NCBI GenBank assembly: GCA_029560805.1 | Contig: JAKQKE010000114.1 | Location: forward strand, 20,667-84,666 | Origin: Spirochaetota bacterium | GTDB taxonomy: Bacteria > Spirochaetota > Spirochaetia > Treponematales > UBA12059 | Length of the DNA: 64,000 nt | Direction: 5' to 3' | Shown: piece after piece, positions 1 to 64,000 of the stretch | How the letters are laid out: every line of letters begins with the position of its first letter | How positions within the stretch are numbered: the first letter of the stretch is position 1 | The notes under the pieces: generated by a model | What the model was told of the DNA's origin: nothing | Databases searched by the model: none | Seen by the model: only the letters and a program-made list of their open reading frames with translations | Program-made: the position numbers and the translations under genes

Positions 1-240
1 CGCCAGGTCGCGGCCCTCGAACATCGCCGAGCCCGAGTCGACCCAGCCGTTCCGGTCGAGCATGCCGATGAGCGACTTGGTCAGCACCGACTTGCCGGAC
101 CCAGACTCCCCGACGATCGCGAGCGTTTCGCCCTCGTACAGCTCGAGGCCCGCGCCCCGGATGGCGGTCAGGGTGCGGCCGCGCAGGTTGAACTTGATGA
201 CGAGGCCCTTGGCCTCGAGTATCGCCGGTCCGTTCGCCAT
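1..240 (-). CDS. Oligopeptide ABC transporter ATP-binding protein (OppD-like), C-terminally truncated by window edge
   Basis: Reverse-strand translation MANGPAILEAKGLVIKFNLRGRTLTAIRGAGLELYEGETLAIVGESGSGKSVLTKSLIGML contains Walker A GESGSGKS; downstream of oppB/oppC. Confidence 0.85.
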   Translation of the reverse strand, partial: MANGPAILEAKGLVIKFNLRGRTLTAIRGAGLELYEGETLAIVGESGSGKSVLTKSLIGMLDRNGWVDSGSAMFEGRDLA

Positions 241-251
241 GTCCGCCGTCC

Positions 252-1250
252 TTACACGTGGTTACGCGGGTCGGACGCGTCGGAGAACGCGTTGCCGAGC
301 ACGTAGAACGAGATGGTTATCATCGACAGCACGACCGTCGGGAACAGCAGCTGGTAGCGCAGCTCCGGGGACATCATGATCTGCCGCCCCTCGTTGACCA
401 GGTTGCCGAGCGACGGGATGCTGACCGGCAGGCCCAGGCCTATGTAGGTCAGGAATACCTCCCAGCCTATGGTACCCGGTATCGACAGGGCGGTCTGCAG
501 CATGATCACCGATACCAGGTAGGGTAGCAGGTTCTTGAAGATGATACGCCGCGTCGGCGTGCCGAGACAGCGCGACGCGAGGTTGTACTCCCGGTCTCTG
601 ATAATGACGATCTGGTTGCGCACGAACCTGGCGAGCCCCAGCCAGCCGGTCGCGCACATCGCTATGACCATGGTCCTGAAGCTCGGCCGGAGGATATACG
701 ACAGCAGCATCAGCACGATGGTCGTCGGTATGTTGTTGAGCACGTTGTAGAGCTCGGTGATCACGCCGTCGAGCCTGCGCACGTAGCCCCAGACGGCCCC
801 GAAGGCGATGCCGACTACCATCTCGACGGCGCCGACGATCAGGCCGATCAGGAGCGAGGTGCGCGTGCCGCTCCAGATCCTCGACCAGAGGTCCTGCCCT
901 ATCGTGTTCGTGCCGAACCAGAACTCGGCGCCCGGCTCGACATTCCTGTACTGCATGCCGGTGGCCGGGTCTATATGAATCTTGGTCGGGCTCTTCTGCC
1001 CGGGCAAGAGCGGCTGCACGAAGGTGAAGACGAGCAGCGTGACGAGCAGCGCGAGGAAGACCAAGGCCACCCTATTCTTGATGAAACCGCGCGCCGTCGA
1101 GCGCCAGTACGAGTAGTTGGAGTAGCCGCCGCGCTCGCCCGAGCTCGCGTCGAACTCGGCGGGCTCGAACAGGGAGGCGTCGAGGCCGTCCGCGGCAGCG
1201 CGGATCGCCTCGGGGCTCATCGGCCCGGCGCTCATCCTGTCCCGCATCAT
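252..1250 (-). CDS. oppC: Oligopeptide ABC transporter permease OppC-like
   Basis: BPD_transp_1-like membrane protein; ATG at 1250 overlaps the upstream oppB stop (ATGA); the ORF-track extension to 1616 is just the open frame inside oppB. Confidence 0.88.
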   Translation of the reverse strand: MMRDRMSAGPMSPEAIRAAADGLDASLFEPAEFDASSGERGGYSNYSYWRSTARGFIKNRVALVFLALLVTLLVFTFVQPLLPGQKSPTKIHIDPATGMQYRNVEPGAEFWFGTNTIGQDLWSRIWSGTRTSLLIGLIVGAVEMVVGIAFGAVWGYVRRLDGVITELYNVLNNIPTTIVLMLLSYILRPSFRTMVIAMCATGWLGLARFVRNQIVIIRDREYNLASRCLGTPTRRIIFKNLLPYLVSVIMLQTALSIPGTIGWEVFLTYIGLGLPVSIPSLGNLVNEGRQIMMSPELRYQLLFPTVVLSMITISFYVLGNAFSDASDPRNHV

Positions 1251-2191
1251 CGCGAGGCCTCGCTCTTGGCCAGCTTGATGCGCGGGTCGAAGAGCGCCAT
1301 CAGGAGGTCCCCGAGGAACAGCCCGACGATGCCTATCGACGAGAAGATGAGCACGAGGCCCTGGACCATCGGGTTGTCCTGGCGCTGGATCACATCGACG
1401 AGGAGCCCTCCCATGCCCGGTATCGAGTACAGCGACTCGATATAGATGGAGCCGGATATGGTCATCAGGATCGACGCGGGCAGGTACTGGGCCATCGGCA
1501 CGTAGGCGTTGCGCATCACGTGCCTGACCATGATCGCGGAGCGCGGCAGCCCCTTGGCCATCGCCAGGCGGATGTAGTCCTTGTTGAGCTCGTCGACCAT
1601 GTAACGTCGCATCCACATGGCGTAGCCGGCGATGCTGCCGAGCGACATCGACAAGGCGGGCAGTATCCAGCTTGACGGCCGGTACTTGTCGAACAGCAAC
1701 GGCAGGCCGAAGAGCTCGGTTACGTACAGCTGGATGAACAGCAGGTACACGGCGAGCGGCACGGCGCTGACGAACACGACGTAGCCGGTCCAGAGCTTGT
1801 CCAGCGCGCGGCCCTTGTGCTTGGCCATCGACACGCCCATCGCCAGGCCGGCGACGAGGGCGATCGCTATGGCGACGAGGCCGAAGCGCATGGAGTACGG
1901 TATCCTCGGCGCGACGACCTCGAGGACCGGCACGTCCTGACGGTATATCGTCGACACGCCGAGATCCCCGCGCAGGAGGCCGGCGTAGAACGAGCCGAGC
2001 TGGACATACCAGGGATCCAGGAGCCCCATCTTCTGGAGCACGGCCTCGCGCTGGCTCTCGCTGAGCTTATCGTAGCCGTCGCCGAAGTAGCCCTCGACGG
2101 GCAGGAGGCGCATCAGCAGGAACACCGCCGAGACGACGATGAGCAGGGTGACGAGCGACTGCAGGAGCCGCCGGACGGTATACTTGAGCAT
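1247..2191 (-). CDS. oppB: Oligopeptide ABC transporter permease OppB-like
   Basis: MLKYTVRRLLQSLVTLLIVVSAVFLLMRLLPVEGYFGD N-terminus typical of OppB/DppB. Confidence 0.88.
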   Translation of the reverse strand: MLKYTVRRLLQSLVTLLIVVSAVFLLMRLLPVEGYFGDGYDKLSESQREAVLQKMGLLDPWYVQLGSFYAGLLRGDLGVSTIYRQDVPVLEVVAPRIPYSMRFGLVAIAIALVAGLAMGVSMAKHKGRALDKLWTGYVVFVSAVPLAVYLLFIQLYVTELFGLPLLFDKYRPSSWILPALSMSLGSIAGYAMWMRRYMVDELNKDYIRLAMAKGLPRSAIMVRHVMRNAYVPMAQYLPASILMTISGSIYIESLYSIPGMGGLLVDVIQRQDNPMVQGLVLIFSSIGIVGLFLGDLLMALFDPRIKLAKSEASR

Positions 2192-2331
2192 CTGACCCTG
2201 TCCGCCGCTGGCCCGGCCATCGCGGCGGCACTCCTCCTTGTAGAAGCGGTCGAAGCGACATCCTAACACGGTTTGGCCGAGGGGAAGCCGGGAAATTTCA
2301 TGGCGGGATCATGGCATCGTTCCTACGGGAG

Positions 2332-2372
2332 GAAACGTTTCGTTTGACGAGCGTTACTATCGATGGAATACT
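2332..2372 (+). promoter_or_regulatory. Putative oppA promoter (TTGACG-17-AATACT) with adjacent 10-bp palindrome GAAACGTTTC
   Basis: -35 at 2344-2349, -10 at 2367-2372; palindrome 2332-2341 immediately upstream of the -35. Confidence 0.4.
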
Positions 2373-2428
2373 TCTAGCGACGACGGTGTTACCGCCCTAC
2401 GATTTCTGATCGGATAAGGAAACGACGC

Positions 2429-4249
2429 ATGAAGAAGAAACAGGCTCTGGCGATAGCCGTATTCGCGCTGTTCGCGATCGGCCAGGCATGGTCCCAGCGG
2501 AAGTCCGCCGATTATTACGAGATGTACGCGGGCGAGGTAACGACCCTCAACTACCTGATCTCGGGCTCGGAAAACGAGCATATCATGTTCGCCAACGTCA
2601 TCGACAACCTGATCGAGTACGACCGGTACGGCGTCGTGCAGCCGGGCCTCGCCGAATCGTGGACGACCTCGCCCGACGGACTCGTCTGGACCTTCAAGCT
2701 CAGGAAGAACCTACGCTGGTACACCTGGCAGGGCAAGGAATACGGCGACGTGACGGCCCAGGACTGGGTCGACGCGGCCAAATACATCCTGACCAAGGCG
2801 AACGCCTCGCGCATCGTCGAGCCGCTATCCTCAGTCGTCAAGAACGCCGACGCCTACTACGAGGGCAAGCTATCGGACTTCGCGCAGGTCGGCGTACGGG
2901 CGCTCGACAAGGGCACGCTCGAGTATACCCTCGAGAAGCCGGTACCGTACTTCCTGTCGATGCTCAGCTACGTCACCTACCTACCGGTCAGCGGCAAGTT
3001 CCTGGCAGAGGCTGGCGCCGCCTTCGGCAGGGACCAGACGAGGATCCTATACAACGGCGCCTACATCATGACCGAGTTCGAGCCCCAGGTGACGAGGGTG
3101 CTGACCAAGAACAAGAAGTACTGGGACCAGAAGAACGTCCATATCGGGCGCCTGATCTATCGCTACAATAAGGAATACGCGACTCTGGCCCCCGAGCTGT
3201 TCCTGCGCGGGCAGACCTCGTACGCGGCCATCCCGTCGACCATCCTGGACACCTGGATGAAGGACCCGGCGAAGAAGGCCCAGATACACCCGGCTCGGAC
3301 CAGCTCCTACACCTACTTCTACGGCTTCAACTTCAAGCCGACCTTCGCCGCCGAGTACGAGCCGGACAACTGGAAGGTCGCCGTCAACAACAAGAATTTC
3401 CGCAAGGCGGTCTTTCACGCGTTCGACCGCAAGGCCGCGATGCTAACCGCCGAGCCGTACGCGCCGAGCCGCAGGCTCCAGTCGACCGTGACGCCGCGCG
3501 GCTTCGTGAGCGCCGGCGGGCTCGACTACGTCGCCACCGGATCCCTGCTGGCCATCGCCAACGGCGACTCGTTCGACAAGGCCAAGGCGCTCCAGTACAA
3601 GGCCGCCGCGATGGCTGAGCTGGCCGGCAAGGCCACGTTCCCGGTCAAGGTGATGATGCCGTACAACTCCAGCGGCTCCGAGTGGACGAACCGCGTCCAG
3701 GTCGTCGAGCAGCAGCTCGAGGCCCTGCTCGGTAAGGACTTCATCGACGTGATACCGGTGTCATTCCCGCCGACGGGCTTCCTCAACGCGACTAGGCGCT
3801 CCGGCAACTACGCGATGCAGGAGCTCAACTGGGGCCCGGACTACGCCGATCCGCAGACCTACACCGACCCCTTCGTCTCCGGCGCCAACTACATCTTCAT
3901 CGATAGCTCGCCCGTCTACGCCAAGGGCGACGGCTCGACCGCCTACGACGAACTCGTGCGGGCCGCGATGGCCGAGACTGGCGACCTCAAGAAGCGCTAC
4001 GAGCTATTCGCCAAGGCCGAGGCCTTCCTGATCGAGGAAGCGATGATCATACCGTACGCAATGGGCGGCGGCGGCTTCGAAGCGTCCAAGCTCGAGCCCT
4101 TCACCTGCCCCTACGCGCCGTTCGGCATGTCCAACCTGAAGTTCAAGGGACAGATCGTGCTGGACAAGGCTCTCGACACCGAGGCCTATGAGCGGCTCGA
4201 GGCCCAGTGGAAGAAGGAGCGCGAGGCGGCGCTCAAAAAAGCGCGATAG
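2429..4249 (+). CDS. oppA: Peptide ABC transporter substrate-binding protein (OppA-like, SBP family 5)
   Basis: Signal peptide; translation matches SBP_bac_5 style (GLVWTFKLRKNLRWYTWQGKEYGDVTAQDWVDAAKY); divergent to oppBCD. Confidence 0.9.
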   Translation: MKKKQALAIAVFALFAIGQAWSQRKSADYYEMYAGEVTTLNYLISGSENEHIMFANVIDNLIEYDRYGVVQPGLAESWTTSPDGLVWTFKLRKNLRWYTWQGKEYGDVTAQDWVDAAKYILTKANASRIVEPLSSVVKNADAYYEGKLSDFAQVGVRALDKGTLEYTLEKPVPYFLSMLSYVTYLPVSGKFLAEAGAAFGRDQTRILYNGAYIMTEFEPQVTRVLTKNKKYWDQKNVHIGRLIYRYNKEYATLAPELFLRGQTSYAAIPSTILDTWMKDPAKKAQIHPARTSSYTYFYGFNFKPTFAAEYEPDNWKVAVNNKNFRKAVFHAFDRKAAMLTAEPYAPSRRLQSTVTPRGFVSAGGLDYVATGSLLAIANGDSFDKAKALQYKAAAMAELAGKATFPVKVMMPYNSSGSEWTNRVQVVEQQLEALLGKDFIDVIPVSFPPTGFLNATRRSGNYAMQELNWGPDYADPQTYTDPFVSGANYIFIDSSPVYAKGDGSTAYDELVRAAMAETGDLKKRYELFAKAEAFLIEEAMIIPYAMGGGGFEASKLEPFTCPYAPFGMSNLKFKGQIVLDKALDTEAYERLEAQWKKEREAALKKAR

Positions 4250-4537
4250 CGGACCTTCGGCCGCTATCGCGTAGGGTAAGACCGTATCGCCGACGTAGCG
4301 CGGCGATACGGCAGCCGTTGTTCAAGCGGTCGAGCTAGCGCTCGCCGCTTAACAGCATGGAGCGGACCTTCGGCCGCTATCGCGTAGGGTAAGACCGTAT
4401 CGCCGACGTAGCGCGGCGATACGGCAGCCGTTGTTCAAGCGGTCGAGCTAGCGCTCGCCGCTTAACGGCATGGAGCGGACCTTCGGCCGCTATCGCGTAG
4501 GGTAAGACCGTATCGCCGACGTAGCGCGGCGATACGG
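4248..4537. repeat. 113-bp tandem repeat, 2.6 copies, three hairpins per unit
   Basis: AGCGGACCTTCGG starts at 4248, 4361 and 4474 (exact 113-bp spacing); units 1 and 2 differ at about one base (AACAGCATGG/AACGGCATGG); internal stems AGCGG/CCGCT, CCGTATCGCC/GGCGATACGG, AAGCGGtCGAGC/GCTCGcCGCTT. Confidence 0.97.
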
Positions 4538-4560
4538 GTACTGCGACGCGGCGGCGGCCG

Positions 4561-5058
4561 TTAGAGCCGCTTGACCATCCGAATCTCTTCCCTGCCCCAT
4601 TTTTCGATGAGCTTGCGCTTGCCGTCGGCGATGAAGCCGTGCTTCTCGTAGAAGCCGAGCCCTTTGGCGTTGCCGTCCAGGACCCACACGATCAGCTCTC
4701 CATAGCCCCGCGCCCTGGCGTAGTCAGCCACGAAGCCGAGCATGGAGCCGCCTATCCCGCCGCGGCAGAATTCCGGCTGCACGTAGATCGCGTTGATCTC
4801 GTACGAGTCGGCCGCGTCGTCGTCGCGACAGCGACCGTGCCATGCGAAGCCCTTGACGACGCCGTCCGCCGGGTCGTCGAAGACGACGAATTCGCAGCCC
4901 GCCTCGAGGCGCGCCGCCGTCGCCTTGACGGCCCGGACGACCAGGCGCTCGGAGAACAGCTCGTGGTCGGATAGCAGGCCTCGGTACGCGTAGCGCCAGC
5001 CGCCTATCTGGATCTCGGCTATCCTGGGTATGTCGTCCGTAGTCGCGGTCCGTATCAT
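4561..5058 (-). CDS. GNAT family N-acetyltransferase
   Basis: MIRTATTDDIPRIAEIQIGGWRYAYRGLLSD... INAIYVQPEFCRGGIGGSMLGFVADYARARGYGELIVWVLDGNAKGLGFYEKHGF. Confidence 0.9.
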   Translation of the reverse strand: MIRTATTDDIPRIAEIQIGGWRYAYRGLLSDHELFSERLVVRAVKATAARLEAGCEFVVFDDPADGVVKGFAWHGRCRDDDAADSYEINAIYVQPEFCRGGIGGSMLGFVADYARARGYGELIVWVLDGNAKGLGFYEKHGFIADGKRKLIEKWGREEIRMVKRL

Positions 5059-5070
5059 GGGTGCTTCCTA

Positions 5071-5586
5071 CTATTGAAAGAAGCTGGCGCCGAGCCCGGT
5101 CGCGGCGTACAGAACGGCCGACGCGGCGCCCAGCTCGAAGGCGGCCCAGACGCAAGCGCCCCGGACGCTGAGACGACGGCCGGCGGGAGCGGCGACCGGG
5201 GCCCGGGGTACGAGGCCACTGGAACGGGGAACGAACAGGACGGAGTACGGCGCGGCCGAGCCTGCGGCACCACCGTCCAAGTCGAGGCCGCCGACGGCTA
5301 CGGGTTCGGCCGACCACGGTTCCGACTCGGCCCCGGTGGCGGGCGCGCCGGACGCGCCGGACGGCCGCCCCGAGGCGGGCGGCCTCCTGGCCAGTCCATC
5401 GTCCCGAAGGTACATGAACCAGGCCAGGGCGAGGAGGCAGATCATGATGAGCGGCATGAAAACTGAGGCGTAGTACGGACGGCCGAGGCCGATGAACGCG
5501 AACAGGAAGGACAAAGCCGACGAGGCGGCCGCGATGGCGGTGCCGAGGCCGACCGTGCTCGGGCTGAAGAAACGCCGAAGCTCCAT
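5071..5586 (-). CDS. Hypothetical membrane protein
   Basis: Open frame with ATG and hydrophobic segments (AIAAASSALSFLFAFIGLGRPYYASVFMPLIMICLLALAWFMYLRD). Confidence 0.6.
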   Translation of the reverse strand: MELRRFFSPSTVGLGTAIAAASSALSFLFAFIGLGRPYYASVFMPLIMICLLALAWFMYLRDDGLARRPPASGRPSGASGAPATGAESEPWSAEPVAVGGLDLDGGAAGSAAPYSVLFVPRSSGLVPRAPVAAPAGRRLSVRGACVWAAFELGAASAVLYAATGLGASFFQ

Positions 5587-5623
5587 GGAGCGGCAGTATG
5601 GTGGCGCGGCGAGCGCTTGTCAA

Positions 5624-5651
5624 TAAAAACGGGCGCCAGGAGGCGCCCGTT
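5624..5651 (-). terminator. Rho-independent terminator of the 5673-6170 gene
   Basis: Minus-strand CGGGCGCC-TCCT-GGCGCCCG followed by TTTTTATTG, right after the stop codon. Confidence 0.85.
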
Positions 5652-5672
5652 CAGTCTACCGTGACGCCTGGA

Positions 5673-6170
5673 TCAGAACTTGTAGAGCACGCCGAGGTAC
5701 GAGGCGCGCAGGCCGCCCTCAACGTTGATGGCGAAGTGCTCGTTGATGAAGTAGCTCGAGCCGCCTATCGAGGCGATATAGAGGCCGGGGAGGATCTGCA
5801 GGCCGAGGCCGATGTAGCTGTCGACGTTGGCCAGCCAGGCCAGCTCGTCGGGCCACTCGATGGCGCCCCAGCAGAAGTGCACCGTGCCGAGGGCGGCGAG
5901 CGACAAGGGGAAGGTATCGCCGATGCCGAGGCCGGCCCGGGCAGCGACGCCATAGCTGAAGGGCAGGCTCTCGCCTATCATGAACTTGCCGATGGCGAAC
6001 TCCGCCCCGCCGCCTATGTCGAGGCCCCAGACATAGCCGTAGCCGATGCCCACGTTCACGTCGAGCGTGCCGGGAGCTATGATCATGCCGTCCTTGGCGA
6101 CTGGCTCGGCGAACGCGAGAGCGGCCAGGATGACGAGCGCCGCGACCAGGAGAACTCTTCTTTTAGCCAT
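5673..6170 (-). CDS. Hypothetical exported / outer-membrane-like protein
   Basis: MAKRRVLLVAALVILAALAFA signal peptide, glycine-rich beta-strand-like sequence. Confidence 0.65.
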   Translation of the reverse strand: MAKRRVLLVAALVILAALAFAEPVAKDGMIIAPGTLDVNVGIGYGYVWGLDIGGGAEFAIGKFMIGESLPFSYGVAARAGLGIGDTFPLSLAALGTVHFCWGAIEWPDELAWLANVDSYIGLGLQILPGLYIASIGGSSYFINEHFAINVEGGLRASYLGVLYKF

Positions 6171-6206
6171 ACGTACCTCCGAAGGGATGAAGTGAATGTA
6201 CCATCA

Positions 6207-7418
6207 CTATAGAGCCATCCCGTCGATCCCGGCAAGCCGTCGGCCGATGGTCGAGGCGAAGAGGCGCGAGCGGTCATCCGGGCCGGCGGCCGACGGGAAG
6301 ATGACGTACGCCGCTCCGCCCGAGGCCGCCAGCCATCGCGATTCTAGCTCGCGCCGGTCGTAGACGCGGCGGACGCTATCGTTCGACGGCGAGGCCGGCT
6401 CGTGCATCACGGCGTCGCCGCGGGCGGTAAAGCCGACCAGCGTGGTCAGGTGACCGGAGGATCTGGGCACCGGCGCGGCCGTGATGGGGCGGCCCGCGCC
6501 GGTATCCCAGGCGACCGACAGCACCAACGGCACGCCGGCCGACAGCCAGGGCTCGAGGCGGTCGAGGCCCTCGAAGCGGGCCACATAGGCCTCCATGCCC
6601 GGCGCCGAGCCGGCGTACGCGACGTTGAACGACCAGTTGCCGTGCCCGCCGTAGACATGGTCGTAGACGCCGGCGACCGCGGCCCGGACGCGGGCCTCCC
6701 GGGCGGCCCCGTCGGGACTGCGGTCGCCGGCCCAGTAGCCGAGCACCATCGATACGGAGGTCGGGCTGCACCAGACCTTGCCGCCGTCCGGATAGACCAT
6801 CTGCGAGCTGCGCGGCACGCCCTCGATGACGACGGCGTCGCCCGAAACCGCGGCGGAGGGCTCGACGTCGACCGGCTTGGGATCTGAGTACGCGAGCGAG
6901 AACGAGCGGAGCCCGGGCATGGCGGCCGAGACGGGGCGGCCGTCGGCGCCGACCGCCGCGTAGAGGCGGAAGCGCGTCTGGAAGGCGTCGGCGGGGCTCG
7001 TGGGCTCGACGGTGTCGGTCGCGACGCGGGCCTCGTCGTCGTCCTGCCCCGCGATTGAATGGCGCCTGACGGTCGAGTCGTTCGGAGCCCAGGGCCCGAG
7101 CGACTTCCAGCCGCTCCAACGCCCGCCGGAGCGGGTACGCAGCGATAGCTCGAGCCACGAGCCGTCGGGCACGTCGGCGTTCCAGGACGGCACACAGGAG
7201 CGGAACGGGAAATCGGGCGCCAGAACGGGGCTCGTCGCCTCGCCGACGACGAACGCGGCCGGGAGGCCGTCGCCGCCCGACCCGGACTCGCCCGAGACGG
7301 GCGGCGCGGACGGATCGAGCGTCAGGCGGCCGTTCCGCCTCGAGCATCCGGACAGGTACCACGAGTCGAACGCCCCATCGGCGGCCCGATGGAGCGAGAA
7401 ACCGGTACGGTACGCCAC
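6207..7418 (-). CDS. C39-like (Peptidase_C39_2) papain-fold peptidase-domain protein
   Basis: GVPRSSQMVYPDGGKVWCSPTSVSMVLGYW ... GHLTTLVGFTARGDAVMHEPA: Cys/His motif arrangement of C39-like domains. Confidence 0.75.
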   Translation of the reverse strand: MAYRTGFSLHRAADGAFDSWYLSGCSRRNGRLTLDPSAPPVSGESGSGGDGLPAAFVVGEATSPVLAPDFPFRSCVPSWNADVPDGSWLELSLRTRSGGRWSGWKSLGPWAPNDSTVRRHSIAGQDDDEARVATDTVEPTSPADAFQTRFRLYAAVGADGRPVSAAMPGLRSFSLAYSDPKPVDVEPSAAVSGDAVVIEGVPRSSQMVYPDGGKVWCSPTSVSMVLGYWAGDRSPDGAAREARVRAAVAGVYDHVYGGHGNWSFNVAYAGSAPGMEAYVARFEGLDRLEPWLSAGVPLVLSVAWDTGAGRPITAAPVPRSSGHLTTLVGFTARGDAVMHEPASPSNDSVRRVYDRRELESRWLAASGGAAYVIFPSAAGPDDRSRLFASTIGRRLAGIDGMAL

Positions 7419-7421
7419 GGC

Positions 7422-8606
7422 CTACGCCTTTTCCCGGCCCGCTTCCATGCAGGCGCGCATCGCGTCCCGGAGGCCCGGGTCCAGGAAGGTCCTGAGCGCG
7501 GCGCGGGCCAGGATCTTGGCCCCGGTGGCGATCGCGTCATGCGCCATCGGCGCGGTCGTGGCGGCGGCGAATTCCCGGGTATGCAGGGCGAAGGGCCTAT
7601 CGACGATCGACAACGTCGGCTGGAGCGTCGGGCAACGCATACTGACGTTCCCGACGTCCGACGAGCCTTCCGGGCCCGAGACCGGACCGTAGGGCACGCC
7701 CAGCTCGTCGTAGACGCCTTCCATCATCGCCTCGGCGGCCTCGTTCGGCACGAGTTCGTCGAAGGACAGCTCGAACTGGCGCCACTCCACCTCGGTCTCC
7801 GTGGCCATCGCGGCTCCCTTCGCCGCGGCGTAGGCCTTCCGCAGGATGTCGTTCAGCTGGGCGCGACGAGAGGAGCGGAAATAGAAGCGCACGACGGCGG
7901 TCTCCGGCACGATGTTGCACGCCTCGCCGCCGTCGACGTAGATGCCGTGCATACGGACGTCGGGCCGGACGTGCTGCCTGAGCATGTCGATGGCGTGAAA
8001 GAACAGCTGCGCCCCGTTGAGCGCGTTGCGACCCTCCCAGGGCGAGGCGGCCGCGTGCGAGGCCTTGCCACGGAACGTGAACTCGATGCCGTCCATCGCC
8101 AGGCAGCGGTAGCGCACCCGGCAGTCGTCATTGTCCGAATGGATCATCAGCGCAAGGTCCAGCCCGTCGAAGGCGCCGCCCGCGGCCATGGTGATCTTGG
8201 CGCCGTTCGTCTCCTCGGCCGGGGTGCCGACGACCCGGAGCTCGCCGCCGAGTTCTTCCAGGACGGACGCCAGGCCAGCGCCGGCCAAGAGGCTCATCGC
8301 GCCGTGCACATTATGCCCGCAGGCGTGGCCTATGCCCGGTAGGGCGTCGTACTCGGCCAGGAGCGCCACGCGCCCGCCGGAGCCGCGGGACACCTTGCCG
8401 TTATAGGCCGTCGGGATGCCGAAGAAGGGGTACTCCACCTCGAAGCCGCAGCCCCGGAGGAACGCGACGTGAGCCTCGCTGCTCCGGAACTCCCGCTCCG
8501 ATATCTCCGGATCCGCCGCCATCGCATCGCTCAGGGCGATCGCCTCGGCGGCTTTCAGCGCTATAGCCTCGTCGACGATCCCGGCCAGCCTCAGATACTC
8601 GCTCAC
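7422..8606 (-). CDS. M20 family amidohydrolase / aminobenzoyl-glutamate-utilisation-like peptidase
   Basis: LLAEYDALPGIGHACGHNVHGAMSLLAGAGL, GTPAEETNGAKITMAAGGAFDGLDLALMIH motifs. Confidence 0.9.
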   Translation of the reverse strand: MSEYLRLAGIVDEAIALKAAEAIALSDAMAADPEISEREFRSSEAHVAFLRGCGFEVEYPFFGIPTAYNGKVSRGSGGRVALLAEYDALPGIGHACGHNVHGAMSLLAGAGLASVLEELGGELRVVGTPAEETNGAKITMAAGGAFDGLDLALMIHSDNDDCRVRYRCLAMDGIEFTFRGKASHAAASPWEGRNALNGAQLFFHAIDMLRQHVRPDVRMHGIYVDGGEACNIVPETAVVRFYFRSSRRAQLNDILRKAYAAAKGAAMATETEVEWRQFELSFDELVPNEAAEAMMEGVYDELGVPYGPVSGPEGSSDVGNVSMRCPTLQPTLSIVDRPFALHTREFAAATTAPMAHDAIATGAKILARAALRTFLDPGLRDAMRACMEAGREKA

Positions 8607-8679
8607 GTCGTCTCCTTTCCGCCGCGGCGCCCCTCCGTCCGTGAAGGGCGCCGTCGTCAGTGTAGAACGGTTCTGGCCG

Positions 8680-10110
8680 TCAGGCCAGCCCTATCATGAC
8701 CGAGACCGCGATGAAGATGACCTGGGCGACCAAGAGGAGGCCGAAGAACGGGACGAAGAAGCGCCACCACTTCTGGATCGGGATCTTGGCGATGGAGCAG
8801 ACGACCGGCAATAGCGTCGTCGGCCACAGCAGGTTGGAGAAGCCGTCGCCATACTGGAACGCCAGCACCGCGGTCTGCCTCGAGATGCCCAGGAGGTCGG
8901 ACAGCGGGGCCATGATCGGCATGGTCGTGGCGGCCTGGCCCGAGCCGGACGGGATGAAGAAGTTGATCAGGGTCTGCACGACGAGCATGCCCTCGGCGGC
9001 TATCCATCGCGGCAGCGCGGCGAGCGGTTGCGACATGGCGTAGACGACCGTGTCGATGATCTGCGCCTCGCGCATGACGACGAGGATACCGCGCGACAAG
9101 CCGACGACCAGCGCGCCGAAGACGATGTCCTTGCAGCCCTCGAGGAAGGTGGCGGCGATCTTGCTGGGGCCCCAGCCGGCGATCAGGCCCGTGGCTATGC
9201 CCATGATGACGAACAGGCCGGCCAGCTCGTCGAAGTACCAGCCCTTGGCGATGACGCCCCAGATGAGTACGCCTATGGTGCCGACGACCCAGGCCAGGAT
9301 CAGCCGGTCGCGTCCGGTAGCCTTCTTATCCACCAGCTCATCGTGGTTCAGCGCCAGCTTGCCCATATCGACGCCGGCGAGGAGGCTCTTGCTCGGGTCC
9401 TTCTTGATCCTGAGCGCGTAGCGGACGGTCCAGATCACGGCCATCGTCACGAACACGAACCAACTGACGATGCGGAAGCCCATGCCCGAGAACAGCGGCA
9501 GTTCGGCCACTTTCTGCGCGACGCCGATGGTGAACGGGTTCATGAAGGCCGCCGCGAAGCCCATGCCCACGGCCAGGAACACCATGCACATGCCGACGAT
9601 GGCGTCGTAGCCCATCGCGATGGCCAGGCCCACGAACAGCGGGATGAAGCCGAAGGTCTCCTCGAACATACCGAAGACCGAGCCGCCGAGCGCGAAGATA
9701 TACATGAAGACGGGGATCAGCACGACTTCCTTGCCCCGTAGCGCCCTCAGGAGCCCTCCGATGAACGAGTGCAGCGCCCCGGTCTGCAACACGATATAGA
9801 ACGAGGCGTAGACGAAGAACACGAAGAACACGACGTCCGCCGCGTCGATCGAGCCCTTCTGCAGGGCTATGAAGGTCTTGAAGGGATGCTGGGGATTCTG
9901 CTCGACGCGATGGAACGTGCCGGGGACGACGACCGTACGCCCGGAATTTGGATCCGTGGCTCGATCGAATTCACCGGCCGGGATGATGTACGAACCGATG
10001 ACGGCGACGATGATCAAGGCGAACAAAAGCACGAAGGTATGCGGCACTTTGAACGGTTTTTGCTCATGCGCGAGCCTCCCGTAGCGGATGTGTATGGCGC
10101 CAAGCGCCAT
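8680..10110 (-). CDS. YfcC family putative C4-dicarboxylate/basic amino acid antiporter (DcuC superfamily)
   Basis: KVPHTFVLLFALIIVAVIGSYIIPAGEFDR ... MCMVFLAVGMGFAAAFMNPFTIGVAQKVAELPLFSGMGFR; ATG at 10110 has GAGGAAAC upstream. Confidence 0.88.
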   Translation of the reverse strand: MALGAIHIRYGRLAHEQKPFKVPHTFVLLFALIIVAVIGSYIIPAGEFDRATDPNSGRTVVVPGTFHRVEQNPQHPFKTFIALQKGSIDAADVVFFVFFVYASFYIVLQTGALHSFIGGLLRALRGKEVVLIPVFMYIFALGGSVFGMFEETFGFIPLFVGLAIAMGYDAIVGMCMVFLAVGMGFAAAFMNPFTIGVAQKVAELPLFSGMGFRIVSWFVFVTMAVIWTVRYALRIKKDPSKSLLAGVDMGKLALNHDELVDKKATGRDRLILAWVVGTIGVLIWGVIAKGWYFDELAGLFVIMGIATGLIAGWGPSKIAATFLEGCKDIVFGALVVGLSRGILVVMREAQIIDTVVYAMSQPLAALPRWIAAEGMLVVQTLINFFIPSGSGQAATTMPIMAPLSDLLGISRQTAVLAFQYGDGFSNLLWPTTLLPVVCSIAKIPIQKWWRFFVPFFGLLLVAQVIFIAVSVMIGLA

Positions 10111-10120
10111 GTTTCCTCGC

Positions 10121-10149
10121 ACAGTAACACCGGCTACAATCCGGGTCAA
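10121..10149 (-). promoter_or_regulatory. Putative sigma70-type promoter of yfcC-like gene (TTGACC-17-TACTGT)
   Basis: Sequence and spacing directly upstream of the ATG at 10110. Confidence 0.4.
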
Positions 10150-10259
10150 TCATTTTCTGCATATCCATGCGCGCAAGGCCCCTTCTTTGCATATCTGAAG
10201 CATATTTGCAGCGCCACCCTTCGTTGCCTATGGGAGGCCTGCCGCGCTATACTCCGCCC

Positions 10260-11144
10260 ATGCTGACCAATTTCCATACCCACTGCGAATTCTGCGACGG
10301 CAAGGCCACCGCCGCCGCTATGGCGGACGCCGCGCGCCGGGCGGGCTTCTCGATACTCGGATTCTCGTCCCACGCTCCGCTGCCGTTCGTAACGAGGTGG
10401 ACGATGAAGCAGGCCAGCCTCGGCGACTACGTCGACGCGATACGCGGGCTGGGGCGGACGCACGGCCCCGATATGAGGATCCTCGTCGGGCTGGAGGTCG
10501 ATTCTATCGAAGGGCTATGCGGCCCGGCCGACGGCCGCTTCGACGGCGCGGGCCTTGACTACCGCATCGGCTCGGTCCATTTCGTCCTGCCGGACGGAGC
10601 GCCGGCCCCGACCCCGGAGGCCCTCGACGAAACCGGCGAGCCGACCTTCGGCTTCACCGTGGACGAGTCGGAGGAAAAGTTCGACGACCACCTCTCGCGC
10701 TTCTACGACGGCGACGCCGAAGCCATGGTCGACGACTACTACGCGGCCGTGGCCGCCTGCGCGCGCGCTGGCGGCTTCGACATACTCGGGCATTTCGACC
10801 TGGTCCGCAAGAACAACCGCGGCCAGAGGCGCTTCAGCGAGGAGGGGCGCCGCTACAGGGACGCGGCGATGGCGGCGGTGGAGGCGGTCGCCGAGAGCGG
10901 GGCGATCGTGGAGATCAATACCGGCGGCATGGCGCGGGGCAAGACCGACTCGCCCTACCCCGCAGCCTGGATACTGAGAGAATTGAAGGCGCGCGGCGTA
11001 GGCGTATGCCTGAACGCCGATGCCCATGAGACCCGCCACCTGAGCGCGCATCGCGAAGACGGGCTTCGGGCGGCGGCGGCCGCGGGCTATGACAGACTGA
11101 CCGTCATAGGCCCAGACGGCCGCTTCCAGGTCGAGCTCGGTTAA
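10260..11144 (+). CDS. PHP-domain histidinol-phosphatase family protein (HisJ/HisK-like)
   Basis: MLTNFHTHCEFCDGKATAAAMADAARRAGFSILGFSSHAPLPF ... GLEVDSIEG ... NADAHE motifs. Confidence 0.88.
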   Translation: MLTNFHTHCEFCDGKATAAAMADAARRAGFSILGFSSHAPLPFVTRWTMKQASLGDYVDAIRGLGRTHGPDMRILVGLEVDSIEGLCGPADGRFDGAGLDYRIGSVHFVLPDGAPAPTPEALDETGEPTFGFTVDESEEKFDDHLSRFYDGDAEAMVDDYYAAVAACARAGGFDILGHFDLVRKNNRGQRRFSEEGRRYRDAAMAAVEAVAESGAIVEINTGGMARGKTDSPYPAAWILRELKARGVGVCLNADAHETRHLSAHREDGLRAAAAAGYDRLTVIGPDGRFQVELG

Positions 11145-11146
11145 AC

Positions 11147-11192
11147 CTAGCGCTTGTCGCAACCTAGCGCTTGTCGCAACCTAGCGGTTGCG
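11147..11192. repeat. 17-bp tandem direct repeat CCTAGCGCTTGTCGCAA (two exact plus one diverged copy)
   Basis: CCTAGCGCTTGTCGCAA CCTAGCGCTTGTCGCAA CCTAGCGGTTGCGG between convergent stops. Confidence 0.9.
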
Positions 11193-11537
11193 GCGTTCCT
11201 CGCTCTTCTGGCACTCGATGCAAAGCACGGCGTATGGCAGGGCCACGAGCCGTTCCTGGGGAATGCGCTTCGAACACTTCATGCACGAACCATAGCGGCC
11301 CTGCTGGATACGGACCAGGGCGGCCTCGATCGAGCGTAGCCGCTTCAGGTCCTGGGAGCCGAGCGCCTCTATCATCTTCCTGTCGACATCGTCGGAGGCT
11401 ACATCGGCGAAATCCTTAGGATCCATCTCCTCGACGATCGCCCGGAAATCGGCGTTCGTCGCGACAAGCTTATCGAGGATATCCTGTTTCATCTCGGTCA
11501 GCGATTCGCGCATCTTCTCGGTGAAATCCTTGTCCAT
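11181..11537 (-). CDS. dksA: TraR/DksA family zinc-finger protein
   Basis: MDKDFTEKMRESLTEMKQDILDKLVATNADFRAIVEEMDPKDFADVASDDVDRKMIEALG...YGSCMKCSKRIPQERLVALPYAVLCIECQ; CxxC-x17-CxxC. Confidence 0.9.
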   Translation of the reverse strand: MDKDFTEKMRESLTEMKQDILDKLVATNADFRAIVEEMDPKDFADVASDDVDRKMIEALGSQDLKRLRSIEAALVRIQQGRYGSCMKCSKRIPQERLVALPYAVLCIECQKSEERRNR

Positions 11538-11655
11538 CGGACCCTCCTCGATACTCAAGCGTCAGCGTGGGCGCCGTCGGCGCCGGATCGTCATAGAAAC
11601 GAGCGAGTTACTATTCATGGATTGCGTGTCTCTGTCAACCATCCGGACGGGCAGG

Positions 11656-11684
11656 TTGACACGCCAACGCGCGGCCCGTACTAT
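11656..11684 (+). promoter_or_regulatory. Sigma70-type promoter of infA (TTGACA-17-TACTAT)
   Basis: -35 11656-11661, -10 11679-11684, 17-nt spacer. Confidence 0.7.
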
Positions 11685-11743
11685 TATAGCGCTTCGGACG
11701 CCGCGCTCAAGCGAGAGCGTCCCATTTCTCCGTAGGAGGCATC

Positions 11744-11965
11744 GTGGCCAAGGAAGAAGCTATCGAGGTAGAGGGTATCGTCAGGGAAGCCCTGCCGAAC
11801 ACCATGTTCAGGGTCGAATTAAAGAATGGCGGACACCTCATTCTAGCCCACCTTTCCGGCAAGATGCGCAAGCACTACATCCGTATCGTCCCCGGAGACA
11901 CGGTCCGGGTAGCCTTGTCGCCGTACGACCTATCCCGAGGGCGCATCATCTATCGCGAGCGCTAA
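11744..11965 (+). CDS. infA: Translation initiation factor IF-1
   Basis: [73 protein letters not shown]. Confidence 0.98.
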
Positions 11966-12364
11966 TCCTCCCGTTCCTTCAATAGAACCCAGGTAGCTCC
12001 AGTCCCTCCATTGGCCGAGTCCGGGTGGCCGGATTTGCCGGCCGAGGGCCTGCGTTCCAGCCAACGGCGTACGACGCCCGCCAACACGGGCTCCGACGCC
12101 GAATGCAGGCCCTTGCCGTGGACTATCATCAGCTTGCGACAGCCTCCGCGCTCCGCCGCCGCGAAGAAGGACGCCCGCGTCCTCCGCCTCCGCGGCGGTC
12201 AGTCCGTGGAGGTCGAGCCTCGCGTCCACGGGCAAGGCGTCTAGCTCCTTCTTAGTCAGGCGGCGCTCCTTCGGCCCGTCCTTACCGTCACCGCGTCCGG
12301 CTTCGGCTAACGCGGCGGCCCCGGTCTTCGCGTCCCACAACTTGAGTATCTCGCCGAAGTCCAC
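11962..12364 (-). pseudogene. Smr-domain protein, frameshifted
   Basis: Frame 1 gives ...LPVDARLDLHGLTAAEAEDA; from about 12175 another minus frame gives [70 protein letters not shown] (stop 11962-11964), together a complete Smr domain (LDLHG ... HGKG). Confidence 0.85.
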
Positions 12365-12385
12365 CTCGCGCCCCTTCCCGCCGGC

Positions 12386-14221
12386 CTAATATACCACGGC
12401 GTCGTCGGCCGCCAGCCACCCGGCCGAACCGCCGGCCGGCTCGACGAACAGCCAGCCGCCGGCCGACTCGAGCACGCGCCCGCCGCGGCCCGCTGCCATA
12501 GCCGAGCCACCGGCCTCGGCCGACGGCACGGTCCTCGCTACGCCGCCGAGGCAGACGAAGCGGGGTCGAGCCTCTTCCGCCGCAGCCAGGGCGGCGAAGG
12601 CAGCCAGCGCGGCTCCCGCGACGGCCAGGCCGAGCGGCAATGAGAGCCGACGACGCGAGCCGTGACCAGAGGCGCGGCGGTCCGAGGCGCGACGCCGGAG
12701 TATCGCGGCGATGGCGGCCGCCGACAGGACGACAGCGCCCGCCGCCGGATACCCGAACGGCGGTAAAACATCCGCGCCGTCGTCGAGGTTACCGAACGAC
12801 TCGTCGAGCGCCGCCAGGGCCGCGGGAAGCCCCGGTAGGATACAGGCCGCTCTCCCCAACCGTTTCAGCTCGGCGTAGGCGGCGGCGCGATCGCGCTCGG
12901 AGCCCGTATCGGCCAGCAGGCTTAGCGCGGCTAGCGCCGCGCGCTCGCGCGGCGTTCCGCCGTCGGACGCCGCGGCGCGAGTTGCCTCATCGAGGGCCGC
13001 GCCCCAGTCGGGACTTCCTGCCGCCGAGACGGCGGCCGCAACCCCGACCCAGGCGTCGTCGCGACGGGCCAGCCGCGACGCGGCGGACCTCGCCAGCTCG
13101 GCGACCGCGGCCGGCGGCGACCACGGCGGCGAGACGCGCTCCGTCACGACCACCCTGACAGCCGACGCGGCGGCGTATCGTACGGCTTGGGCGACGGGGT
13201 CGAACCAGGCGTACGGCTCCGGCTCGATCACGTAGACGCCGGGCTCGGCTGCCGCGAAGGCGCCACGCGCGCCGGCCACGTAGTCGAGGCGCCCCTTCCC
13301 GCGTTCGACGTACCGTACCGCCTCCGCGACGCGACGCTCTCCGATCCCCTCCGCCCGTATCGTCAGCCTCGGCCAGCCGGCGAGGCCGGGCCAGCCCGAG
13401 CCTACGGCGCGTAGCTCCCAGGACAGCGTATCTCCCGAGCCTAGGCTCGTCGAGCTGAAGCTCGTCGAGCTGAAGCTCAGCTTGTCGGCCGAGCCGGCCT
13501 GCCCCGGGAACGAAAGCTCCAGCCGCCACGGCCCGCCGACGGCCATGACGCCCTCGGCCTCGGCCGGCAACGAACGCATCCTCACGGGACGCTCACCGAG
13601 CTCGAAGGGGCCGTAGCCGTCATCGAGCCTGAGCGAAGGCAACCGAGCGGCCCCGGCTGCCGGAGCGACCGCGTAGTAGGCGCCCGTCCGGCCGGGTATC
13701 GGATCGAGCAGCAGTCCCTCCACGGCCAGCGCCGGACAGGCTACCGGAGAGCCGTCGGGGCCCCTGGCCTCGATCACGAACACCTCTCGCTCGTAGACGG
13801 AAGCGGGGGCTGACCACGAACCGATTCGGGCGACCGGCCCCCGATCGAGGCTCTCGGTCTCGATCGACCAAGACCCGAGGCTCAGGGTACGGGTCCCCGA
13901 TACCGCGATCAGGCCCAGCACGTCGATCCGGCCTGCGCCTTCGACCACGAAGCGATACGTAATAGTCGCGGCCGGCCCGCCGCCGGACGTCTGCGCCGGC
14001 CGTACGTCCGCCCCGGAGAACCTGGCCGGCCCCAGAATATCCGGTTCGATCGCCTCGAGCGCCTCGGCGCGCTCGCCCGGCAGAAACGCCTCGATGACGA
14101 AGGACGAGCCGACGGCCGGCCGATCCGGCGATATGGCCACACGACGCTCGTCCTGGGCCCACCCGGCCGCGCCGGCGAGCAGGCACAGCAAAGCCGCCGC
14201 GGCCCGCATCGAAGCGCGCAT
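12386..14221 (-). CDS. batD: BatD-like protein (oxygen-tolerance family) with C-terminal SH3-like segment
   Basis: RRVAISPDRPAVGSSFVIEAFLPGE...PAATITYRFVVEGAGRIDVLGLIAVSGTRTLSLGSWSIETES; last gene of Bat operon. Confidence 0.8.
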   Translation of the reverse strand: MRASMRAAAALLCLLAGAAGWAQDERRVAISPDRPAVGSSFVIEAFLPGERAEALEAIEPDILGPARFSGADVRPAQTSGGGPAATITYRFVVEGAGRIDVLGLIAVSGTRTLSLGSWSIETESLDRGPVARIGSWSAPASVYEREVFVIEARGPDGSPVACPALAVEGLLLDPIPGRTGAYYAVAPAAGAARLPSLRLDDGYGPFELGERPVRMRSLPAEAEGVMAVGGPWRLELSFPGQAGSADKLSFSSTSFSSTSLGSGDTLSWELRAVGSGWPGLAGWPRLTIRAEGIGERRVAEAVRYVERGKGRLDYVAGARGAFAAAEPGVYVIEPEPYAWFDPVAQAVRYAAASAVRVVVTERVSPPWSPPAAVAELARSAASRLARRDDAWVGVAAAVSAAGSPDWGAALDEATRAAASDGGTPRERAALAALSLLADTGSERDRAAAYAELKRLGRAACILPGLPAALAALDESFGNLDDGADVLPPFGYPAAGAVVLSAAAIAAILRRRASDRRASGHGSRRRLSLPLGLAVAGAALAAFAALAAAEEARPRFVCLGGVARTVPSAEAGGSAMAAGRGGRVLESAGGWLFVEPAGGSAGWLAADDAVVY

Positions 14222-14880
14222 CAATGGTCCTCCCCGCCGGCGGACTCGGAGGAGCCCGGGGCGAACAGAGTACGCTCGTCGATCCTGGACAGGGACAGAG
14301 GCCGCGATTCGCCCGGTACCTGCGCCGCCTCGTAGGCGCCGCGCTCGGATGCGCTCGACTCGCGCTTGTCGGCCAGGGCCGCGAGGGCCAGTTCGTAGGC
14401 CCGCGATAGTTCGAGCCGCGCGACCGGCCCGAGGCCGAAGGCGCCGACAGAGGCTCCGACGGAGGACGCCTCGGCCAGCGCCTTCCTGAAAGCCGCCGCC
14501 GCCTCGTCATAGGCGCCAGCGGCGTAGGCGTCGACGCCCTCGTTGAACCAGGCGCTGGCCTGTAGCCCGGAGTAACCGTCGGCCTCGCCGAGCGCAACCG
14601 CCCGCGCCCGCATCGACGAGGCCGCCTCGCCCTCGCCGAGGGCCGAGAATACGTTGGCCAGGTCGTACGAGGCCGTCGGATCGCTGCCTGCCCCGGCCTC
14701 CAGGTACAGGGCCGCGGCCTCATGGTAGAAGCCCTCGGCGAATAGCCTATTGCCCCGCGCCACCTTGATCGACGCTGCCAGAGACGGCCGCGTCGCGGGG
14801 GCCGGGCCTCGACCGCAGGACGACGACGAGGCTACCACGGCGACGACGGCCGCTAGCGCGACACTGACGCCGCGCCTCAT
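14221..14880 (-). CDS. TPR-containing BatC-like lipoprotein
   Basis: MRRGVSVALAAVVAVVASSSSCGRG lipobox-like; TPR-like ASIKVARGNRLFAEGFYHEAAALYLEA and AWFNEGVDAYAAGAYDEAAAAFRKAL. Confidence 0.8.
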   Translation of the reverse strand: MRRGVSVALAAVVAVVASSSSCGRGPAPATRPSLAASIKVARGNRLFAEGFYHEAAALYLEAGAGSDPTASYDLANVFSALGEGEAASSMRARAVALGEADGYSGLQASAWFNEGVDAYAAGAYDEAAAAFRKALAEASSVGASVGAFGLGPVARLELSRAYELALAALADKRESSASERGAYEAAQVPGESRPLSLSRIDERTLFAPGSSESAGGEDH

Positions 14881-15890
14881 GGACGACCGTCCTTTCGGCG
14901 GAGCGGCGGTCGTCGCGGCTCGAGCGCCGGCCAGGACGCCAGGGCGGCCAGGGCCAGAGCCGCGAGCGCGGCTAGGGCCAGGGCCGACGACGCGTCGACC
15001 TCGACGCGCACGGTCCTCCTCGACCCGCTCGACGAGGAGGTGGACGCGCAGATGGCGGCCGCGCGGCCGAGCGAAGCCGGATCCGACGCCCGCAGGTATT
15101 CGCCGCGTCCCGCGACGGCCCAGTCGCGCATCGCGGCCTCGTCTATGGCTTTTTTGACGGGCGTTCCGCCGTCGCCGACCACGGGCTTGCCATCCGGGTC
15201 GACGACGATGGCCGGCTCGTCGCCGCCGAAGCCGACGACGAGGAGGGCCGCCCCGGAAGCCGCGGCTTCGGCGGCCGCGGCCTTGGCGCGTCCGCCGGTA
15301 TCGTTCCCGTCGCTGAGGACGATCACGAGCCTGGCAGCGCCGGGAGGGAAGGCGGGCCTGAGCGCCTCGTCTATCGCGGCGCCGACGTCCGAACCGGCCG
15401 CGCTCGTCACCGCGGGGCCGGCCCAAAGGAGGGCGTCGGCGAAGGCCTTGCGATCGCGGGTGGACGGGCAGAGGGTGACCGGACGGCCCCTGAACGCTAT
15501 CACCGACAGGCCGGCGCCGTCGGCGGCGGCCGCCAGTCTCGAGACGAAATCGCTGGCCCGCTCAAGCCGGCTCACTCCCTCGTCGGCGCTCAGCATCGAG
15601 TTGGACGCGTCGAGGACGAAGGCCAGCTCGGCCCCGGTCACCGTCTGGGTGGCGTAGCGCGGCACGCGTACCGCCCCGGAGGCGGCCAAGGCGCATAGCA
15701 CCCAGAAGACCGCCCCGAAAGCCGCGCCGACGGCCCGTCGCGCCACGTAGCGACGCCAGCGGGCGCGACCGTTCGCCTCCATGGTACCGCCTAGGGCCTC
15801 CGGGACCGTGGCGAGCCGCCTCAGGTACGCGGCCTGCAGGGCCGCGTACGGAACCAGCGCGGCGACTGCCCAGGGCGCGAGGCCGCTCAC
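14877..15890 (-). CDS. batB: vWA-domain membrane protein BatB
   Basis: AELAFVLDASNSMLSADEGVSRLERASDFVSRL MIDAS-type DxSxS; TM helices; GTGA overlap with batA. Confidence 0.88.
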   Translation of the reverse strand: MSGLAPWAVAALVPYAALQAAYLRRLATVPEALGGTMEANGRARWRRYVARRAVGAAFGAVFWVLCALAASGAVRVPRYATQTVTGAELAFVLDASNSMLSADEGVSRLERASDFVSRLAAAADGAGLSVIAFRGRPVTLCPSTRDRKAFADALLWAGPAVTSAAGSDVGAAIDEALRPAFPPGAARLVIVLSDGNDTGGRAKAAAAEAAASGAALLVVGFGGDEPAIVVDPDGKPVVGDGGTPVKKAIDEAAMRDWAVAGRGEYLRASDPASLGRAAAICASTSSSSGSRRTVRVEVDASSALALAALAALALAALASWPALEPRRPPLRRKDGRP

Positions 15891-16933
15891 GCGAGCCCCC
15901 CGAGCGCCAGGGCGCGTAGCGCCCAGCCGACGGCGGCCAAGGCCATCGCGGCCAGTACCAGGGCGCGGCCCAGCGGCCGGCGCGACGAGTCGGCCGGTCC
16001 CGGCGCGGAGACCCGGCCGCCGTCCTCGGAGCGCTCGCTCGGCGCGAGCCCGGACACGGAATCGCCGAGCGTCGCCGCCAAGGCCTCGAGGCTTTTCGCG
16101 TCTCCAGCCGAGCGGTACTCGCCGCCGCCGGCGGCGGCGACGGCCGCCAGCGCCGCGTCGTCGAAGCCGGAGCGATAGGCGCCGCTCATGCGTTGGCCGC
16201 TGTCCGGATCGACGTAGTCGATCGGCACGTCGCCGCGGGAGCCTAGGCCGACCACGAGCAGCGCGGCCCCGGAGGCGGCGACGGCCCGCGCCGCGTCGGC
16301 CGGATGCACGAGGCCGACGTTGTCCTCCCCGTCGCTCAGGAGCACCACGAGGGCGCGCGCGGCACCCGAGGCTTTTACCTGGCGGTACGCGCTCGCCAGC
16401 CCCTGGCCGATGGCGGTGCCGTCGCCGAGGATGCCTGGCCGTATCAGGGCGAGCCGCTCGGCCACGACCGCGTAGTCGACGGTCGGCGGGCAGGCGAGCG
16501 CGGCCTCGGCCCCGAACGCCACCAGGCCGACCGCGGCCCCCGACGCGCCCTCAGGCGAACCGAGCCAGGACAGCACGAAAGCCTTGGCGGCCTCCAGCCT
16601 GGTCGGCTCGAGGTCTCGGGCGGCCATGCTCGGCGAAGCGTCGAGCACGAACACCACGTCGGCTCCGGCGTTGGCGCGGCCGGCCGATTCCGCGACGGAG
16701 GCCGGGCCGGCGGCGGCTACCGACAGCGCCATCCAGGCCAGGGCGAACAGCAGCGCCGAGGCCGCGCGCGCGGCCCGCCAAGGCGCAGGCGCTTCGGCGC
16801 TGATGGCGCCGCCCCAGACGTCGAGCGGCAAGACTACGAGACGGCTCCGGTTCCGCCCTCGGGCCCCCGCCACGGCGGCGGCCACCGGGGCCAGGCACAG
16901 CGCAAGCGCGAGCGGATGGTCGAAGGCTATCAC
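15887..16933 (-). CDS. batA: vWA-domain membrane protein BatA
   Basis: ADVVFVLDASPSMAARDLEPTRLEAAKAFVLSWL; LLSDGEDN; GTG start overlapping upstream stop. Confidence 0.88.
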   Translation of the reverse strand: MIAFDHPLALALCLAPVAAAVAGARGRNRSRLVVLPLDVWGGAISAEAPAPWRAARAASALLFALAWMALSVAAAGPASVAESAGRANAGADVVFVLDASPSMAARDLEPTRLEAAKAFVLSWLGSPEGASGAAVGLVAFGAEAALACPPTVDYAVVAERLALIRPGILGDGTAIGQGLASAYRQVKASGAARALVVLLSDGEDNVGLVHPADAARAVAASGAALLVVGLGSRGDVPIDYVDPDSGQRMSGAYRSGFDDAALAAVAAAGGGEYRSAGDAKSLEALAATLGDSVSGLAPSERSEDGGRVSAPGPADSSRRPLGRALVLAAMALAAVGWALRALALGGLA

Positions 16934-17862
16934 GGCGCCCGCTCCGCCTCGTCGAGGCTGTCCGCGACCGCGCGGGCCGCTGCGACGGCGTCAGCCAGGC
17001 CGGCTTCGACCGAGCCCGCGAAACGGGCGGCGTCCCCGGACGAAAGGATCGCGGCCGCGGCGTCGCGGGTAGGACCCGGCACGGGGCCCTCCGGGGAGAG
17101 CGCTATCTCGGACGCCGTCATGGCGCTCCAGTCGACGCCGGTCCTGGTCCCGACGAAACGCCTGACGGCGGCGCAGAGCGCGGCCCAGGCGGCCGTCTCC
17201 GGCTCGATCTCGACGACCGCTTCCAGTAGAGCGTCGAATTCCTTCCGGCTCCTCGCGGCGGCCCATCGCGCCTTGATGGCGCCGAACCAGGGCGCGGCGC
17301 GGAAGGCCGCGGTCAGGCCGGCGAGCAGCGCGACCAGGGCGACGCCTCCGGCGAGGTAGAGCCGCGAGCGGAGCCCCGGAGGCTCGAGCTGGGGCAGCAA
17401 GACGGGAGGCCGCAGGCTGGTCAGGGCGCTGGCGCAGTCGAAGCGTAGGCCCGTCACGGCGAGGCCGCCAAGCTCCATGCCCGGGATGAGGCCCCGGCCC
17501 GCCGTCCACGGGACGAAGCGGACGATCAGTATCGGCTGGCCGCCTCGACGCTCGAGCCGGGCCGACAGGATCTCGACCTCGGGAGCCCCGGTCTCGGGAG
17601 CCCCGGCCTCGTCGGGCCGCTCGGAGACGACGGCCAGGACGGCCTCGCTCCAGGAAGCCGTTCCAGGATCGAGGGTCGCGTAGGCCAGCGTCGCCTGCCC
17701 GGGGTAGAAGGTAGGAGGGTCGAACTCGACTCTCAGGATAGAAGCCTCCGCCGCCTCGGCGCGAGCGCCCGTCGGCGCGGCGGCCAGGAGGGCTACGGCG
17801 AGCGCCGCGCCCACGAGCGGGCCGCCGACGCGGCGGCGGGGGCGCCGCCCGATGACGCCCAT
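16930..17862 (-). CDS. Hypothetical exported membrane protein of the Bat operon
   Basis: Signal peptide AALAVALLAAAPTGARA, one TM helix (LYLAGGVALVALLAGLTAAF), ATGA overlaps on both sides. Confidence 0.75.
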   Translation of the reverse strand: MGVIGRRPRRRVGGPLVGAALAVALLAAAPTGARAEAAEASILRVEFDPPTFYPGQATLAYATLDPGTASWSEAVLAVVSERPDEAGAPETGAPEVEILSARLERRGGQPILIVRFVPWTAGRGLIPGMELGGLAVTGLRFDCASALTSLRPPVLLPQLEPPGLRSRLYLAGGVALVALLAGLTAAFRAAPWFGAIKARWAAARSRKEFDALLEAVVEIEPETAAWAALCAAVRRFVGTRTGVDWSAMTASEIALSPEGPVPGPTRDAAAAILSSGDAARFAGSVEAGLADAVAAARAVADSLDEAERAP

Positions 17863-18769
17863 CAGGCGCTCCTCCTCCGGCCGAAAAAGGCGATGAGCTC
17901 CTCGACCGGGTCGGTGGACGAGTCCATCTCGAGATACGGCACCTTGGCCGCGGACAGCGCCACGAGCCACTCGAGCCGGGCGGCCTTGGCCCATCGCTCC
18001 CGCTCGCGGCGGTACGCGGCCGAGCGGGGCGTCACGAGGCGCCGCTCGCCCGACTCGGCGTCGGCCGATCGCAGCGTCAGGCCGAGGGCGGGCGGGGCCG
18101 AGTCCAGGCGGTCGTGCACGCGCAGGGCCGCGACGTCGTTGCGCCTGGCCAGCAGGGCCAGGGGCAGGGCGTAGCCCGAGCACATGAAGTCCGAGACGAC
18201 GAGGACGAGGCTACGGCGTTTCAGGATGGACGAGGCGGCGGTCAGGGCCGCGCCGAGTTCTGACCCGAACCGCGCCGGCCCCGCGGCGCTCGCCGGCGCA
18301 GCGGCGCTCGCCGGCCCCGCGGCGAGACGTTCCATGAGCGCCCGGGCGGCTCCCTGGCCCGAGGCCGGCGCGCGGCCGTCCATCGCGGTGGCGCCGCCGA
18401 AGAATAGCGCGCCCACCCTGATGCCGTTGAGCGAGCAGGCGTAGGCCAGGAGCGAGGCGGCCAGGGCGGCGGTCTCGCGCTTGGCCCGGCCGGCGCCGAA
18501 GTCCATCGAGCGGGACTCGTCGACGATCAGGTAGAGCGTCAGGTCGCGGTCGTCCTTATAGGTCTTGACGAAGGGCCGACCGAAGCGCGCGGTCGCGTTC
18601 CAGTCCATGCGCAGCGCGTCATCGGTAGCCTCGTACTCGCGGAGCGCCTCGAAGTCCATGCCGCGCCCCTTGAACACCGACCTGAAGCCGCCCGAGGCGA
18701 GCGCCTCGGACAGGGCCGGCGCGGCGAACACGAGGGCGCGTATCCGCTCGCGCAGCGAAGCGTCGTCCA

Positions 18770-18770
<1 letters not shown>
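17862..18770 (-). CDS. DUF58 domain protein
   Basis: GGFRSVFKGRGMDFEALREYEATDDALRMDWNATARFGRPFVKTYKDDRDLTLYLIVDESRSM. Confidence 0.92.
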
Positions 18771-19783
<1,013 letters not shown>

Positions 19784-19944
19784 GCTGCCTGCTCCATTTC
19801 CCGCTCTATAGGCGTCGTCACCGTCCATAGTATACGGCCCCGGCCCCTCCGGACAAGTCTGGGCGAGATCGACGCGCCCGCGAGGCCGATGCTAGGAACG
19901 TCTCGCGCGGAGGAACTGGGGAGGAGGGCTTGTACGACGGAATA

Positions 19945-20410
19945 CGGAACATGATGGACAGGATAAGGACAAGATGAACAAGATGGGAAGAGCTTCGGCC
20001 TTAGTCCTCATCCTTTCCATCCTTCTTCCAACCTGTCATCCTGTTCTCGTTTTCGCGTATACTGTTTCCTCCGCGCCATAGCGCCTTCGTGGCTTGGTGT
20101 GAGATCTTCTTAGGCAAGGCCTCACACCAAGACACCAAGACACCAAGACACCAAGACACCAAGGCACGAAGGAATAGTAAAAAACAGAACAGGATGATCA
20201 GGATGAAGGCAAGATGGACAAGATGAAGACCTAAGCTATAGCTTTTATTATCTTGTCCATCCTGTCCAAATCTTGATCATCTTGTTCCGCTTTATCCCTA
20301 TCCCCTCCGCGCCATAGCGCCTTCGTGGTTTGGCGCGAAACTCCCTATCCATTCCCGCTCATCGGGCCATCCTTCTTGCATCCGGTCATCCTGTTCTCGT
20401 TTTCGCGGAT
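19945..20410. repeat. Repeat-rich non-coding region: CACCAAGA 8-mer array, ACAGGATGA/ACAAGATGA arrays and long imperfect inverted repeats
   Basis: Five consecutive ACACCAAG units near 20124-20163; (T)CCGCGCCATAGCGCCTTCGTGG twice; CATCCTGTTCTCGTTTTCGCG twice; GAACAGGATGATCAGGATGAAGGCAAGATGGACAAGATG faces TATCTTGTCCATCCTGTCCAAATCTTGATCATCTTGTTCC. Confidence 0.9.
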
Positions 20411-20432
20411 ACCGCTTCTTCCGAACCGCGGC

Positions 20433-21731
20433 TCAGGCGGGCCCGAGGGAGGCGTAGCGCTCCGCGGTGGCCCACAGCCCGAGCGCCGGATTGCGCACGA
20501 AGAAAATCTCCTCGCCGCCCACCTCGTTCCAGCCGTCGGCCAGCGACGCCGGGTCGTAGCGGCGCAACGCCTCGCGCCAATCGGCCCAGGCGTAGCCGAC
20601 GCCGGCCAGGTCGGCCGCGGACAGGCCGCCGGCCGCGTAGGTCACCGCGAAGCGCCCATCGGGCGAGCCATGGGCCAGGTGGGCGGCGCCGGCCAGGTCG
20701 CCGGACAGCTCGCCTGACTCGACCAGAGCGCGCACGGCCTCGGAACCGCGGTAGCCGTAGTCGCGGATGGTCTCGTCGATGCTCTTGTCCTCGCCGAAGC
20801 TATCGACGCCGGGGGCTATCACCAGGAGCTCGCCGGAGTCGGCAATCGCCAGCCTGGTACGATAGACGGCCTTGTTGCCGAGCCAGGTGGACTTGAACGA
20901 GCCGGGGTCCAGGTAGACGACGACCTTGTCAGCCGGCCGCTCCAGATACTCGATATTGACCTCGGCTGACAGGGCCGCCGCCCTCGAGAAGGCCTCCCGG
21001 CCGCCGCCTACGAACAGGCCCCTCGTCGCCTCGCCGCCGCGCCCGTCCGGCCCGACGACCGTCATCGCGTAGAGCGCCGGGATGGGGCCCAGGAAGCGCT
21101 CCTGGGCGTAGTCGAGCACCGCCCGGACCGGCGTATCGACCCGGCCGAGGGTCCGCTCGATGCCGTAGGCGGCGCCGAGCCAGTGCGAGCGGTCGATGCC
21201 GTCCTTGCCTCCCAGGCCGACGAACAGGTTCTTCGAGTAGTTGGCCATGCCGACGACCTCGTGCGGCACCACCTGGCCGAGCGACAGCACCAGGTCGAAG
21301 CCGCCGTCGGCGACGAGGCGGTTGACCTGGGCCGGCCAGTCGAAGCCGCACAGGCCCTCGGAAGCCTCGCGGACGAAGGCCGCCGGGACGCGCCCCAGCT
21401 CGACCACGTCTCGGCGCCAGTCGTGCGGCCTGAACAGCTCGGGAGGCACGCCGGGGAACACCGCCTCGACGGCCGCGTCGGTCATCGGGCGATGCGTGCC
21501 GAGGGCCGGCATCACCGCCGCGAGCGCGTCGCCGTAGTAGTCGTAGGCGGCCTTGAGCAGGATCCCGGCCCGGGCGTGGCTCCGCGTACCGTCGGGCGGC
21601 ACCGCGAGGACCCGGTGGCGCGGCCCCGCGGCGGCGAGCGCCTCGATCAGGGCAGCGGCCAGCTCCTCGTCGCCTATGGAGTCGGTCGCCCCTCCGCGCG
21701 CGTATACGCATTCGTCGATTCGCATCGTCAT
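20433..21731 (-). CDS. larA: LarA-type nickel-pincer racemase family protein (lactate racemase domain)
   Basis: VLAVPPDGTRSHARAGILLKAAYDYYGDALAAVMPALGTHRPMTDAAVEAVFPGVP. Confidence 0.85.
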   Translation of the reverse strand: MTMRIDECVYARGGATDSIGDEELAAALIEALAAAGPRHRVLAVPPDGTRSHARAGILLKAAYDYYGDALAAVMPALGTHRPMTDAAVEAVFPGVPPELFRPHDWRRDVVELGRVPAAFVREASEGLCGFDWPAQVNRLVADGGFDLVLSLGQVVPHEVVGMANYSKNLFVGLGGKDGIDRSHWLGAAYGIERTLGRVDTPVRAVLDYAQERFLGPIPALYAMTVVGPDGRGGEATRGLFVGGGREAFSRAAALSAEVNIEYLERPADKVVVYLDPGSFKSTWLGNKAVYRTRLAIADSGELLVIAPGVDSFGEDKSIDETIRDYGYRGSEAVRALVESGELSGDLAGAAHLAHGSPDGRFAVTYAAGGLSAADLAGVGYAWADWREALRRYDPASLADGWNEVGGEEIFFVRNPALGLWATAERYASLGPA

Positions 21732-21845
21732 TCCTTTAAGCCGCTATCCCCGAGGCGACGATAGGGCGGGCGTATGATACCACGGAAGCGCCCGCGGTTT
21801 TAAGCCCGCTTGCGCTACGGGCCGGCTGGCCGCATACTGCTGGCC

Positions 21846-22583
21846 ATGATCGAGACGAGACGCTTCGACGACGAGGCGGCCTGGATAGGCGCCGTCCTGG
21901 CCGACGCGGCCGGGGCCGTACAGGAGGCCGAGGCCGAGGGGCGGCGGGCCGTCCTATGCCTGGCCGGCGGCCGGACGCCGGAGCCGGCCTATCGCGCCGT
22001 CGCCGCGTGGCTGGCCGCCAGGGCGCGCGGCCCCGGCCGTCCCGCGCGGCCCGTCCTGCTCGTGCCCGGAGACGAGCGGCTCGAGCCACGCGGGCCCTCC
22101 GACCTGAACGACACGATGCTCAGGCGCGCCTTCGCCCCGGCCCTGGACTTAGGCGCGGCCGAGCTGGCCGCCTGGAACGTCTCCGCCGGGGAGCGCGCCG
22201 CCGTCGCGGCGATGGCCGCCCTCGTCGCGTCCATCGCCTCCGGCATGCCGTCGGCCGCGCCGCTCTTCGACCGCTGCTACCTGGGCCTCGGCGCCGACGG
22301 CCACGTCGCCGGCGTCTTCCCCGGCAGCCCGGCCGCCCGTCGGGCCGGTTCCCGTTCCGCGCCCATAGCCGTCGCCGGTACGGCGCCCGAGGAGCCGCGC
22401 GCCCGCGTCAGCCTGTCCCTCCCGACCCTCGCCTCGACCCGAGGCACGCGCTTCATCGTCCGCGCCGCCGGCAAGGAGGACGCGCTCCGCCGCCTGGCCT
22501 CCGGCGACCCGGCCTGCCCGGCGGTCGCCGCCGCGGCCGAAGGCGCTCTGGCGTTCGTGCTCGCCCGACAGGCGCGGCCATAA
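21846..22583 (+). CDS. pgl: 6-phosphogluconolactonase
   Basis: VLCLAGGRTPEPAYRAVA ... LVPGDERLEPRGPSDLNDTMLRRAF ... YLGLGADGHVAGVFPGS ... RVSLSLPTLASTRGTRFIV. Confidence 0.9.
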   Translation: MIETRRFDDEAAWIGAVLADAAGAVQEAEAEGRRAVLCLAGGRTPEPAYRAVAAWLAARARGPGRPARPVLLVPGDERLEPRGPSDLNDTMLRRAFAPALDLGAAELAAWNVSAGERAAVAAMAALVASIASGMPSAAPLFDRCYLGLGADGHVAGVFPGSPAARRAGSRSAPIAVAGTAPEEPRARVSLSLPTLASTRGTRFIVRAAGKEDALRRLASGDPACPAVAAAAEGALAFVLARQARP

Positions 22584-22794
22584 TCGGCTTCACGCCACTC
22601 CCTATCAGAACTTTCCCTTGACGAATCCCTGATCCGGCCTACACTGAGCCCATGGCTTCCAGCCGCCACGGGCGAACGGAAGCATCCACATCGGGAGCCT
22701 GCAGCAATTCGCCGTGTCGAACCCGCGCTGACCGGAGGCTCCTAATCATAGCAAGCGACGCCTGCCCCCTGATTCCATCCGACCATGACGGATC

Positions 22795-23004
22795 GATCAT
22801 GGAACATCGCCCATCGATCCCGGAACATCGCCCATCGATCGCCGAATATCACTCTTCGATCGCCGAATATCGCTCATCGATCGCCGAATATCGCTCATCG
22901 ATCCCTGAACATGGCTCATCGATCCCGGAAGATCGCCCATCGATCTCGGAAGATCGCCCATTGATCGCCGAATATCGCTCATCGATCGCCGAATATCGCT
23001 CCCC
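22795..23004. repeat. 21-bp tandem repeat, 10 units, consensus CGATCGCCGAATATCGCTCAT
   Basis: Units begin at 22795, 22816, 22837, 22858, 22879, 22900, 22921, 22942, 22963, 22984. Confidence 0.97.
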
Positions 23005-23096
23005 GGCCAGGCAAGGCCGCTTCCATGTCCGGCTACACGGCTCCCGAGTACAAAAAGCCGTCATTGGCGGCACCAATACACGTTTGGAGGTGGGCG

Positions 23097-23789
23097 ATGG
23101 CCACATCGATTCATGCCAGGTTCCTTCAGGACGCCAGGACTCTCCTGGAACAGGCATCGGGGCTACCGGAGCTGGCCTCGGAGCTGAAGGAGTACGGCTA
23201 CACGCCGGGCAAGTTCCAGGAAGGGTTCAAGCTGCTCGAAGAAGCCGAGGTTCTGTCCAGGCGCAAGGCGGTCGAGTACGGCGAGAAGTACGAGAGCAGC
23301 GCCAAGCTCGTCAAGGCCTGGAAGGGCGCCAACGTCCTGTACCAGAAGGCCCTGAAGGTGGCCCGCGTGGCCCTGCGCGACGCCCCCAAGAGCACCGAGG
23401 CTCTCGGTCTGGGCGGCCCGCGCAACCTGAGCGTCTCCGGGTGGTACGAGCAGGCCGGCGACTTCTACGCGAACCTGTTGGCCAACGACGGCTACGTACG
23501 AGCCCTGGGCGCCTTCGGCTATTCCCGCGAGCGCCTCGTCGAGGAACGGCGGGTTATCGAGGCCGTCATGGATACGAGGGACGAGACGGCTATCGAGGCC
23601 GCCCAAGCCAAGGCGGTTACCGCCGCCCGCGACCGGAAGCTCAAGGAACTGGACGACTGGGTCTCCGACCTCCGCGCGATCTGCGAGGTGGCCTTCTACG
23701 AGAAGCGCGACGAGCTACCGAAGCTCGGCCCCCTCGCGCCGACCGTACGCAGGCATAGCGGCGGCAAGAAGAAGGTCAAGGCGGCGTAG
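23097..23789 (+). CDS. Conserved hypothetical protein
   Basis: TTGGAGGTGGGCG ribosome binding site before ATG at 23097; MATSIHARFLQDARTLLEQASGLPELASELKEYGYTPGKFQEGFKLLEEAEVLSRRKAVEYGEKYE. Confidence 0.8.
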   Translation: MATSIHARFLQDARTLLEQASGLPELASELKEYGYTPGKFQEGFKLLEEAEVLSRRKAVEYGEKYESSAKLVKAWKGANVLYQKALKVARVALRDAPKSTEALGLGGPRNLSVSGWYEQAGDFYANLLANDGYVRALGAFGYSRERLVEERRVIEAVMDTRDETAIEAAQAKAVTAARDRKLKELDDWVSDLRAICEVAFYEKRDELPKLGPLAPTVRRHSGGKKKVKAA

Positions 23790-23790
23790 G

Positions 23791-24155
23791 GACGAGCAGC
23801 GCCCCGATCCGGTTCAACGGATCGGGGCTTCCCTTCGGGGGCGACGAAGGAGACGCCCCGCGCTTACCCGTAACGGGTTTTCGTCCATACCGGGGATGGA
23901 CGCGAGAAACGAGGCCCCCGGGCCACGACGGCGTGCTCTCTGCACGTCGAGGGGCCCGGGTGGTTCCCTTCGGGGGCGACGAAGTAGACGCCCCGGTATG
24001 TCTCACTCTACTCGGGTTTTCGCGCGTAGCGAGGATGTATACGAGAAGCGCCCCGATCCGGGCCTCGACGGCGTGCTCCTTGCACGTCGAGAGGAACGGA
24101 TCGGGGCTTCCCTTCGGGGGCGACGAAGTAGACGCCTCGCTACGCGCGAAAACTA
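23791..24155. repeat. Three-copy nested stem-loop element with compensatory stem changes (possible structured RNA)
   Basis: Copy 1: GCCCCGATCCG 23801-23811 / CGGATCGGGGC 23818-23828. Copy 2: CATACCGGGG 23886-23895 / CCCCGGTATG 23991-24000; CCCGGGCC 23917-23924 / GGCCCGGG 23953-23960. Copy 3: GTTTTCGCGCGTAGCGAGG 24016-24034 / CCTCGCTACGCGCGAAAAC 24135-24153; GCCCCGATCCG 24050-24060 / CGGATCGGGGC 24097-24107. Inner CGAC-GGC-GTGC...GCAC-GTCG in copies 2 and 3; TTCCCTTCGGGGGCGACGAA(G)NAGACGCC in all three. Confidence 0.95.
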
Positions 24156-24857
24156 GGCTTCGGCGATCAGGAGAGTCTTCGAGTCAAGCTTTATGTTCAG
24201 GTCCTCGGGGTTCATGCGCCCGTGGTCCTTAACGACGATGAAGTGGATGTACTCGGCCTTGGGCTCGAGGATGATCAGCACGGTGATGCTGTCGAGGAAG
24301 GGCCTGAGGATCACCGGTACGTTCTTCTTGTCCAGGAGCGGCTCCTCGCCGGACATGGTGCAGGAGTACCAGAACTCGAGCTTCATCTCCTCGGCGAAGG
24401 CGCGGACCTTGGAGAAGTGCTCGGCGTCGGCGCGGGCGAAGTCGAAGCCGTCGGCGATGATGGCGTCGGCGTCGAAGCCGCCGTCGACGATCATCGCGCG
24501 GAGCGACTTGAGGATCTGGTCGGTGGTCACGCCCTCCTGGTTGAAGTTCATGATCACGCGGTTCTTCATCAGGTCGTCGTGGACGCTCGAGTGGTCCTCG
24601 AGGTTGCGCTTCTTGGCGAGCTCGGTGAAGATATTCTCGTACCACGAGATGACGTAGCTCGTGTGGGTGGTGAAGGAGACGTGGATGACTTTCTTGCCCT
24701 GCATGAGCTTGTCGAGGGCCAGCTGGACCAGCACGCTCGTCTTGCCTATGCCCTTGCGGCTCGCGATGACGCCGATATTACCAGCCTTGAGGCCGCCCTC
24801 GATGCCCCGCTCGAGGACGCGAACGGGACTCTTCTTGATCAGCTCCTCTTTCAGCAT
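24153..24857 (-). CDS. RecA/KaiC-like P-loop ATPase domain protein
   Basis: GGLKAGNIGVIASRKGIGKTSVLVQLALDKLMQGKKVIHVSF Walker A; ADAIIADGFDF Walker B-like. Confidence 0.7.
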   Translation of the reverse strand: MLKEELIKKSPVRVLERGIEGGLKAGNIGVIASRKGIGKTSVLVQLALDKLMQGKKVIHVSFTTHTSYVISWYENIFTELAKKRNLEDHSSVHDDLMKNRVIMNFNQEGVTTDQILKSLRAMIVDGGFDADAIIADGFDFARADAEHFSKVRAFAEEMKLEFWYSCTMSGEEPLLDKKNVPVILRPFLDSITVLIILEPKAEYIHFIVVKDHGRMNPEDLNIKLDSKTLLIAEA

Positions 24858-24967
24858 GGGAACTCCTTACGATGTCGGTTAGGTGTCGTGTAGTATATTG
24901 ATCGGTTCAACGCGGCCCCGGCGGGCCGCTCTCGGTGTACCACGTATACGAGTATACGGCCGTTCCG

Positions 24968-25002
24968 TACAAAACGCAAACGGGCCGGAGAATTCCGGCC
25001 CG
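24968..25002 (-). terminator. Rho-independent terminator downstream of EF-G gene
   Basis: Minus-strand CGGGCCGGA-ATTC-TCCGGCCCG followed by TTTGCGTTTT. Confidence 0.75.
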
Positions 25003-25026
25003 CCCGCTACGGGCGCCGCCTCGCGG

Positions 25027-27117
25027 CTAGCGGCCCTGCTCCTTCTTGCGCTTCTCCTCGTAGTCCTTGCGGAGCTGCTCGGAGACGCTCTGGGGCACCT
25101 TGCCGTACTTAAGGAATTCCATCGAGAACTCGGCCTTGCCCTGGGTCATCGAGCGCAGCACCGTCGAGTAGCCGAACATCTCGGACAGCGGCACCTCGGC
25201 CTCGACGCGGCAGAACGAGGCCTCCTCGGTGCTCGCCGTGATCACGCCGCGCCTCTGGTTGACCGACGCGAAGATGTTGCCCTGGAACTCGGCGGGGCCC
25301 TCGGCGACCACCTTCATGATAGGCTCGAGGATCACCGGCTTGGCCTTCTCGTAGGCCTCGCGGAAACAGCCGATCGCGGCCAGCTGGAACGCGATGTCGG
25401 AGGAGTCGACCGGGTGGCTCGCGCCGTCGTTGATCACGCAGCGGATATTGACCACCGGGAAGCCGATCAGCGAGCCCTTCTTAGCCGCCTCCTTGAAGCC
25501 CTTGTCGCAGGACGGTATGTACTCGTTCGGTATGGCCCCGCCCTTGACGGAGTCGACGAACTCGTAGACCGCGCCCTCTATAGGCTCCATGTAGCCCGCG
25601 ACGCGGCCGTACTGGCCCGAGCCGCCGGTCTGCTTCTTGTGCGTGTAGTTGAACTCGGCCCGCTGGCTGATCGCCTCGCGGTAGGCCACCTGCGGCATGC
25701 CGGTCGTCACCTCGCACTTGTACTCGCGGCGCATGCGCTCGATGTACACGTCCAGGTGCAGCTCGCCCATGCCCTTGATGATGGTCTGGTTCGACTCCGG
25801 GTCGACGTAGGTCTGGAAGGTCGGGTCTTCCTTGGTGAAGCGGTTGAGCGCCTTGGACATCTGGTCGGCGCTCTTCTTGTCGGCCGGCTCGATGGCCAGC
25901 GAGATCACCGGGTCCGGCACGAACATGCTGGTCATCGCGTAGTTGAGCGACGGGTCGCAGAAGGTGTCGCCGGAGGCGCACTCGATGCCGAACAGCGCCA
26001 CGATGTCGCCGGGGCCGCCCTCGACGATGTCCTCCATCGTCGCCGAATGCATGCGCACGAGGCGTCCGACCTTGAACTTCTTGCGGGCGCGCGTATTGAA
26101 CAGCTCGGAGCCCTTCTTGATCTCGCCCTGGTAGATGCGCACGTAGGTCAGCTGGCCGTACTGGCCGTCCTCGAGCTTGAACGCCAGGGCCACCGTCGGC
26201 AGCTTGGCGTCCGGCTGGACCACGACCTCTTTCTCGCCCTGGTCCAGGTCGAGCGCTATGTTCTTGACCTCGGTCGGGTTCGGTAGGTAGTCGACCACGC
26301 CGTCGAGTAGCAGCTGCACGCCCTTGTTCTTATAGGCGGAGCCGACGAAGACCGGCACGAACTGCTCGGCCACCGTGCCCTTGCGGATCGCGGCCTTGAT
26401 CATCTCCGGCGTCTCGGCGCCCTCGAGGTAGGCCTCGGCCAGCTCGTCGGAGAACATCGACGCGCAGTCGAGCAGCTCCTCGCGGTACTTGGCCGCGTCG
26501 GCCTGCAGGTGGGCCGGGATCTCGGCGTAGCGCAGGTTCACGCCGCCCTCGCCGTCGAAGTAGACGGCCTTCATCTGCACCAGGTCGACGAGGCCCTCGA
26601 GCTTGTCCTCGAGGCCGATCGGCAGGGTGATGAAGGCGGCGTTCAGGCCGAGCTTCTCCACGATCTGGTTCTTGACGCGGTAGGGGTTGGCGCCCGTGCG
26701 GTCGGCCTTGTTGATGAAGGCCAGGCGGGGCACGTGGTAGCGCTTGAGCTGGCGGTCGACCGTCAGGGTCTGGGACTGCACGCCGCCGACCGAGCACAGC
26801 ACGAGCACCGCGCCGTCGAGCACGCGCAGCGAGCGCTCCACCTCGATGGTGAAGTCGACGTGGCCGGGGGTGTCGATCAGGTTGATCGGCGAGTCCTTCC
26901 ACTGCACGTTCGTCGCGGCCGAGGCGATCGTGATGCCGCGCTCGCGCTCGAGCTCCATCGAGTCCATCGTCGCGCCGACGCCGTCCTTGCCGCGCACCTC
27001 GTGGATCGCGTGGATCTTGTTGCAATAGAACAGGATGCGCTCCGAGAGCGTCGTCTTGCCGGAGTCGATGTGGGCGCTGATGCCGATATTACGCATCTTC
27101 GAAATTTCGAAAGCCAT
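25027..27117 (-). CDS. fusA: Elongation factor G, spdEFG1 / mitochondrial-EFG1 type
   Basis: [66 protein letters not shown] ... [42 protein letters not shown]. Confidence 0.95.
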
Positions 27118-27361
27118 GCTCTTGCCTCTACCTTCGCACAGGGTATGGTCCGCGCCGGACCGGCGCCGTCCTCGAGTTACGTCGTTCTGTAGTTGGATCG
27201 CGAGCCCGCTCCCACAGGCCCCGTGGCTTCCGCGTTTTTCGCGGTCGCTTCGCTTAGCCCTCAGTATTGCGCGGAAAGCGCGGTTGATTGAAAGAAACGT
27301 ACTCGCGTTGCAGTATAGTGATAGTCGCTTGACGAATCAAGGGGTGCCGTTGTTGTCAAGT

Positions 27362-27450
27362 AAATAAAAGAAAGGCCCGGGGAGCGCCACGCCGAGCGTC
27401 CCGGCCGCCGCGGCCAGACGCGCTCCCCGCCGCGGGCCCTCCGGGGTCCC
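27362..27450 (-). terminator. Putative terminator of the 27500-29425 gene
   Basis: Minus strand GGGGAGCGC ... GCGCTCCCC then GGGCC TTTCTTTTATTT. Confidence 0.55.
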
Positions 27451-27499
27451 GCGGCCCCCTGAGGGCCGGACGGGATCGCGGGGGCCGTTATCGTGGTTT

Positions 27500-29425
27500 T
27501 TACATCTCCATGAGATAGACGGTACCGAGCGCCAGGTCGGCCCCGTCGATCACTATCGTATCGTTGCTTTGATACCCATACGATAGCGAGCCGCCCGACT
27601 CAAGGTATGGCTCGTCGGTCACCATGATCATCAAGTCATAGCTGCCGGAAGCGACGCCCTCGAAGCCATAGGCGTAAGGGAACGTTATCGTCGAGCAAGG
27701 GATATCCAGCGTCATCGCCCCGGGCGCCTCCATGCCCGGATCGATCAGGACGATGGACAGGTACCCCGCCTCGAGGCTGGCGAGCCCCGGCGGCAAGGCT
27801 ATCGAGAACGACAGGTCGTAGCCCTCGGCCCCGCCCGTCACCGTTATGGACGAGGTGGCTAACGCTATCGGAGTGTCGCCACCATAGTATCCGTCATTGG
27901 TAGCGAAGACCAAGATATTTTTGGTACCGTTCGTCATCCCGCTCAGGTCCGCGCTAGCGCTGTACGTGGCTCCCTCAACGGTCGCCTCCACCTGGTTCGA
28001 CCCGATGAGTACGGTAACGCCTTGGACCTCGCCGTTCGGGTCATCGAAGGCGCCAGAGACGGTCAGGATCGTCGAGGCCTCCAGGTCGACGACGGCGCCA
28101 GCCGTCGGAGCCGTTATGGATAGGGTCGGTGGAGCGAGCCTCGTCACATTGATCGTGTATACCGCCGTAGTTATCCCGTCGGCGGCGGTCACCGTGAGCT
28201 GCAACTCGTTGGCTCCCAGCTCTAGGGCGCGGTCGCCGTCGCCGGCGACGGAGCCGCCGTCGCTGGCTACCGCGTCCACCGTCACTTCGGAGACGAAGCT
28301 CGGCACGGTGGCGGAATACGTCAGGGTGTCGGGATGCTGCGTTGCGATAGGATCGGCATGGTATCTAAGGTACAAGGTTTCCAGGGCGGCCACATTCGAG
28401 GCTGACTCCGCGGCTCGGGTTATATCGAAACTGTAATACCCGGTCGCACCCGAATACTCGGCGGTCACCTCGAACTCGAAGGATACGGTCTCGCCGGGCT
28501 CTCCGAGCGTAATGGCAGTCACGCCGCTAACGAAGTCGCTCTCATAGGTTCCATCTTGATCCGTGTCCAGCCGTATCGTGGAGCCGGGATACTCGGCCGC
28601 CGCCGTGATGACGGTGCTGGTAAGGGCGTACGGGGCCGTCAACTCATACTGATCGTCCACAGGATCGAAACTCAGCGTCGAGATGCCGCTCAGGGACACC
28701 GAGGCCAGGTTCGTGCTCTCCCGGCCGTAGCGGGTCACGTCGAGGGTATAGGTCCGGACGGTGGCGCCGTCCTCCGCGGTCACGACGATCGCTATCTCGT
28801 TGGCGCCGACGCTCAGCGGCACGTCTCCGCCGCCGGCCACCGCCGCGCCATCGTCCGTCGCGGTTGCCGAGACGGTCAGGACCGAGATCTCAAACGGCAT
28901 CTCGGGCAGGCTATAGCTGTCGATCGCGGCGTCGAAGCCTGGATCCAACGGAACGCTATCCCCCATGATGCTGACGGACAAGGCGCTCAGGGACGCGTCG
29001 GTCGACGCGTCGGCCGAGGCGCGATGGACGGTCACCGTGTAGGTCTTCTTCGTCGTACCGTCGGCCGCGGTCACCACCACGCCGCAGGCCGTGTCGGTAC
29101 CGGCGGCGCCCAGGGCCACGGTACCGGTACCGACCACGGTCGCGCCAGCGTCGGCGGCTGTGGCCGCGATCAAGACGCTCGCTACCGTGGTCTGGACGTT
29201 GACCGAGTAGGTGTAGGTCGAGGCCTGGAAACCGATAGGCAGGGCCGCCCCACCGACCGTGACGCTCAAGGCGGACAGGCTCGCCTCGCTCGAGGGCGTC
29301 GGCGTATCCACGGTCGGGTTGTCCGTGCCGTCGTCGGCGCCGGGCTGAACGGGGCTCGGGCAGGCTACGAGCGCCATCGCCAGGACGGCGATGGCCAATA
29401 GCTGTAACCACGAATTTTTCTTCAT
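27500..29425 (-). CDS. Lipoprotein with tandem cadherin-like beta-sandwich domains
   Basis: MKKNSWLQLLAIAVLAMALVACPSP lipobox; repeated SLSALSVTVGGAALPIGFQASTYTYSVNVQTTVASVLIAATAADAGATVVGTGTVALGAAG... TYTVTVHRA modules. Confidence 0.82.
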   Translation of the reverse strand: MKKNSWLQLLAIAVLAMALVACPSPVQPGADDGTDNPTVDTPTPSSEASLSALSVTVGGAALPIGFQASTYTYSVNVQTTVASVLIAATAADAGATVVGTGTVALGAAGTDTACGVVVTAADGTTKKTYTVTVHRASADASTDASLSALSVSIMGDSVPLDPGFDAAIDSYSLPEMPFEISVLTVSATATDDGAAVAGGGDVPLSVGANEIAIVVTAEDGATVRTYTLDVTRYGRESTNLASVSLSGISTLSFDPVDDQYELTAPYALTSTVITAAAEYPGSTIRLDTDQDGTYESDFVSGVTAITLGEPGETVSFEFEVTAEYSGATGYYSFDITRAAESASNVAALETLYLRYHADPIATQHPDTLTYSATVPSFVSEVTVDAVASDGGSVAGDGDRALELGANELQLTVTAADGITTAVYTINVTRLAPPTLSITAPTAGAVVDLEASTILTVSGAFDDPNGEVQGVTVLIGSNQVEATVEGATYSASADLSGMTNGTKNILVFATNDGYYGGDTPIALATSSITVTGGAEGYDLSFSIALPPGLASLEAGYLSIVLIDPGMEAPGAMTLDIPCSTITFPYAYGFEGVASGSYDLMIMVTDEPYLESGGSLSYGYQSNDTIVIDGADLALGTVYLMEM

Positions 29426-29640
29426 CATGCCTCCATCGAAATAGTGCGGATTGCTCTTTGACGACAACCCTACTGAGCTTGAAACATCATAGATTCCTAA
29501 CATACGCTCGTCCAGCAAATTCCTCATCATCAAACACCGAACGGATCGAAAACGAGGAGCGCCAATCCCGGAGTTGCCGACCCCGCTCCATGGCGTTTCT
29601 ATAAATAACTACAATACAATGAATTATTCGGTTTTGCCCT

Positions 29641-29670
29641 TTGACTAATCCTCGAGGGCGGGAGTAGAAT
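29641..29670 (+). promoter_or_regulatory. Putative tnaA promoter TTGACT-18-TAGAAT
   Basis: -35 29641-29646, -10 29665-29670; RBS GAGGAG before ATG 29707. Confidence 0.55.
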
Positions 29671-29706
29671 ACCGCGTCCCGCAACCAGCGGGCGCGAGGA
29701 GCCACC

Positions 29707-31101
29707 ATGAACCTGCCCTGGGCCGAGCCCTACCGGATCAAGACCATCGAGCCGATACGCCGATCGACGCGCGCCGAGCGCGAGTCGTGGATAGGAAGCG
29801 CCAAGTACAACCTGTTCAACCTGCGGAGCGAGCAGGTCTACGTCGACCTCATCACCGATTCCGGTACCGGCGCCATGTCGAGCGCCCAGTGGGCCGAGAT
29901 GATGCTCGGCGACGAGAGCTACGCGGGCGCGACCTCCTACTACAAGCTGAAGGAGACCATCGAGACCGTCTTCGGCTTCCCCTACTTCCTGCCGACCCAC
30001 CAGGGACGCGCCGCCGAGAACGTGCTCTTCTCCGCGATGATCGGTTCGGGCCCCGAGTCGGGCAAGGGCCTGATCATCCCCGGCAACAGCCATTTCGACA
30101 CGACCAAGGGCCACATCGAGTTCCGCGGCGCCCACGCCGTGGACTGCACCATCGACGAGGCCTTCGATACGCAGGTGGAGCACCCGTTCAAGGGAAACGT
30201 CGACCTCAAGAAGCTCGACGCCGCCCTGTCGCGCAAGGACGTGAAGGCGCCGCTCTGCCTCGTCACCATAACCTGCAACAGCTCGGGCGGCCAGCCCGTC
30301 AGCATGGCCAACCTCCGCGAGGTCTCCGCGCTCTGCCGCCAGTATAAGGTGCCGGTCTTCTTCGACTCGGCCCGCTTCGCCGAGAACGCGTACTTCATCA
30401 AGACGCGCGAGTCAGGCTACGCCGACAAGAGCATCCCCGCGATCGTCAAGGAGATGTTCTCCTACGCCGACGGTTGCACCATGTCGAGCAAGAAGGACGG
30501 CATCGTCAACATCGGCGGCTTCATCGGCTTCCGCAGCCAGGAGGCGTGGCGCAAGGCGAGTACCTTCAACATCATGTTCGAGGGCTTCAACACCTACGGC
30601 GGCATGGCCGGCCGCGATATGGGAGCCCTCTCCGTCGGCCTCCGCGAGGCCTGCGAACTCGACTACCTCGAGTCGCGCGTCGGCCAGGTCGCCTACCTGG
30701 GCCAGCGGCTCACCGACTACGGCATCGCCGTCCAGCGCCCCTACGGCGGGCACGCCATCTTCGTCGACGCGAAGAAGTTCCTGCCCAAGGTGCCCAAGGA
30801 GGAGTTCCAGGCCCAGACGCTCGGCGTCGAGCTGTACCTCGAGGCCGGCGTGCGCGGCGTCGAGATAGGCGCGCTGCTCGCCGACCGCGACCCGGACACC
30901 CACGAGAACCGATACCCGGCCCTCGAGCTCCTGCGCCTCGCGATACCGCGCCGCGTCTACACGAACGCGCACATGGACTACGTGGCGGCCGCCCTCGCCA
31001 ACGTGAAGGAACGCGCCGACGGCATCAGGCGCGGGTACCGCGTCGCCTGGGAAGCCCCCATCATGCGCCACTTCACCGTAGAGCTAACGCCAGCAAAATA
31101 G
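29707..31101 (+). CDS. tnaA: Tryptophanase / beta-eliminating lyase (TnaA/TPL family)
   Basis: PYRIKTIEPIRRSTRAERE ... DLITDSGTGAMSSAQWAEMMLGDESYAGATSYY ... PTHQGRAAE ... SARFAENAYFIK ... SYADGCTMSSKKDGIVNIGGF. Confidence 0.85.
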   Translation: MNLPWAEPYRIKTIEPIRRSTRAERESWIGSAKYNLFNLRSEQVYVDLITDSGTGAMSSAQWAEMMLGDESYAGATSYYKLKETIETVFGFPYFLPTHQGRAAENVLFSAMIGSGPESGKGLIIPGNSHFDTTKGHIEFRGAHAVDCTIDEAFDTQVEHPFKGNVDLKKLDAALSRKDVKAPLCLVTITCNSSGGQPVSMANLREVSALCRQYKVPVFFDSARFAENAYFIKTRESGYADKSIPAIVKEMFSYADGCTMSSKKDGIVNIGGFIGFRSQEAWRKASTFNIMFEGFNTYGGMAGRDMGALSVGLREACELDYLESRVGQVAYLGQRLTDYGIAVQRPYGGHAIFVDAKKFLPKVPKEEFQAQTLGVELYLEAGVRGVEIGALLADRDPDTHENRYPALELLRLAIPRRVYTNAHMDYVAAALANVKERADGIRRGYRVAWEAPIMRHFTVELTPAK

Positions 31102-31140
31102 CCTATCCGGCCGCCGCCACGCACCGAACGTGAAGTGGCG

Positions 31141-31357
31141 GCGCGCCAGGGATGGCGCGGGCCGCTTTCAGCGGCCACGACCATCATTTCCTATCGGAAT
31201 CCGGGCATGCACCGCATGCCCGGATGGCGCGCCCAAGGGCGGCCCGTCCGCAGGACGGGAACGTCACGGATGACGACGCGCCAGGGTTGGCGCGCCCAAG
31301 GGCGGCCCGTCCGCAGGACGGGAACGTCATGGATGACGATACGTCATGGATGACGAC
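31141..31357. repeat. Dimeric stem-loop repeat element, locus 1
   Basis: CGCGCC-agggat-GGCGCG, ATCCGGGCATGC-acc-GCATGCCCGGAT, then two modules with CCCGTCCGCAGGACGGG at 31243-31259 and 31306-31322, each followed by AACGTCA(C/T)GGATGACGA. Confidence 0.95.
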
Positions 31358-31420
31358 GCTCCTCGACTCGCGAGGCCGAGACGGCTACACTAGGAGGTAG
31401 CGCCAACCGAGGAGACACCA

Positions 31421-32644
31421 GTGAGCCGATACCCCGACGCCTTCATCCGCGAGATCCCCAAGACCGACCTGCACCTCCACCTCGACGGGTCGCTGCGCCT
31501 ATCCACCCTGATAGAGATGGCCCGTAAAGGCGGCGTCGAGCTGCCCTCGTACGCCGAGGACGGCATGCGCGAGCTCGTCTTCAAGGACCGCTACGCCGAC
31601 CTGGGCGAGTACCTGGCCGGTTTCTCGTATACCTGCGCGGTGCTGCGCGACCCGGAGAACCTCGAGAGGGCGGCCTACGAGCTCGCCGTCGACTGCATCG
31701 ACGAGGGCGTGCGCTACATCGAGCCGCGCTTCGCTCCGCAGCTGCTGATGGACAACCGCGACCTGACGATGGACCGCATACTCGCGGCCGTCGACAAGGG
31801 ACTGGCCCGCGCCAAGGCCGAGTTCAACGCCCGGCCCGAGGTGGCCGACGAAGGGCTGCCGCCGTTCGACTACGGCATCATCGTCTGCGCGATGCGGGCG
31901 TTCGGCGAGCGCGGCTTCTCCCCGTACTACGACGCGTTCTACGGGATCCACCGCTACGCCGACCGGGCCGAGGTGATACGGATGGCCGCGGTCGAGGCGG
32001 CCCGCGGCGCGGTCAGGATACGCGACGAGCTCGGGATCCCCATCGTCGGCTTCGACATCGCCGGGCAGGAAGCCGGCCACCCGGCCGGCCAGTTCCGCGA
32101 GGCCTTCGACTTCGTCCACCAGAACTTCATGCACAAGACCGTGCACGCCGGCGAGGCCTACGGCGCGGAGAGCATCTTCCAGGCCATCACCGACCTGCAC
32201 GCCGACAGGCTCGGGCACGGCTACTATCTCTTCGACCCGGACAAGGTCGCCGCGACGAGCGTCCGGGACAAGCGCCGTTACATCGAGAGGCTGGCCGGCT
32301 TCGTCGCCGATCAGCGCGTGACCATCGAGGTCTGCCTGACGAGCAACCTGCAGACGAACCCCTCGCTCGAGCGCGTGGCCGATCACTCCTTCGGCGAGAT
32401 GCTCGAGCGCCGGTTGTCGGCCACCCTGTGCACCGACAACCGGCTGGTATCCAACACGACCGTCTCCAAGGAGATCCGACTGGCGGTCGACAACTTCGAC
32501 ATCGGCCCGTCGGCCCTCAAGAACCTGATCGTCTACGGCTTCAAGCGCAGCTTCTACCCCGGCCCCTACGCGGCCAAGCGCGAGTACGTACGGCGCGCGA
32601 TCACCCGCTACGAAGCGGTCGCCAGGAAATACGGCGTCGAGTGA
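31421..32644 (+). CDS. add: Adenosine deaminase family protein
   Basis: IPKTDLHLHLDGSLRLSTLIEMA ... HAGEAYGAESIFQAITDLHADRLGHG ... LSATLCTDNRLVSNTTVSKE. Confidence 0.93.
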   Translation: MSRYPDAFIREIPKTDLHLHLDGSLRLSTLIEMARKGGVELPSYAEDGMRELVFKDRYADLGEYLAGFSYTCAVLRDPENLERAAYELAVDCIDEGVRYIEPRFAPQLLMDNRDLTMDRILAAVDKGLARAKAEFNARPEVADEGLPPFDYGIIVCAMRAFGERGFSPYYDAFYGIHRYADRAEVIRMAAVEAARGAVRIRDELGIPIVGFDIAGQEAGHPAGQFREAFDFVHQNFMHKTVHAGEAYGAESIFQAITDLHADRLGHGYYLFDPDKVAATSVRDKRRYIERLAGFVADQRVTIEVCLTSNLQTNPSLERVADHSFGEMLERRLSATLCTDNRLVSNTTVSKEIRLAVDNFDIGPSALKNLIVYGFKRSFYPGPYAAKREYVRRAITRYEAVARKYGVE

Positions 32645-32727
32645 GCGTGGACGGCCCGAGGCGGGCGACACCGGCCCGCTCTGAGCGTTGACAGAACCGC
32701 GCTACGGCTACAGACTATCGTCCACCG

Positions 32728-33963
32728 ATGGAGCGCACGTCAGCACGATCGCCGCAGGCCCCCGCCCTGCTCCTCATCTCGGGCCTCGGACACGGCTTGG
32801 CCCTCGCCTACGCGAGCCTGATGCCGAGGGCGGCGGAGCCGCACGCCGGACCGGCGTATTTCATAATCTTAATCGCCGCGAGCGCGGTCCTGGTGGTGCC
32901 GCTCGCCCGCTGGGCGGGCGATCCCGCGGCCGCGGCCCTGGCGCTCGCCGCCAAGCTCGGCCTGGCGATACTCGCGCTGATCCCGATCGTCGCCCCGAGC
33001 CCGCTCAAGGCGCTCATCCTGTCGGTCCTGGTCGCGGAGGCGGTCCTCGTCCTGCCGCGGCCCTGGGACCTGGCCGGCGCGGCCATCGCCATAGCCTCCG
33101 CCCTCGGCACGCAGGCCGGCCGCAAGGTCTGGGAGACCATCGTCGAGCCCGCGTCGATCGACGAGCTGGCCTTCCTCGCCGCCCTGCCGGCCCTCGTCGG
33201 GCTGGTCGCCGGCGGCTACAAGGACGCCCTGCTCGGCTTCGTCCGCAGCGCCCGCGAGGTCGAGCGCCTGCGCGACGGTAGCGAGGCCATCATCATGGCC
33301 AACGTGCGCTTCCAGGAGCAGGCCAGGGAGCTCGAGGACGAGAGCTCCGACCGCGAGCGCAAACGCATCAGCCGCGAGATCCACGACATCGTCGGCTACG
33401 CGATCACCAACCAGGCCATGGCGATGGAAGCGGCCCTCGTGCTGCTCGACAAGGGCGACCGCGAGGATGAGCTCCGGACCCTGCTCGAGGAGTCGCGGGA
33501 CCAGTCGCGCGAGGGCCTCGCCGAGGTTCGCGCCGCGCTGTACAGGCTCCGCGAGCAACGCGCCCCCTACCCCGACTTCCAGAACCGCATGATCCATATC
33601 TGCCGCACCTTCGGCAAGGCTACCGGCGTCGAGGTCTCCTGCGAGGTGCTCGGCGAGGACGCGCGGATCCCGGCGGGCCTCGACGCGGCGCTCTACCGCA
33701 TCGTCCAGGCCGGGCTGACCAACTCGTTCCTGCACGGCAAGGCCAGGAAGGTACGCGTACTCATCCAGAGCCAGGACGGAACGCTCCACCTGTCGATCCA
33801 GGACGACGGGGTCGGCGCGGAGCAGGTCTACGAAGGCATAGGGCTGGCCGGCATGCGCGAACGGCTGGCCCCGTATGGCGGGACGCTCGCCTACGAGAAC
33901 ACCGGCTACGGCTTCCTGGTCAGAGCCTCGGCGCCGCTCGACGGTACCCGGGAGGGCTCATGA
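32728..33963 (+). CDS. Sensor histidine kinase, NarL/DesK type (HisKA_3 + HATPase_c)
   Basis: ERKRISREIHDIVGYAITNQAMAMEAALVLL; LSIQDDGVGAEQVYEGIGLAGMRERLAPYGGTLAYEN. Confidence 0.92.
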   Translation: MERTSARSPQAPALLLISGLGHGLALAYASLMPRAAEPHAGPAYFIILIAASAVLVVPLARWAGDPAAAALALAAKLGLAILALIPIVAPSPLKALILSVLVAEAVLVLPRPWDLAGAAIAIASALGTQAGRKVWETIVEPASIDELAFLAALPALVGLVAGGYKDALLGFVRSAREVERLRDGSEAIIMANVRFQEQARELEDESSDRERKRISREIHDIVGYAITNQAMAMEAALVLLDKGDREDELRTLLEESRDQSREGLAEVRAALYRLREQRAPYPDFQNRMIHICRTFGKATGVEVSCEVLGEDARIPAGLDAALYRIVQAGLTNSFLHGKARKVRVLIQSQDGTLHLSIQDDGVGAEQVYEGIGLAGMRERLAPYGGTLAYENTGYGFLVRASAPLDGTREGS

Positions 33964-34613
33964 CCAGGATCCTGATCGTGGACGACCAGCGGCTGTTCGC
34001 CGAGAGCCTCAGGACCGTGCTCGAGGGCACGCAGGATGATTTCAGGGTCTGCGCGTTGGCGGGCGACGGCGCTCAAGCCGTGGCCGCCGTCGCCGAGCAC
34101 CAGCCGGACATAGTGCTTATGGACGTCAGCATGCCGGCGATGGATGGCGTCGAGGCGGCCAGGATCATCCACAACCGCTACCCCGAGCTTCCCATCCTGA
34201 TGCTGACCACCTTCGAGGACGACGGCTACGTGCGCGAGGCGATAGCCTACGGCGCCCGCGGCTACCTGCTTAAGAACATCCCGAGCCGTGAGCTCGTGGC
34301 GAGCATCCGGGCCGTGCTGAGCGGCGCCATGCTGCTCGACCCGCGCGTCGTCGGCGCCCTCGTCGGGAAAGGGCGCGATGGACCGGCGTCGGGGGCTCGC
34401 GCCGCTAGCCCGGAGTGGTTCGACTCGCTGTCGCGCCGCGAGCGCCAGATACTCGGCCTCATAGTGGACGGCCTCCAGAACGACGAGATAGCCCAGCGGC
34501 TCTGCGTCGCGCCGCAGACCGTCCGGAACTACGTCAGCCGCCTCTACGACAAGACGGCCACCGGGGACCGCCTCAGGCTCATACGGCTGGCCCGCGCCAG
34601 CGGCCTGTTCTAG
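33960..34613 (+). CDS. LuxR/NarL-family response regulator
   Basis: MTRILIVDDQRLFAESLRTVLEG ... LSRRERQILGLIVDGLQNDEIAQRLCVAPQTVRNYVSRLYDKTATGDR; ATGA overlap with kinase. Confidence 0.95.
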   Translation: MTRILIVDDQRLFAESLRTVLEGTQDDFRVCALAGDGAQAVAAVAEHQPDIVLMDVSMPAMDGVEAARIIHNRYPELPILMLTTFEDDGYVREAIAYGARGYLLKNIPSRELVASIRAVLSGAMLLDPRVVGALVGKGRDGPASGARAASPEWFDSLSRRERQILGLIVDGLQNDEIAQRLCVAPQTVRNYVSRLYDKTATGDRLRLIRLARASGLF

Positions 34614-34625
34614 CTAGCGTCCCGC

Positions 34626-35483
34626 CTATTCCTTGATCGCGCCGGCTGTCAGGCCCTCGATGAACTGCCTGGACAGGAGCAGGTAGAGCGCCAAGATCGG
34701 CGCCGTCGCCAGAGTCAGCGTCGCGAGCACGCTCGTCCAGTCGGTCTGGAACTGCCCGAACAGCCTGGTCACGCCGAGCATCAGGGTGCGCTGGCCCTCG
34801 CTCCGTATCAGGATGAGGGGGAACCACAGGTCGTTCCAGATCGTCACCAGGTTGAAGATCGCCACCGTCGCCATCGCCGGGCGAGCGAGCGGCAGCATCA
34901 CGCTCCTGAAGATGCGGAACGAGCCGGCGCCGTCGATGTAGGCGGCCTGGACGAGCTCCCTGGGTATGGTCCGGAAGTACTCGGTCAGTATCATCACGCC
35001 CATGGGCATGCCCATCGCCAGGTAGATCGGCAGGAGCCCGAGCAGCTTGTCGAGCAGGCCCATCCCCTTGAGCATGATGATCAGGTTGATGCTCGCTATG
35101 CGCATCGGGATCATCAGCCCGAGCAGGAAGAACAGCGATACGGCCCTGGCGAGCCGCACGTCCCAGTATACCAGCGCGTAGCTCGCGAGCGCCGCGAGGA
35201 GCATCACGCCGACGATGGCCAGCACCGTGATGAGCACCGAGTTGAACAGGTACAGGAGGAAATGCCCCTCCTCGAAGACCATGCGGAAGCCGTCGAAGAC
35301 CGGGTTCTTCGGGAAGCTGAAGGGAGACATGAAGATGTCCGAAGTCGACTTGAACGAGTTGACTATCATCAGGTAGAGCGGCACGAGCACGACGACCGCC
35401 CACGCGCAGAGTACCAGGTAGGAGCCCATCCTCGAGGCGCGGAGCCGCCTCCGGGCGCTCCCGCCATCGTTCACTCTCGGCAT
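34626..35483 (-). CDS. Carbohydrate ABC transporter permease (MalG/UgpE-like)
   Basis: GMPMGVMILTEYFRTIPRELVQAAYIDGAGSFRIFRSVMLPLARPAMATV EAA-loop. Confidence 0.92.
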   Translation of the reverse strand: MPRVNDGGSARRRLRASRMGSYLVLCAWAVVVLVPLYLMIVNSFKSTSDIFMSPFSFPKNPVFDGFRMVFEEGHFLLYLFNSVLITVLAIVGVMLLAALASYALVYWDVRLARAVSLFFLLGLMIPMRIASINLIIMLKGMGLLDKLLGLLPIYLAMGMPMGVMILTEYFRTIPRELVQAAYIDGAGSFRIFRSVMLPLARPAMATVAIFNLVTIWNDLWFPLILIRSEGQRTLMLGVTRLFGQFQTDWTSVLATLTLATAPILALYLLLSRQFIEGLTAGAIKE

Positions 35484-35493
35484 CGTCGCCCCC

Positions 35494-36459
35494 TTACTTC
35501 CTGCCCATGGTCAGGCGCCGTATGACCATCACGCCGGCGAGCAGCGTGACGAAGGTGACCGTCGCGATCGCGGCCCCGAGGCCCATGTCAGGGATACCGA
35601 CGGGATGCTTCCCGGCGATACCGGTCCGGTAGAAGTACGTGCCGAGTATGTCGGCCGCGTAGTTCGGCGCCCCGTTCGCACCGGCCATCGAGTAGACCAC
35701 GTCGAACGCGTTGAAGTTCCCCGTAAAGGTAAGCACGCCGACCACGCCCATCATCGGTACGATGATCGGCAGCTTGATGAGCCTCGTCACCTGCCAGCCG
35801 GAGGCGCCGTCGATCTGGGCCGCCTCGAAATAGTCCTCCGGGATGCTCTGGAGCGCGGCGGTAAAGATCATCGTCGGGATGCCGACCCATTGCCAGCTCG
35901 ACACGAGCGAGATGATCGGCAGGGTCGTCTCCTCGAGCCCGAGCCACGGCAGGGCCAGGGCGCCGAGGCCCACCCTATCGAGCAGGAGGTTGATCGGGCC
36001 GAAGTTGGGATCGAGCATCAGCTTCCAGAGGAAGCCGGTGACGACGATGGCGAGGGTCGTCGGAATGAAGATGACAGTCCTGAAGAAGCCAGCGCCCCTG
36101 AGCCGCTTGTCGCTCAGAATCAACGCGAACATGAGCCCGAGCGTGTTCTGTACGAGCATATGCACGAAGAAGAATACCCAGGTATTGCCGAAAGCGCCCC
36201 AGAACCGGGGAGCCACGTCGGCGTCGGCGAACAGTCTGACGTAGTTATCGAAGCCGACGAAGGTATCGAGCGTGAAGCCGCTACCGCTGTAGAAGCTCAG
36301 CTTGAGCGACGACAGGAGCGGGAAGGCCATGAAGGCCACGTAGACGGCCAGCGCCGGCAGGATATAGAGGAACCAGCTCGGCCTACGGTAGATCCCCACG
36401 CCCCAGGGCGATCGGCGGCCGGATCTGGCCATACCGGGAGTCTGCGTCATCGGGTCCAT
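35494..36459 (-). CDS. Carbohydrate ABC transporter permease (MalF/UgpA-like)
   Basis: LQSIPEDYFEAAQIDGASGWQVTRLIKLPIIVPMMGVVGVLTFTGNFNAFDVVYSM. Confidence 0.92.
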   Translation of the reverse strand: MDPMTQTPGMARSGRRSPWGVGIYRRPSWFLYILPALAVYVAFMAFPLLSSLKLSFYSGSGFTLDTFVGFDNYVRLFADADVAPRFWGAFGNTWVFFFVHMLVQNTLGLMFALILSDKRLRGAGFFRTVIFIPTTLAIVVTGFLWKLMLDPNFGPINLLLDRVGLGALALPWLGLEETTLPIISLVSSWQWVGIPTMIFTAALQSIPEDYFEAAQIDGASGWQVTRLIKLPIIVPMMGVVGVLTFTGNFNAFDVVYSMAGANGAPNYAADILGTYFYRTGIAGKHPVGIPDMGLGAAIATVTFVTLLAGVMVIRRLTMGRK

Positions 36460-36529
36460 CCTCAGTAAGGAATACGCCCCGGCCGGCTGCGACCGGGGCT
36501 ACTTGAACACTAGAGCCAGGTGCGCCGGA

Positions 36530-37765
36530 TCAGTAGACGTACCACTTGGCCAGGTCGGCCGCGAAATCGTCCGCGGCCTGCTTCGGGGTCTTCTTGCCGC
36601 CGAGCACCGCTATGGTGTTCGCGGTGATCAGGTCGTAGCCGGAGGGATTGCCGGTGTTCAGGCGGGTCCAGCTGAACCGTACGTCGGTCTCGACGCCATC
36701 GTTCATGGCCAGGAAGGACTTGACGACCGGGTTCGAGAACGGGATCGCCTTCGAGGCCTTGGCCATCGGGAAGAAGCCGGTGAAGTTCTCGGCCACCGAC
36801 GCGATACCCGCGTCGCTGACAAGCCAGGCGACGAAGGTCTTGGCCGCGGCCACGTTCTTGGACTTCGGGTTGATCGCGATGCCGGTGTCGGCGTGGAAGA
36901 CCTGGGCCCGTTTCATGCCCTTGGGCGCCGGGGCGGCGAAGACGCCGTACTCGAGGCCGGCGGCCTTCATGTGCTCGGGAATGGTCCAGGAGCCGTCGAA
37001 CATCATCGCGGCCTTGCCCAGCTGGAACATCACCTTGGACGAGTTATAGTCGACCGCCGCGTAGCCGCGCGGCAGGTAGGGGGACAGGTCCTTGACCGCG
37101 GAGAAGACGGCCGCGACCGACGCGTCGTTCCACTTCTTGGCGCCCGACTCGAGAGCCTTGCGGCCGGCCGCTCCGCCGACGTAGGTCGGGGCCAGGGTCT
37201 GGAACAGCACCTCGTTGATGTCCCACTCGTCCTTCGTGCCATTGGCGAAGGGGATGACGCCCTTGGACTTGAGCGTCTTGGCCGCTGCGAGCAGCTCCTC
37301 CCAGGTCTGGGGGATGGCTATCTTGTAGTCGCGGAATAGCTTGACGTTGTAGTAGATGCCCTGGCTGATCGCGAACAGCGGCATGCCGAAGGAGCGGCCG
37401 TCGTCGGACTGCCAGAAGAACTTGGAGGCGGCGTCGAATTTGGACATGAAGGGCTCGGCGCTCAGATCGAACATGAAGCCGTCCTTGAACAGGGTCTTGC
37501 CCACGTCGCCGGAGCGGGCGTAGAACACGTCCGGGCCGGTGCCGCTCTCGAGCTGGAGCCGTAGCGTAGCGTTGTAGTCGGGCGGGTTGGTCGGGTCGAA
37601 CCTGACTTCGATGCCAGGGTACGACTTATTGAAGTCGGCGATGAGCCCCTTCCACTGGGCGACGTCGTCGGTCCTCCACGATCCGACCGTGATGGTCTGC
37701 GCCGCGGCTCCGGCGACCAGGACCAGCGCCATGGCGACGGACAGGATAAGCCTTGCTCGTTTCAT
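36530..37765 (-). CDS. Extracellular sugar-binding protein (SBP family 1)
   Basis: Signal peptide; ITVGSWRTDDVAQWKGLIADFNKSYPGIEVRFDPTNPPDYNATLRLQLESGTGPDVFY. Confidence 0.92.
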   Translation of the reverse strand: MKRARLILSVAMALVLVAGAAAQTITVGSWRTDDVAQWKGLIADFNKSYPGIEVRFDPTNPPDYNATLRLQLESGTGPDVFYARSGDVGKTLFKDGFMFDLSAEPFMSKFDAASKFFWQSDDGRSFGMPLFAISQGIYYNVKLFRDYKIAIPQTWEELLAAAKTLKSKGVIPFANGTKDEWDINEVLFQTLAPTYVGGAAGRKALESGAKKWNDASVAAVFSAVKDLSPYLPRGYAAVDYNSSKVMFQLGKAAMMFDGSWTIPEHMKAAGLEYGVFAAPAPKGMKRAQVFHADTGIAINPKSKNVAAAKTFVAWLVSDAGIASVAENFTGFFPMAKASKAIPFSNPVVKSFLAMNDGVETDVRFSWTRLNTGNPSGYDLITANTIAVLGGKKTPKQAADDFAADLAKWYVY

Positions 37766-37883
37766 CGGTAGCTCCTTTACTTAGGTTTCGCTATCCGAAG
37801 TGTAGGGGAGTATCGTATATCGCGATATGGTTGCCGAGTACTCGGATTGTACTCGATTTGTACCGGGGTCGACGGCCGCTCCG

Positions 37884-37923
37884 GAAAGAAAAGGCCGCGC
37901 CTTCCGTACGGAAGGCGCGGCCT
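37884..37923 (-). terminator. Terminator of tRNA-Thr: perfect 32-bp palindrome
   Basis: AGGCCGCGCCTTCCGTACGGAAGGCGCGGCCT (37892-37923) followed on minus strand by TTTCTTT. Confidence 0.85.
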
Positions 37924-37925
37924 CA

Positions 37926-37998
37926 AGCCGAGACCGAGAATCGAACTCGGTACCTGCGCATTACGAGTGCGCCGCTCTGCCAAGTGAGCTATCTCGGC
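37926..37998 (-). tRNA. tRNA-Thr(CGU), no encoded CCA
   Basis: GCCGAGATAGCTCACTTGGCAGAGCGGCGCACTCGTAATGCGCAGGTACCGAGTTCGATTCTCGGTCTCGGCT folds as cloverleaf; anticodon loop CTCGTAA. Confidence 0.96.
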
Positions 37999-38010
37999 GA
38001 TACGCGCGAG

Positions 38011-38040
38011 ACTATACCTGAAACGGGCCCTGCGATGCAA
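38011..38040 (-). promoter_or_regulatory. Putative tRNA-Thr promoter TTGCAT-18-TATAGT
   Basis: Minus-strand motif directly upstream of tRNA 5' end. Confidence 0.5.
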
Positions 38041-38073
38041 GGGGAAAGGGAACGCCGGGAAAGGGAGCGCCGC

Positions 38074-38718
38074 CTACTTCTTGCGCTTCGAGTTGACGAA
38101 GCGGATGAAGTCGTTGATGTTCTTGACGACGATATGGTCCGAGTACAATTCGATGCGGCGCTGGTTCGAAAAGTGACTGAGCAGAGTCTGCACCTCGGCG
38201 GGGTTCATGCCGGCCCAGTGGGCGACATCGTCGACCGTCACCCTGAAGTCGCGCTTGTCGCCGAGCTCCTCGCCCTGGTTCAGCGCCCCCTGGGTCTCGT
38301 CGAGCATCAGGAATACGTCGGCTATCTTGGCCTGCGGATCGTCGAGCGTCAGGATCATGAACCGACGCTTCTGGTCGTAGATGCGCTTCGTGAACACCTT
38401 GAGTAGCCGGAGCGCGATCTGGGGGTTGCCCATCATCAGGATCTCGAAGTTGGCCCGGTTGAACTCGAGCACTTTGACCGTCTCGACGGCTATGGCGGTA
38501 GCCGAACGGGGCGCGCCCTCGAGTATGGCCATCTCTCCGAATATCTCCGGAGCCGAGAGTATGTCTATGTTCTTCTCGATGTCGCCGACGATCTTGGTGA
38601 TGCGTACCCGCCCGGCCTGGATCAGGTAGAAACTGTCGCCAGGCTCGTACTCGGAGAAGATGATCTCTCCCGCCTGATAGGTGCGCGCGAAACGGCTAAA
38701 AGCGGCAAGATCGGCCAT
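38074..38718 (-). CDS. Cyclic nucleotide-binding (Crp/Fnr-type) regulator-like protein
   Basis: YQAGEIIFSEYEPGDSFYLIQAGRVRITKIVGDIEKNIDILSAPEIFGEMAILEGAPRSATAIA plus C-terminal HTH-like region. Confidence 0.88.
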   Translation of the reverse strand: MADLAAFSRFARTYQAGEIIFSEYEPGDSFYLIQAGRVRITKIVGDIEKNIDILSAPEIFGEMAILEGAPRSATAIAVETVKVLEFNRANFEILMMGNPQIALRLLKVFTKRIYDQKRRFMILTLDDPQAKIADVFLMLDETQGALNQGEELGDKRDFRVTVDDVAHWAGMNPAEVQTLLSHFSNQRRIELYSDHIVVKNINDFIRFVNSKRKK

Positions 38719-38719
38719 C

Positions 38720-39775
38720 TCAGGCTCCTCCAAGCGCGCCGAGCGCCTTCTTGGCCTTGATGCGGGCGCTCGAGTCGTCGTCGCCCGGCATGGACAGTAC
38801 CTTGGAGAAGAAGGCCTTGGCGCGAGCCTTGTCGCCCTTCTTCTCCCACGACTGACCCATGATGTAGAGGATATCCGCCATGTCGGGATGCTTTGGAGCG
38901 CTCTGGACGATGCCGGTGAAGTGCTTGATGGCGAGGTCCCACTGGCCGAGGGCGAATAGGCAGCGCCCCATGTCGAACTGGGCCTTGCCGACGTACTCCG
39001 ACTCGCTTCCCGTCTCTAAGATGGCCTTGAGGATTTTCATCGCCTCCTGGAATTTCTCCTGCGAGAACAGACTGACGGCGTTGTAATAGTCCTTGGCGAC
39101 GTCGGAGAGGCCGGCGCCCTCCTGCGGCTTGGGCGCTGCCATCGGCGGCGGGGCTGACGGCGCGGCGTCCTCCTGGCCGACGTAGGGCGAGGCTACCTGC
39201 GCGACGGCCAGGGGCGCGGGCCCCTTGCCGTCGCCGTAGCGGGCCAGGGCGGCCTCGGCCGTCTCCAGGTAGCGCCCGGCCTGCTCGGCCATGCGTCCGG
39301 CCGGGTAATAGGTCAGGTAGCGTCCGAACACGTAGCGCGCCTGGGAGTACATGCGGCTACGAAGATAGTACTCGCCGGTCTTATAGAGGCCGGTCTCGGC
39401 GTTGACTGCCGACGGATTCTCCATCAGGTTCTCGACCTGCTTATGGATGTGCCTGAGCTGGTTCGAGAACACCTTGAGCATCTTGATGATGATCCTGGTA
39501 TTCGACATCGAGAAGGCTTCGAACTCCGGTACCGTGAAGGCCAGGACGTTGGCGTCCTCGAGCACGACGGCGTTCTCCTCGCGCGGATAGCGGCCGAGGG
39601 CGCTCTTGACGCCGAAGAACTCGCCAGTCTGGATGATCTCGCGGATGAGCTTGCCGGTCTCGATATCGTTGTAGTTGAGGGTAACCCTGCCGCGCTGAAG
39701 AACGAAGATCTTGTCCCCCAGGTCTCCCTGGAAGTATATGACCGAATTGGCGCGGTACGTACCTACCTTGGGCAT
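38720..39775 (-). CDS. Cyclic nucleotide-binding domain protein with C-terminal TPRs
   Basis: NSVIYFQGDLGDKIFVLQRGRVTLNYNDIETGKLIREIIQTGEFFGVKSALG; C-term AQFDMGRCLFALGQWDLAIKHFTGIVQSAPKHPDMADILYIMGQSW. Confidence 0.88.
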   Translation of the reverse strand: MPKVGTYRANSVIYFQGDLGDKIFVLQRGRVTLNYNDIETGKLIREIIQTGEFFGVKSALGRYPREENAVVLEDANVLAFTVPEFEAFSMSNTRIIIKMLKVFSNQLRHIHKQVENLMENPSAVNAETGLYKTGEYYLRSRMYSQARYVFGRYLTYYPAGRMAEQAGRYLETAEAALARYGDGKGPAPLAVAQVASPYVGQEDAAPSAPPPMAAPKPQEGAGLSDVAKDYYNAVSLFSQEKFQEAMKILKAILETGSESEYVGKAQFDMGRCLFALGQWDLAIKHFTGIVQSAPKHPDMADILYIMGQSWEKKGDKARAKAFFSKVLSMPGDDDSSARIKAKKALGALGGA

Positions 39776-39885
39776 CGTTTCCTCGTTATTCCCGTGTTGC
39801 TATCCGGCGCGGAACTCCCGCGACCGCCCGGCAAGTATAGTATATATCGCCGGTTCGGGCCATGTCGATCGTCAACAATCGATCG

Positions 39886-41103
39886 TCAACAATCGAACGG
39901 CAGGTAATCGAGCCGCTTCTTGAAACCGACGGCCTCGCGGACCGACCTATAGAGGGTAGCGGGCTCGCCCTTGACGTAGACGGCGCGGCCGCCGACGCTC
40001 AGCTCCTCGTAGCCCGAGTCGGGCAACAGCTCCTCGAAACGCTTCTCGGCGAGGACCGGCACGCCGCCGACCGACAGGAACTCGATATCCTCCATCGCCG
40101 CCGCGGCCAGGTTCTCGTAGGGCTCGTCCTTCCTGGCCTTGAGCACGAGGACGTCGGCGTCCATGCCCGGCTCGAGCGCGCCGACGCGGTCAGCCATGCG
40201 GAACGCCTTGGCCGGGTTGGTCGTGACCATCTTGAACAGGATAGACGCCGGCAGATCCTCGCCGTACATCTCCCGGTAGGTCTCGCGGGCGAATTTCATC
40301 TCGGCCAGCAGGTTGACCGATCCGGTCGCGGTCGAATCCGTGCCGATGGCCACGTTAATCCCGGCGCGCAGCATCTTGCGTATCTTGCAGGTCGCGTTGA
40401 ACATGAACATGTTCGAAGCCGGGCACCACGACACGGACGCGCCGGCCTTGGCCGTCTTGGCTATGTCGTCGTCGGAGAAGCCGATGCAGTGGATGAACAC
40501 GCAATGGTCGTCGAGGCAACCGAGCTTCTCGAGTATCGGTATGCCGTCTTGGGACTCCGGGTCGAAGCCCTCCTCGAGGTGCGTTATATGAGGCCAGCCC
40601 CGCTCCTTGGCGCGCGCGTGCTCGATCTCGATGCCCTCTCCCCAATGGAGGTCGAAGGACGAGCACTCATGCGACAGCGTATACTCCTCGATGACTCGGA
40701 TGGGGAGCCTCGGAAGGTACGCGCCGTTGATCTCATGGGGGAAATGGTCGTTGGCGGTGGCCACGCCGGAAAAGAGATTCTTATACGCCGAAAGGAAGTA
40801 CATCTGCTCGACGCTTATGTTCGAACGCTCGTCGAACACGGGCGATGACTTGAGGTCGGCGTCCCACGGGGCCCAGTTGATGTAGTACTTGTCTTCCTTC
40901 GGGCCGACGCGAGGCAGGTAATTTCCCCTGAAGTGATCGTGGACATTGATCAGGGCAGGATAGACGAACGAGGAGCCTCCCAGGTCGAAGGAGGGGCCGG
41001 TCGCCCCTGCGGCGAGCCTGGAACCGCGTACCGATACGGAGCCGCGGGCGCGGACGACGTCGCCGCTCGCTATGTCGGCGTTATATAAAGTATATTCCGT
41101 CAC
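39886..41103 (-). CDS. Amidohydrolase superfamily metal-dependent hydrolase
   Basis: YPALINVHDHFRGNYLP ... FIHCIGFSDDDIAKTAKAGASVSWCPASNMFMFN ... GINVAIGTDSTATGSVNLL. Confidence 0.88.
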   Translation of the reverse strand: MTEYTLYNADIASGDVVRARGSVSVRGSRLAAGATGPSFDLGGSSFVYPALINVHDHFRGNYLPRVGPKEDKYYINWAPWDADLKSSPVFDERSNISVEQMYFLSAYKNLFSGVATANDHFPHEINGAYLPRLPIRVIEEYTLSHECSSFDLHWGEGIEIEHARAKERGWPHITHLEEGFDPESQDGIPILEKLGCLDDHCVFIHCIGFSDDDIAKTAKAGASVSWCPASNMFMFNATCKIRKMLRAGINVAIGTDSTATGSVNLLAEMKFARETYREMYGEDLPASILFKMVTTNPAKAFRMADRVGALEPGMDADVLVLKARKDEPYENLAAAAMEDIEFLSVGGVPVLAEKRFEELLPDSGYEELSVGGRAVYVKGEPATLYRSVREAVGFKKRLDYLPFDC

Positions 41104-41270
41104 TGCATTCCATCCTTGCCTCGGCCGCCTACGGATCCGTCACGGCGGATACGGCGGGCACCGACACTTCGTTTTCTGCTCTTATTATATTTCGGCCCGA
41201 TACCCTAAAACATTGACCGATAATGTCCATCGCGAGCGCGCGACGAATGGTATACGTATAATATGCCGAT

Positions 41271-41282
41271 ATTGTATACAAT
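41271..41282. promoter_or_regulatory. 12-bp perfect palindrome ATTGTATACAAT, candidate operator
   Basis: Lies in AT-rich divergent intergenic region 41104-41370. Confidence 0.4.
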
Positions 41283-41370
41283 CAAGGCTTTATAGATTAA
41301 AATCGCCTGGTATGGTTCGTGTCGCAGTATAAAAACGCCGTCATCGGCGAATCGCTCGGAGAAGAAGTGA

Positions 41371-41847
41371 ATGATAAACATTCGTGAATACGAACTGCTA
41401 TCGCTCGAGACCGGGGCCTACCGGGACATCGAGCTCGATATACTCAAGGAAACGCTTGCCACCTGGAAAGAGAGGCCCGGCAACCCGTTCGAGCTCATAG
41501 AGCTGCGCGACGGAGCGACGCTGGCCGGCTTCTGCCTGTACTACCGCGCGCCGAACACCGACTATACCTTCGACGTGCACACCTTCGTCGTCGGGCGCGA
41601 CTACAGGAACAAGGCCGTCGGCCCTCGCCTCGTTGAACTGCTCGAGGAACGGCTGCTCGAGTCAAGGAGCTACGCGGTCATACGCACCGAGACGAGCAAG
41701 CTCAAGGAAGACTCCATCGGCGACGGGTTCTTCCAGAGCATCGGCTTCCAGACCATCGGCCATATACCGGCGTTCTACGATGCGGACAACGACTACTACA
41801 TCTACGTCAAGTCGGTCCAGGCCGATACGAAGCGCGATGGCGCCTAA
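41371..41847 (+). CDS. GNAT family N-acetyltransferase
   Basis: HTFVVGRDYRNKAVGPRLVELLEERLLESRSYAVIRTETSKLKEDSIGDGFFQSIGFQ. Confidence 0.75.
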   Translation: MINIREYELLSLETGAYRDIELDILKETLATWKERPGNPFELIELRDGATLAGFCLYYRAPNTDYTFDVHTFVVGRDYRNKAVGPRLVELLEERLLESRSYAVIRTETSKLKEDSIGDGFFQSIGFQTIGHIPAFYDADNDYYIYVKSVQADTKRDGA

Positions 41848-41868
41848 GGCGACGGGGACGATGGGACG

Positions 41869-42768
41869 ATGCGCATAGCCGCTATCGAGGCCGGCGGCAC
41901 CAAATTCGTGCTTGGCCTGCTCGAGGTAGCCTCGGCCGACGTCGCGCCCAGGATCCTGACCAAGCGCCGGATCCCGACCGGCCGCCCCGAAGAGACGATA
42001 GCCGAGGCGGAGCGCTGGTTCTCCTCGGTCTTCGGAGAATTCGGGCCGGCGGACGCGCTCGGCGTCGCTTCGTTCGGGCCGCTCGCCGGCAGGTTCGGCG
42101 AATCGGGCTGGGGGCGCATAGGCCCGACGCCGAAGCCGGGCTGGGCGGGCTTCGACCTGCCCGGCGCCCTCGGCGCGGCCTTGGGGCTCGAGCCGGCCGT
42201 GGACACCGACGTGAACGCCGCGGCCTTGGCCGAGGGCCTCTGGGGCGCCTCGCACGGCCTGCGCGACCACGTCTACGTGACGGTCGGCACCGGCGTCGGC
42301 GGCGGCGTCGTATCGAACGGCGCCCTGCTCCACGGCGCGGGCCACCCGGAAACCGGGCACGTGCCCGTGCCGCGCGAACCCGACGACGACTATTTCGGCC
42401 GCTGCCCCTTCCACGGCGCCTGCCTCGAGGGCATGGCCTCGGGACCGGCGGTCGCCGAGCGCTGGGGCGCGCCGGCCGAGTCGCTGCCGGCGGATCACCC
42501 GGCCTGGGACCTCGAGGCGCGTTACCTGGCTTCCGGCTTCCTACCCCTCGTGCACGTACTCGCAACCGAGCGTATCGTACTGGGCGGCGGCCTCGGCTCC
42601 GCACCGGGGCTGGCCGAGCGGGTGCGCTCGAGGCTATCCGAGCGCCTGGCCGGCTACACGCCGCGCCTGGACGAGCCGGGAGCGATGGAAGCGTTCATCG
42701 TGAGGCCCGGCCTCGGCGGCGACGCCGGCCTGCTCGGCGCCGCCGCGTTGACCATCGCCGCCGGATAG
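41869..42768 (+). CDS. ROK family kinase (fructokinase-like)
   Basis: MRIAAIEAGGTKFVLGL ... VDTDVNAAALAEGLWGASHGLRDHVYVTVGTGVGGGVVSNGALLHGAGHPETGH ... CPFHGACLEGMASGPA. Confidence 0.92.
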   Translation: MRIAAIEAGGTKFVLGLLEVASADVAPRILTKRRIPTGRPEETIAEAERWFSSVFGEFGPADALGVASFGPLAGRFGESGWGRIGPTPKPGWAGFDLPGALGAALGLEPAVDTDVNAAALAEGLWGASHGLRDHVYVTVGTGVGGGVVSNGALLHGAGHPETGHVPVPREPDDDYFGRCPFHGACLEGMASGPAVAERWGAPAESLPADHPAWDLEARYLASGFLPLVHVLATERIVLGGGLGSAPGLAERVRSRLSERLAGYTPRLDEPGAMEAFIVRPGLGGDAGLLGAAALTIAAG

Positions 42769-42778
42769 ACGCCGAAAG

Positions 42779-42806
42779 CGGGGCCGGACGCTGGCCGGCC
42801 CTTTCC
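42779..42806 (+). terminator. Putative terminator of ROK kinase
   Basis: GGGCCGG-acgctgg-CCGGCCC then TTTCCCC. Confidence 0.5.
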
Positions 42807-42807
42807 C

Positions 42808-44448
42808 CTACCCCAGGAACGGATAGCGCCAGTCGACCGATGGCGCGAAATTCTCCTTTATCGTGCGCGGGCTCGTCCACCGGACCAGGTTCAGGAACGA
42901 GCCGGCCTTGTCGTTCGTTCCGGAGCCACGGGCGCCTCCGAAGGGCTGCCTACCGACGACCGCGCCCGTGGGCTTGTCGTTGATGTAGAAGTTGCCGGCG
43001 GCGTGCCTGAGCGCGCGCGTCGCTTCCATGATGGCGTGCCTATCCGAGGCGAACACCGCGCCGGTCAGCGCGTAGGGCGAGGTCGTATCGACTAGCTCGT
43101 ACGCGGCGGCCATGTCGGAGTCGTCGTAGGCGTACGCGGTCAGCACCGGCCCGAATACCTCGTTGGCCATCGTCTCGGAGCGCGGGTCGTCGCTGACGAT
43201 CAGAGTCGGATCGATGAAGAAGCCCTGGCTCTTGTCGTAGCCGCCGCCCGCGGCTATACGGCAGGCGGGATTGGCCTTGGCGCGGTCGATGAAACCGGCG
43301 ATCGTATCGAAGGCCGCCTCGTCGATCACGGCGTTGACGAAGTTCGCGTGGTCGGTCGGCGGGCCGACGCGTAGCGAGGCGATCTCCGCCGCCAGCCGTT
43401 CGATAAAGCGCCCGGCTATCGAGCGGGGCAGGTAGAGCCGCGAGGCCGCTGAGCACTTCTGGCCCTGGTACTCGAAGGCTCCCCGAACGCAGGCCGTGAC
43501 GGCCGCGTCGAGGTCGGCGTCGGGATGAACGAAGATGAAATCCTTGCCGCCGGTCTCGCCGACCAGGCGCGGGTACGAGGCGTAGATGGATAGGTTGTCG
43601 GCGATGCCTTTCCAGAGGCTGTTGAACACGGCCGTGGAGCCGGTAAAGTGAAGCCCCGCCAGGCCCGGCCTTGACAGCACCCCGGCGCTGATCGCCCTGG
43701 CCGAGCCCGGCAGAAAGTTGATCACGCCGTCGGGCAGCCCGGCCGCCTTGTACAGGCGCAGGAGTTGCCAATTGGACAGCACCGAGCTCGAGGCCGGCTT
43801 CCAGACCACGGTATTGCCCATCAGGGCCGGCGCCGACGGGAGGTTCGCGGCGATGGCCGTGAAGTTGAACGGCGTGACGGCGTAGACGAAGCCGTCCAGC
43901 GGCCGGTAGTCGCTCAGGTTGCGTTCGCCCGGACCGGAGCGCGGCTGCTCGGCGTAGAGCCGCTCGGCCAGGGCCGGGTTGATACGGAAGAAGTCGGCGG
44001 TCTCGCAGGTCGAGTCAATCTCAGCTTGGTAGGCGTTCTTGGACTGGCCAAGCATCGTCGACGCGTTGAGCGCCTTCCACCAGCCGGCGGAGATCAGGTC
44101 GGCAGCCTTGCGGAATACCGCCGCCCGCTCCTGGAACGGCGTCTCGGACCACTCCCGGTAGGCCACGGCGGCGGCCTCGGCCGCCGCGATCGCCTCGGCC
44201 TCGCCGGCCTCGTGGTAGCGGCCGAGTACGAGCGAGCGGTCGTGCGGCGCCCGGATCTCCTTGATCCGCCCCGTGCGGACTTCCTTGCCGCCGATGACGA
44301 GGGGAATCTCGATAGGATTCGCGGCCATGGCCTTGAGCTCGGTGTCGATGGCCGAGCGCTCGAGGGAACCGGGAGCGTACGAACGCACCGGCTCGTTGGG
44401 AGGCAAGCCCGGGGAGGGCTCGCTTCCGTACATAAGAGAATCGTACAT
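42808..44448 (-). CDS. pruA: L-glutamate gamma-semialdehyde dehydrogenase (1-pyrroline-5-carboxylate dehydrogenase)
   Basis: DGFVYAVTPFNFTAIAANLPSAPALMGNTVVWKPASSSVLSNW ... VGETGGKDFIFVHPDADLDAAVTACVRGAFEYQGQKCSAASRLYLP. Confidence 0.93.
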   Translation of the reverse strand: MYDSLMYGSEPSPGLPPNEPVRSYAPGSLERSAIDTELKAMAANPIEIPLVIGGKEVRTGRIKEIRAPHDRSLVLGRYHEAGEAEAIAAAEAAAVAYREWSETPFQERAAVFRKAADLISAGWWKALNASTMLGQSKNAYQAEIDSTCETADFFRINPALAERLYAEQPRSGPGERNLSDYRPLDGFVYAVTPFNFTAIAANLPSAPALMGNTVVWKPASSSVLSNWQLLRLYKAAGLPDGVINFLPGSARAISAGVLSRPGLAGLHFTGSTAVFNSLWKGIADNLSIYASYPRLVGETGGKDFIFVHPDADLDAAVTACVRGAFEYQGQKCSAASRLYLPRSIAGRFIERLAAEIASLRVGPPTDHANFVNAVIDEAAFDTIAGFIDRAKANPACRIAAGGGYDKSQGFFIDPTLIVSDDPRSETMANEVFGPVLTAYAYDDSDMAAAYELVDTTSPYALTGAVFASDRHAIMEATRALRHAAGNFYINDKPTGAVVGRQPFGGARGSGTNDKAGSFLNLVRWTSPRTIKENFAPSVDWRYPFLG

Positions 44449-44784
44449 GCCATACTCCTTTCCAAATAGCGGGAGGTCGATCCCTTTCGGACTCGGCCCG
44501 TCGGCTCCGGGCCGTGGCGCGGGCGGCTTGCCCGGCTGTAGGCTATCGGAGCTCGAAGCATGGTTCTGTAAAAGACCTTCAGCGCTCGCCGTGGCGATAA
44601 TCGCCATCGGGCTGCCATGTCTGGCCGCGGCGCCCCCGCCGACGGCGGGGCGGTTCGATGCGGTACGTCGGCCATACCGACGAGCCAGCTTCGTATACCG
44701 ACTGATATATCAATATACTGCTTATTGATCAGAGCGCCTAGCGGAGCCGTACGAACCGGCAAGCGCCGCAACTCCCGGCGAGCG

Positions 44785-46758
44785 CTACCTGGCGGCGGCC
44801 AGTTCCCGTTCGGCCGCCGCGATCAACGGCTCCGCCGACAGCTCGGAGCCGGTAGCCTCTCGCAGCCACTGATTCGGCGCCAGACGGCCGAGCCTGCACA
44901 TGCGGCTCATCTCCGGGCCTATCGGCTTGCCGGCCATTGCGGCCTCGATCTGGAAGGCGACGAGATGACCGAGCGGGTAATCGGGCAGGTACATCGACAG
45001 CTCGACCATGTGCGAGTACGTGCCGAGGATCAGCGCGTCCTTAAGGCCGTAGGCCGGGGCGAAGTAGCGGTTCCAGACCGAACGCGCAATCGCCATCGTC
45101 GCCTCGCGGAGGTCGCGGGCCGTGCAGTCGGGATGGGCGTACATCCAGCGCCAGACCTCCATGTCGACGAGACCGACGCCCGCTATCTCGCAGGTACTCC
45201 AGTAGTCGCCAAGGGCCGAGGGCGACGATGGAGCCCCCTCGAGGCCGAGCAACATGCGGTCGCGGGCCTGGAACACGAACGCGAAGGCCTCGGTGAACGC
45301 GTTATTGGGCACCCCGGCCAGGAAATACTCGTCGACGCCGTGCAGGGACAGCACCTGCTCCACGTTGTGGCCGAGCTCGTGGCACGCGATGTTGTAGCCC
45401 TTGTAGTCCATGCCGGTGGCCGGCACCCGGGTGCGCAGGCGGACGGAGTCGGAGCGCTTGGCCGCCGGCATGGCGTGTCCCGAGCCGCGCGACTGGTCGA
45501 CCTCGATGCGCTCGGACAGCCAGCGGGCCAGGTCGGCGTCGAAACCGAGCGCGCCGAGGATGCGCGGGATATCCGCCTTGAAGGCCTTCGCGTCGGGATA
45601 ACGCGCCCGCGTGATAGCGTCGAGGGCGGCCTCGTCGGGCGATGAGTCGTCGCCGAAGCCCTTGTACCAGGCGTCGAAGGCCTCGAGGGGGCGGCCGAGG
45701 CGACGACGGAGCTCGTCCGCCGCCCTGCCGAACAGCGGCGCCGACAGCGCGTCGACGAATAAGCGCTCGACCTGGCGCTCGGGTATCTCGCGCTCGACAC
45801 CAAACTTGCGGGCGATGAGGGTCGGCGTCTCGGGGCACCACTGGTCGACGCCGCGCTCGGCCCGGAAGATGGCGAGCAGGCGATCGTAGCGCCCATCGCC
45901 CTCGCGCTCGGGATTGGCCCTGGAACCGTCGGCGGTATGTGCCTCGCCGGAGAACGGGTCCCAGGTCAGCTCGCGCGAGTCGACGAAGGCCCGCGGGATC
46001 GCGCCTTCGACGACGCGCTCCATCGCCTTGTACAGGAGCCGCTGGCCGGGCAGGCCCGCCGGATCGGCGTACAGCGCCTTGATCTCATCGCGCACGTTCC
46101 AGTGCATCAGGAGGCGCTTATCCGCCGGGAAGCTATATGCCGGGGAGCCGGCGGCTCCGGACGCGTCCCTGAGCCTCGACGGGTACAGGTAGTAGCCGGC
46201 GATATAGGTCTCGGCCTCGGCCGCAGTGGCGGCGAGCCGCTGCGAAGCCTCCGACGGCACGCGGTCCAAGAACTGGTCTCCGAGCCTGGCCTCGGCCCAT
46301 TGATGCCGGGTCCACGAAGGTCCATCGCGCAGCTTACGGTCGAGATCCTTGTACGGGAAGTTCAGGTGAATGACGAAGGCGAGCTTGTTGCCGTAGAAGT
46401 CGTCGCTGAAATGGGCGTAGGGCGACCATTCCGCAAGGATCGCGTCCACCGGCAGGACCGGCCCCCGGTCGACGTGGACGCCCCAGGAGAAGGTCCTGGA
46501 CAGGGCGAGGGCCGAGCCGTACAGCTCCTCGAGGACCGACTCGAGCCTCAGGAACAACGCGTCGCGCTCGGCGTCCGTAGCGCAGAACTGCCGCAGGCAG
46601 AACGCCTCGAGGTCGGTCTGCGTGCCGTCCTCATCGCGCCAGAGGGGCGCCGCGCAGCGTACGCCCTCGAGCGCCCGCTCCCTGCAACCATCGCCTCGTT
46701 CGGCCGCAATCCTGTCCGCTATACGCTCAATGACCGCGTCGCTCATCGCCATACTCAT
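44785..46758 (-). CDS. M3-like zinc metallopeptidase
   Basis: DYKGYNIACHELGHNVEQVLSLHGVDEYFLAGVPNNAFTEAFAF: HExxH plus downstream Glu. Confidence 0.72.
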   Translation of the reverse strand: MSMAMSDAVIERIADRIAAERGDGCRERALEGVRCAAPLWRDEDGTQTDLEAFCLRQFCATDAERDALFLRLESVLEELYGSALALSRTFSWGVHVDRGPVLPVDAILAEWSPYAHFSDDFYGNKLAFVIHLNFPYKDLDRKLRDGPSWTRHQWAEARLGDQFLDRVPSEASQRLAATAAEAETYIAGYYLYPSRLRDASGAAGSPAYSFPADKRLLMHWNVRDEIKALYADPAGLPGQRLLYKAMERVVEGAIPRAFVDSRELTWDPFSGEAHTADGSRANPEREGDGRYDRLLAIFRAERGVDQWCPETPTLIARKFGVEREIPERQVERLFVDALSAPLFGRAADELRRRLGRPLEAFDAWYKGFGDDSSPDEAALDAITRARYPDAKAFKADIPRILGALGFDADLARWLSERIEVDQSRGSGHAMPAAKRSDSVRLRTRVPATGMDYKGYNIACHELGHNVEQVLSLHGVDEYFLAGVPNNAFTEAFAFVFQARDRMLLGLEGAPSSPSALGDYWSTCEIAGVGLVDMEVWRWMYAHPDCTARDLREATMAIARSVWNRYFAPAYGLKDALILGTYSHMVELSMYLPDYPLGHLVAFQIEAAMAGKPIGPEMSRMCRLGRLAPNQWLREATGSELSAEPLIAAAERELAAAR

Positions 46759-46891
46759 CGTCGACCTCCTGGCACCGGCCCTATCCTATACCGGAGGCGG
46801 CCAGCGGGCAAGCGACGGCCCGCTGGATACTTCGGGTCCGGTACGGTATTCTTTTCTTAATTAATGATCGATAGCACGGAGGAACGCCAGC

Positions 46892-48883
46892 ATGCCCCGC
46901 ACTGAGAAAACGCGCATCTACCTACTAGCCTGCGTCATCGCCTCGATGACGCTTTTAGGCGCCACACCCGAGCCGCCGTTCGAACCGCTCGAGCACATCC
47001 CCGCGGGGGCCGTCGCGGTGGCCAGCGTCGGCGACCTGACGTCGCTCCTGAGCAACTCGATAGGCTTCATGCGGAACGCCGGTCTCGGGAGCGAAGCCGC
47101 CGAGCTATCGACGCTCATAGACGGCGCGCTGCATCCAGAAGGCGCCGATTCCACGGACGCGGCCGCCCTGTTCAAGGCGATCGACCCCGGCAGGCGCGTC
47201 GTGGCGGCCGTCTATCTATCCGAAGGCGATAGCGGGGCCGCGGTGCTACTCTTCCTGCCGCTACGATCGTCCCTAAACGACGAGGTTCGCCTCGCGATCG
47301 AACGGGCCGCGAGGGCCCTGAGCGGAGAAGACCAGCCTCCGAGCATCGCCGTCGACTACCCGGGCTATGCCGCGATCCGCTTCGACGGCGTCGCTATTCC
47401 CGCCTATGGCTCCGGATCGACGATGAGGCTCGGGTCGCTCAAGGCGCAGGCGCCGTCCAGCCTGGCCGTCTGGGTCGACCCGTCGGCCATAGCCACTCTG
47501 CTCGAGTCGATGCCCGGCGGGCTCGGCGCCATGTTCGGGGGATCGTCCGATTACGACGATTATGACGATTACGACGATTACGACGACTACGATTACGACG
47601 ACGACGGCATCGACAACGCAGGCATCGACAACGCAGGCATCGACAACACGGGAATCGACAACACGGGCATCGACAACACGGGCATCGACAACGCAGGCGA
47701 CGGGGCCGAGGACTACGCCGAGGACTACGCGTGGGACGAGCCGGGCCAGGTCGACACTCTAGGAGCGTACGACGACCTGGCGGCGCTCGGCGCTAACGGC
47801 CCGCTCGACGACGTGCCGGGGGCGATAGGCGAGGCGCTGAAGGCGGGCCTGGAAGAGCTGACCGGACTCTCGCTTGCGTTGACCGTCCAGCCCGACCGGG
47901 CCTGGCTCCGCTTCGGCGTGGAGCTGGCCGCCGGCGGAACGCTGGCCGAGCTAGCCGAGGCCGCGTCCTCGGGCGACCGCTCCCTACCCTACCTGAGCTA
48001 CTGCGACGCCGATGCGCTCATATCCTTCGCGTGGTCGGCCCCGTACGATTGGAGCCTGCCGCTGCTCGAGGGGCTCTACGCGCTGATCCTGCCCGACGGC
48101 TCGTTCGCCGACGACGCGATCGCGGCGGCCAAGGCCTACGCCGCGGCGAGCGGCCTGAATGGCGGGATGTCGATATCCCTGGCACCGTCGGCCGAACTGG
48201 TTCGGGCTGTCCGGACGAACGCCGACCTGGACGACGCCGAGGCGCTCGAGCTGGTGTCGCGCGGCCTCGGGCTGTCGGTCTCCGGGGCGATGGAGCTACG
48301 CGACAGGCAGGCTTTCCGCGACGCCGCGGCCGAGGCCTTCGGCGCCATAGCCGCGCCCGAGTACGCGGAACTGATGGAAGCGTCCGGGCTTTCGATGTCG
48401 GTGGACCGCGGCGTCGGCGTGGCCTCGGGCATGCCCTACGACGCCTACCGCTACGAGTTCACCCCGACGGAGGCCGAGGAGGCCGATTCGGGCGAGGCCA
48501 TGGCGATGAGGCTGATCGGGAGGCTGATGGCCCCGGTCATGGTCTATCGCGATGACAAGGCCTTCATCGGCCTGGGGGATCCCAAGGCCGTGGCCTCCGG
48601 GATAGCCAAAGACGGCGCCGCGAGCCCGCTACGCGCGGACAAGGCGTTCAAGGCGCTCAGGGCGGGAGCCTCGGCCGAGGCGCGGGCCCTGACCTACGTA
48701 TCGACGAGGAATCTGGCTAGGCTGATACTGCGCCTGATGCCGGACGACCAGGAGCCGCTCGGCTTCAACGCGGCCAACCTATCCGGCCTGCTCATGTGGT
48801 TGGACGCGACGCCCGCCACGCTCGGCTTCGGCCTGGGACTCGGCGCCGAGGACGTCAAGGCCGCCGTCGCGATAGCGAACTGA
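46892..48883 (+). CDS. Hypothetical exported protein with Asp/Tyr-rich and GIDN(A/T) repeat linker
   Basis: N-terminal hydrophobic segment; DYDDYDDYDDYDDYDYDDD then six GIDN(A/T) repeats. Confidence 0.75.
   Translation: MPRTEKTRIYLLACVIASMTLLGATPEPPFEPLEHIPAGAVAVASVGDLTSLLSNSIGFMRNAGLGSEAAELSTLIDGALHPEGADSTDAAALFKAIDPGRRVVAAVYLSEGDSGAAVLLFLPLRSSLNDEVRLAIERAARALSGEDQPPSIAVDYPGYAAIRFDGVAIPAYGSGSTMRLGSLKAQAPSSLAVWVDPSAIATLLESMPGGLGAMFGGSSDYDDYDDYDDYDDYDYDDDGIDNAGIDNAGIDNTGIDNTGIDNTGIDNAGDGAEDYAEDYAWDEPGQVDTLGAYDDLAALGANGPLDDVPGAIGEALKAGLEELTGLSLALTVQPDRAWLRFGVELAAGGTLAELAEAASSGDRSLPYLSYCDADALISFAWSAPYDWSLPLLEGLYALILPDGSFADDAIAAAKAYAAASGLNGGMSISLAPSAELVRAVRTNADLDDAEALELVSRGLGLSVSGAMELRDRQAFRDAAAEAFGAIAAPEYAELMEASGLSMSVDRGVGVASGMPYDAYRYEFTPTEAEEADSGEAMAMRLIGRLMAPVMVYRDDKAFIGLGDPKAVASGIAKDGAASPLRADKAFKALRAGASAEARALTYVSTRNLARLILRLMPDDQEPLGFNAANLSGLLMWLDATPATLGFGLGLGAEDVKAAVAIAN
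47606..47695 (+). repeat. 15-bp in-frame tandem repeat, six units (GGCATCGACAACGCA/ACG)
   Basis: 6 x 15 bp encoding GIDN(A/T); preceded by GAY-TAY repeat tract at 47549-47605. Confidence 0.97.
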
Positions 48884-48902
48884 GTCCGCGAAGATGGACG
48901 AA

Positions 48903-48992
48903 GAGGATACGAGTCCAAGAGTCGGGCAAGAGGAGGAGAGAGAGTAGATCAGCGAATCCCCCTCTCTCTCCTCTCGCGTATCTCGTATCCTC
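48903..48992. repeat. Nested inverted repeat between convergent genes
   Basis: Outer GAGGATACGAG 48903-48913 / CTCGTATCCTC 48982-48992; inner AGGAGAGAGAG 48934-48944 / CTCTCTCTCCT 48962-48972, both perfect 11 bp. Confidence 0.95.
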
Positions 48993-49021
48993 CAGTTCTC
49001 TATGCCTGGCTTGAACGACGA

Positions 49022-50059
49022 TCAGTTGCCTACGCGGATACGGCGCCAGGCGTCGTTGTATAGCTTGAGCGCCTCGCGGCCGAGGTCTTCCTTGAACTCG
49101 CCGCGGGCCAGGTCGTCGAAGTCGTAGTTCGGCTCGACTTTCATCAGGGCGCGGGCCGGCACGTTCGGCGAGGGCAGCATCAGGTAGTCGGCGACGCGCG
49201 CGGCGACGTCGGGCCTGAGCATGTAGTCGATGAACGCGTAGGCCCGCTCGACGTTCTTGGCGCCCCTAAGCACGCAGAAGCTGTCCATGTACATCGGCAT
49301 GCCCTCCTTCGGGAAGAAGAAGTCGACCTCGGCGCGCCTGGCCTCCGGGTACTCGATGAACACGTTCTCGGCGTAGCCCTGCACTACCCAGAACTCGCCG
49401 GAGGCGAAGCTCTTGGCGAAGGACTCGGCGTCGAACTTGACCAGGTTCGGCTTCCAGCGCTCGACGACGCGGCGGGCCTCCTCGATATGGGCCGGGTCGG
49501 GGTCGTTGACCGAGTAGCCCAGGGACTTGAGCGCCGCTCCGAGCACCTCGCGCATGTCGTCGAGCATGGTCATGCGGCCGCCAAGGTCCGATCGGTCGAA
49601 GACGCTCCAGCTATGCTCGTAGCCGGAAACCTTGGTCCGGTTCACCGAGACGCCAGCCGCGGCCATCATGAAAGGCACGCTGTACCGGTTGCCCGGGTCG
49701 AAGCCGATGCGCGCAACCGCCGCGGGGTCCAGGTTGCCGTAGTTGGCCAGCCTGGAGGTATCGATGGGCTCGAGCAGCCCCTCGGCTATCATGATCGACA
49801 CGTAGTCGCCGGAGGGCACGACGATGTCGTAGCCGTCGCCGCCGCCGACTATCTTGTTGTACATCTCCTCGTTCGAGGCGTACGAGTCGACTATAACCTG
49901 TATACCCGTCTCCTTCGAGAAGTCCTCGATGACGTCCTCGGGTATATAGTAGATCCAGTTGAACAGGTACAGCTTCTCGGAGGAGCCGCCGCAGGCGGAC
50001 GCTACCAGGCCTATCGTCGCGGCGAACGCCGCGATCATCAATCGCTTCATCATCGTCAT
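49022..50059 (-). CDS. potD: Spermidine/putrescine ABC transporter substrate-binding protein PotD-like
   Basis: LYLFNWIYYIPEDVIEDFSKETGIQVIVDSYASNEEMYNKIVGGGDGYDIVVPSGDYVSIMI. Confidence 0.93.
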   Translation of the reverse strand: MTMMKRLMIAAFAATIGLVASACGGSSEKLYLFNWIYYIPEDVIEDFSKETGIQVIVDSYASNEEMYNKIVGGGDGYDIVVPSGDYVSIMIAEGLLEPIDTSRLANYGNLDPAAVARIGFDPGNRYSVPFMMAAAGVSVNRTKVSGYEHSWSVFDRSDLGGRMTMLDDMREVLGAALKSLGYSVNDPDPAHIEEARRVVERWKPNLVKFDAESFAKSFASGEFWVVQGYAENVFIEYPEARRAEVDFFFPKEGMPMYMDSFCVLRGAKNVERAYAFIDYMLRPDVAARVADYLMLPSPNVPARALMKVEPNYDFDDLARGEFKEDLGREALKLYNDAWRRIRVGN

Positions 50060-50084
50060 TGCCTCCAATCGACGGACGGACGGC

Positions 50085-50879
50085 CTACTTGGCCGCGATG
50101 TACTTGAGGAAATTGCGCGTGGACCAGGTCAGGAGCACGGTGCCGAGGATCATCACGACCGACAGCGCGTTGATCACCGGTGACACGCCGAAGCGTATCG
50201 CCGAGTACACGTAGAGGGGTAGCGTTGTCGCTCCTGGGCCGGTTACGAAGAACGTGATAACGAAGTCCTCGAGCGATAGAGTGACCGCGGTCAGGAAGCC
50301 TGAAATGATGCCCGGCGCCGAGATCGGTAGGATCACGCGGAGCAAGGTCTGGCCGTCGCTCGCGCCCAGGTCGCGCGCCGCCTCGATGATCGAGAAGTCG
50401 AACTCCTCGAGCCTGGCGAGCACGAGCAGGAACACGAAGGGCAGGTTGAACGACACGTGCGCCACGAAGACCGTGAACAGGGAAAGGCGCAGGCCGATGC
50501 CCGAGAAAAAGACCAGGAGCGACACGCCGATGATGATCTCCGGCAGGATCATCGGCATGAAGGTCAGCGTCCGCAGGTACTTCCGCAGGCGGAAACGGTA
50601 CCAGTTGACCGCCACCGCGCCGAGCGTGCCTATGACGGTGGCGACGAAGGCCGAGGCCAGCGCCACGACCGCGCTATTGCCGAAGGCGCGCCACAGCTGC
50701 GGCGAGTCGGTGAACAGCTTGACGTACCACTTGACCGAGAAGCCGGTCCAGGCGCCGGACTTGGACTCATTGAACGAGTACAGCACCAGCACGAGGAGGG
50801 GCAGGCTCAGGAACACGATCGTACCGACGAACACGCTCCGCGAGAAGCTCGAGCGCTTCCGCGCCGCGGGGCGGCTCAT
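50085..50879 (-). CDS. potC: Spermidine/putrescine ABC transporter permease PotC-like
   Basis: Downstream of potB with overlap; [61 protein letters not shown]. Confidence 0.92.
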   Translation of the reverse strand: MSRPAARKRSSFSRSVFVGTIVFLSLPLLVLVLYSFNESKSGAWTGFSVKWYVKLFTDSPQLWRAFGNSAVVALASAFVATVIGTLGAVAVNWYRFRLRKYLRTLTFMPMILPEIIIGVSLLVFFSGIGLRLSLFTVFVAHVSFNLPFVFLLVLARLEEFDFSIIEAARDLGASDGQTLLRVILPISAPGIISGFLTAVTLSLEDFVITFFVTGPGATTLPLYVYSAIRFGVSPVINALSVVMILGTVLLTWSTRNFLKYIAAK

Positions 50880-51760
50880 CGGGCGCCCCCGAACGCCGGC
50901 TCCGGCTCGGCTTTCGCCTCCCGGGCGCCGCCGAGCGTGGAGGCGCCGTTGGCCCGCAGGAGCAGGAGCACGCCTATCGTCGTCACCAGCGTGATGACGA
51001 GGGAGATCGCCGAGGCGAGCGGCCAGTCCCGGCTCTTGGTCAGCTCGTCGGCTATCAGGTTACCGAGCATGTACGACTCGGTGCCGCCGACGAGGAGCGG
51101 CACCGCGTAAGCGCCGAAGATGGGGATGAAGGTGAATAGGAAGGCCGTGAGTATCCCGCCCTTGACGTTCGGCAGTAGCACCCTGGTGATCGCGCCTAGC
51201 TTGGACGCCCCCAGGTCTCGGGCCGCCTCGAGCAGCGAGAAGTCGAACTTGTCTATCGTCGAGTACAGGGGCAGGATCGCATACGGCAGGTAGGTATAGA
51301 CGAGCACCAGCATCACGGCGCCGCGGTTGTACAGGAACTGCACGCTCTCGTCCACGAGGCCGAGCGCGAGGAGGATGTCGTTCAAGAAGCCCTCGTTGCC
51401 GAGTATCGCTATCCAGGCGTAGATGCGGATCAGGAAGTTGGTCCAGAACGGTATCATCACGAGCATCAGGAGCAAGGTCTGGCGCTCGCTCCTGGCCATG
51501 TAGTAGCCGCAGGGCAGGGCGATGAGCAGCGTTATGGCCGTGGCGCCGATCGCGACGAGTATCGTGTTCAGCGTGACCTTGGCGAAGGTCGGGTTGGCTA
51601 TCGCGCGGTACGCGTCCAGGGTCGGCTTCCACTCGACGCCGCCGCGGACGCCTGGAGTCAGGAAGCTGTAGGCGACGATGATGGCGAGCGGCGCGAGGAA
51701 GAACACGGTCAGCCAGATCGTCGACGGGGCCGCGTACAGGCCGCCGGGCTCGCGCCTCAT
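50876..51760 (-). CDS. potB: Spermidine/putrescine ABC transporter permease PotB-like
   Basis: [68 protein letters not shown] overlap with potA. Confidence 0.92.
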
Positions 51761-52893
51761 CGCTTGACCTCGACGATATAGGCGTCCTCGGCGCTGAACG
51801 ATAGCCAAACGGCGTCCTTCCAGGCAATCTCCGGCCCCTCGTCGGACCAGTCGGCGTGCTGCTTGATCACCTTGAGCACGAGACCGCTCGGCGCGCGCAC
51901 GTAGAACTTGCTCTGGAAGCCGGAGTAGATCGGCTCGTCGACGACGCCGGCCACGGCGTTGATGCCGTTCCTGGCCGACCTGGGCTCCTCGAGGCCGATG
52001 CGTATCTTCTCCGGGCGTATCGTCCAGCTGACGCGGGAGCCGACCGGGGGCGGCTCGGTCGCCGTCACCTTGACCGGGCCGAAGCCGTCGGTCCGGAGCT
52101 CGACCATCTCTCCCGACACCGACGCGACGTCGGCCTCGAAGAGGTTGGTCTCGCCTATGAACTTGGCGACGAAGTCGGTGGCGGGCGCCTCGTAGATCTC
52201 CTGGGGCGTGCCGACCTGCAGCACCTCGCCCGCGTTCATCACGGCGATGCGGTCGGAGACGGACAGGGCCTCCTGCTGGTCGTGCGTAACGTAGATGAAG
52301 GTGATGCCTATCTTGTCGTGGATGGAGTCGAGCTCGATCAGCATGTGCTGGCGCAGCTTGGCGTCGAGGGCCGACAGGGGCTCGTCGAGCAGCAGCACCG
52401 ATGGCTCGTTGATGAGAGCCCTGGCTATCGCCACGCGCTGTTTCTGGCCCCCGGACAGCTGGGCCGGTTTCTTGGAGGCGTGGGCCTGGAGCTAGACGAG
52501 CCGCAGGTACTCCTCGACCCTGGCCTTGACCTCCGACTCCGGCGTCCTACGGAGGCGCAGCGAGAAGGCCACGTTCTCGAACACGGATAAGTGCGGGAAC
52601 AGGGCGTAGTTCTGGAAGACGGTGTTCACGTGCCGGGCGTCCGGCGCTTGGCCTACCACGTCCTCGCCGTCGAGCAGCACCGCTCCGCCCTCGGGGCTCT
52701 CGAAGCCCGCGATGATGCGCAGCAAGGTCGTCTTGCCGCAGCCGGATGGACCCAAGAGCGAGAAGAACTCGCCCTTCCTGATGTCGATGCTGACATCGTC
52801 CAGCGCCTTGAATTCGCCGAACGACTTGCGTACGTGCTCGATGACTACGTCGCTCCCTTTCACCGTCTTTTGCTTTACCCCTCCGCGTTCCAT
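51757..52893 (-). pseudogene. potA: Spermidine/putrescine ABC transporter ATPase PotA with in-frame TAG
   Basis: MERGGVKQKTVKGSDVVIEHVRKSFGEFKALDDVSIDIRKGEFFSLLGPSGCGKTTLLRI...VEEYLRLV[TAG 52492-52494][43 protein letters not shown]...; same reading frame on both sides. Confidence 0.9.
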
Positions 52894-53174
52894 GATGCCG
52901 CCTGAGTGGCGGCCGTTTCCGGAGACCGATACCGGCCCGGGGCGGAATACGATCCGCCTGAATCGATCATAGACGAGCGCACAATGCGGCATTCGGGGCC
53001 GGCGTGTCAATCGGTTGGCGACCATGTATACCCGCTATATGCCTCCATTATTCACGGTTTGTCGCGGTGAAGCTCATTTTATACATATTTCATGCACGCG
53101 GCATCCAGCCCCTGGCCGCCCCGAACGATCGCCCGGCCCTTGCGCAAGCCGGCCGGCCTCGCCACAATGCCGGC

Positions 53175-54011
53175 ATGGAAACGATGACGAGAACCGCTAC
53201 CCCCGAAGGCGCCTTCAAGCGTCTCTACGATATATTCACGCGCCTACGCGCCCCTGATGGGTGCCCCTGGGACCGGGAACAGACTCCCGAGAGCATCCGG
53301 GGCAACCTCATCGAGGAAGCCTACGAGTGCGTCGAAGCCATCAACGACGGAGAGCCGAACCACGTCAAGGAGGAGCTCGGCGACGTGATGCTCGTCGCGA
53401 CGATGATGGCGGTAATCCACGAGGAGCGGGGCGACTTTACCGTCGCCGAGGCCCTCGAAAACGTTTCGGACAAGCTGGTCCGCCGCCACCCACACGTGTT
53501 CGCCGACGCCGAGGCCGAGACCCCGGACGCCGTGCTCAGGCAGTGGAACGACATCAAAGAGAACGTCGAGGGACGCCGGAAGAAGGACTCGGTCCTCGAC
53601 TCGGTGTCCAAGGCCCTGCCCCCGCTTGAGCGGGCCTACAAGCTGCAGAAGGCGGCAGCCAAGGTCGGCTTCGACTGGCCGGACCCGACGGGCCCCTGGG
53701 ACAAGCTCGAGGAGGAGCTGCGCGAGTCGCGCGAGGCCTGCGCCGCGATCGAGGCCAAGGCCGCTTCCGGCGGAGACGACTCCCTTGAGCGGGCCGCGCT
53801 CGAGGACGAGCTCGGCGACCTGTTCTTCTCGCTGGTCAACGTCGCGCGCAAGCACCGCGTCGACCCCGCGATAGCGATGCACCGGGCCCTGGAGAAATTC
53901 TCGAGACGTTTCCGCCACGTGGAGAAGGCGATGGCGGCGGCCGGCGAGACGATGGAGCCGGGCAAGTTGGCGCTCATGGACCGCTACTGGGATGAGGCGA
54001 AGCGGGCCTGA
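53175..54011 (+). CDS. mazG: Nucleoside triphosphate pyrophosphohydrolase MazG
   Basis: GAFKRLYDIFTRLRAPDGCPWDREQTPESIRGNLIEEAYECVEAINDGEPNHVKEELGDVMLVATMMAVIHEE; duplicated MazG domains. Confidence 0.95.
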   Translation: METMTRTATPEGAFKRLYDIFTRLRAPDGCPWDREQTPESIRGNLIEEAYECVEAINDGEPNHVKEELGDVMLVATMMAVIHEERGDFTVAEALENVSDKLVRRHPHVFADAEAETPDAVLRQWNDIKENVEGRRKKDSVLDSVSKALPPLERAYKLQKAAAKVGFDWPDPTGPWDKLEEELRESREACAAIEAKAASGGDDSLERAALEDELGDLFFSLVNVARKHRVDPAIAMHRALEKFSRRFRHVEKAMAAAGETMEPGKLALMDRYWDEAKRA

Positions 54012-54017
54012 TAGCGG

Positions 54018-54806
54018 CTACATCACGCGACGGCGGTGATAGCGCCTGAGCATGACGCTCCAGGCGGCGATCGCGCCGGCGGCCTCGGCCAGGCGTCCCT
54101 GGTCGCCCGCCGTCGAGCTGAGCACGACGTAGCGCGCCATGTCCGGGCTGCCGCACTGCTCGTCGTACGAGTCGAGGTACTGGTACCATTCCTCCGACAG
54201 CGCGTCGGCCGAGCCGCCCTCGGGCAGGAGATCCTCGCCGCGGACGACGATGAGGCCGATTCGTCCGGATAGCGGCCTAAACTCCTCCATCGCCTCGTCG
54301 AAGCCGCCGCGGGACGCGGGCTCCCAGGCCAGCTTGACGAAGGGATGGTCGGTTCCGGCCAGGACCCTCGTCGCCTCGTCGTACGAGGCGAGTACCGATC
54401 GCCTCGATATACCGAAGCATAGGGTAATCCCGTGCTTACCCGCCTCGTCGCCCAGGTACCTCGACTCGTCAAGGAAGGCGCGCGCGGCGAGCCCGCGGCC
54501 GTAGCCGCGGGGACCCGACCAGAGGCGCAGCATGGGGGCGTTGAAATCGCGGGCGACGCCAAGTGCGGAGCGGAAGGCCGAGCGATCATGGGCGACGGCG
54601 CGGTACAGGGTGGCGTACGATACCGTACAGAGGCCGGCCCGCAACGTGGCCATCATCGCGGCGCGCACCGACGACGGGTCGCGCGGGTCGAAAAAGCCGT
54701 CGTCGGACCATTCGACGCCCCGTACGCCCGCCATGGAGGCCGTCTCGAGTACGGTGGCTATATCGGCCCCGATCATCGCCGAGGAAGAGAGCGCCGCATG
54801 GATCAT
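54018..54806 (-). CDS. Sugar phosphate isomerase/epimerase-like TIM-barrel protein
   Basis: MIHAALSSSAMIGADIATVLETASMAGVRGVEWSDDGFFDPRDPSSVRAAMMATLRAGLCTVSYATLYR. Confidence 0.72.
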   Translation of the reverse strand: MIHAALSSSAMIGADIATVLETASMAGVRGVEWSDDGFFDPRDPSSVRAAMMATLRAGLCTVSYATLYRAVAHDRSAFRSALGVARDFNAPMLRLWSGPRGYGRGLAARAFLDESRYLGDEAGKHGITLCFGISRRSVLASYDEATRVLAGTDHPFVKLAWEPASRGGFDEAMEEFRPLSGRIGLIVVRGEDLLPEGGSADALSEEWYQYLDSYDEQCGSPDMARYVVLSSTAGDQGRLAEAAGAIAAWSVMLRRYHRRRVM

Positions 54807-54888
54807 CCTAAGTCCGGATTCTACCTGAAGCCATGGCTGATGGCAACCTTGCGCCGCCAGAATCGGTCTTGCGGGCCCGATCGACCCG

Positions 54889-54906
54889 GTATATGGTACC
54901 GTATAC
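54889..54906. promoter_or_regulatory. 18-bp near-perfect palindrome GTATATGGTACCGTATAC, candidate operator between divergent genes
   Basis: One mismatched pair; located between the isomerase start (54806, -) and the GH31 start (about 54944, +). Confidence 0.5.
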
Positions 54907-54943
54907 GGTCGGCCGAGCCGGCCGTCTGGCGGGAGGTCTTCCA

Positions 54944-56944
54944 TTGATACAGCTCGACGCCGTCGACGACGGGTTCGTCATAAGCCTGAACGGCCGCCGC
55001 GCCCTGCTCCACTCGGCCCGGGTGCCCCTACTCGAACTCGGCACGGCGGAGACCTCGGCCAGGCAACGCGGCGGCGCCTATAAGCTCGGCGAGCGCCGCC
55101 TATCCGTCGTCAAGGCCAAGGCATGGAAGCTCGCCACCGCCCGCGACGACTTCATAGACGTCGAATTCGATGGCCTCGCGCGTATGGCCATCCGTGAGGC
55201 CGGGGGCGCGCTCAGGATAAGCCTCTCCCGTTACGACCGCGCCTTTAACCGCTTCATGATGCGCCTCCCGGCGACGCCGGGCGAGAGCGTCTTCGGCTGC
55301 GGAGAGCGATCCTCGCGGCTGGACCTCAAAGGCTCGATCGCGCCGCTATGGTCCCAGGAACGCGGCGTGGCCAAGGGACGAGGCCTCGCGCCGCTCCTGT
55401 CGAAGGCCCGGGCCGGCGGCGCCTGGCACGCCACGAGCCTCGGCCAGCCGTCCTTCGTCACCAGCGAGCGCTCCTATGTCCACGTCGGCACGAACGCCCG
55501 CTGCGTCTTCGATTTCAGGCGGCCGAGGCTCACCGCGCTACGTTGCTGGGCAATCCCCGACGAGCTGGTCATAGGCTTCGCCGACGATATGCCGGCCGCC
55601 GTCGGCGCCCTATCGGCGATCACGGGCCGCCAGCCAGCGCTCCCGCCGTGGACCTGGGACGGCGTCTGGCTCGGAGTCGAGGGCGGGATGGCCGAGTTGC
55701 GGCGAAAGCTCGATGCGACGCGACGCGCCGGTATTCCGGTCGGCGCCGTCTGGGTCCGAGACTGGAGCGGCCGGGTCCGCGCCGGCTCCAGCTCGCGGCC
55801 CCGCTGGGACTGGCGCTACGATCGCGAGCTGTATCCCGACCTGCCGGCCGAGATAGCCGCACTGGCCAGCGACGGGATCCGTTTCATCGGGTACGCGAAC
55901 CCATACCTGGACGTCGACGGCGAGCTGTACGCCGAGGCGTCCAGGAAAGGCTTCTGCGTCAAGCGCGACGACGGCTCGGACTACCAGCTCGCCGCCCAGG
56001 CTCGCCCGGCCGCGATGGTCGACCTATTCAACCCGGGGGCCTTCTCGTGGATCAAGTCGGTACTGATCCGGGAGCTGCTCGGCATCGGCATGGCCGGTTG
56101 GATGGCCGACGCGGGCGAGCATCTGCCGGTGGACGCGGCGCTCCACGGCGACCGCGACCCCCTGCTCGCCCATAACGAATACCCGGCCCTCTGGGCCAGA
56201 GCCTGCGCCGAGGCGATAGTCGAGGCGGGCAAGGGGGCAGAGGCCACCTTCTTCTGCCGCTCAGGATGGGCCGGATCATCGCGCCACGCCGGCGCCTTCT
56301 GGGCCGGCGACCGGACCGCCGGCTGGAGCCGCCGCGGCGGCCTGCCGAGCGTCGTGCCGGCGTCGCTATCGCTCGGCTTCTCCGGTGCCGGCATCTGGCA
56401 CTCCGACATAGGCGGCGACGCGACGACGGCCTGGGCGAGGCGCTCGGACGAATGCCTCATGCGATGGGCGGAGACGGCCGCGTTCACGCCGATCATGCGG
56501 ACGCACGAGGGCGACCGACCCGAAACGAACGCCCAGCCTTGGTCGAACCCCGCCACGCTCGCACATTTCGCGCGCCTTTCCTCGGTCTGGTCCGCGCTGG
56601 CCCCCTACCACGCAGAGACGCTGGCCGAATACGCCTCGTCGGGCTTGCCGCCCATCCGCCACAGCTGGCTGCACTACGAGGATCAGCCGGAGCTGCGCGT
56701 CCTGGCCAACCAGTACCTCTACGGCCGCGACCTGCTCGTCGCGCCGGTACTGGAACCGGGCGCCGAGTTATCCAAGGCCGTCTTGCCGTCCGACCATTGG
56801 GTGCATCTCTGGACGTCCAGGGAATTCATGGGCGGCGAGGTGACGATAGAGGCGCCGCTCGGCTATCCGCCGGTGTTCTACCGGGCGGCGTCGCCCTGGG
56901 CCAGTCTATTCGAGAGCCTGCGAAGAACCGCGCGGAAACTGTAG
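54944..56944 (+). CDS. Glycoside hydrolase family 31, YihQ/sulfoquinovosidase-like
   Basis: VWVRDWSGRVRAGSSSRPRWDWRYDRELYPDLPAEIAAL ... GMAGWMADAGEHLPVDAALHGD ... SRHAGAFWAGDRTAGWS ... GIWHSDIGG; probable TTG start at 54944 after GGGAGG (ORF opens at 54833). Confidence 0.88.
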   Translation: MIQLDAVDDGFVISLNGRRALLHSARVPLLELGTAETSARQRGGAYKLGERRLSVVKAKAWKLATARDDFIDVEFDGLARMAIREAGGALRISLSRYDRAFNRFMMRLPATPGESVFGCGERSSRLDLKGSIAPLWSQERGVAKGRGLAPLLSKARAGGAWHATSLGQPSFVTSERSYVHVGTNARCVFDFRRPRLTALRCWAIPDELVIGFADDMPAAVGALSAITGRQPALPPWTWDGVWLGVEGGMAELRRKLDATRRAGIPVGAVWVRDWSGRVRAGSSSRPRWDWRYDRELYPDLPAEIAALASDGIRFIGYANPYLDVDGELYAEASRKGFCVKRDDGSDYQLAAQARPAAMVDLFNPGAFSWIKSVLIRELLGIGMAGWMADAGEHLPVDAALHGDRDPLLAHNEYPALWARACAEAIVEAGKGAEATFFCRSGWAGSSRHAGAFWAGDRTAGWSRRGGLPSVVPASLSLGFSGAGIWHSDIGGDATTAWARRSDECLMRWAETAAFTPIMRTHEGDRPETNAQPWSNPATLAHFARLSSVWSALAPYHAETLAEYASSGLPPIRHSWLHYEDQPELRVLANQYLYGRDLLVAPVLEPGAELSKAVLPSDHWVHLWTSREFMGGEVTIEAPLGYPPVFYRAASPWASLFESLRRTARKL

Positions 56945-57430
56945 CTAGGGTTCCAGCCGCTCGACCAGGACGATGGCCTGGGCCTCGATAGCCTCGGAGC
57001 GGCCGACGTCGCCGAGCCCCTCGCGGGTCTTGGCCTTGACCGACACGGCCCCGACCGACAGGCCGAGCGCGTCGGCCACGGAGGCACGTATATCGTCGGC
57101 CAGGGGAGCGAGCCGCGGCCGCTCGAGCACCACCGTCGCGTCGACGTTGACGACGCGCCAGCCGGAGCCGGCGAGGATCTCGGCCGCCCTCTCCACGAAC
57201 AGGCGGGAGGGCGCGTCCTTCCAGCGAGGGTCCGACGGTGGGAAATGCCGGCCGATGTCGCCGGCGGCTACGGCGCCGAGCATCGCGTCGACGATGGCGT
57301 GGAACAGCGCGTCGCCGTCGGAATGCCCGAGCTCGCCTAGCTCCGACGGAACCTCGACGCCGCCGAGCATCAGCGGCCTGCCCGAGCCGAGCCGGTGCAG
57401 GTCCCAGCCCTGCCCCACCCGCAGGCTCAC
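56945..57430 (-). CDS. ispF: 2-C-methyl-D-erythritol 2,4-cyclodiphosphate synthase
   Basis: RVGQGWDLHRLGSGRPLMLGGVEVPSELGELGHSDGDALFHAIVDAMLGAVAAGDIGRHFPPSDPRWK; GTG start overlapping ispD stop. Confidence 0.96.
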   Translation of the reverse strand: MSLRVGQGWDLHRLGSGRPLMLGGVEVPSELGELGHSDGDALFHAIVDAMLGAVAAGDIGRHFPPSDPRWKDAPSRLFVERAAEILAGSGWRVVNVDATVVLERPRLAPLADDIRASVADALGLSVGAVSVKAKTREGLGDVGRSEAIEAQAIVLVERLEP

Positions 57431-58092
57431 CGGAGGTCCTCCGGGAAGGTGATCTTCACGTTCGCTCGATCGCCATCGACGACCGAGACGGAGCCGCCGG
57501 CCATGGCCCAGATCTCCGCGTCGTCGGTGGCCGCCCGCGAGGAGGCCCCGACCGACAGGTAGGCGCCCAGGAGGCCGCGGTAGAGGAAGCCTTGCGGCGT
57601 CTGGACGGCACGGAGGGCCGCACGCTCGAGGTGTTCGGCGATCGTGCCGTCGGCGGCCACGCGCTTGATGGTATCGGTCACCGGCACCCCCGGAGCGCAG
57701 GCGCCCGAGCGCGCCGCTCCGGCGAGCACGCGGCGAACGAGCTCGGCGCTCGCCCATGGCCTCGCGGCGTCGTGGATCAGCACGTACTCCGGATCGGCGC
57801 CGCGCAGGGCCAGAAGCCCGGCGCGCACGCTATCGGCGCGTTCAGCGCCGCCTTCGACGAACAGCAGCCGCGGCCCGGCGCGCGTGATCAGCGCCGGCCC
57901 CAGGGCCGCCCTCGCCTCGGCCTCCCCGCCCGGGGGTACCACGACGGCCGCGGCGGCGCAGTCGGGCATCTCGATGAATAACCGTACGGAGTGGGCCAGC
58001 ACCGGGAGACCGTCGAGGAGCTCGTACTCCTTCTTGGCGCCGCCGAAGCGGACGCTCCTCCCGGCGGCCGCGATGACCGCCGCGAACCGCAC
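57427..58092 (-). CDS. ispD: 2-C-methyl-D-erythritol 4-phosphate cytidylyltransferase
   Basis: AAVIAAAGRSVRFGGAKKEYELLDGLPVLAHSVRLF ... VLIHDAARPW ... VPVTDTIKR ... QTPQGF. Confidence 0.95.
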   Translation of the reverse strand: MRFAAVIAAAGRSVRFGGAKKEYELLDGLPVLAHSVRLFIEMPDCAAAAVVVPPGGEAEARAALGPALITRAGPRLLFVEGGAERADSVRAGLLALRGADPEYVLIHDAARPWASAELVRRVLAGAARSGACAPGVPVTDTIKRVAADGTIAEHLERAALRAVQTPQGFLYRGLLGAYLSVGASSRAATDDAEIWAMAGGSVSVVDGDRANVKITFPEDLR

Positions 58093-58093
58093 G

Positions 58094-58594
58094 CTAACCT
58101 TCGAGCTTGGCGCGGATCATCTCCGCGACGTCGTCTTTCGGCTTGCCGAGCGAGAACGAGACCTCATCCTGCAGGAGGTTGAGGGCGCTATCGTAGAGCT
58201 TACGCTCGAGGATGGGTAGCTCCTTTATCTTGGAGCGATGGAAGAGCGAACGCACCACGCTGGCGATGTCCATCACGGAGCCCTTCTTGAGCAGGTCCAG
58301 GTTCATCTGGTACCGGAGCTTCCAGTCGGACGGTATGGGCGCATACTCCTCGGCGATGAACTCGAGCGCTCGCTCCGCCTCGGCGGTCGGCACGATGGGA
58401 CGGATGCCCAAGTCGCGCGCTTTGTCCACCGGTACCATGACGGTCATGTCGGAGAACTCGAGATAGATGATATAGTAGAGGACGCTCGTTTCCTTGAAGC
58501 GCTTTTCCTGGATCTCCACGATCCTGCCGACGCCCTGGCTAGGATAGACGATACGCTGATCTACGCCGAATTCAGTCGTTTTGGACACACTCAT
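58094..58594 (-). CDS. carD: CarD family transcriptional regulator
   Basis: VDQRIVYPSQGVGRIVEIQEKRFKETSVLYYIIYLEFSDMTVMVPVDKARDLGIRPIV. Confidence 0.93.
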   Translation of the reverse strand: MSVSKTTEFGVDQRIVYPSQGVGRIVEIQEKRFKETSVLYYIIYLEFSDMTVMVPVDKARDLGIRPIVPTAEAERALEFIAEEYAPIPSDWKLRYQMNLDLLKKGSVMDIASVVRSLFHRSKIKELPILERKLYDSALNLLQDEVSFSLGKPKDDVAEMIRAKLEG

Positions 58595-58671
58595 ACAGAC
58601 TCCGATTCTACTCCTCCGCCGCCTAAAAGTCAAACACGCCCATACGCGCTCCCATACGCGCTCCTATACGC

Positions 58672-58814
58672 GCGCCAGGGATGGCGCGCCACAACCCGGC
58701 CCGTCCGCAGGACGGGAACGTCACGGATGACGATGCCGCGCACGGATGCGCGGCCACAACCCGGCCCGTCCGCAGGACGGGAACGTCATGGATGACGAAA
58801 CGTCATGGATGACG
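58672..58814. repeat. Dimeric stem-loop repeat element, locus 2
   Basis: GCGCGCC-agggat-GGCGCGC then CCCGTCCGCAGGACGGG 58700-58716 and CGTCACGGATGACG; CCGCGC-acggat-GCGCGG then CCCGTCCGCAGGACGGG 58765-58781 and two CGTCATGGATGACG. Confidence 0.95.
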
Positions 58815-59600
58815 AAATAGCTCCCACATGAGGATCGCGCCGGCCGCGCCGACGTTGAGCGAATCGACACCCCCCGCCATCGGCACGATGACGCGTTCGT
58901 CACAGGCCGCCGTTACCTCCGAGGGCAACCCCCAGCCCTCGTTTCCGAGGATCAGCGTCACGGGGCGACCGGCGGCCGCCGCCCTCGCCCCATCCGGCGT
59001 CAGCGCCCCGGGTACCAGGGCCGCCGCGACGAGCAGGTTCCCGCCCACGGCCCCTCCAACAGCTCCGCGAGCGGACGGCCCCCTGGCCAGCTCGAGCTCC
59101 GAGGCGTCGGCTAGCGGCAGTACCGGCAGCCCGAGCGCGCAGGCCATCGAGGCCCGGAGCGCCTTACGGCTATACGGGTCGGCGCAGCCGGGTCCGAGGT
59201 AGACGCGGGCCGCTCCGAGCGCCGCCGCGCTCCGTATCAACGCTCCCAGGTTGTCGGGGTCTGTCACGTTCCAGAGCGCGAGGGCCGGCCCGCCAGGCGC
59301 GGCGGCAGGCTCGGGCGACGTCGGCCTGTCGGCTAGCGCGAGCAAGCCGCGGTGAAACTGGAAGCCGAGCAAGTCAGCCATGTCGGCACGGCTCAGCGCG
59401 GCCACAGGGAAGCGACCGCCCGACACGCCGAGCCACTCCTCCTCGTCGGCCGGCACGCAGAGCATCGAGCGCAGCCGTACGCCGCAGTCGAGGGCCTTCT
59501 GGACGACGATACGTCCTTCGCAGACCATCAGCCCGGCGCGGGCGTAGTCCCGGTCGCGCAGGCCGGCGAAGGCCGAGGACGGGTCGGTAGGATCGATCAT
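58803..59600 (-). CDS. TrmH/SpoU family RNA methyltransferase
   Basis: ALWNVTDPDNLGALIRSAAALGAARVYLGPGCADPYSRKALRASMACALGLPV ... LILGNEGWGLPSEVTAACDERVIVPMAGGVDSLNVGAAGAILMWELFRHP. Confidence 0.93.
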   Translation of the reverse strand: MIDPTDPSSAFAGLRDRDYARAGLMVCEGRIVVQKALDCGVRLRSMLCVPADEEEWLGVSGGRFPVAALSRADMADLLGFQFHRGLLALADRPTSPEPAAAPGGPALALWNVTDPDNLGALIRSAAALGAARVYLGPGCADPYSRKALRASMACALGLPVLPLADASELELARGPSARGAVGGAVGGNLLVAAALVPGALTPDGARAAAAGRPVTLILGNEGWGLPSEVTAACDERVIVPMAGGVDSLNVGAAGAILMWELFRHP

Positions 59601-59760
59601 CGCCGGAGTATACCAAAATCGAGACGCTAGGGCGACAGGCCTGCCGCATTGGCCGAAGCCGACCCTTGCCCTCGCCGGGCTATGCAAGTATGGTTAGTAT
59701 CCTACGCCCTTCGCGGGCGCGCCCCCTCGGGGCGTTTCGATCACCTGCCCGGGAGGCCGC

Positions 59761-61152
59761 ATGAGATACGAGAACATAGGGCGCCACGCGTCCAGGTTCA
59801 AGGAATACGTCGAGCTACGCATCCAGGAGAACCGCTCGATAGGCATCAGCCTGCTCAACGGAGACGTCGTAGGAAACGCGCGCGGCGCCCAGACGGGGCT
59901 GTCGGCCCGCGCCTTCAAGAACGGCGTCTGGGGCTTCGCCTCGTCGCCCGAGCTCGACGACGGCGCGATCCGAGCGGCCGTCGACCGGGCGGTCGAGAAC
60001 GCCCGCTTCCTCGGCGCCAGGGAGGCGGCCGGCGCCCTGACGAAGGGCCCGCTACCGTCCAGGCCGGGTCGCGGCGACTACGGCCTCGGCACCGCCGAGC
60101 CCCGCAAGAGCCAGAAGGACCTGATCGAGTTCGTCCGCTCCATCGACGCGTACTGCCAGAAGTACTATCCCGGGCTATCGTCGCGCTCGGTCAGCCTGTC
60201 CTGTCTCGACATGGAGAAGACCATCCTGACCGCCGACGGCGCCGAGGCCTATTCGATGACGCCCCGGACGATCATCGCGGTATCGCTGACCGTCGAGGAG
60301 GGAGGCGAGCCGATCGACCTATACGAGGTCTACGGCGGCCGCGGCCAGTTCGAGGACGTGTTCGAGGATCCGCGCGACCTGTACCCGAACATCGACGCGC
60401 TGGCCGACAACCTGGCCCGCAAGTCCAAGGGCGTCTACGCCCGACCCGGCGTCCACGACGTAGTGCTCGACTCCGACCTAGCCGGCATCCTGGCCCACGA
60501 GGCCGTGGGGCACACGGTCGAGGCCGACGGCGTGCTCGGCGGGTCGGTCGCCGCCGACGCCATGGGCCGCCGGGTCGCCAGCCCCCTCGTCACCCTGGTC
60601 GACTTCGCCAACACGGCGCTCGGCGAGACCTGTCCCGTGCCGATCTGGGTCGACGACGAGGGCGTCGAGGCGCGCGACGCCGTGCTGATCGAGGAAGGCG
60701 TCCTGCGCTCCTACATGCACAACAAAGAGTCGGCCGCCCACTTCGGCGCCGAGCCGACCGGCAACGCCCGCGCCTACGGCTTCTACGACGAACCCCTGAT
60801 CCGGATGCGCAATACCGCGATCCTGCCAGGCGAGTCCAAGCTCCAGGACATGATAGCCTCGGTCGACGACGGCTACTATTTCCTGCGCTCGTCCAACGGC
60901 CAGGCGGACTCGACGAGCGAGTTCATGTTCGGCGTCGTGCTGGGCTTCGAGATCATGGGCGGCAAGCTCGGCGAGGCCGTCCGCGACACGACGATCTCGG
61001 GCGTCGCCTTCGACATGCTCAAGACCGTAGCGGCCGTGTCCGACGACATGAGCTGGTCCTGCGGCGGCATGTGCGGCAAGAAGCAATCGATACCCGTAGG
61101 CATGGGCGGCCCGGCCGTCCGATGCCGCGTCAACGTGGGAGGGCGGGCGTAA
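59761..61152 (+). CDS. tldD: TldD-like metalloprotease
   Basis: DLAGILAHEAVGHTVEADGVLGG (HExxxH), SWSCGGMCGKKQSIPVGMGGPAVR. Confidence 0.92.
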   Translation: MRYENIGRHASRFKEYVELRIQENRSIGISLLNGDVVGNARGAQTGLSARAFKNGVWGFASSPELDDGAIRAAVDRAVENARFLGAREAAGALTKGPLPSRPGRGDYGLGTAEPRKSQKDLIEFVRSIDAYCQKYYPGLSSRSVSLSCLDMEKTILTADGAEAYSMTPRTIIAVSLTVEEGGEPIDLYEVYGGRGQFEDVFEDPRDLYPNIDALADNLARKSKGVYARPGVHDVVLDSDLAGILAHEAVGHTVEADGVLGGSVAADAMGRRVASPLVTLVDFANTALGETCPVPIWVDDEGVEARDAVLIEEGVLRSYMHNKESAAHFGAEPTGNARAYGFYDEPLIRMRNTAILPGESKLQDMIASVDDGYYFLRSSNGQADSTSEFMFGVVLGFEIMGGKLGEAVRDTTISGVAFDMLKTVAAVSDDMSWSCGGMCGKKQSIPVGMGGPAVRCRVNVGGRA

Positions 61153-62456
61153 TGGCAGAATTCAACGGCATGGAACTCGTCAGGAAGGCCGTCCAGGCCA
61201 TGAGGGACGAGGGGGCCGACAAGGCCCAGGCGTCGCTGTCGCGCGGCGAGCAGAGCGAGCTGAACGTCGACGCGGGCCGCATGAGCCTGTACCGCACCAC
61301 CGTGAACGTGTCCATACGGCTCAACGCCCACGTCGGCGGCCGTAAGGGCACGGTATCGCTCAACCGCTACGACGACGAGGCGATACGCACCGCCGCCTCC
61401 GAGGCGATCGCGATGGCCCGTTCGAGCGAGCCCGACCCAGCCAACGACGTATCGCCGGCCCGCGCCCTCGAAAGCTTCTCCGCGGGCGACGAGGAGCCGG
61501 ACAGCGAGGCCATGTACGAGCGCCTCCGCGAGTTCGTCGACTACGCGGCCTCCGCCTACCCCAAGACGAGGCTCGAGCAGTGCATCCTCGATTTCAGCCG
61601 CGGCCAGTCCTTCTACTCGAACTCGAACGGGGCCGAATTCGAGGAGCGCTCCGGGCTCTACGGCTTCTTCGCGATGTTCACCAGCAAGGACGGCGAGGCC
61701 GCCTCGAGCTTCAACTACTCCGGCGCCTCGCACCGCGGCCTCCGCAAGCCGCTCAAGGCCTGGGGCAGTATCGACGAGCTGATGCGGCAGTCGGCCGAGC
61801 AGACCCGCGTCGAGCCGCTGTCCGGGGCCTTTTCCGGGGACCTCGTCCTGACGCCGGACTGCCTCGGCGACTTCATCGGCTACCTCGACGGCGTCTACCT
61901 CGGCGACTACCCGCTGATCACCGGCAACTCGCCATGGAAGGACAGGCTCGGCGAGCAAGTCGTCTCGCCGCTCGTGACCATACGCTCCGAGCCGAGCGGC
62001 CCGCGCGTCGAGATCGGCTACGGCTACACCGGCGACGGCTTCCGCGCCGAGAACTGCCCCATCATCGAGGGCGGTCGCCTGGCCAACTACACGATAGGCT
62101 TCTACGCGTCGAACAAGACCGGCAAGGCCCGCTGCCCCTCGGGCGGAGGCGCCGTCGTCGTCGAGCCGGGCGAGACAGCCCTCGAGGACATGATACGCGA
62201 CGTCAAGCGCGGCATCCTGCTCGCGCGCTTCTCAGGCGGCAACCCGTCGGACAACGGCGACTTCTCCGGCGTGGCCAAGAACTCCTACCTGATAGAGGAC
62301 GGCCGTATCGTACGCCCGGTCGGCGAGACCATGATAGCCGGCAACGTGGCCAAGCTCTTCGAGTCGGTCCGCGCCGTGTCCGCCGAGACCGTCGACTACG
62401 GCTCCGGCGTCCTGCCGTGGATGCTCGCGGGCGGGGTGAGCGTGTCCGGGAAGTAG
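61152..62456 (+). CDS. pmbA: TldE/PmbA-like protein
   Basis: MAEFNGMELVRKAVQAMRDEGADKAQASLSRGEQSELNVDAGRMSLYRTTVNVSI ... SGGNPSDNGDFSGVAKNSYLIEDGRIVRPVGETMIAGN; TAATG overlap with tldD; ATG 61152. Confidence 0.9.
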   Translation: MAEFNGMELVRKAVQAMRDEGADKAQASLSRGEQSELNVDAGRMSLYRTTVNVSIRLNAHVGGRKGTVSLNRYDDEAIRTAASEAIAMARSSEPDPANDVSPARALESFSAGDEEPDSEAMYERLREFVDYAASAYPKTRLEQCILDFSRGQSFYSNSNGAEFEERSGLYGFFAMFTSKDGEAASSFNYSGASHRGLRKPLKAWGSIDELMRQSAEQTRVEPLSGAFSGDLVLTPDCLGDFIGYLDGVYLGDYPLITGNSPWKDRLGEQVVSPLVTIRSEPSGPRVEIGYGYTGDGFRAENCPIIEGGRLANYTIGFYASNKTGKARCPSGGGAVVVEPGETALEDMIRDVKRGILLARFSGGNPSDNGDFSGVAKNSYLIEDGRIVRPVGETMIAGNVAKLFESVRAVSAETVDYGSGVLPWMLAGGVSVSGK

Positions 62457-62457
62457 G

Positions 62458-62712
62458 CTACGCCAAGGCCCGCCGTACGAGCAGCCCCAGCACCAGCGTG
62501 ACGCAGACCGAGGCCATGGTACCTACCAGGAAGTACTCGGTGAAGTTGCCCGAGACGATGAGCACGTACAGGATGGTCCGCTCGAGCGCGCCGATCAGCT
62601 GGCCCATGCCCGGCCTATCGTCCCTGGCTCCGTTTTTGAGAAAGGCTGAGAAGCGTTTGAGCGCCGCCACGACCAGGTAGTTCGCCTCGACGGCGCACAG
62701 CTCCAGGCCCAC
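62458..62712 (-). CDS. Hypothetical membrane protein (start uncertain, probably further upstream in same frame)
   Basis: LKRFSAFLKNGARDDRPGMGQLIGALERTILYVLIVSGNFTEYFLVGTMASVCVTLVLGLLVRRALA. Confidence 0.55.
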   Translation of the reverse strand: MGLELCAVEANYLVVAALKRFSAFLKNGARDDRPGMGQLIGALERTILYVLIVSGNFTEYFLVGTMASVCVTLVLGLLVRRALA

Positions 62713-63431
62713 GGCGACGAGCAGGCCGCGCCGTAGCGCCCCGGCCGATAGCCAGGGCCAACCCGGCCAGGCGGCTCCTTCTCCAGGCGCCCGAGGCCGG
62801 CCGCAACCGCCGCGAAGAGCGCGGCCGCGTCGCGGAGCCCCCTCGTCGCCATGGCCTTGTAGACCATGCGCCGCGTCACGCCCGCCTCCTCCGCGACCTC
62901 ATCCAGGGACAGTCCGTTCATGAGACCTGCGAACGCGCAGACGGCGGTAGCGTTCCAGCCCTCCATACCGTGGGCGAAGGAACGGAGCGACGCGTTGACG
63001 AGCGCTACCCACGGCGAGCCCGGCCAGCTCACGTCCAGGATCATACGTTTCTCGGCCTTTAGGCCCTCGAGCGCGTCGCGCGCCGCGTGGAACGCCAGCC
63101 CGTCCATCCCGAGGGCCTCACGAACGTTGCTGTCGGTGCTTATATCGTCATAGGCGGCTGATAGGCGCGCCCGTTGCGGGAAGATGGCCCAGGCGAGCCA
63201 GGCGAAATCGGCGAGCAGGGTGCCGGAATCGCGATACAAAGCCTGGAACTCGTCCCCCAGCGTGATCGTATATGGCGAGAGAAGCCTGGCTCCCCGCCGC
63301 GAGCTCAGGGCCTCGAGACTCGCCTTAAGGCCTCGTTGGAAGCGCCCGCGGTCGGCGATGCCCCTCGAGTCGACTAAATCCGCGATGACACAGAGAGCCT
63401 TCACGGAATCAAGAGTACCACTATGGTTCAT
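62595..63431 (-). CDS. SatD-like protein with C-terminal HTH
   Basis: VKALCVIADLVDSRGIADRGRFQRGLKASLEAL ... YTITLGDEFQALYRD ... LSLDEVAEEAGVTRRMVYKAMATRG; C-terminal ~55 aa look like out-of-frame translation. Confidence 0.7.
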   Translation of the reverse strand: MNHSGTLDSVKALCVIADLVDSRGIADRGRFQRGLKASLEALSSRRGARLLSPYTITLGDEFQALYRDSGTLLADFAWLAWAIFPQRARLSAAYDDISTDSNVREALGMDGLAFHAARDALEGLKAEKRMILDVSWPGSPWVALVNASLRSFAHGMEGWNATAVCAFAGLMNGLSLDEVAEEAGVTRRMVYKAMATRGLRDAAALFAAVAAGLGRLEKEPPGRVGPGYRPGRYGAACSSPWAWSCAPSRRTTWSWRRSNASQPFSKTEPGTIGRAWAS

Positions 63432-63534
63432 CAGCTGTCATGTGTTAATTTTAGTTCGTTTTTAAAGAGAGAACTAAATACGCACAGAGATACCCACTCC
63501 TCGCAGGTGAAGCTCGTACGCCTCGTCGCCCGCC

Positions 63535-64000
63535 CTACGCCGTCCTCGGCTGGGACAGTTCCAGGTCCATGCGCTTGAGCTTCTTGCGGAAGTTGGTCGT
63601 GGCGTCGTCGAGGATGCCCTGCAGGTAGGCCATCTGGCGGTCCATCGACTCGGCGTAGAGGTCGCGGTCTATCCCCCAACGCTCGGCGAAATGCCGGCGC
63701 GCCGAGGAGCGGACGCCGCCGTACTTGTCGTCGAGCAGGGCGACGGTCATGTCGTAGAAGCCCATCGTCTTGCGCAGCATATCGAACTCGGTCTCGTAGC
63801 CGGGGAACCCGGCCTCCTTGAACTCGTAGTAGAGGAACAGGAGCTTCTCGAGGTACGCGCGGTCGGACATCTGGCCGACGAGATCGGCGCTCGCGATCAA
63901 CGCGCCGGCCTGCCTCTCGTCGAAGCCGGCCCAGGCCTGCTCCCCGTACTCGCCCTTGGTGCCCGTGGCGTACACGAGCCGGGCGACGCGCTCGGCGCTA
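63535..64000 (-). CDS. Hypothetical protein, truncated at window end
   Basis: SAERVARLVYATGTKGEYGEQAWAGFDERQAGALIASADLVGQMSDRAYLEKLLFLYYEFKEAGFPGYETEFDMLRKTMGFYD; frame open to window edge. Confidence 0.6.
   Translation of the reverse strand, partial: SAERVARLVYATGTKGEYGEQAWAGFDERQAGALIASADLVGQMSDRAYLEKLLFLYYEFKEAGFPGYETEFDMLRKTMGFYDMTVALLDDKYGGVRSSARRHFAERWGIDRDLYAESMDRQMAYLQGILDDATTNFRKKLKRMDLELSQPRTA

Follow-up and report, generated by a model that had tools for sequence, protein, structure and literature searches.

REP sequences and REPINs are palindromes of 20-40 bp with an unpaired terminal tag, GTAG or CGTC (PMC3733652, PMC3116915), and IS200/IS605 elements work in folded single-stranded form, on the lagging-strand template (PMC6006769). 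The repeat that we describe here was found in a 64,000-nucleotide stretch of DNA from a Spirochaetota bacterium, which we call the window. Like REP and REPIN sequences, it forms dispersed intergenic palindromes in tens to hundreds of copies, with tandem clusters and a spread over several phyla, and the genomes richest in it are without a RAYT-type Y1 transposase, as CGTC REPs are themselves without an associated transposase. It differs from them in its three nested helices, in its conserved internal loop and in its unit length of about 105-150 nt, which lies outside the REP size range. Bacterial MITEs are likewise short, non-coding, present in many copies and bounded by terminal inverted repeats; in our element these are CTTTTGAAAATA..TATTTTCAAAAG in treponemes, and at least seven of eight extra outward pairs form in 59 of the 69 copies of one treponeme genome (G264) and in 28 of 44 copies from the window's own family (f1). 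Unlike those of MITEs, however, the terminal repeats vary by genome and by site while staying complementary, and we found no target duplication, nor a parent transposon among the loci examined.

Integron attC sites share with the element a folded single strand in which structure is conserved and sequence little so, but they carry RYYYAAC ... GTTRRRY boxes, which pair as R, along with L boxes, whereas the arms of the element run in the inverse order, GTTTTC...GAAAAC. The element has neither R/L boxes nor a cassette arrangement, and it occurs without intI. TD-2 RNA (RF03162) is, like the element, a repeated structured element of oral treponemes and often adjoins element copies, but it has a different sequence and structure, and RF03162 matches neither the element copies nor, at gathering, any part of the window. 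Finally, the "multicopy nucleotide sequences" of Geobacter are catalogues of palindromic intergenic repeats (PMC2700814, PMC2996986). A Geobacter copy of the element exists, and these catalogues may include the family; going by their descriptions, the Geobacter class with a stated similarity to other genomes is CCYTC-based, which the element is not. A literature search, with supplementary repeat catalogues outside its scope, turned up no published name, and its single match to the core sequence was unrelated. The sequence-only reading that preceded this work did not recognize the element as a known riboswitch, T-box, terminator or REP type, and Rfam 15 (4227 families) agrees: no copy examined has a match above gathering, the best below-threshold match over the array has E = 1.2, and nothing credible appears even at E <= 10. 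A repeat with a conserved fold, found in several phyla and in 50-70 copies per oral treponeme genome but lacking both an Rfam entry and, as far as we found, a literature name, would be a sizeable annotation gap.

Three tandem units between convergent genes

The same reading had placed three tandem copies of one architecture between two convergent genes, and this description holds, with a direct-repeat spacing of 135-144 nt. Helices are numbered from the outside in.

23791-24155: array of three tandem units, in the gap between the convergent ORFs 23025-23789 (+) and 24153-24857 (-)
23791..23873, +: copy 1, a left-truncated unit delimited from the sequence, starting directly after the stop codon of ORF 23025-23789; P2 23801-23810 / 23819-23828, closed by a short loop where P3 would stand; the conserved 3' half GCGACGAAGgAGACGCC follows
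23867..23881, +: linker hairpin CCCG-TAA-CGGG-TTTT upstream of copy 2, terminator-like in appearance
23887..23999, +: copy 2, 94.1 bits with covariance model R1, whose training set includes this copy; P1 23886-23895 / 23991-24000, P2 23917-23924 / 23953-23960, P3 23929-23936 / 23942-23949
23964..23976, +: insertion TTCCCTTCGGGGG, formerly the 5' half of a helix "P4"; shared by copies 1 and 3 and missing from almost every other copy
24016..24153, +: copy 3, 100.7 bits with the same model R1, the sole window copy with a full P1; P1 24016-24034 / 24135-24153, P2 24050-24060 / 24097-24107, P3 24069-24076 / 24082-24089
24153..24155, -: TAG, the stop codon that ends the convergent ATPase-like ORF (24153-24857); P1 ends on the first + strand base of this codon

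P1 of copy 3 is a perfect 19-bp inverted repeat (24016-24034 with 24135-24153), and the P2 stem of copy 1, GCCCCGATCC/GGATCGGGGC, is identical to that of copy 3 when read directly from the sequence. Linkers resembling the hairpin at 23867..23881 also precede other tandem copies, and the junction CGAAAACTAG at the ATPase-like stop codon recurs in four other species. Position between convergent genes, a T-run and an A-run at the two ends and the terminator-like linker are what one might expect of an ordinary bidirectional transcription terminator that has been tandemly duplicated. We consider this very unlikely to be the explanation, as the T-run comes before the stem and the A-run after it, an order that suits an intrinsic terminator on neither strand, and the core sequence is conserved across phyla.

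Neither ORF flanking the array has a Pfam match. The downstream product is called ATPase-like on the strength of a Walker-type motif recognized by eye, and the upstream ORF encodes 254 aa. In four sister species a ZIP-type transporter gene (named by eye) occupies the position of the latter, which suggests that the 254-aa ORF is a lineage-specific replacement adjoining the array; in a fifth species (G007) the position is taken by other genes. Just upstream of this ORF, at 22802-23001, lies a 21-bp tandem repeat, GAATATCGCTCATCGATCGCC, in 9.5 copies.

Fold and covariation

Copy 3 has a folding energy of -99.8 kcal/mol, against -59.2 +/- 4.1 in shuffles (z = -9.9); copy 2 folded alone gives a weaker result (z = -2.2). 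From the outside in, the unit consists of P1, an internal loop with a short helix, a two-part P2 and P3. P1 spans 9 bp in the model and frequently extends by some 10 more; a T-run lies on its 5' side and an A-run on its 3' side. The internal loop is conserved as GATGnnnnCnAGg.. / ..aACGmmGCnGAnGCC, and P3 is a conserved hairpin of 7-8 bp containing a G.U (in DNA, G.T) pair. Two details of the earlier picture had to be redrawn. It had described an unpaired GGC bulge on the 5' side of P3, which reflects one of two registers. In the other, given by RNAfold, CGGCGTGC and GCACGTCG form eight uninterrupted pairs, one of them G.U, and we prefer this unbroken 8-bp stem with its conserved G.U/G.T pair. 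Over 44 copies this wobble position is G.U in 32, G-C in 11 and C-G in one. It had also proposed P4 (CTTCG/CGAAG) as a conserved helix. Of its two sides, CGAAG lies in the conserved internal loop and CTTCG in a 12-13 nt insertion, TTCCCTTCGGGG, that only 3 of the 44 aligned copies carry. An extra short helix lies within the junction (column pairs 16-128, 18-126 and 19-125 of alignment A4), and two of its pairs covary.

That P1 and P2 differ between copies yet stay complementary had been claimed from the window's own copies, and it is borne out across 44 copies from 14-15 genomes. Among these, 90.9% of cells pair, double changes occur in 25 of 30 pairs, 306 cells are doubly changed where shuffles give 95 +/- 7, and the covariation score reaches 0.60, compared with 0.17 +/- 0.01 for shuffles and at most 0.11 with slid partners; because the alignment was fitted to the model, these figures are tilted in favor of the structure. 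Within one genome, the 69 copies give 317 doubly changed cells, against 96 +/- 7, and a score of 0.44 against 0.15. Covariation in the stems beyond chance is very strong, by statistics computed without phylogeny.

Distribution in the order and in other phyla

A covariance-model search for further copies, a check set beforehand, found them in the family and in the order. Model R1, built from 11 copies, has 45 matches in 15 of the 23 genomes of the family, and R2, built from 44 copies, has matches in 32 of the 297 genomes of the order; with these two models the repeat family is searchable at once. Another contig of the window's own genome carries one more copy, and a sister species has three copies at the orthologous site and one elsewhere. 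Five of the six species examined carry the element right after the ATPase stop codon and the sixth does not; the arms at this site vary by species (GTTTTCGCGCGTAGCGAGG, GTTTTCGTCCATACCGGGG, GTTTTCGCGTATAGCGAGG and others). Among single-contig genomes, dispersed copies number at least 69 in G264, 55 in G144, 52 in G198, 14 in G024 and 12 in G027. A near-identical copy in Treponema vincentii OMZ 806 leads us to infer that G264, G144, G198 and their like are oral treponemes. Copies occupy both orthologous and non-orthologous sites, and their outer arms diverge with complementarity kept. Rather than a local element in three copies, the window's array is one instance of a dispersed repeat family that many genomes and phyla share.

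Within the window's family most copies lie at gene 3' ends, where the right end touches a terminator on the opposite strand, a stop codon (frequently CTAG), or a 5S rRNA or SRP RNA gene, these two recognized by eye from sequence; one Nitrospirae copy adjoins tmRNA. Tandem units occur in several species, with internal copies ending P1' early and the full arm found only in the copy beside CTAG. The copies of G264 have mixed contexts. In g12/g20 genomes a cluster of copies alternates with silent RHS C-terminal cassettes, together with which it has been duplicated; four loci of genus g12 (L093, L094, L096 and L097) are long arrays of such cassettes in which an element copy precedes each one. TD-2 RNA (RF03162) copies also lie beside element copies and, by eye, apparently inside them (L193 15411-15808; flanks of L114, L116 and L138).

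A cluster of treponeme hits had suggested that the element might be, or be related to, an integron attC site, a single-stranded recombination hairpin; the cluster turned out to be a row of silent RHS C-terminal cassettes. The principle of a variable sequence with a conserved folded strand is the same, and in oral treponemes single copies have intI nearby. We nevertheless regard this as extremely improbable. True Treponema attC sites in the same genomes (L191/L193) differ in sequence and have AAC/GTT boxes (PMC3607928), the element is not at cassette boundaries, the single intI-proximal copies lie upstream, on the opposite side from the cassettes, and G144 and G175 carry the element without an intI match.

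Orientation relative to the replichores is skewed in G264 (18+/8- versus 9+/22-, Fisher p = 0.0035, RHS cluster left out) and in G198 (p = 0.047, with position 0 taken as the origin), and is weakly so, without significance, in G144 (p = 0.18, origin from GC skew). In all three it agrees with a special strand that is the lagging-strand template, for which it offers weak support: the bias is post hoc and modest (60-70%), and could follow gene orientation.

We also scanned genome contigs with the pattern AGGCGTRCTN{1,4}GYACGTYGAG, which describes P3 only. At least 120 stretches match, in Rokubacteria, Nitrospirae, Planctomycetota, Clostridia, Deltaproteobacteria, Binatota and others, a list that may be inflated by MAG contamination. 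By our own rough estimate some tens of chance matches are expected over the whole collection, so independent evidence is needed. R2 run on 80 loci matches 67 places at E <= 0.01, partly driven by P3, and matches below about 35 bits may be chance. Features on which the loci had not been selected decide for the same architecture in other phyla: internal-loop motifs stand on both sides of P3 in 35 of 83 matches (mean 1.0 and maximum 6 in shuffles), and P1 pairing continues outward beyond the model in 28 of 59 (mean 1.1 when flanks are exchanged between loci). A blastn search of plasmids and phages with a Rokubacteria copy gave no match, and of 2.9 million viral contigs only 5 contain the P3 pattern, among which two have convincing full copies. 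The stretch between two inverted copies at one locus (L250) holds, by eye, metabolic ORFs and no evident transposase.

Routes of spread and maintenance

The reading we favor, while granting it an even chance of being wrong, is that of a non-autonomous mobile repeat recognized as a folded single strand, in the manner of REP sequences or MITEs, with the window's array produced by duplication of a unit of about 140 bp. The element would spread as a folded single DNA strand recognized by its structure, namely the P3 hairpin and the internal loop, and the mobilizing enzyme would be supplied in trans; REP/REPIN elements and IS200/IS605 ends would be the analogues. Copies 1-3 may then have arisen by duplication of linker, P1, core and the first 6-10 nt or so of P1', and because units duplicated in this way end early in P1', only the last copy would keep a complete P1. 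The conserved G.U/G.T pair of P3, present on one strand only, points to one strand being special.

Comparison of eight flank pairs gave neither a clean empty site, the orthologous sites being occupied by other hairpin repeats, nor a target-site duplication. At L322 and L330, the sister-species sites of G264 copies, stands a different nested-hairpin repeat with the core GACCATTTGAGCCGCATAGCGGCGAAATTCTGGTTGAACAGCC, as if hairpin repeats had been swapped. Y1 transposase (PF01797) has no match in ten element-bearing oral treponeme (g12/g20) genomes and is present in several element-free ones. We considered three enzymes as helpers and set them aside: Y1 transposase is absent where copies are most numerous, and both integron integrase and reverse transcriptase are patchy, their presence not tracking the element. 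With known enzymes missing and no empty site, mobility is deduced from dispersal and from differences between sites. Copies at junctions shared by orthology in several species (at the ATPase gene and at the KHEE* gene) could be maintained for function, which counts against the mobile reading. If the element does move in folded single-stranded form and needs no Y1 transposase, this would point to a new structure-specific recombination enzyme. The wider proposal, of one class of structure-recognized mobile (or RNA-encoded) three-helix nested-hairpin elements over many phyla, with an enzyme acting on the folded strand, we put forward tentatively and think likelier to fail than to stand.

It is also possible that the element is a structured RNA made from the + strand, such as a 3'-end, attenuator-like or sRNA element, selected at gene 3' ends and convergent terminators. 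The very strong covariation, the strand-specific G.U in P3, the conserved internal loop with its tandem G.A-like mismatches, and the position of copies next to 5S rRNA, SRP RNA, many gene ends and, in one Nitrospirae case, tmRNA all speak for such an RNA, and if the element is transcribed, an unannotated RNA would adjoin the genes of these three RNAs. RNA stems should prefer G.U over A.C. In P1 and P2 the ratio of G.U to A.C cells, which are not independent events, is 27:35 in the window's family and 50:37 in G264, against 12:1 in a control of 18 tRNAs from the same loci. Such near parity leans towards a DNA hairpin or a process that corrects the arms. The cross-phylum set, however, has about 87 G.U against 25 A.C outside P3, which is more RNA-like, so this test is not uniform across sets. 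The sequence-only reading had inferred selection on a folded RNA or on hairpin-forming DNA; covariation and the conserved unpaired stretches sustain the general claim, and the 27 G.U against 35 A.C of the window's family count against its RNA side. Furthermore, the + strand is antisense to the neighboring gene at most sites in that family, orientation relative to genes is mixed in G264, and 50-70 dispersed copies, some inside ORFs or RHS cassettes, are unlike one regulon. We hold the RNA explanation, the strongest of the rivals, to be a doubtful one that still deserves attention.

Near parity of G.U and A.C within the order would also be expected if the paired arms were kept by a mutational process, such as template switching or quasi-palindrome correction, acting without selection on a decaying repeat. 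The perfect 19-bp arms fit such a process, as do the left arms at several sites, which reproduce the T-run of the terminator on the right. Against it, the internal loop between P1 and P2 is unpaired and conserved over all families, and arm correction alone would erase this loop or let it drift. We judge this explanation unlikely.

Elsewhere in the window, at 4248-4537, a 113-bp unit is repeated 2.6 times at 99% identity, with long internal palindromes, and is another candidate structured repeat. Palindromic tandem repeats at 58639-58817 (CGCGCCACGGATGGCGCG...) look by eye like the first hairpin of TD-2 RNA and have no Rfam match at gathering. A Moco (molybdenum cofactor) riboswitch lies at 44440-44570 on the - strand (48.9 bits).
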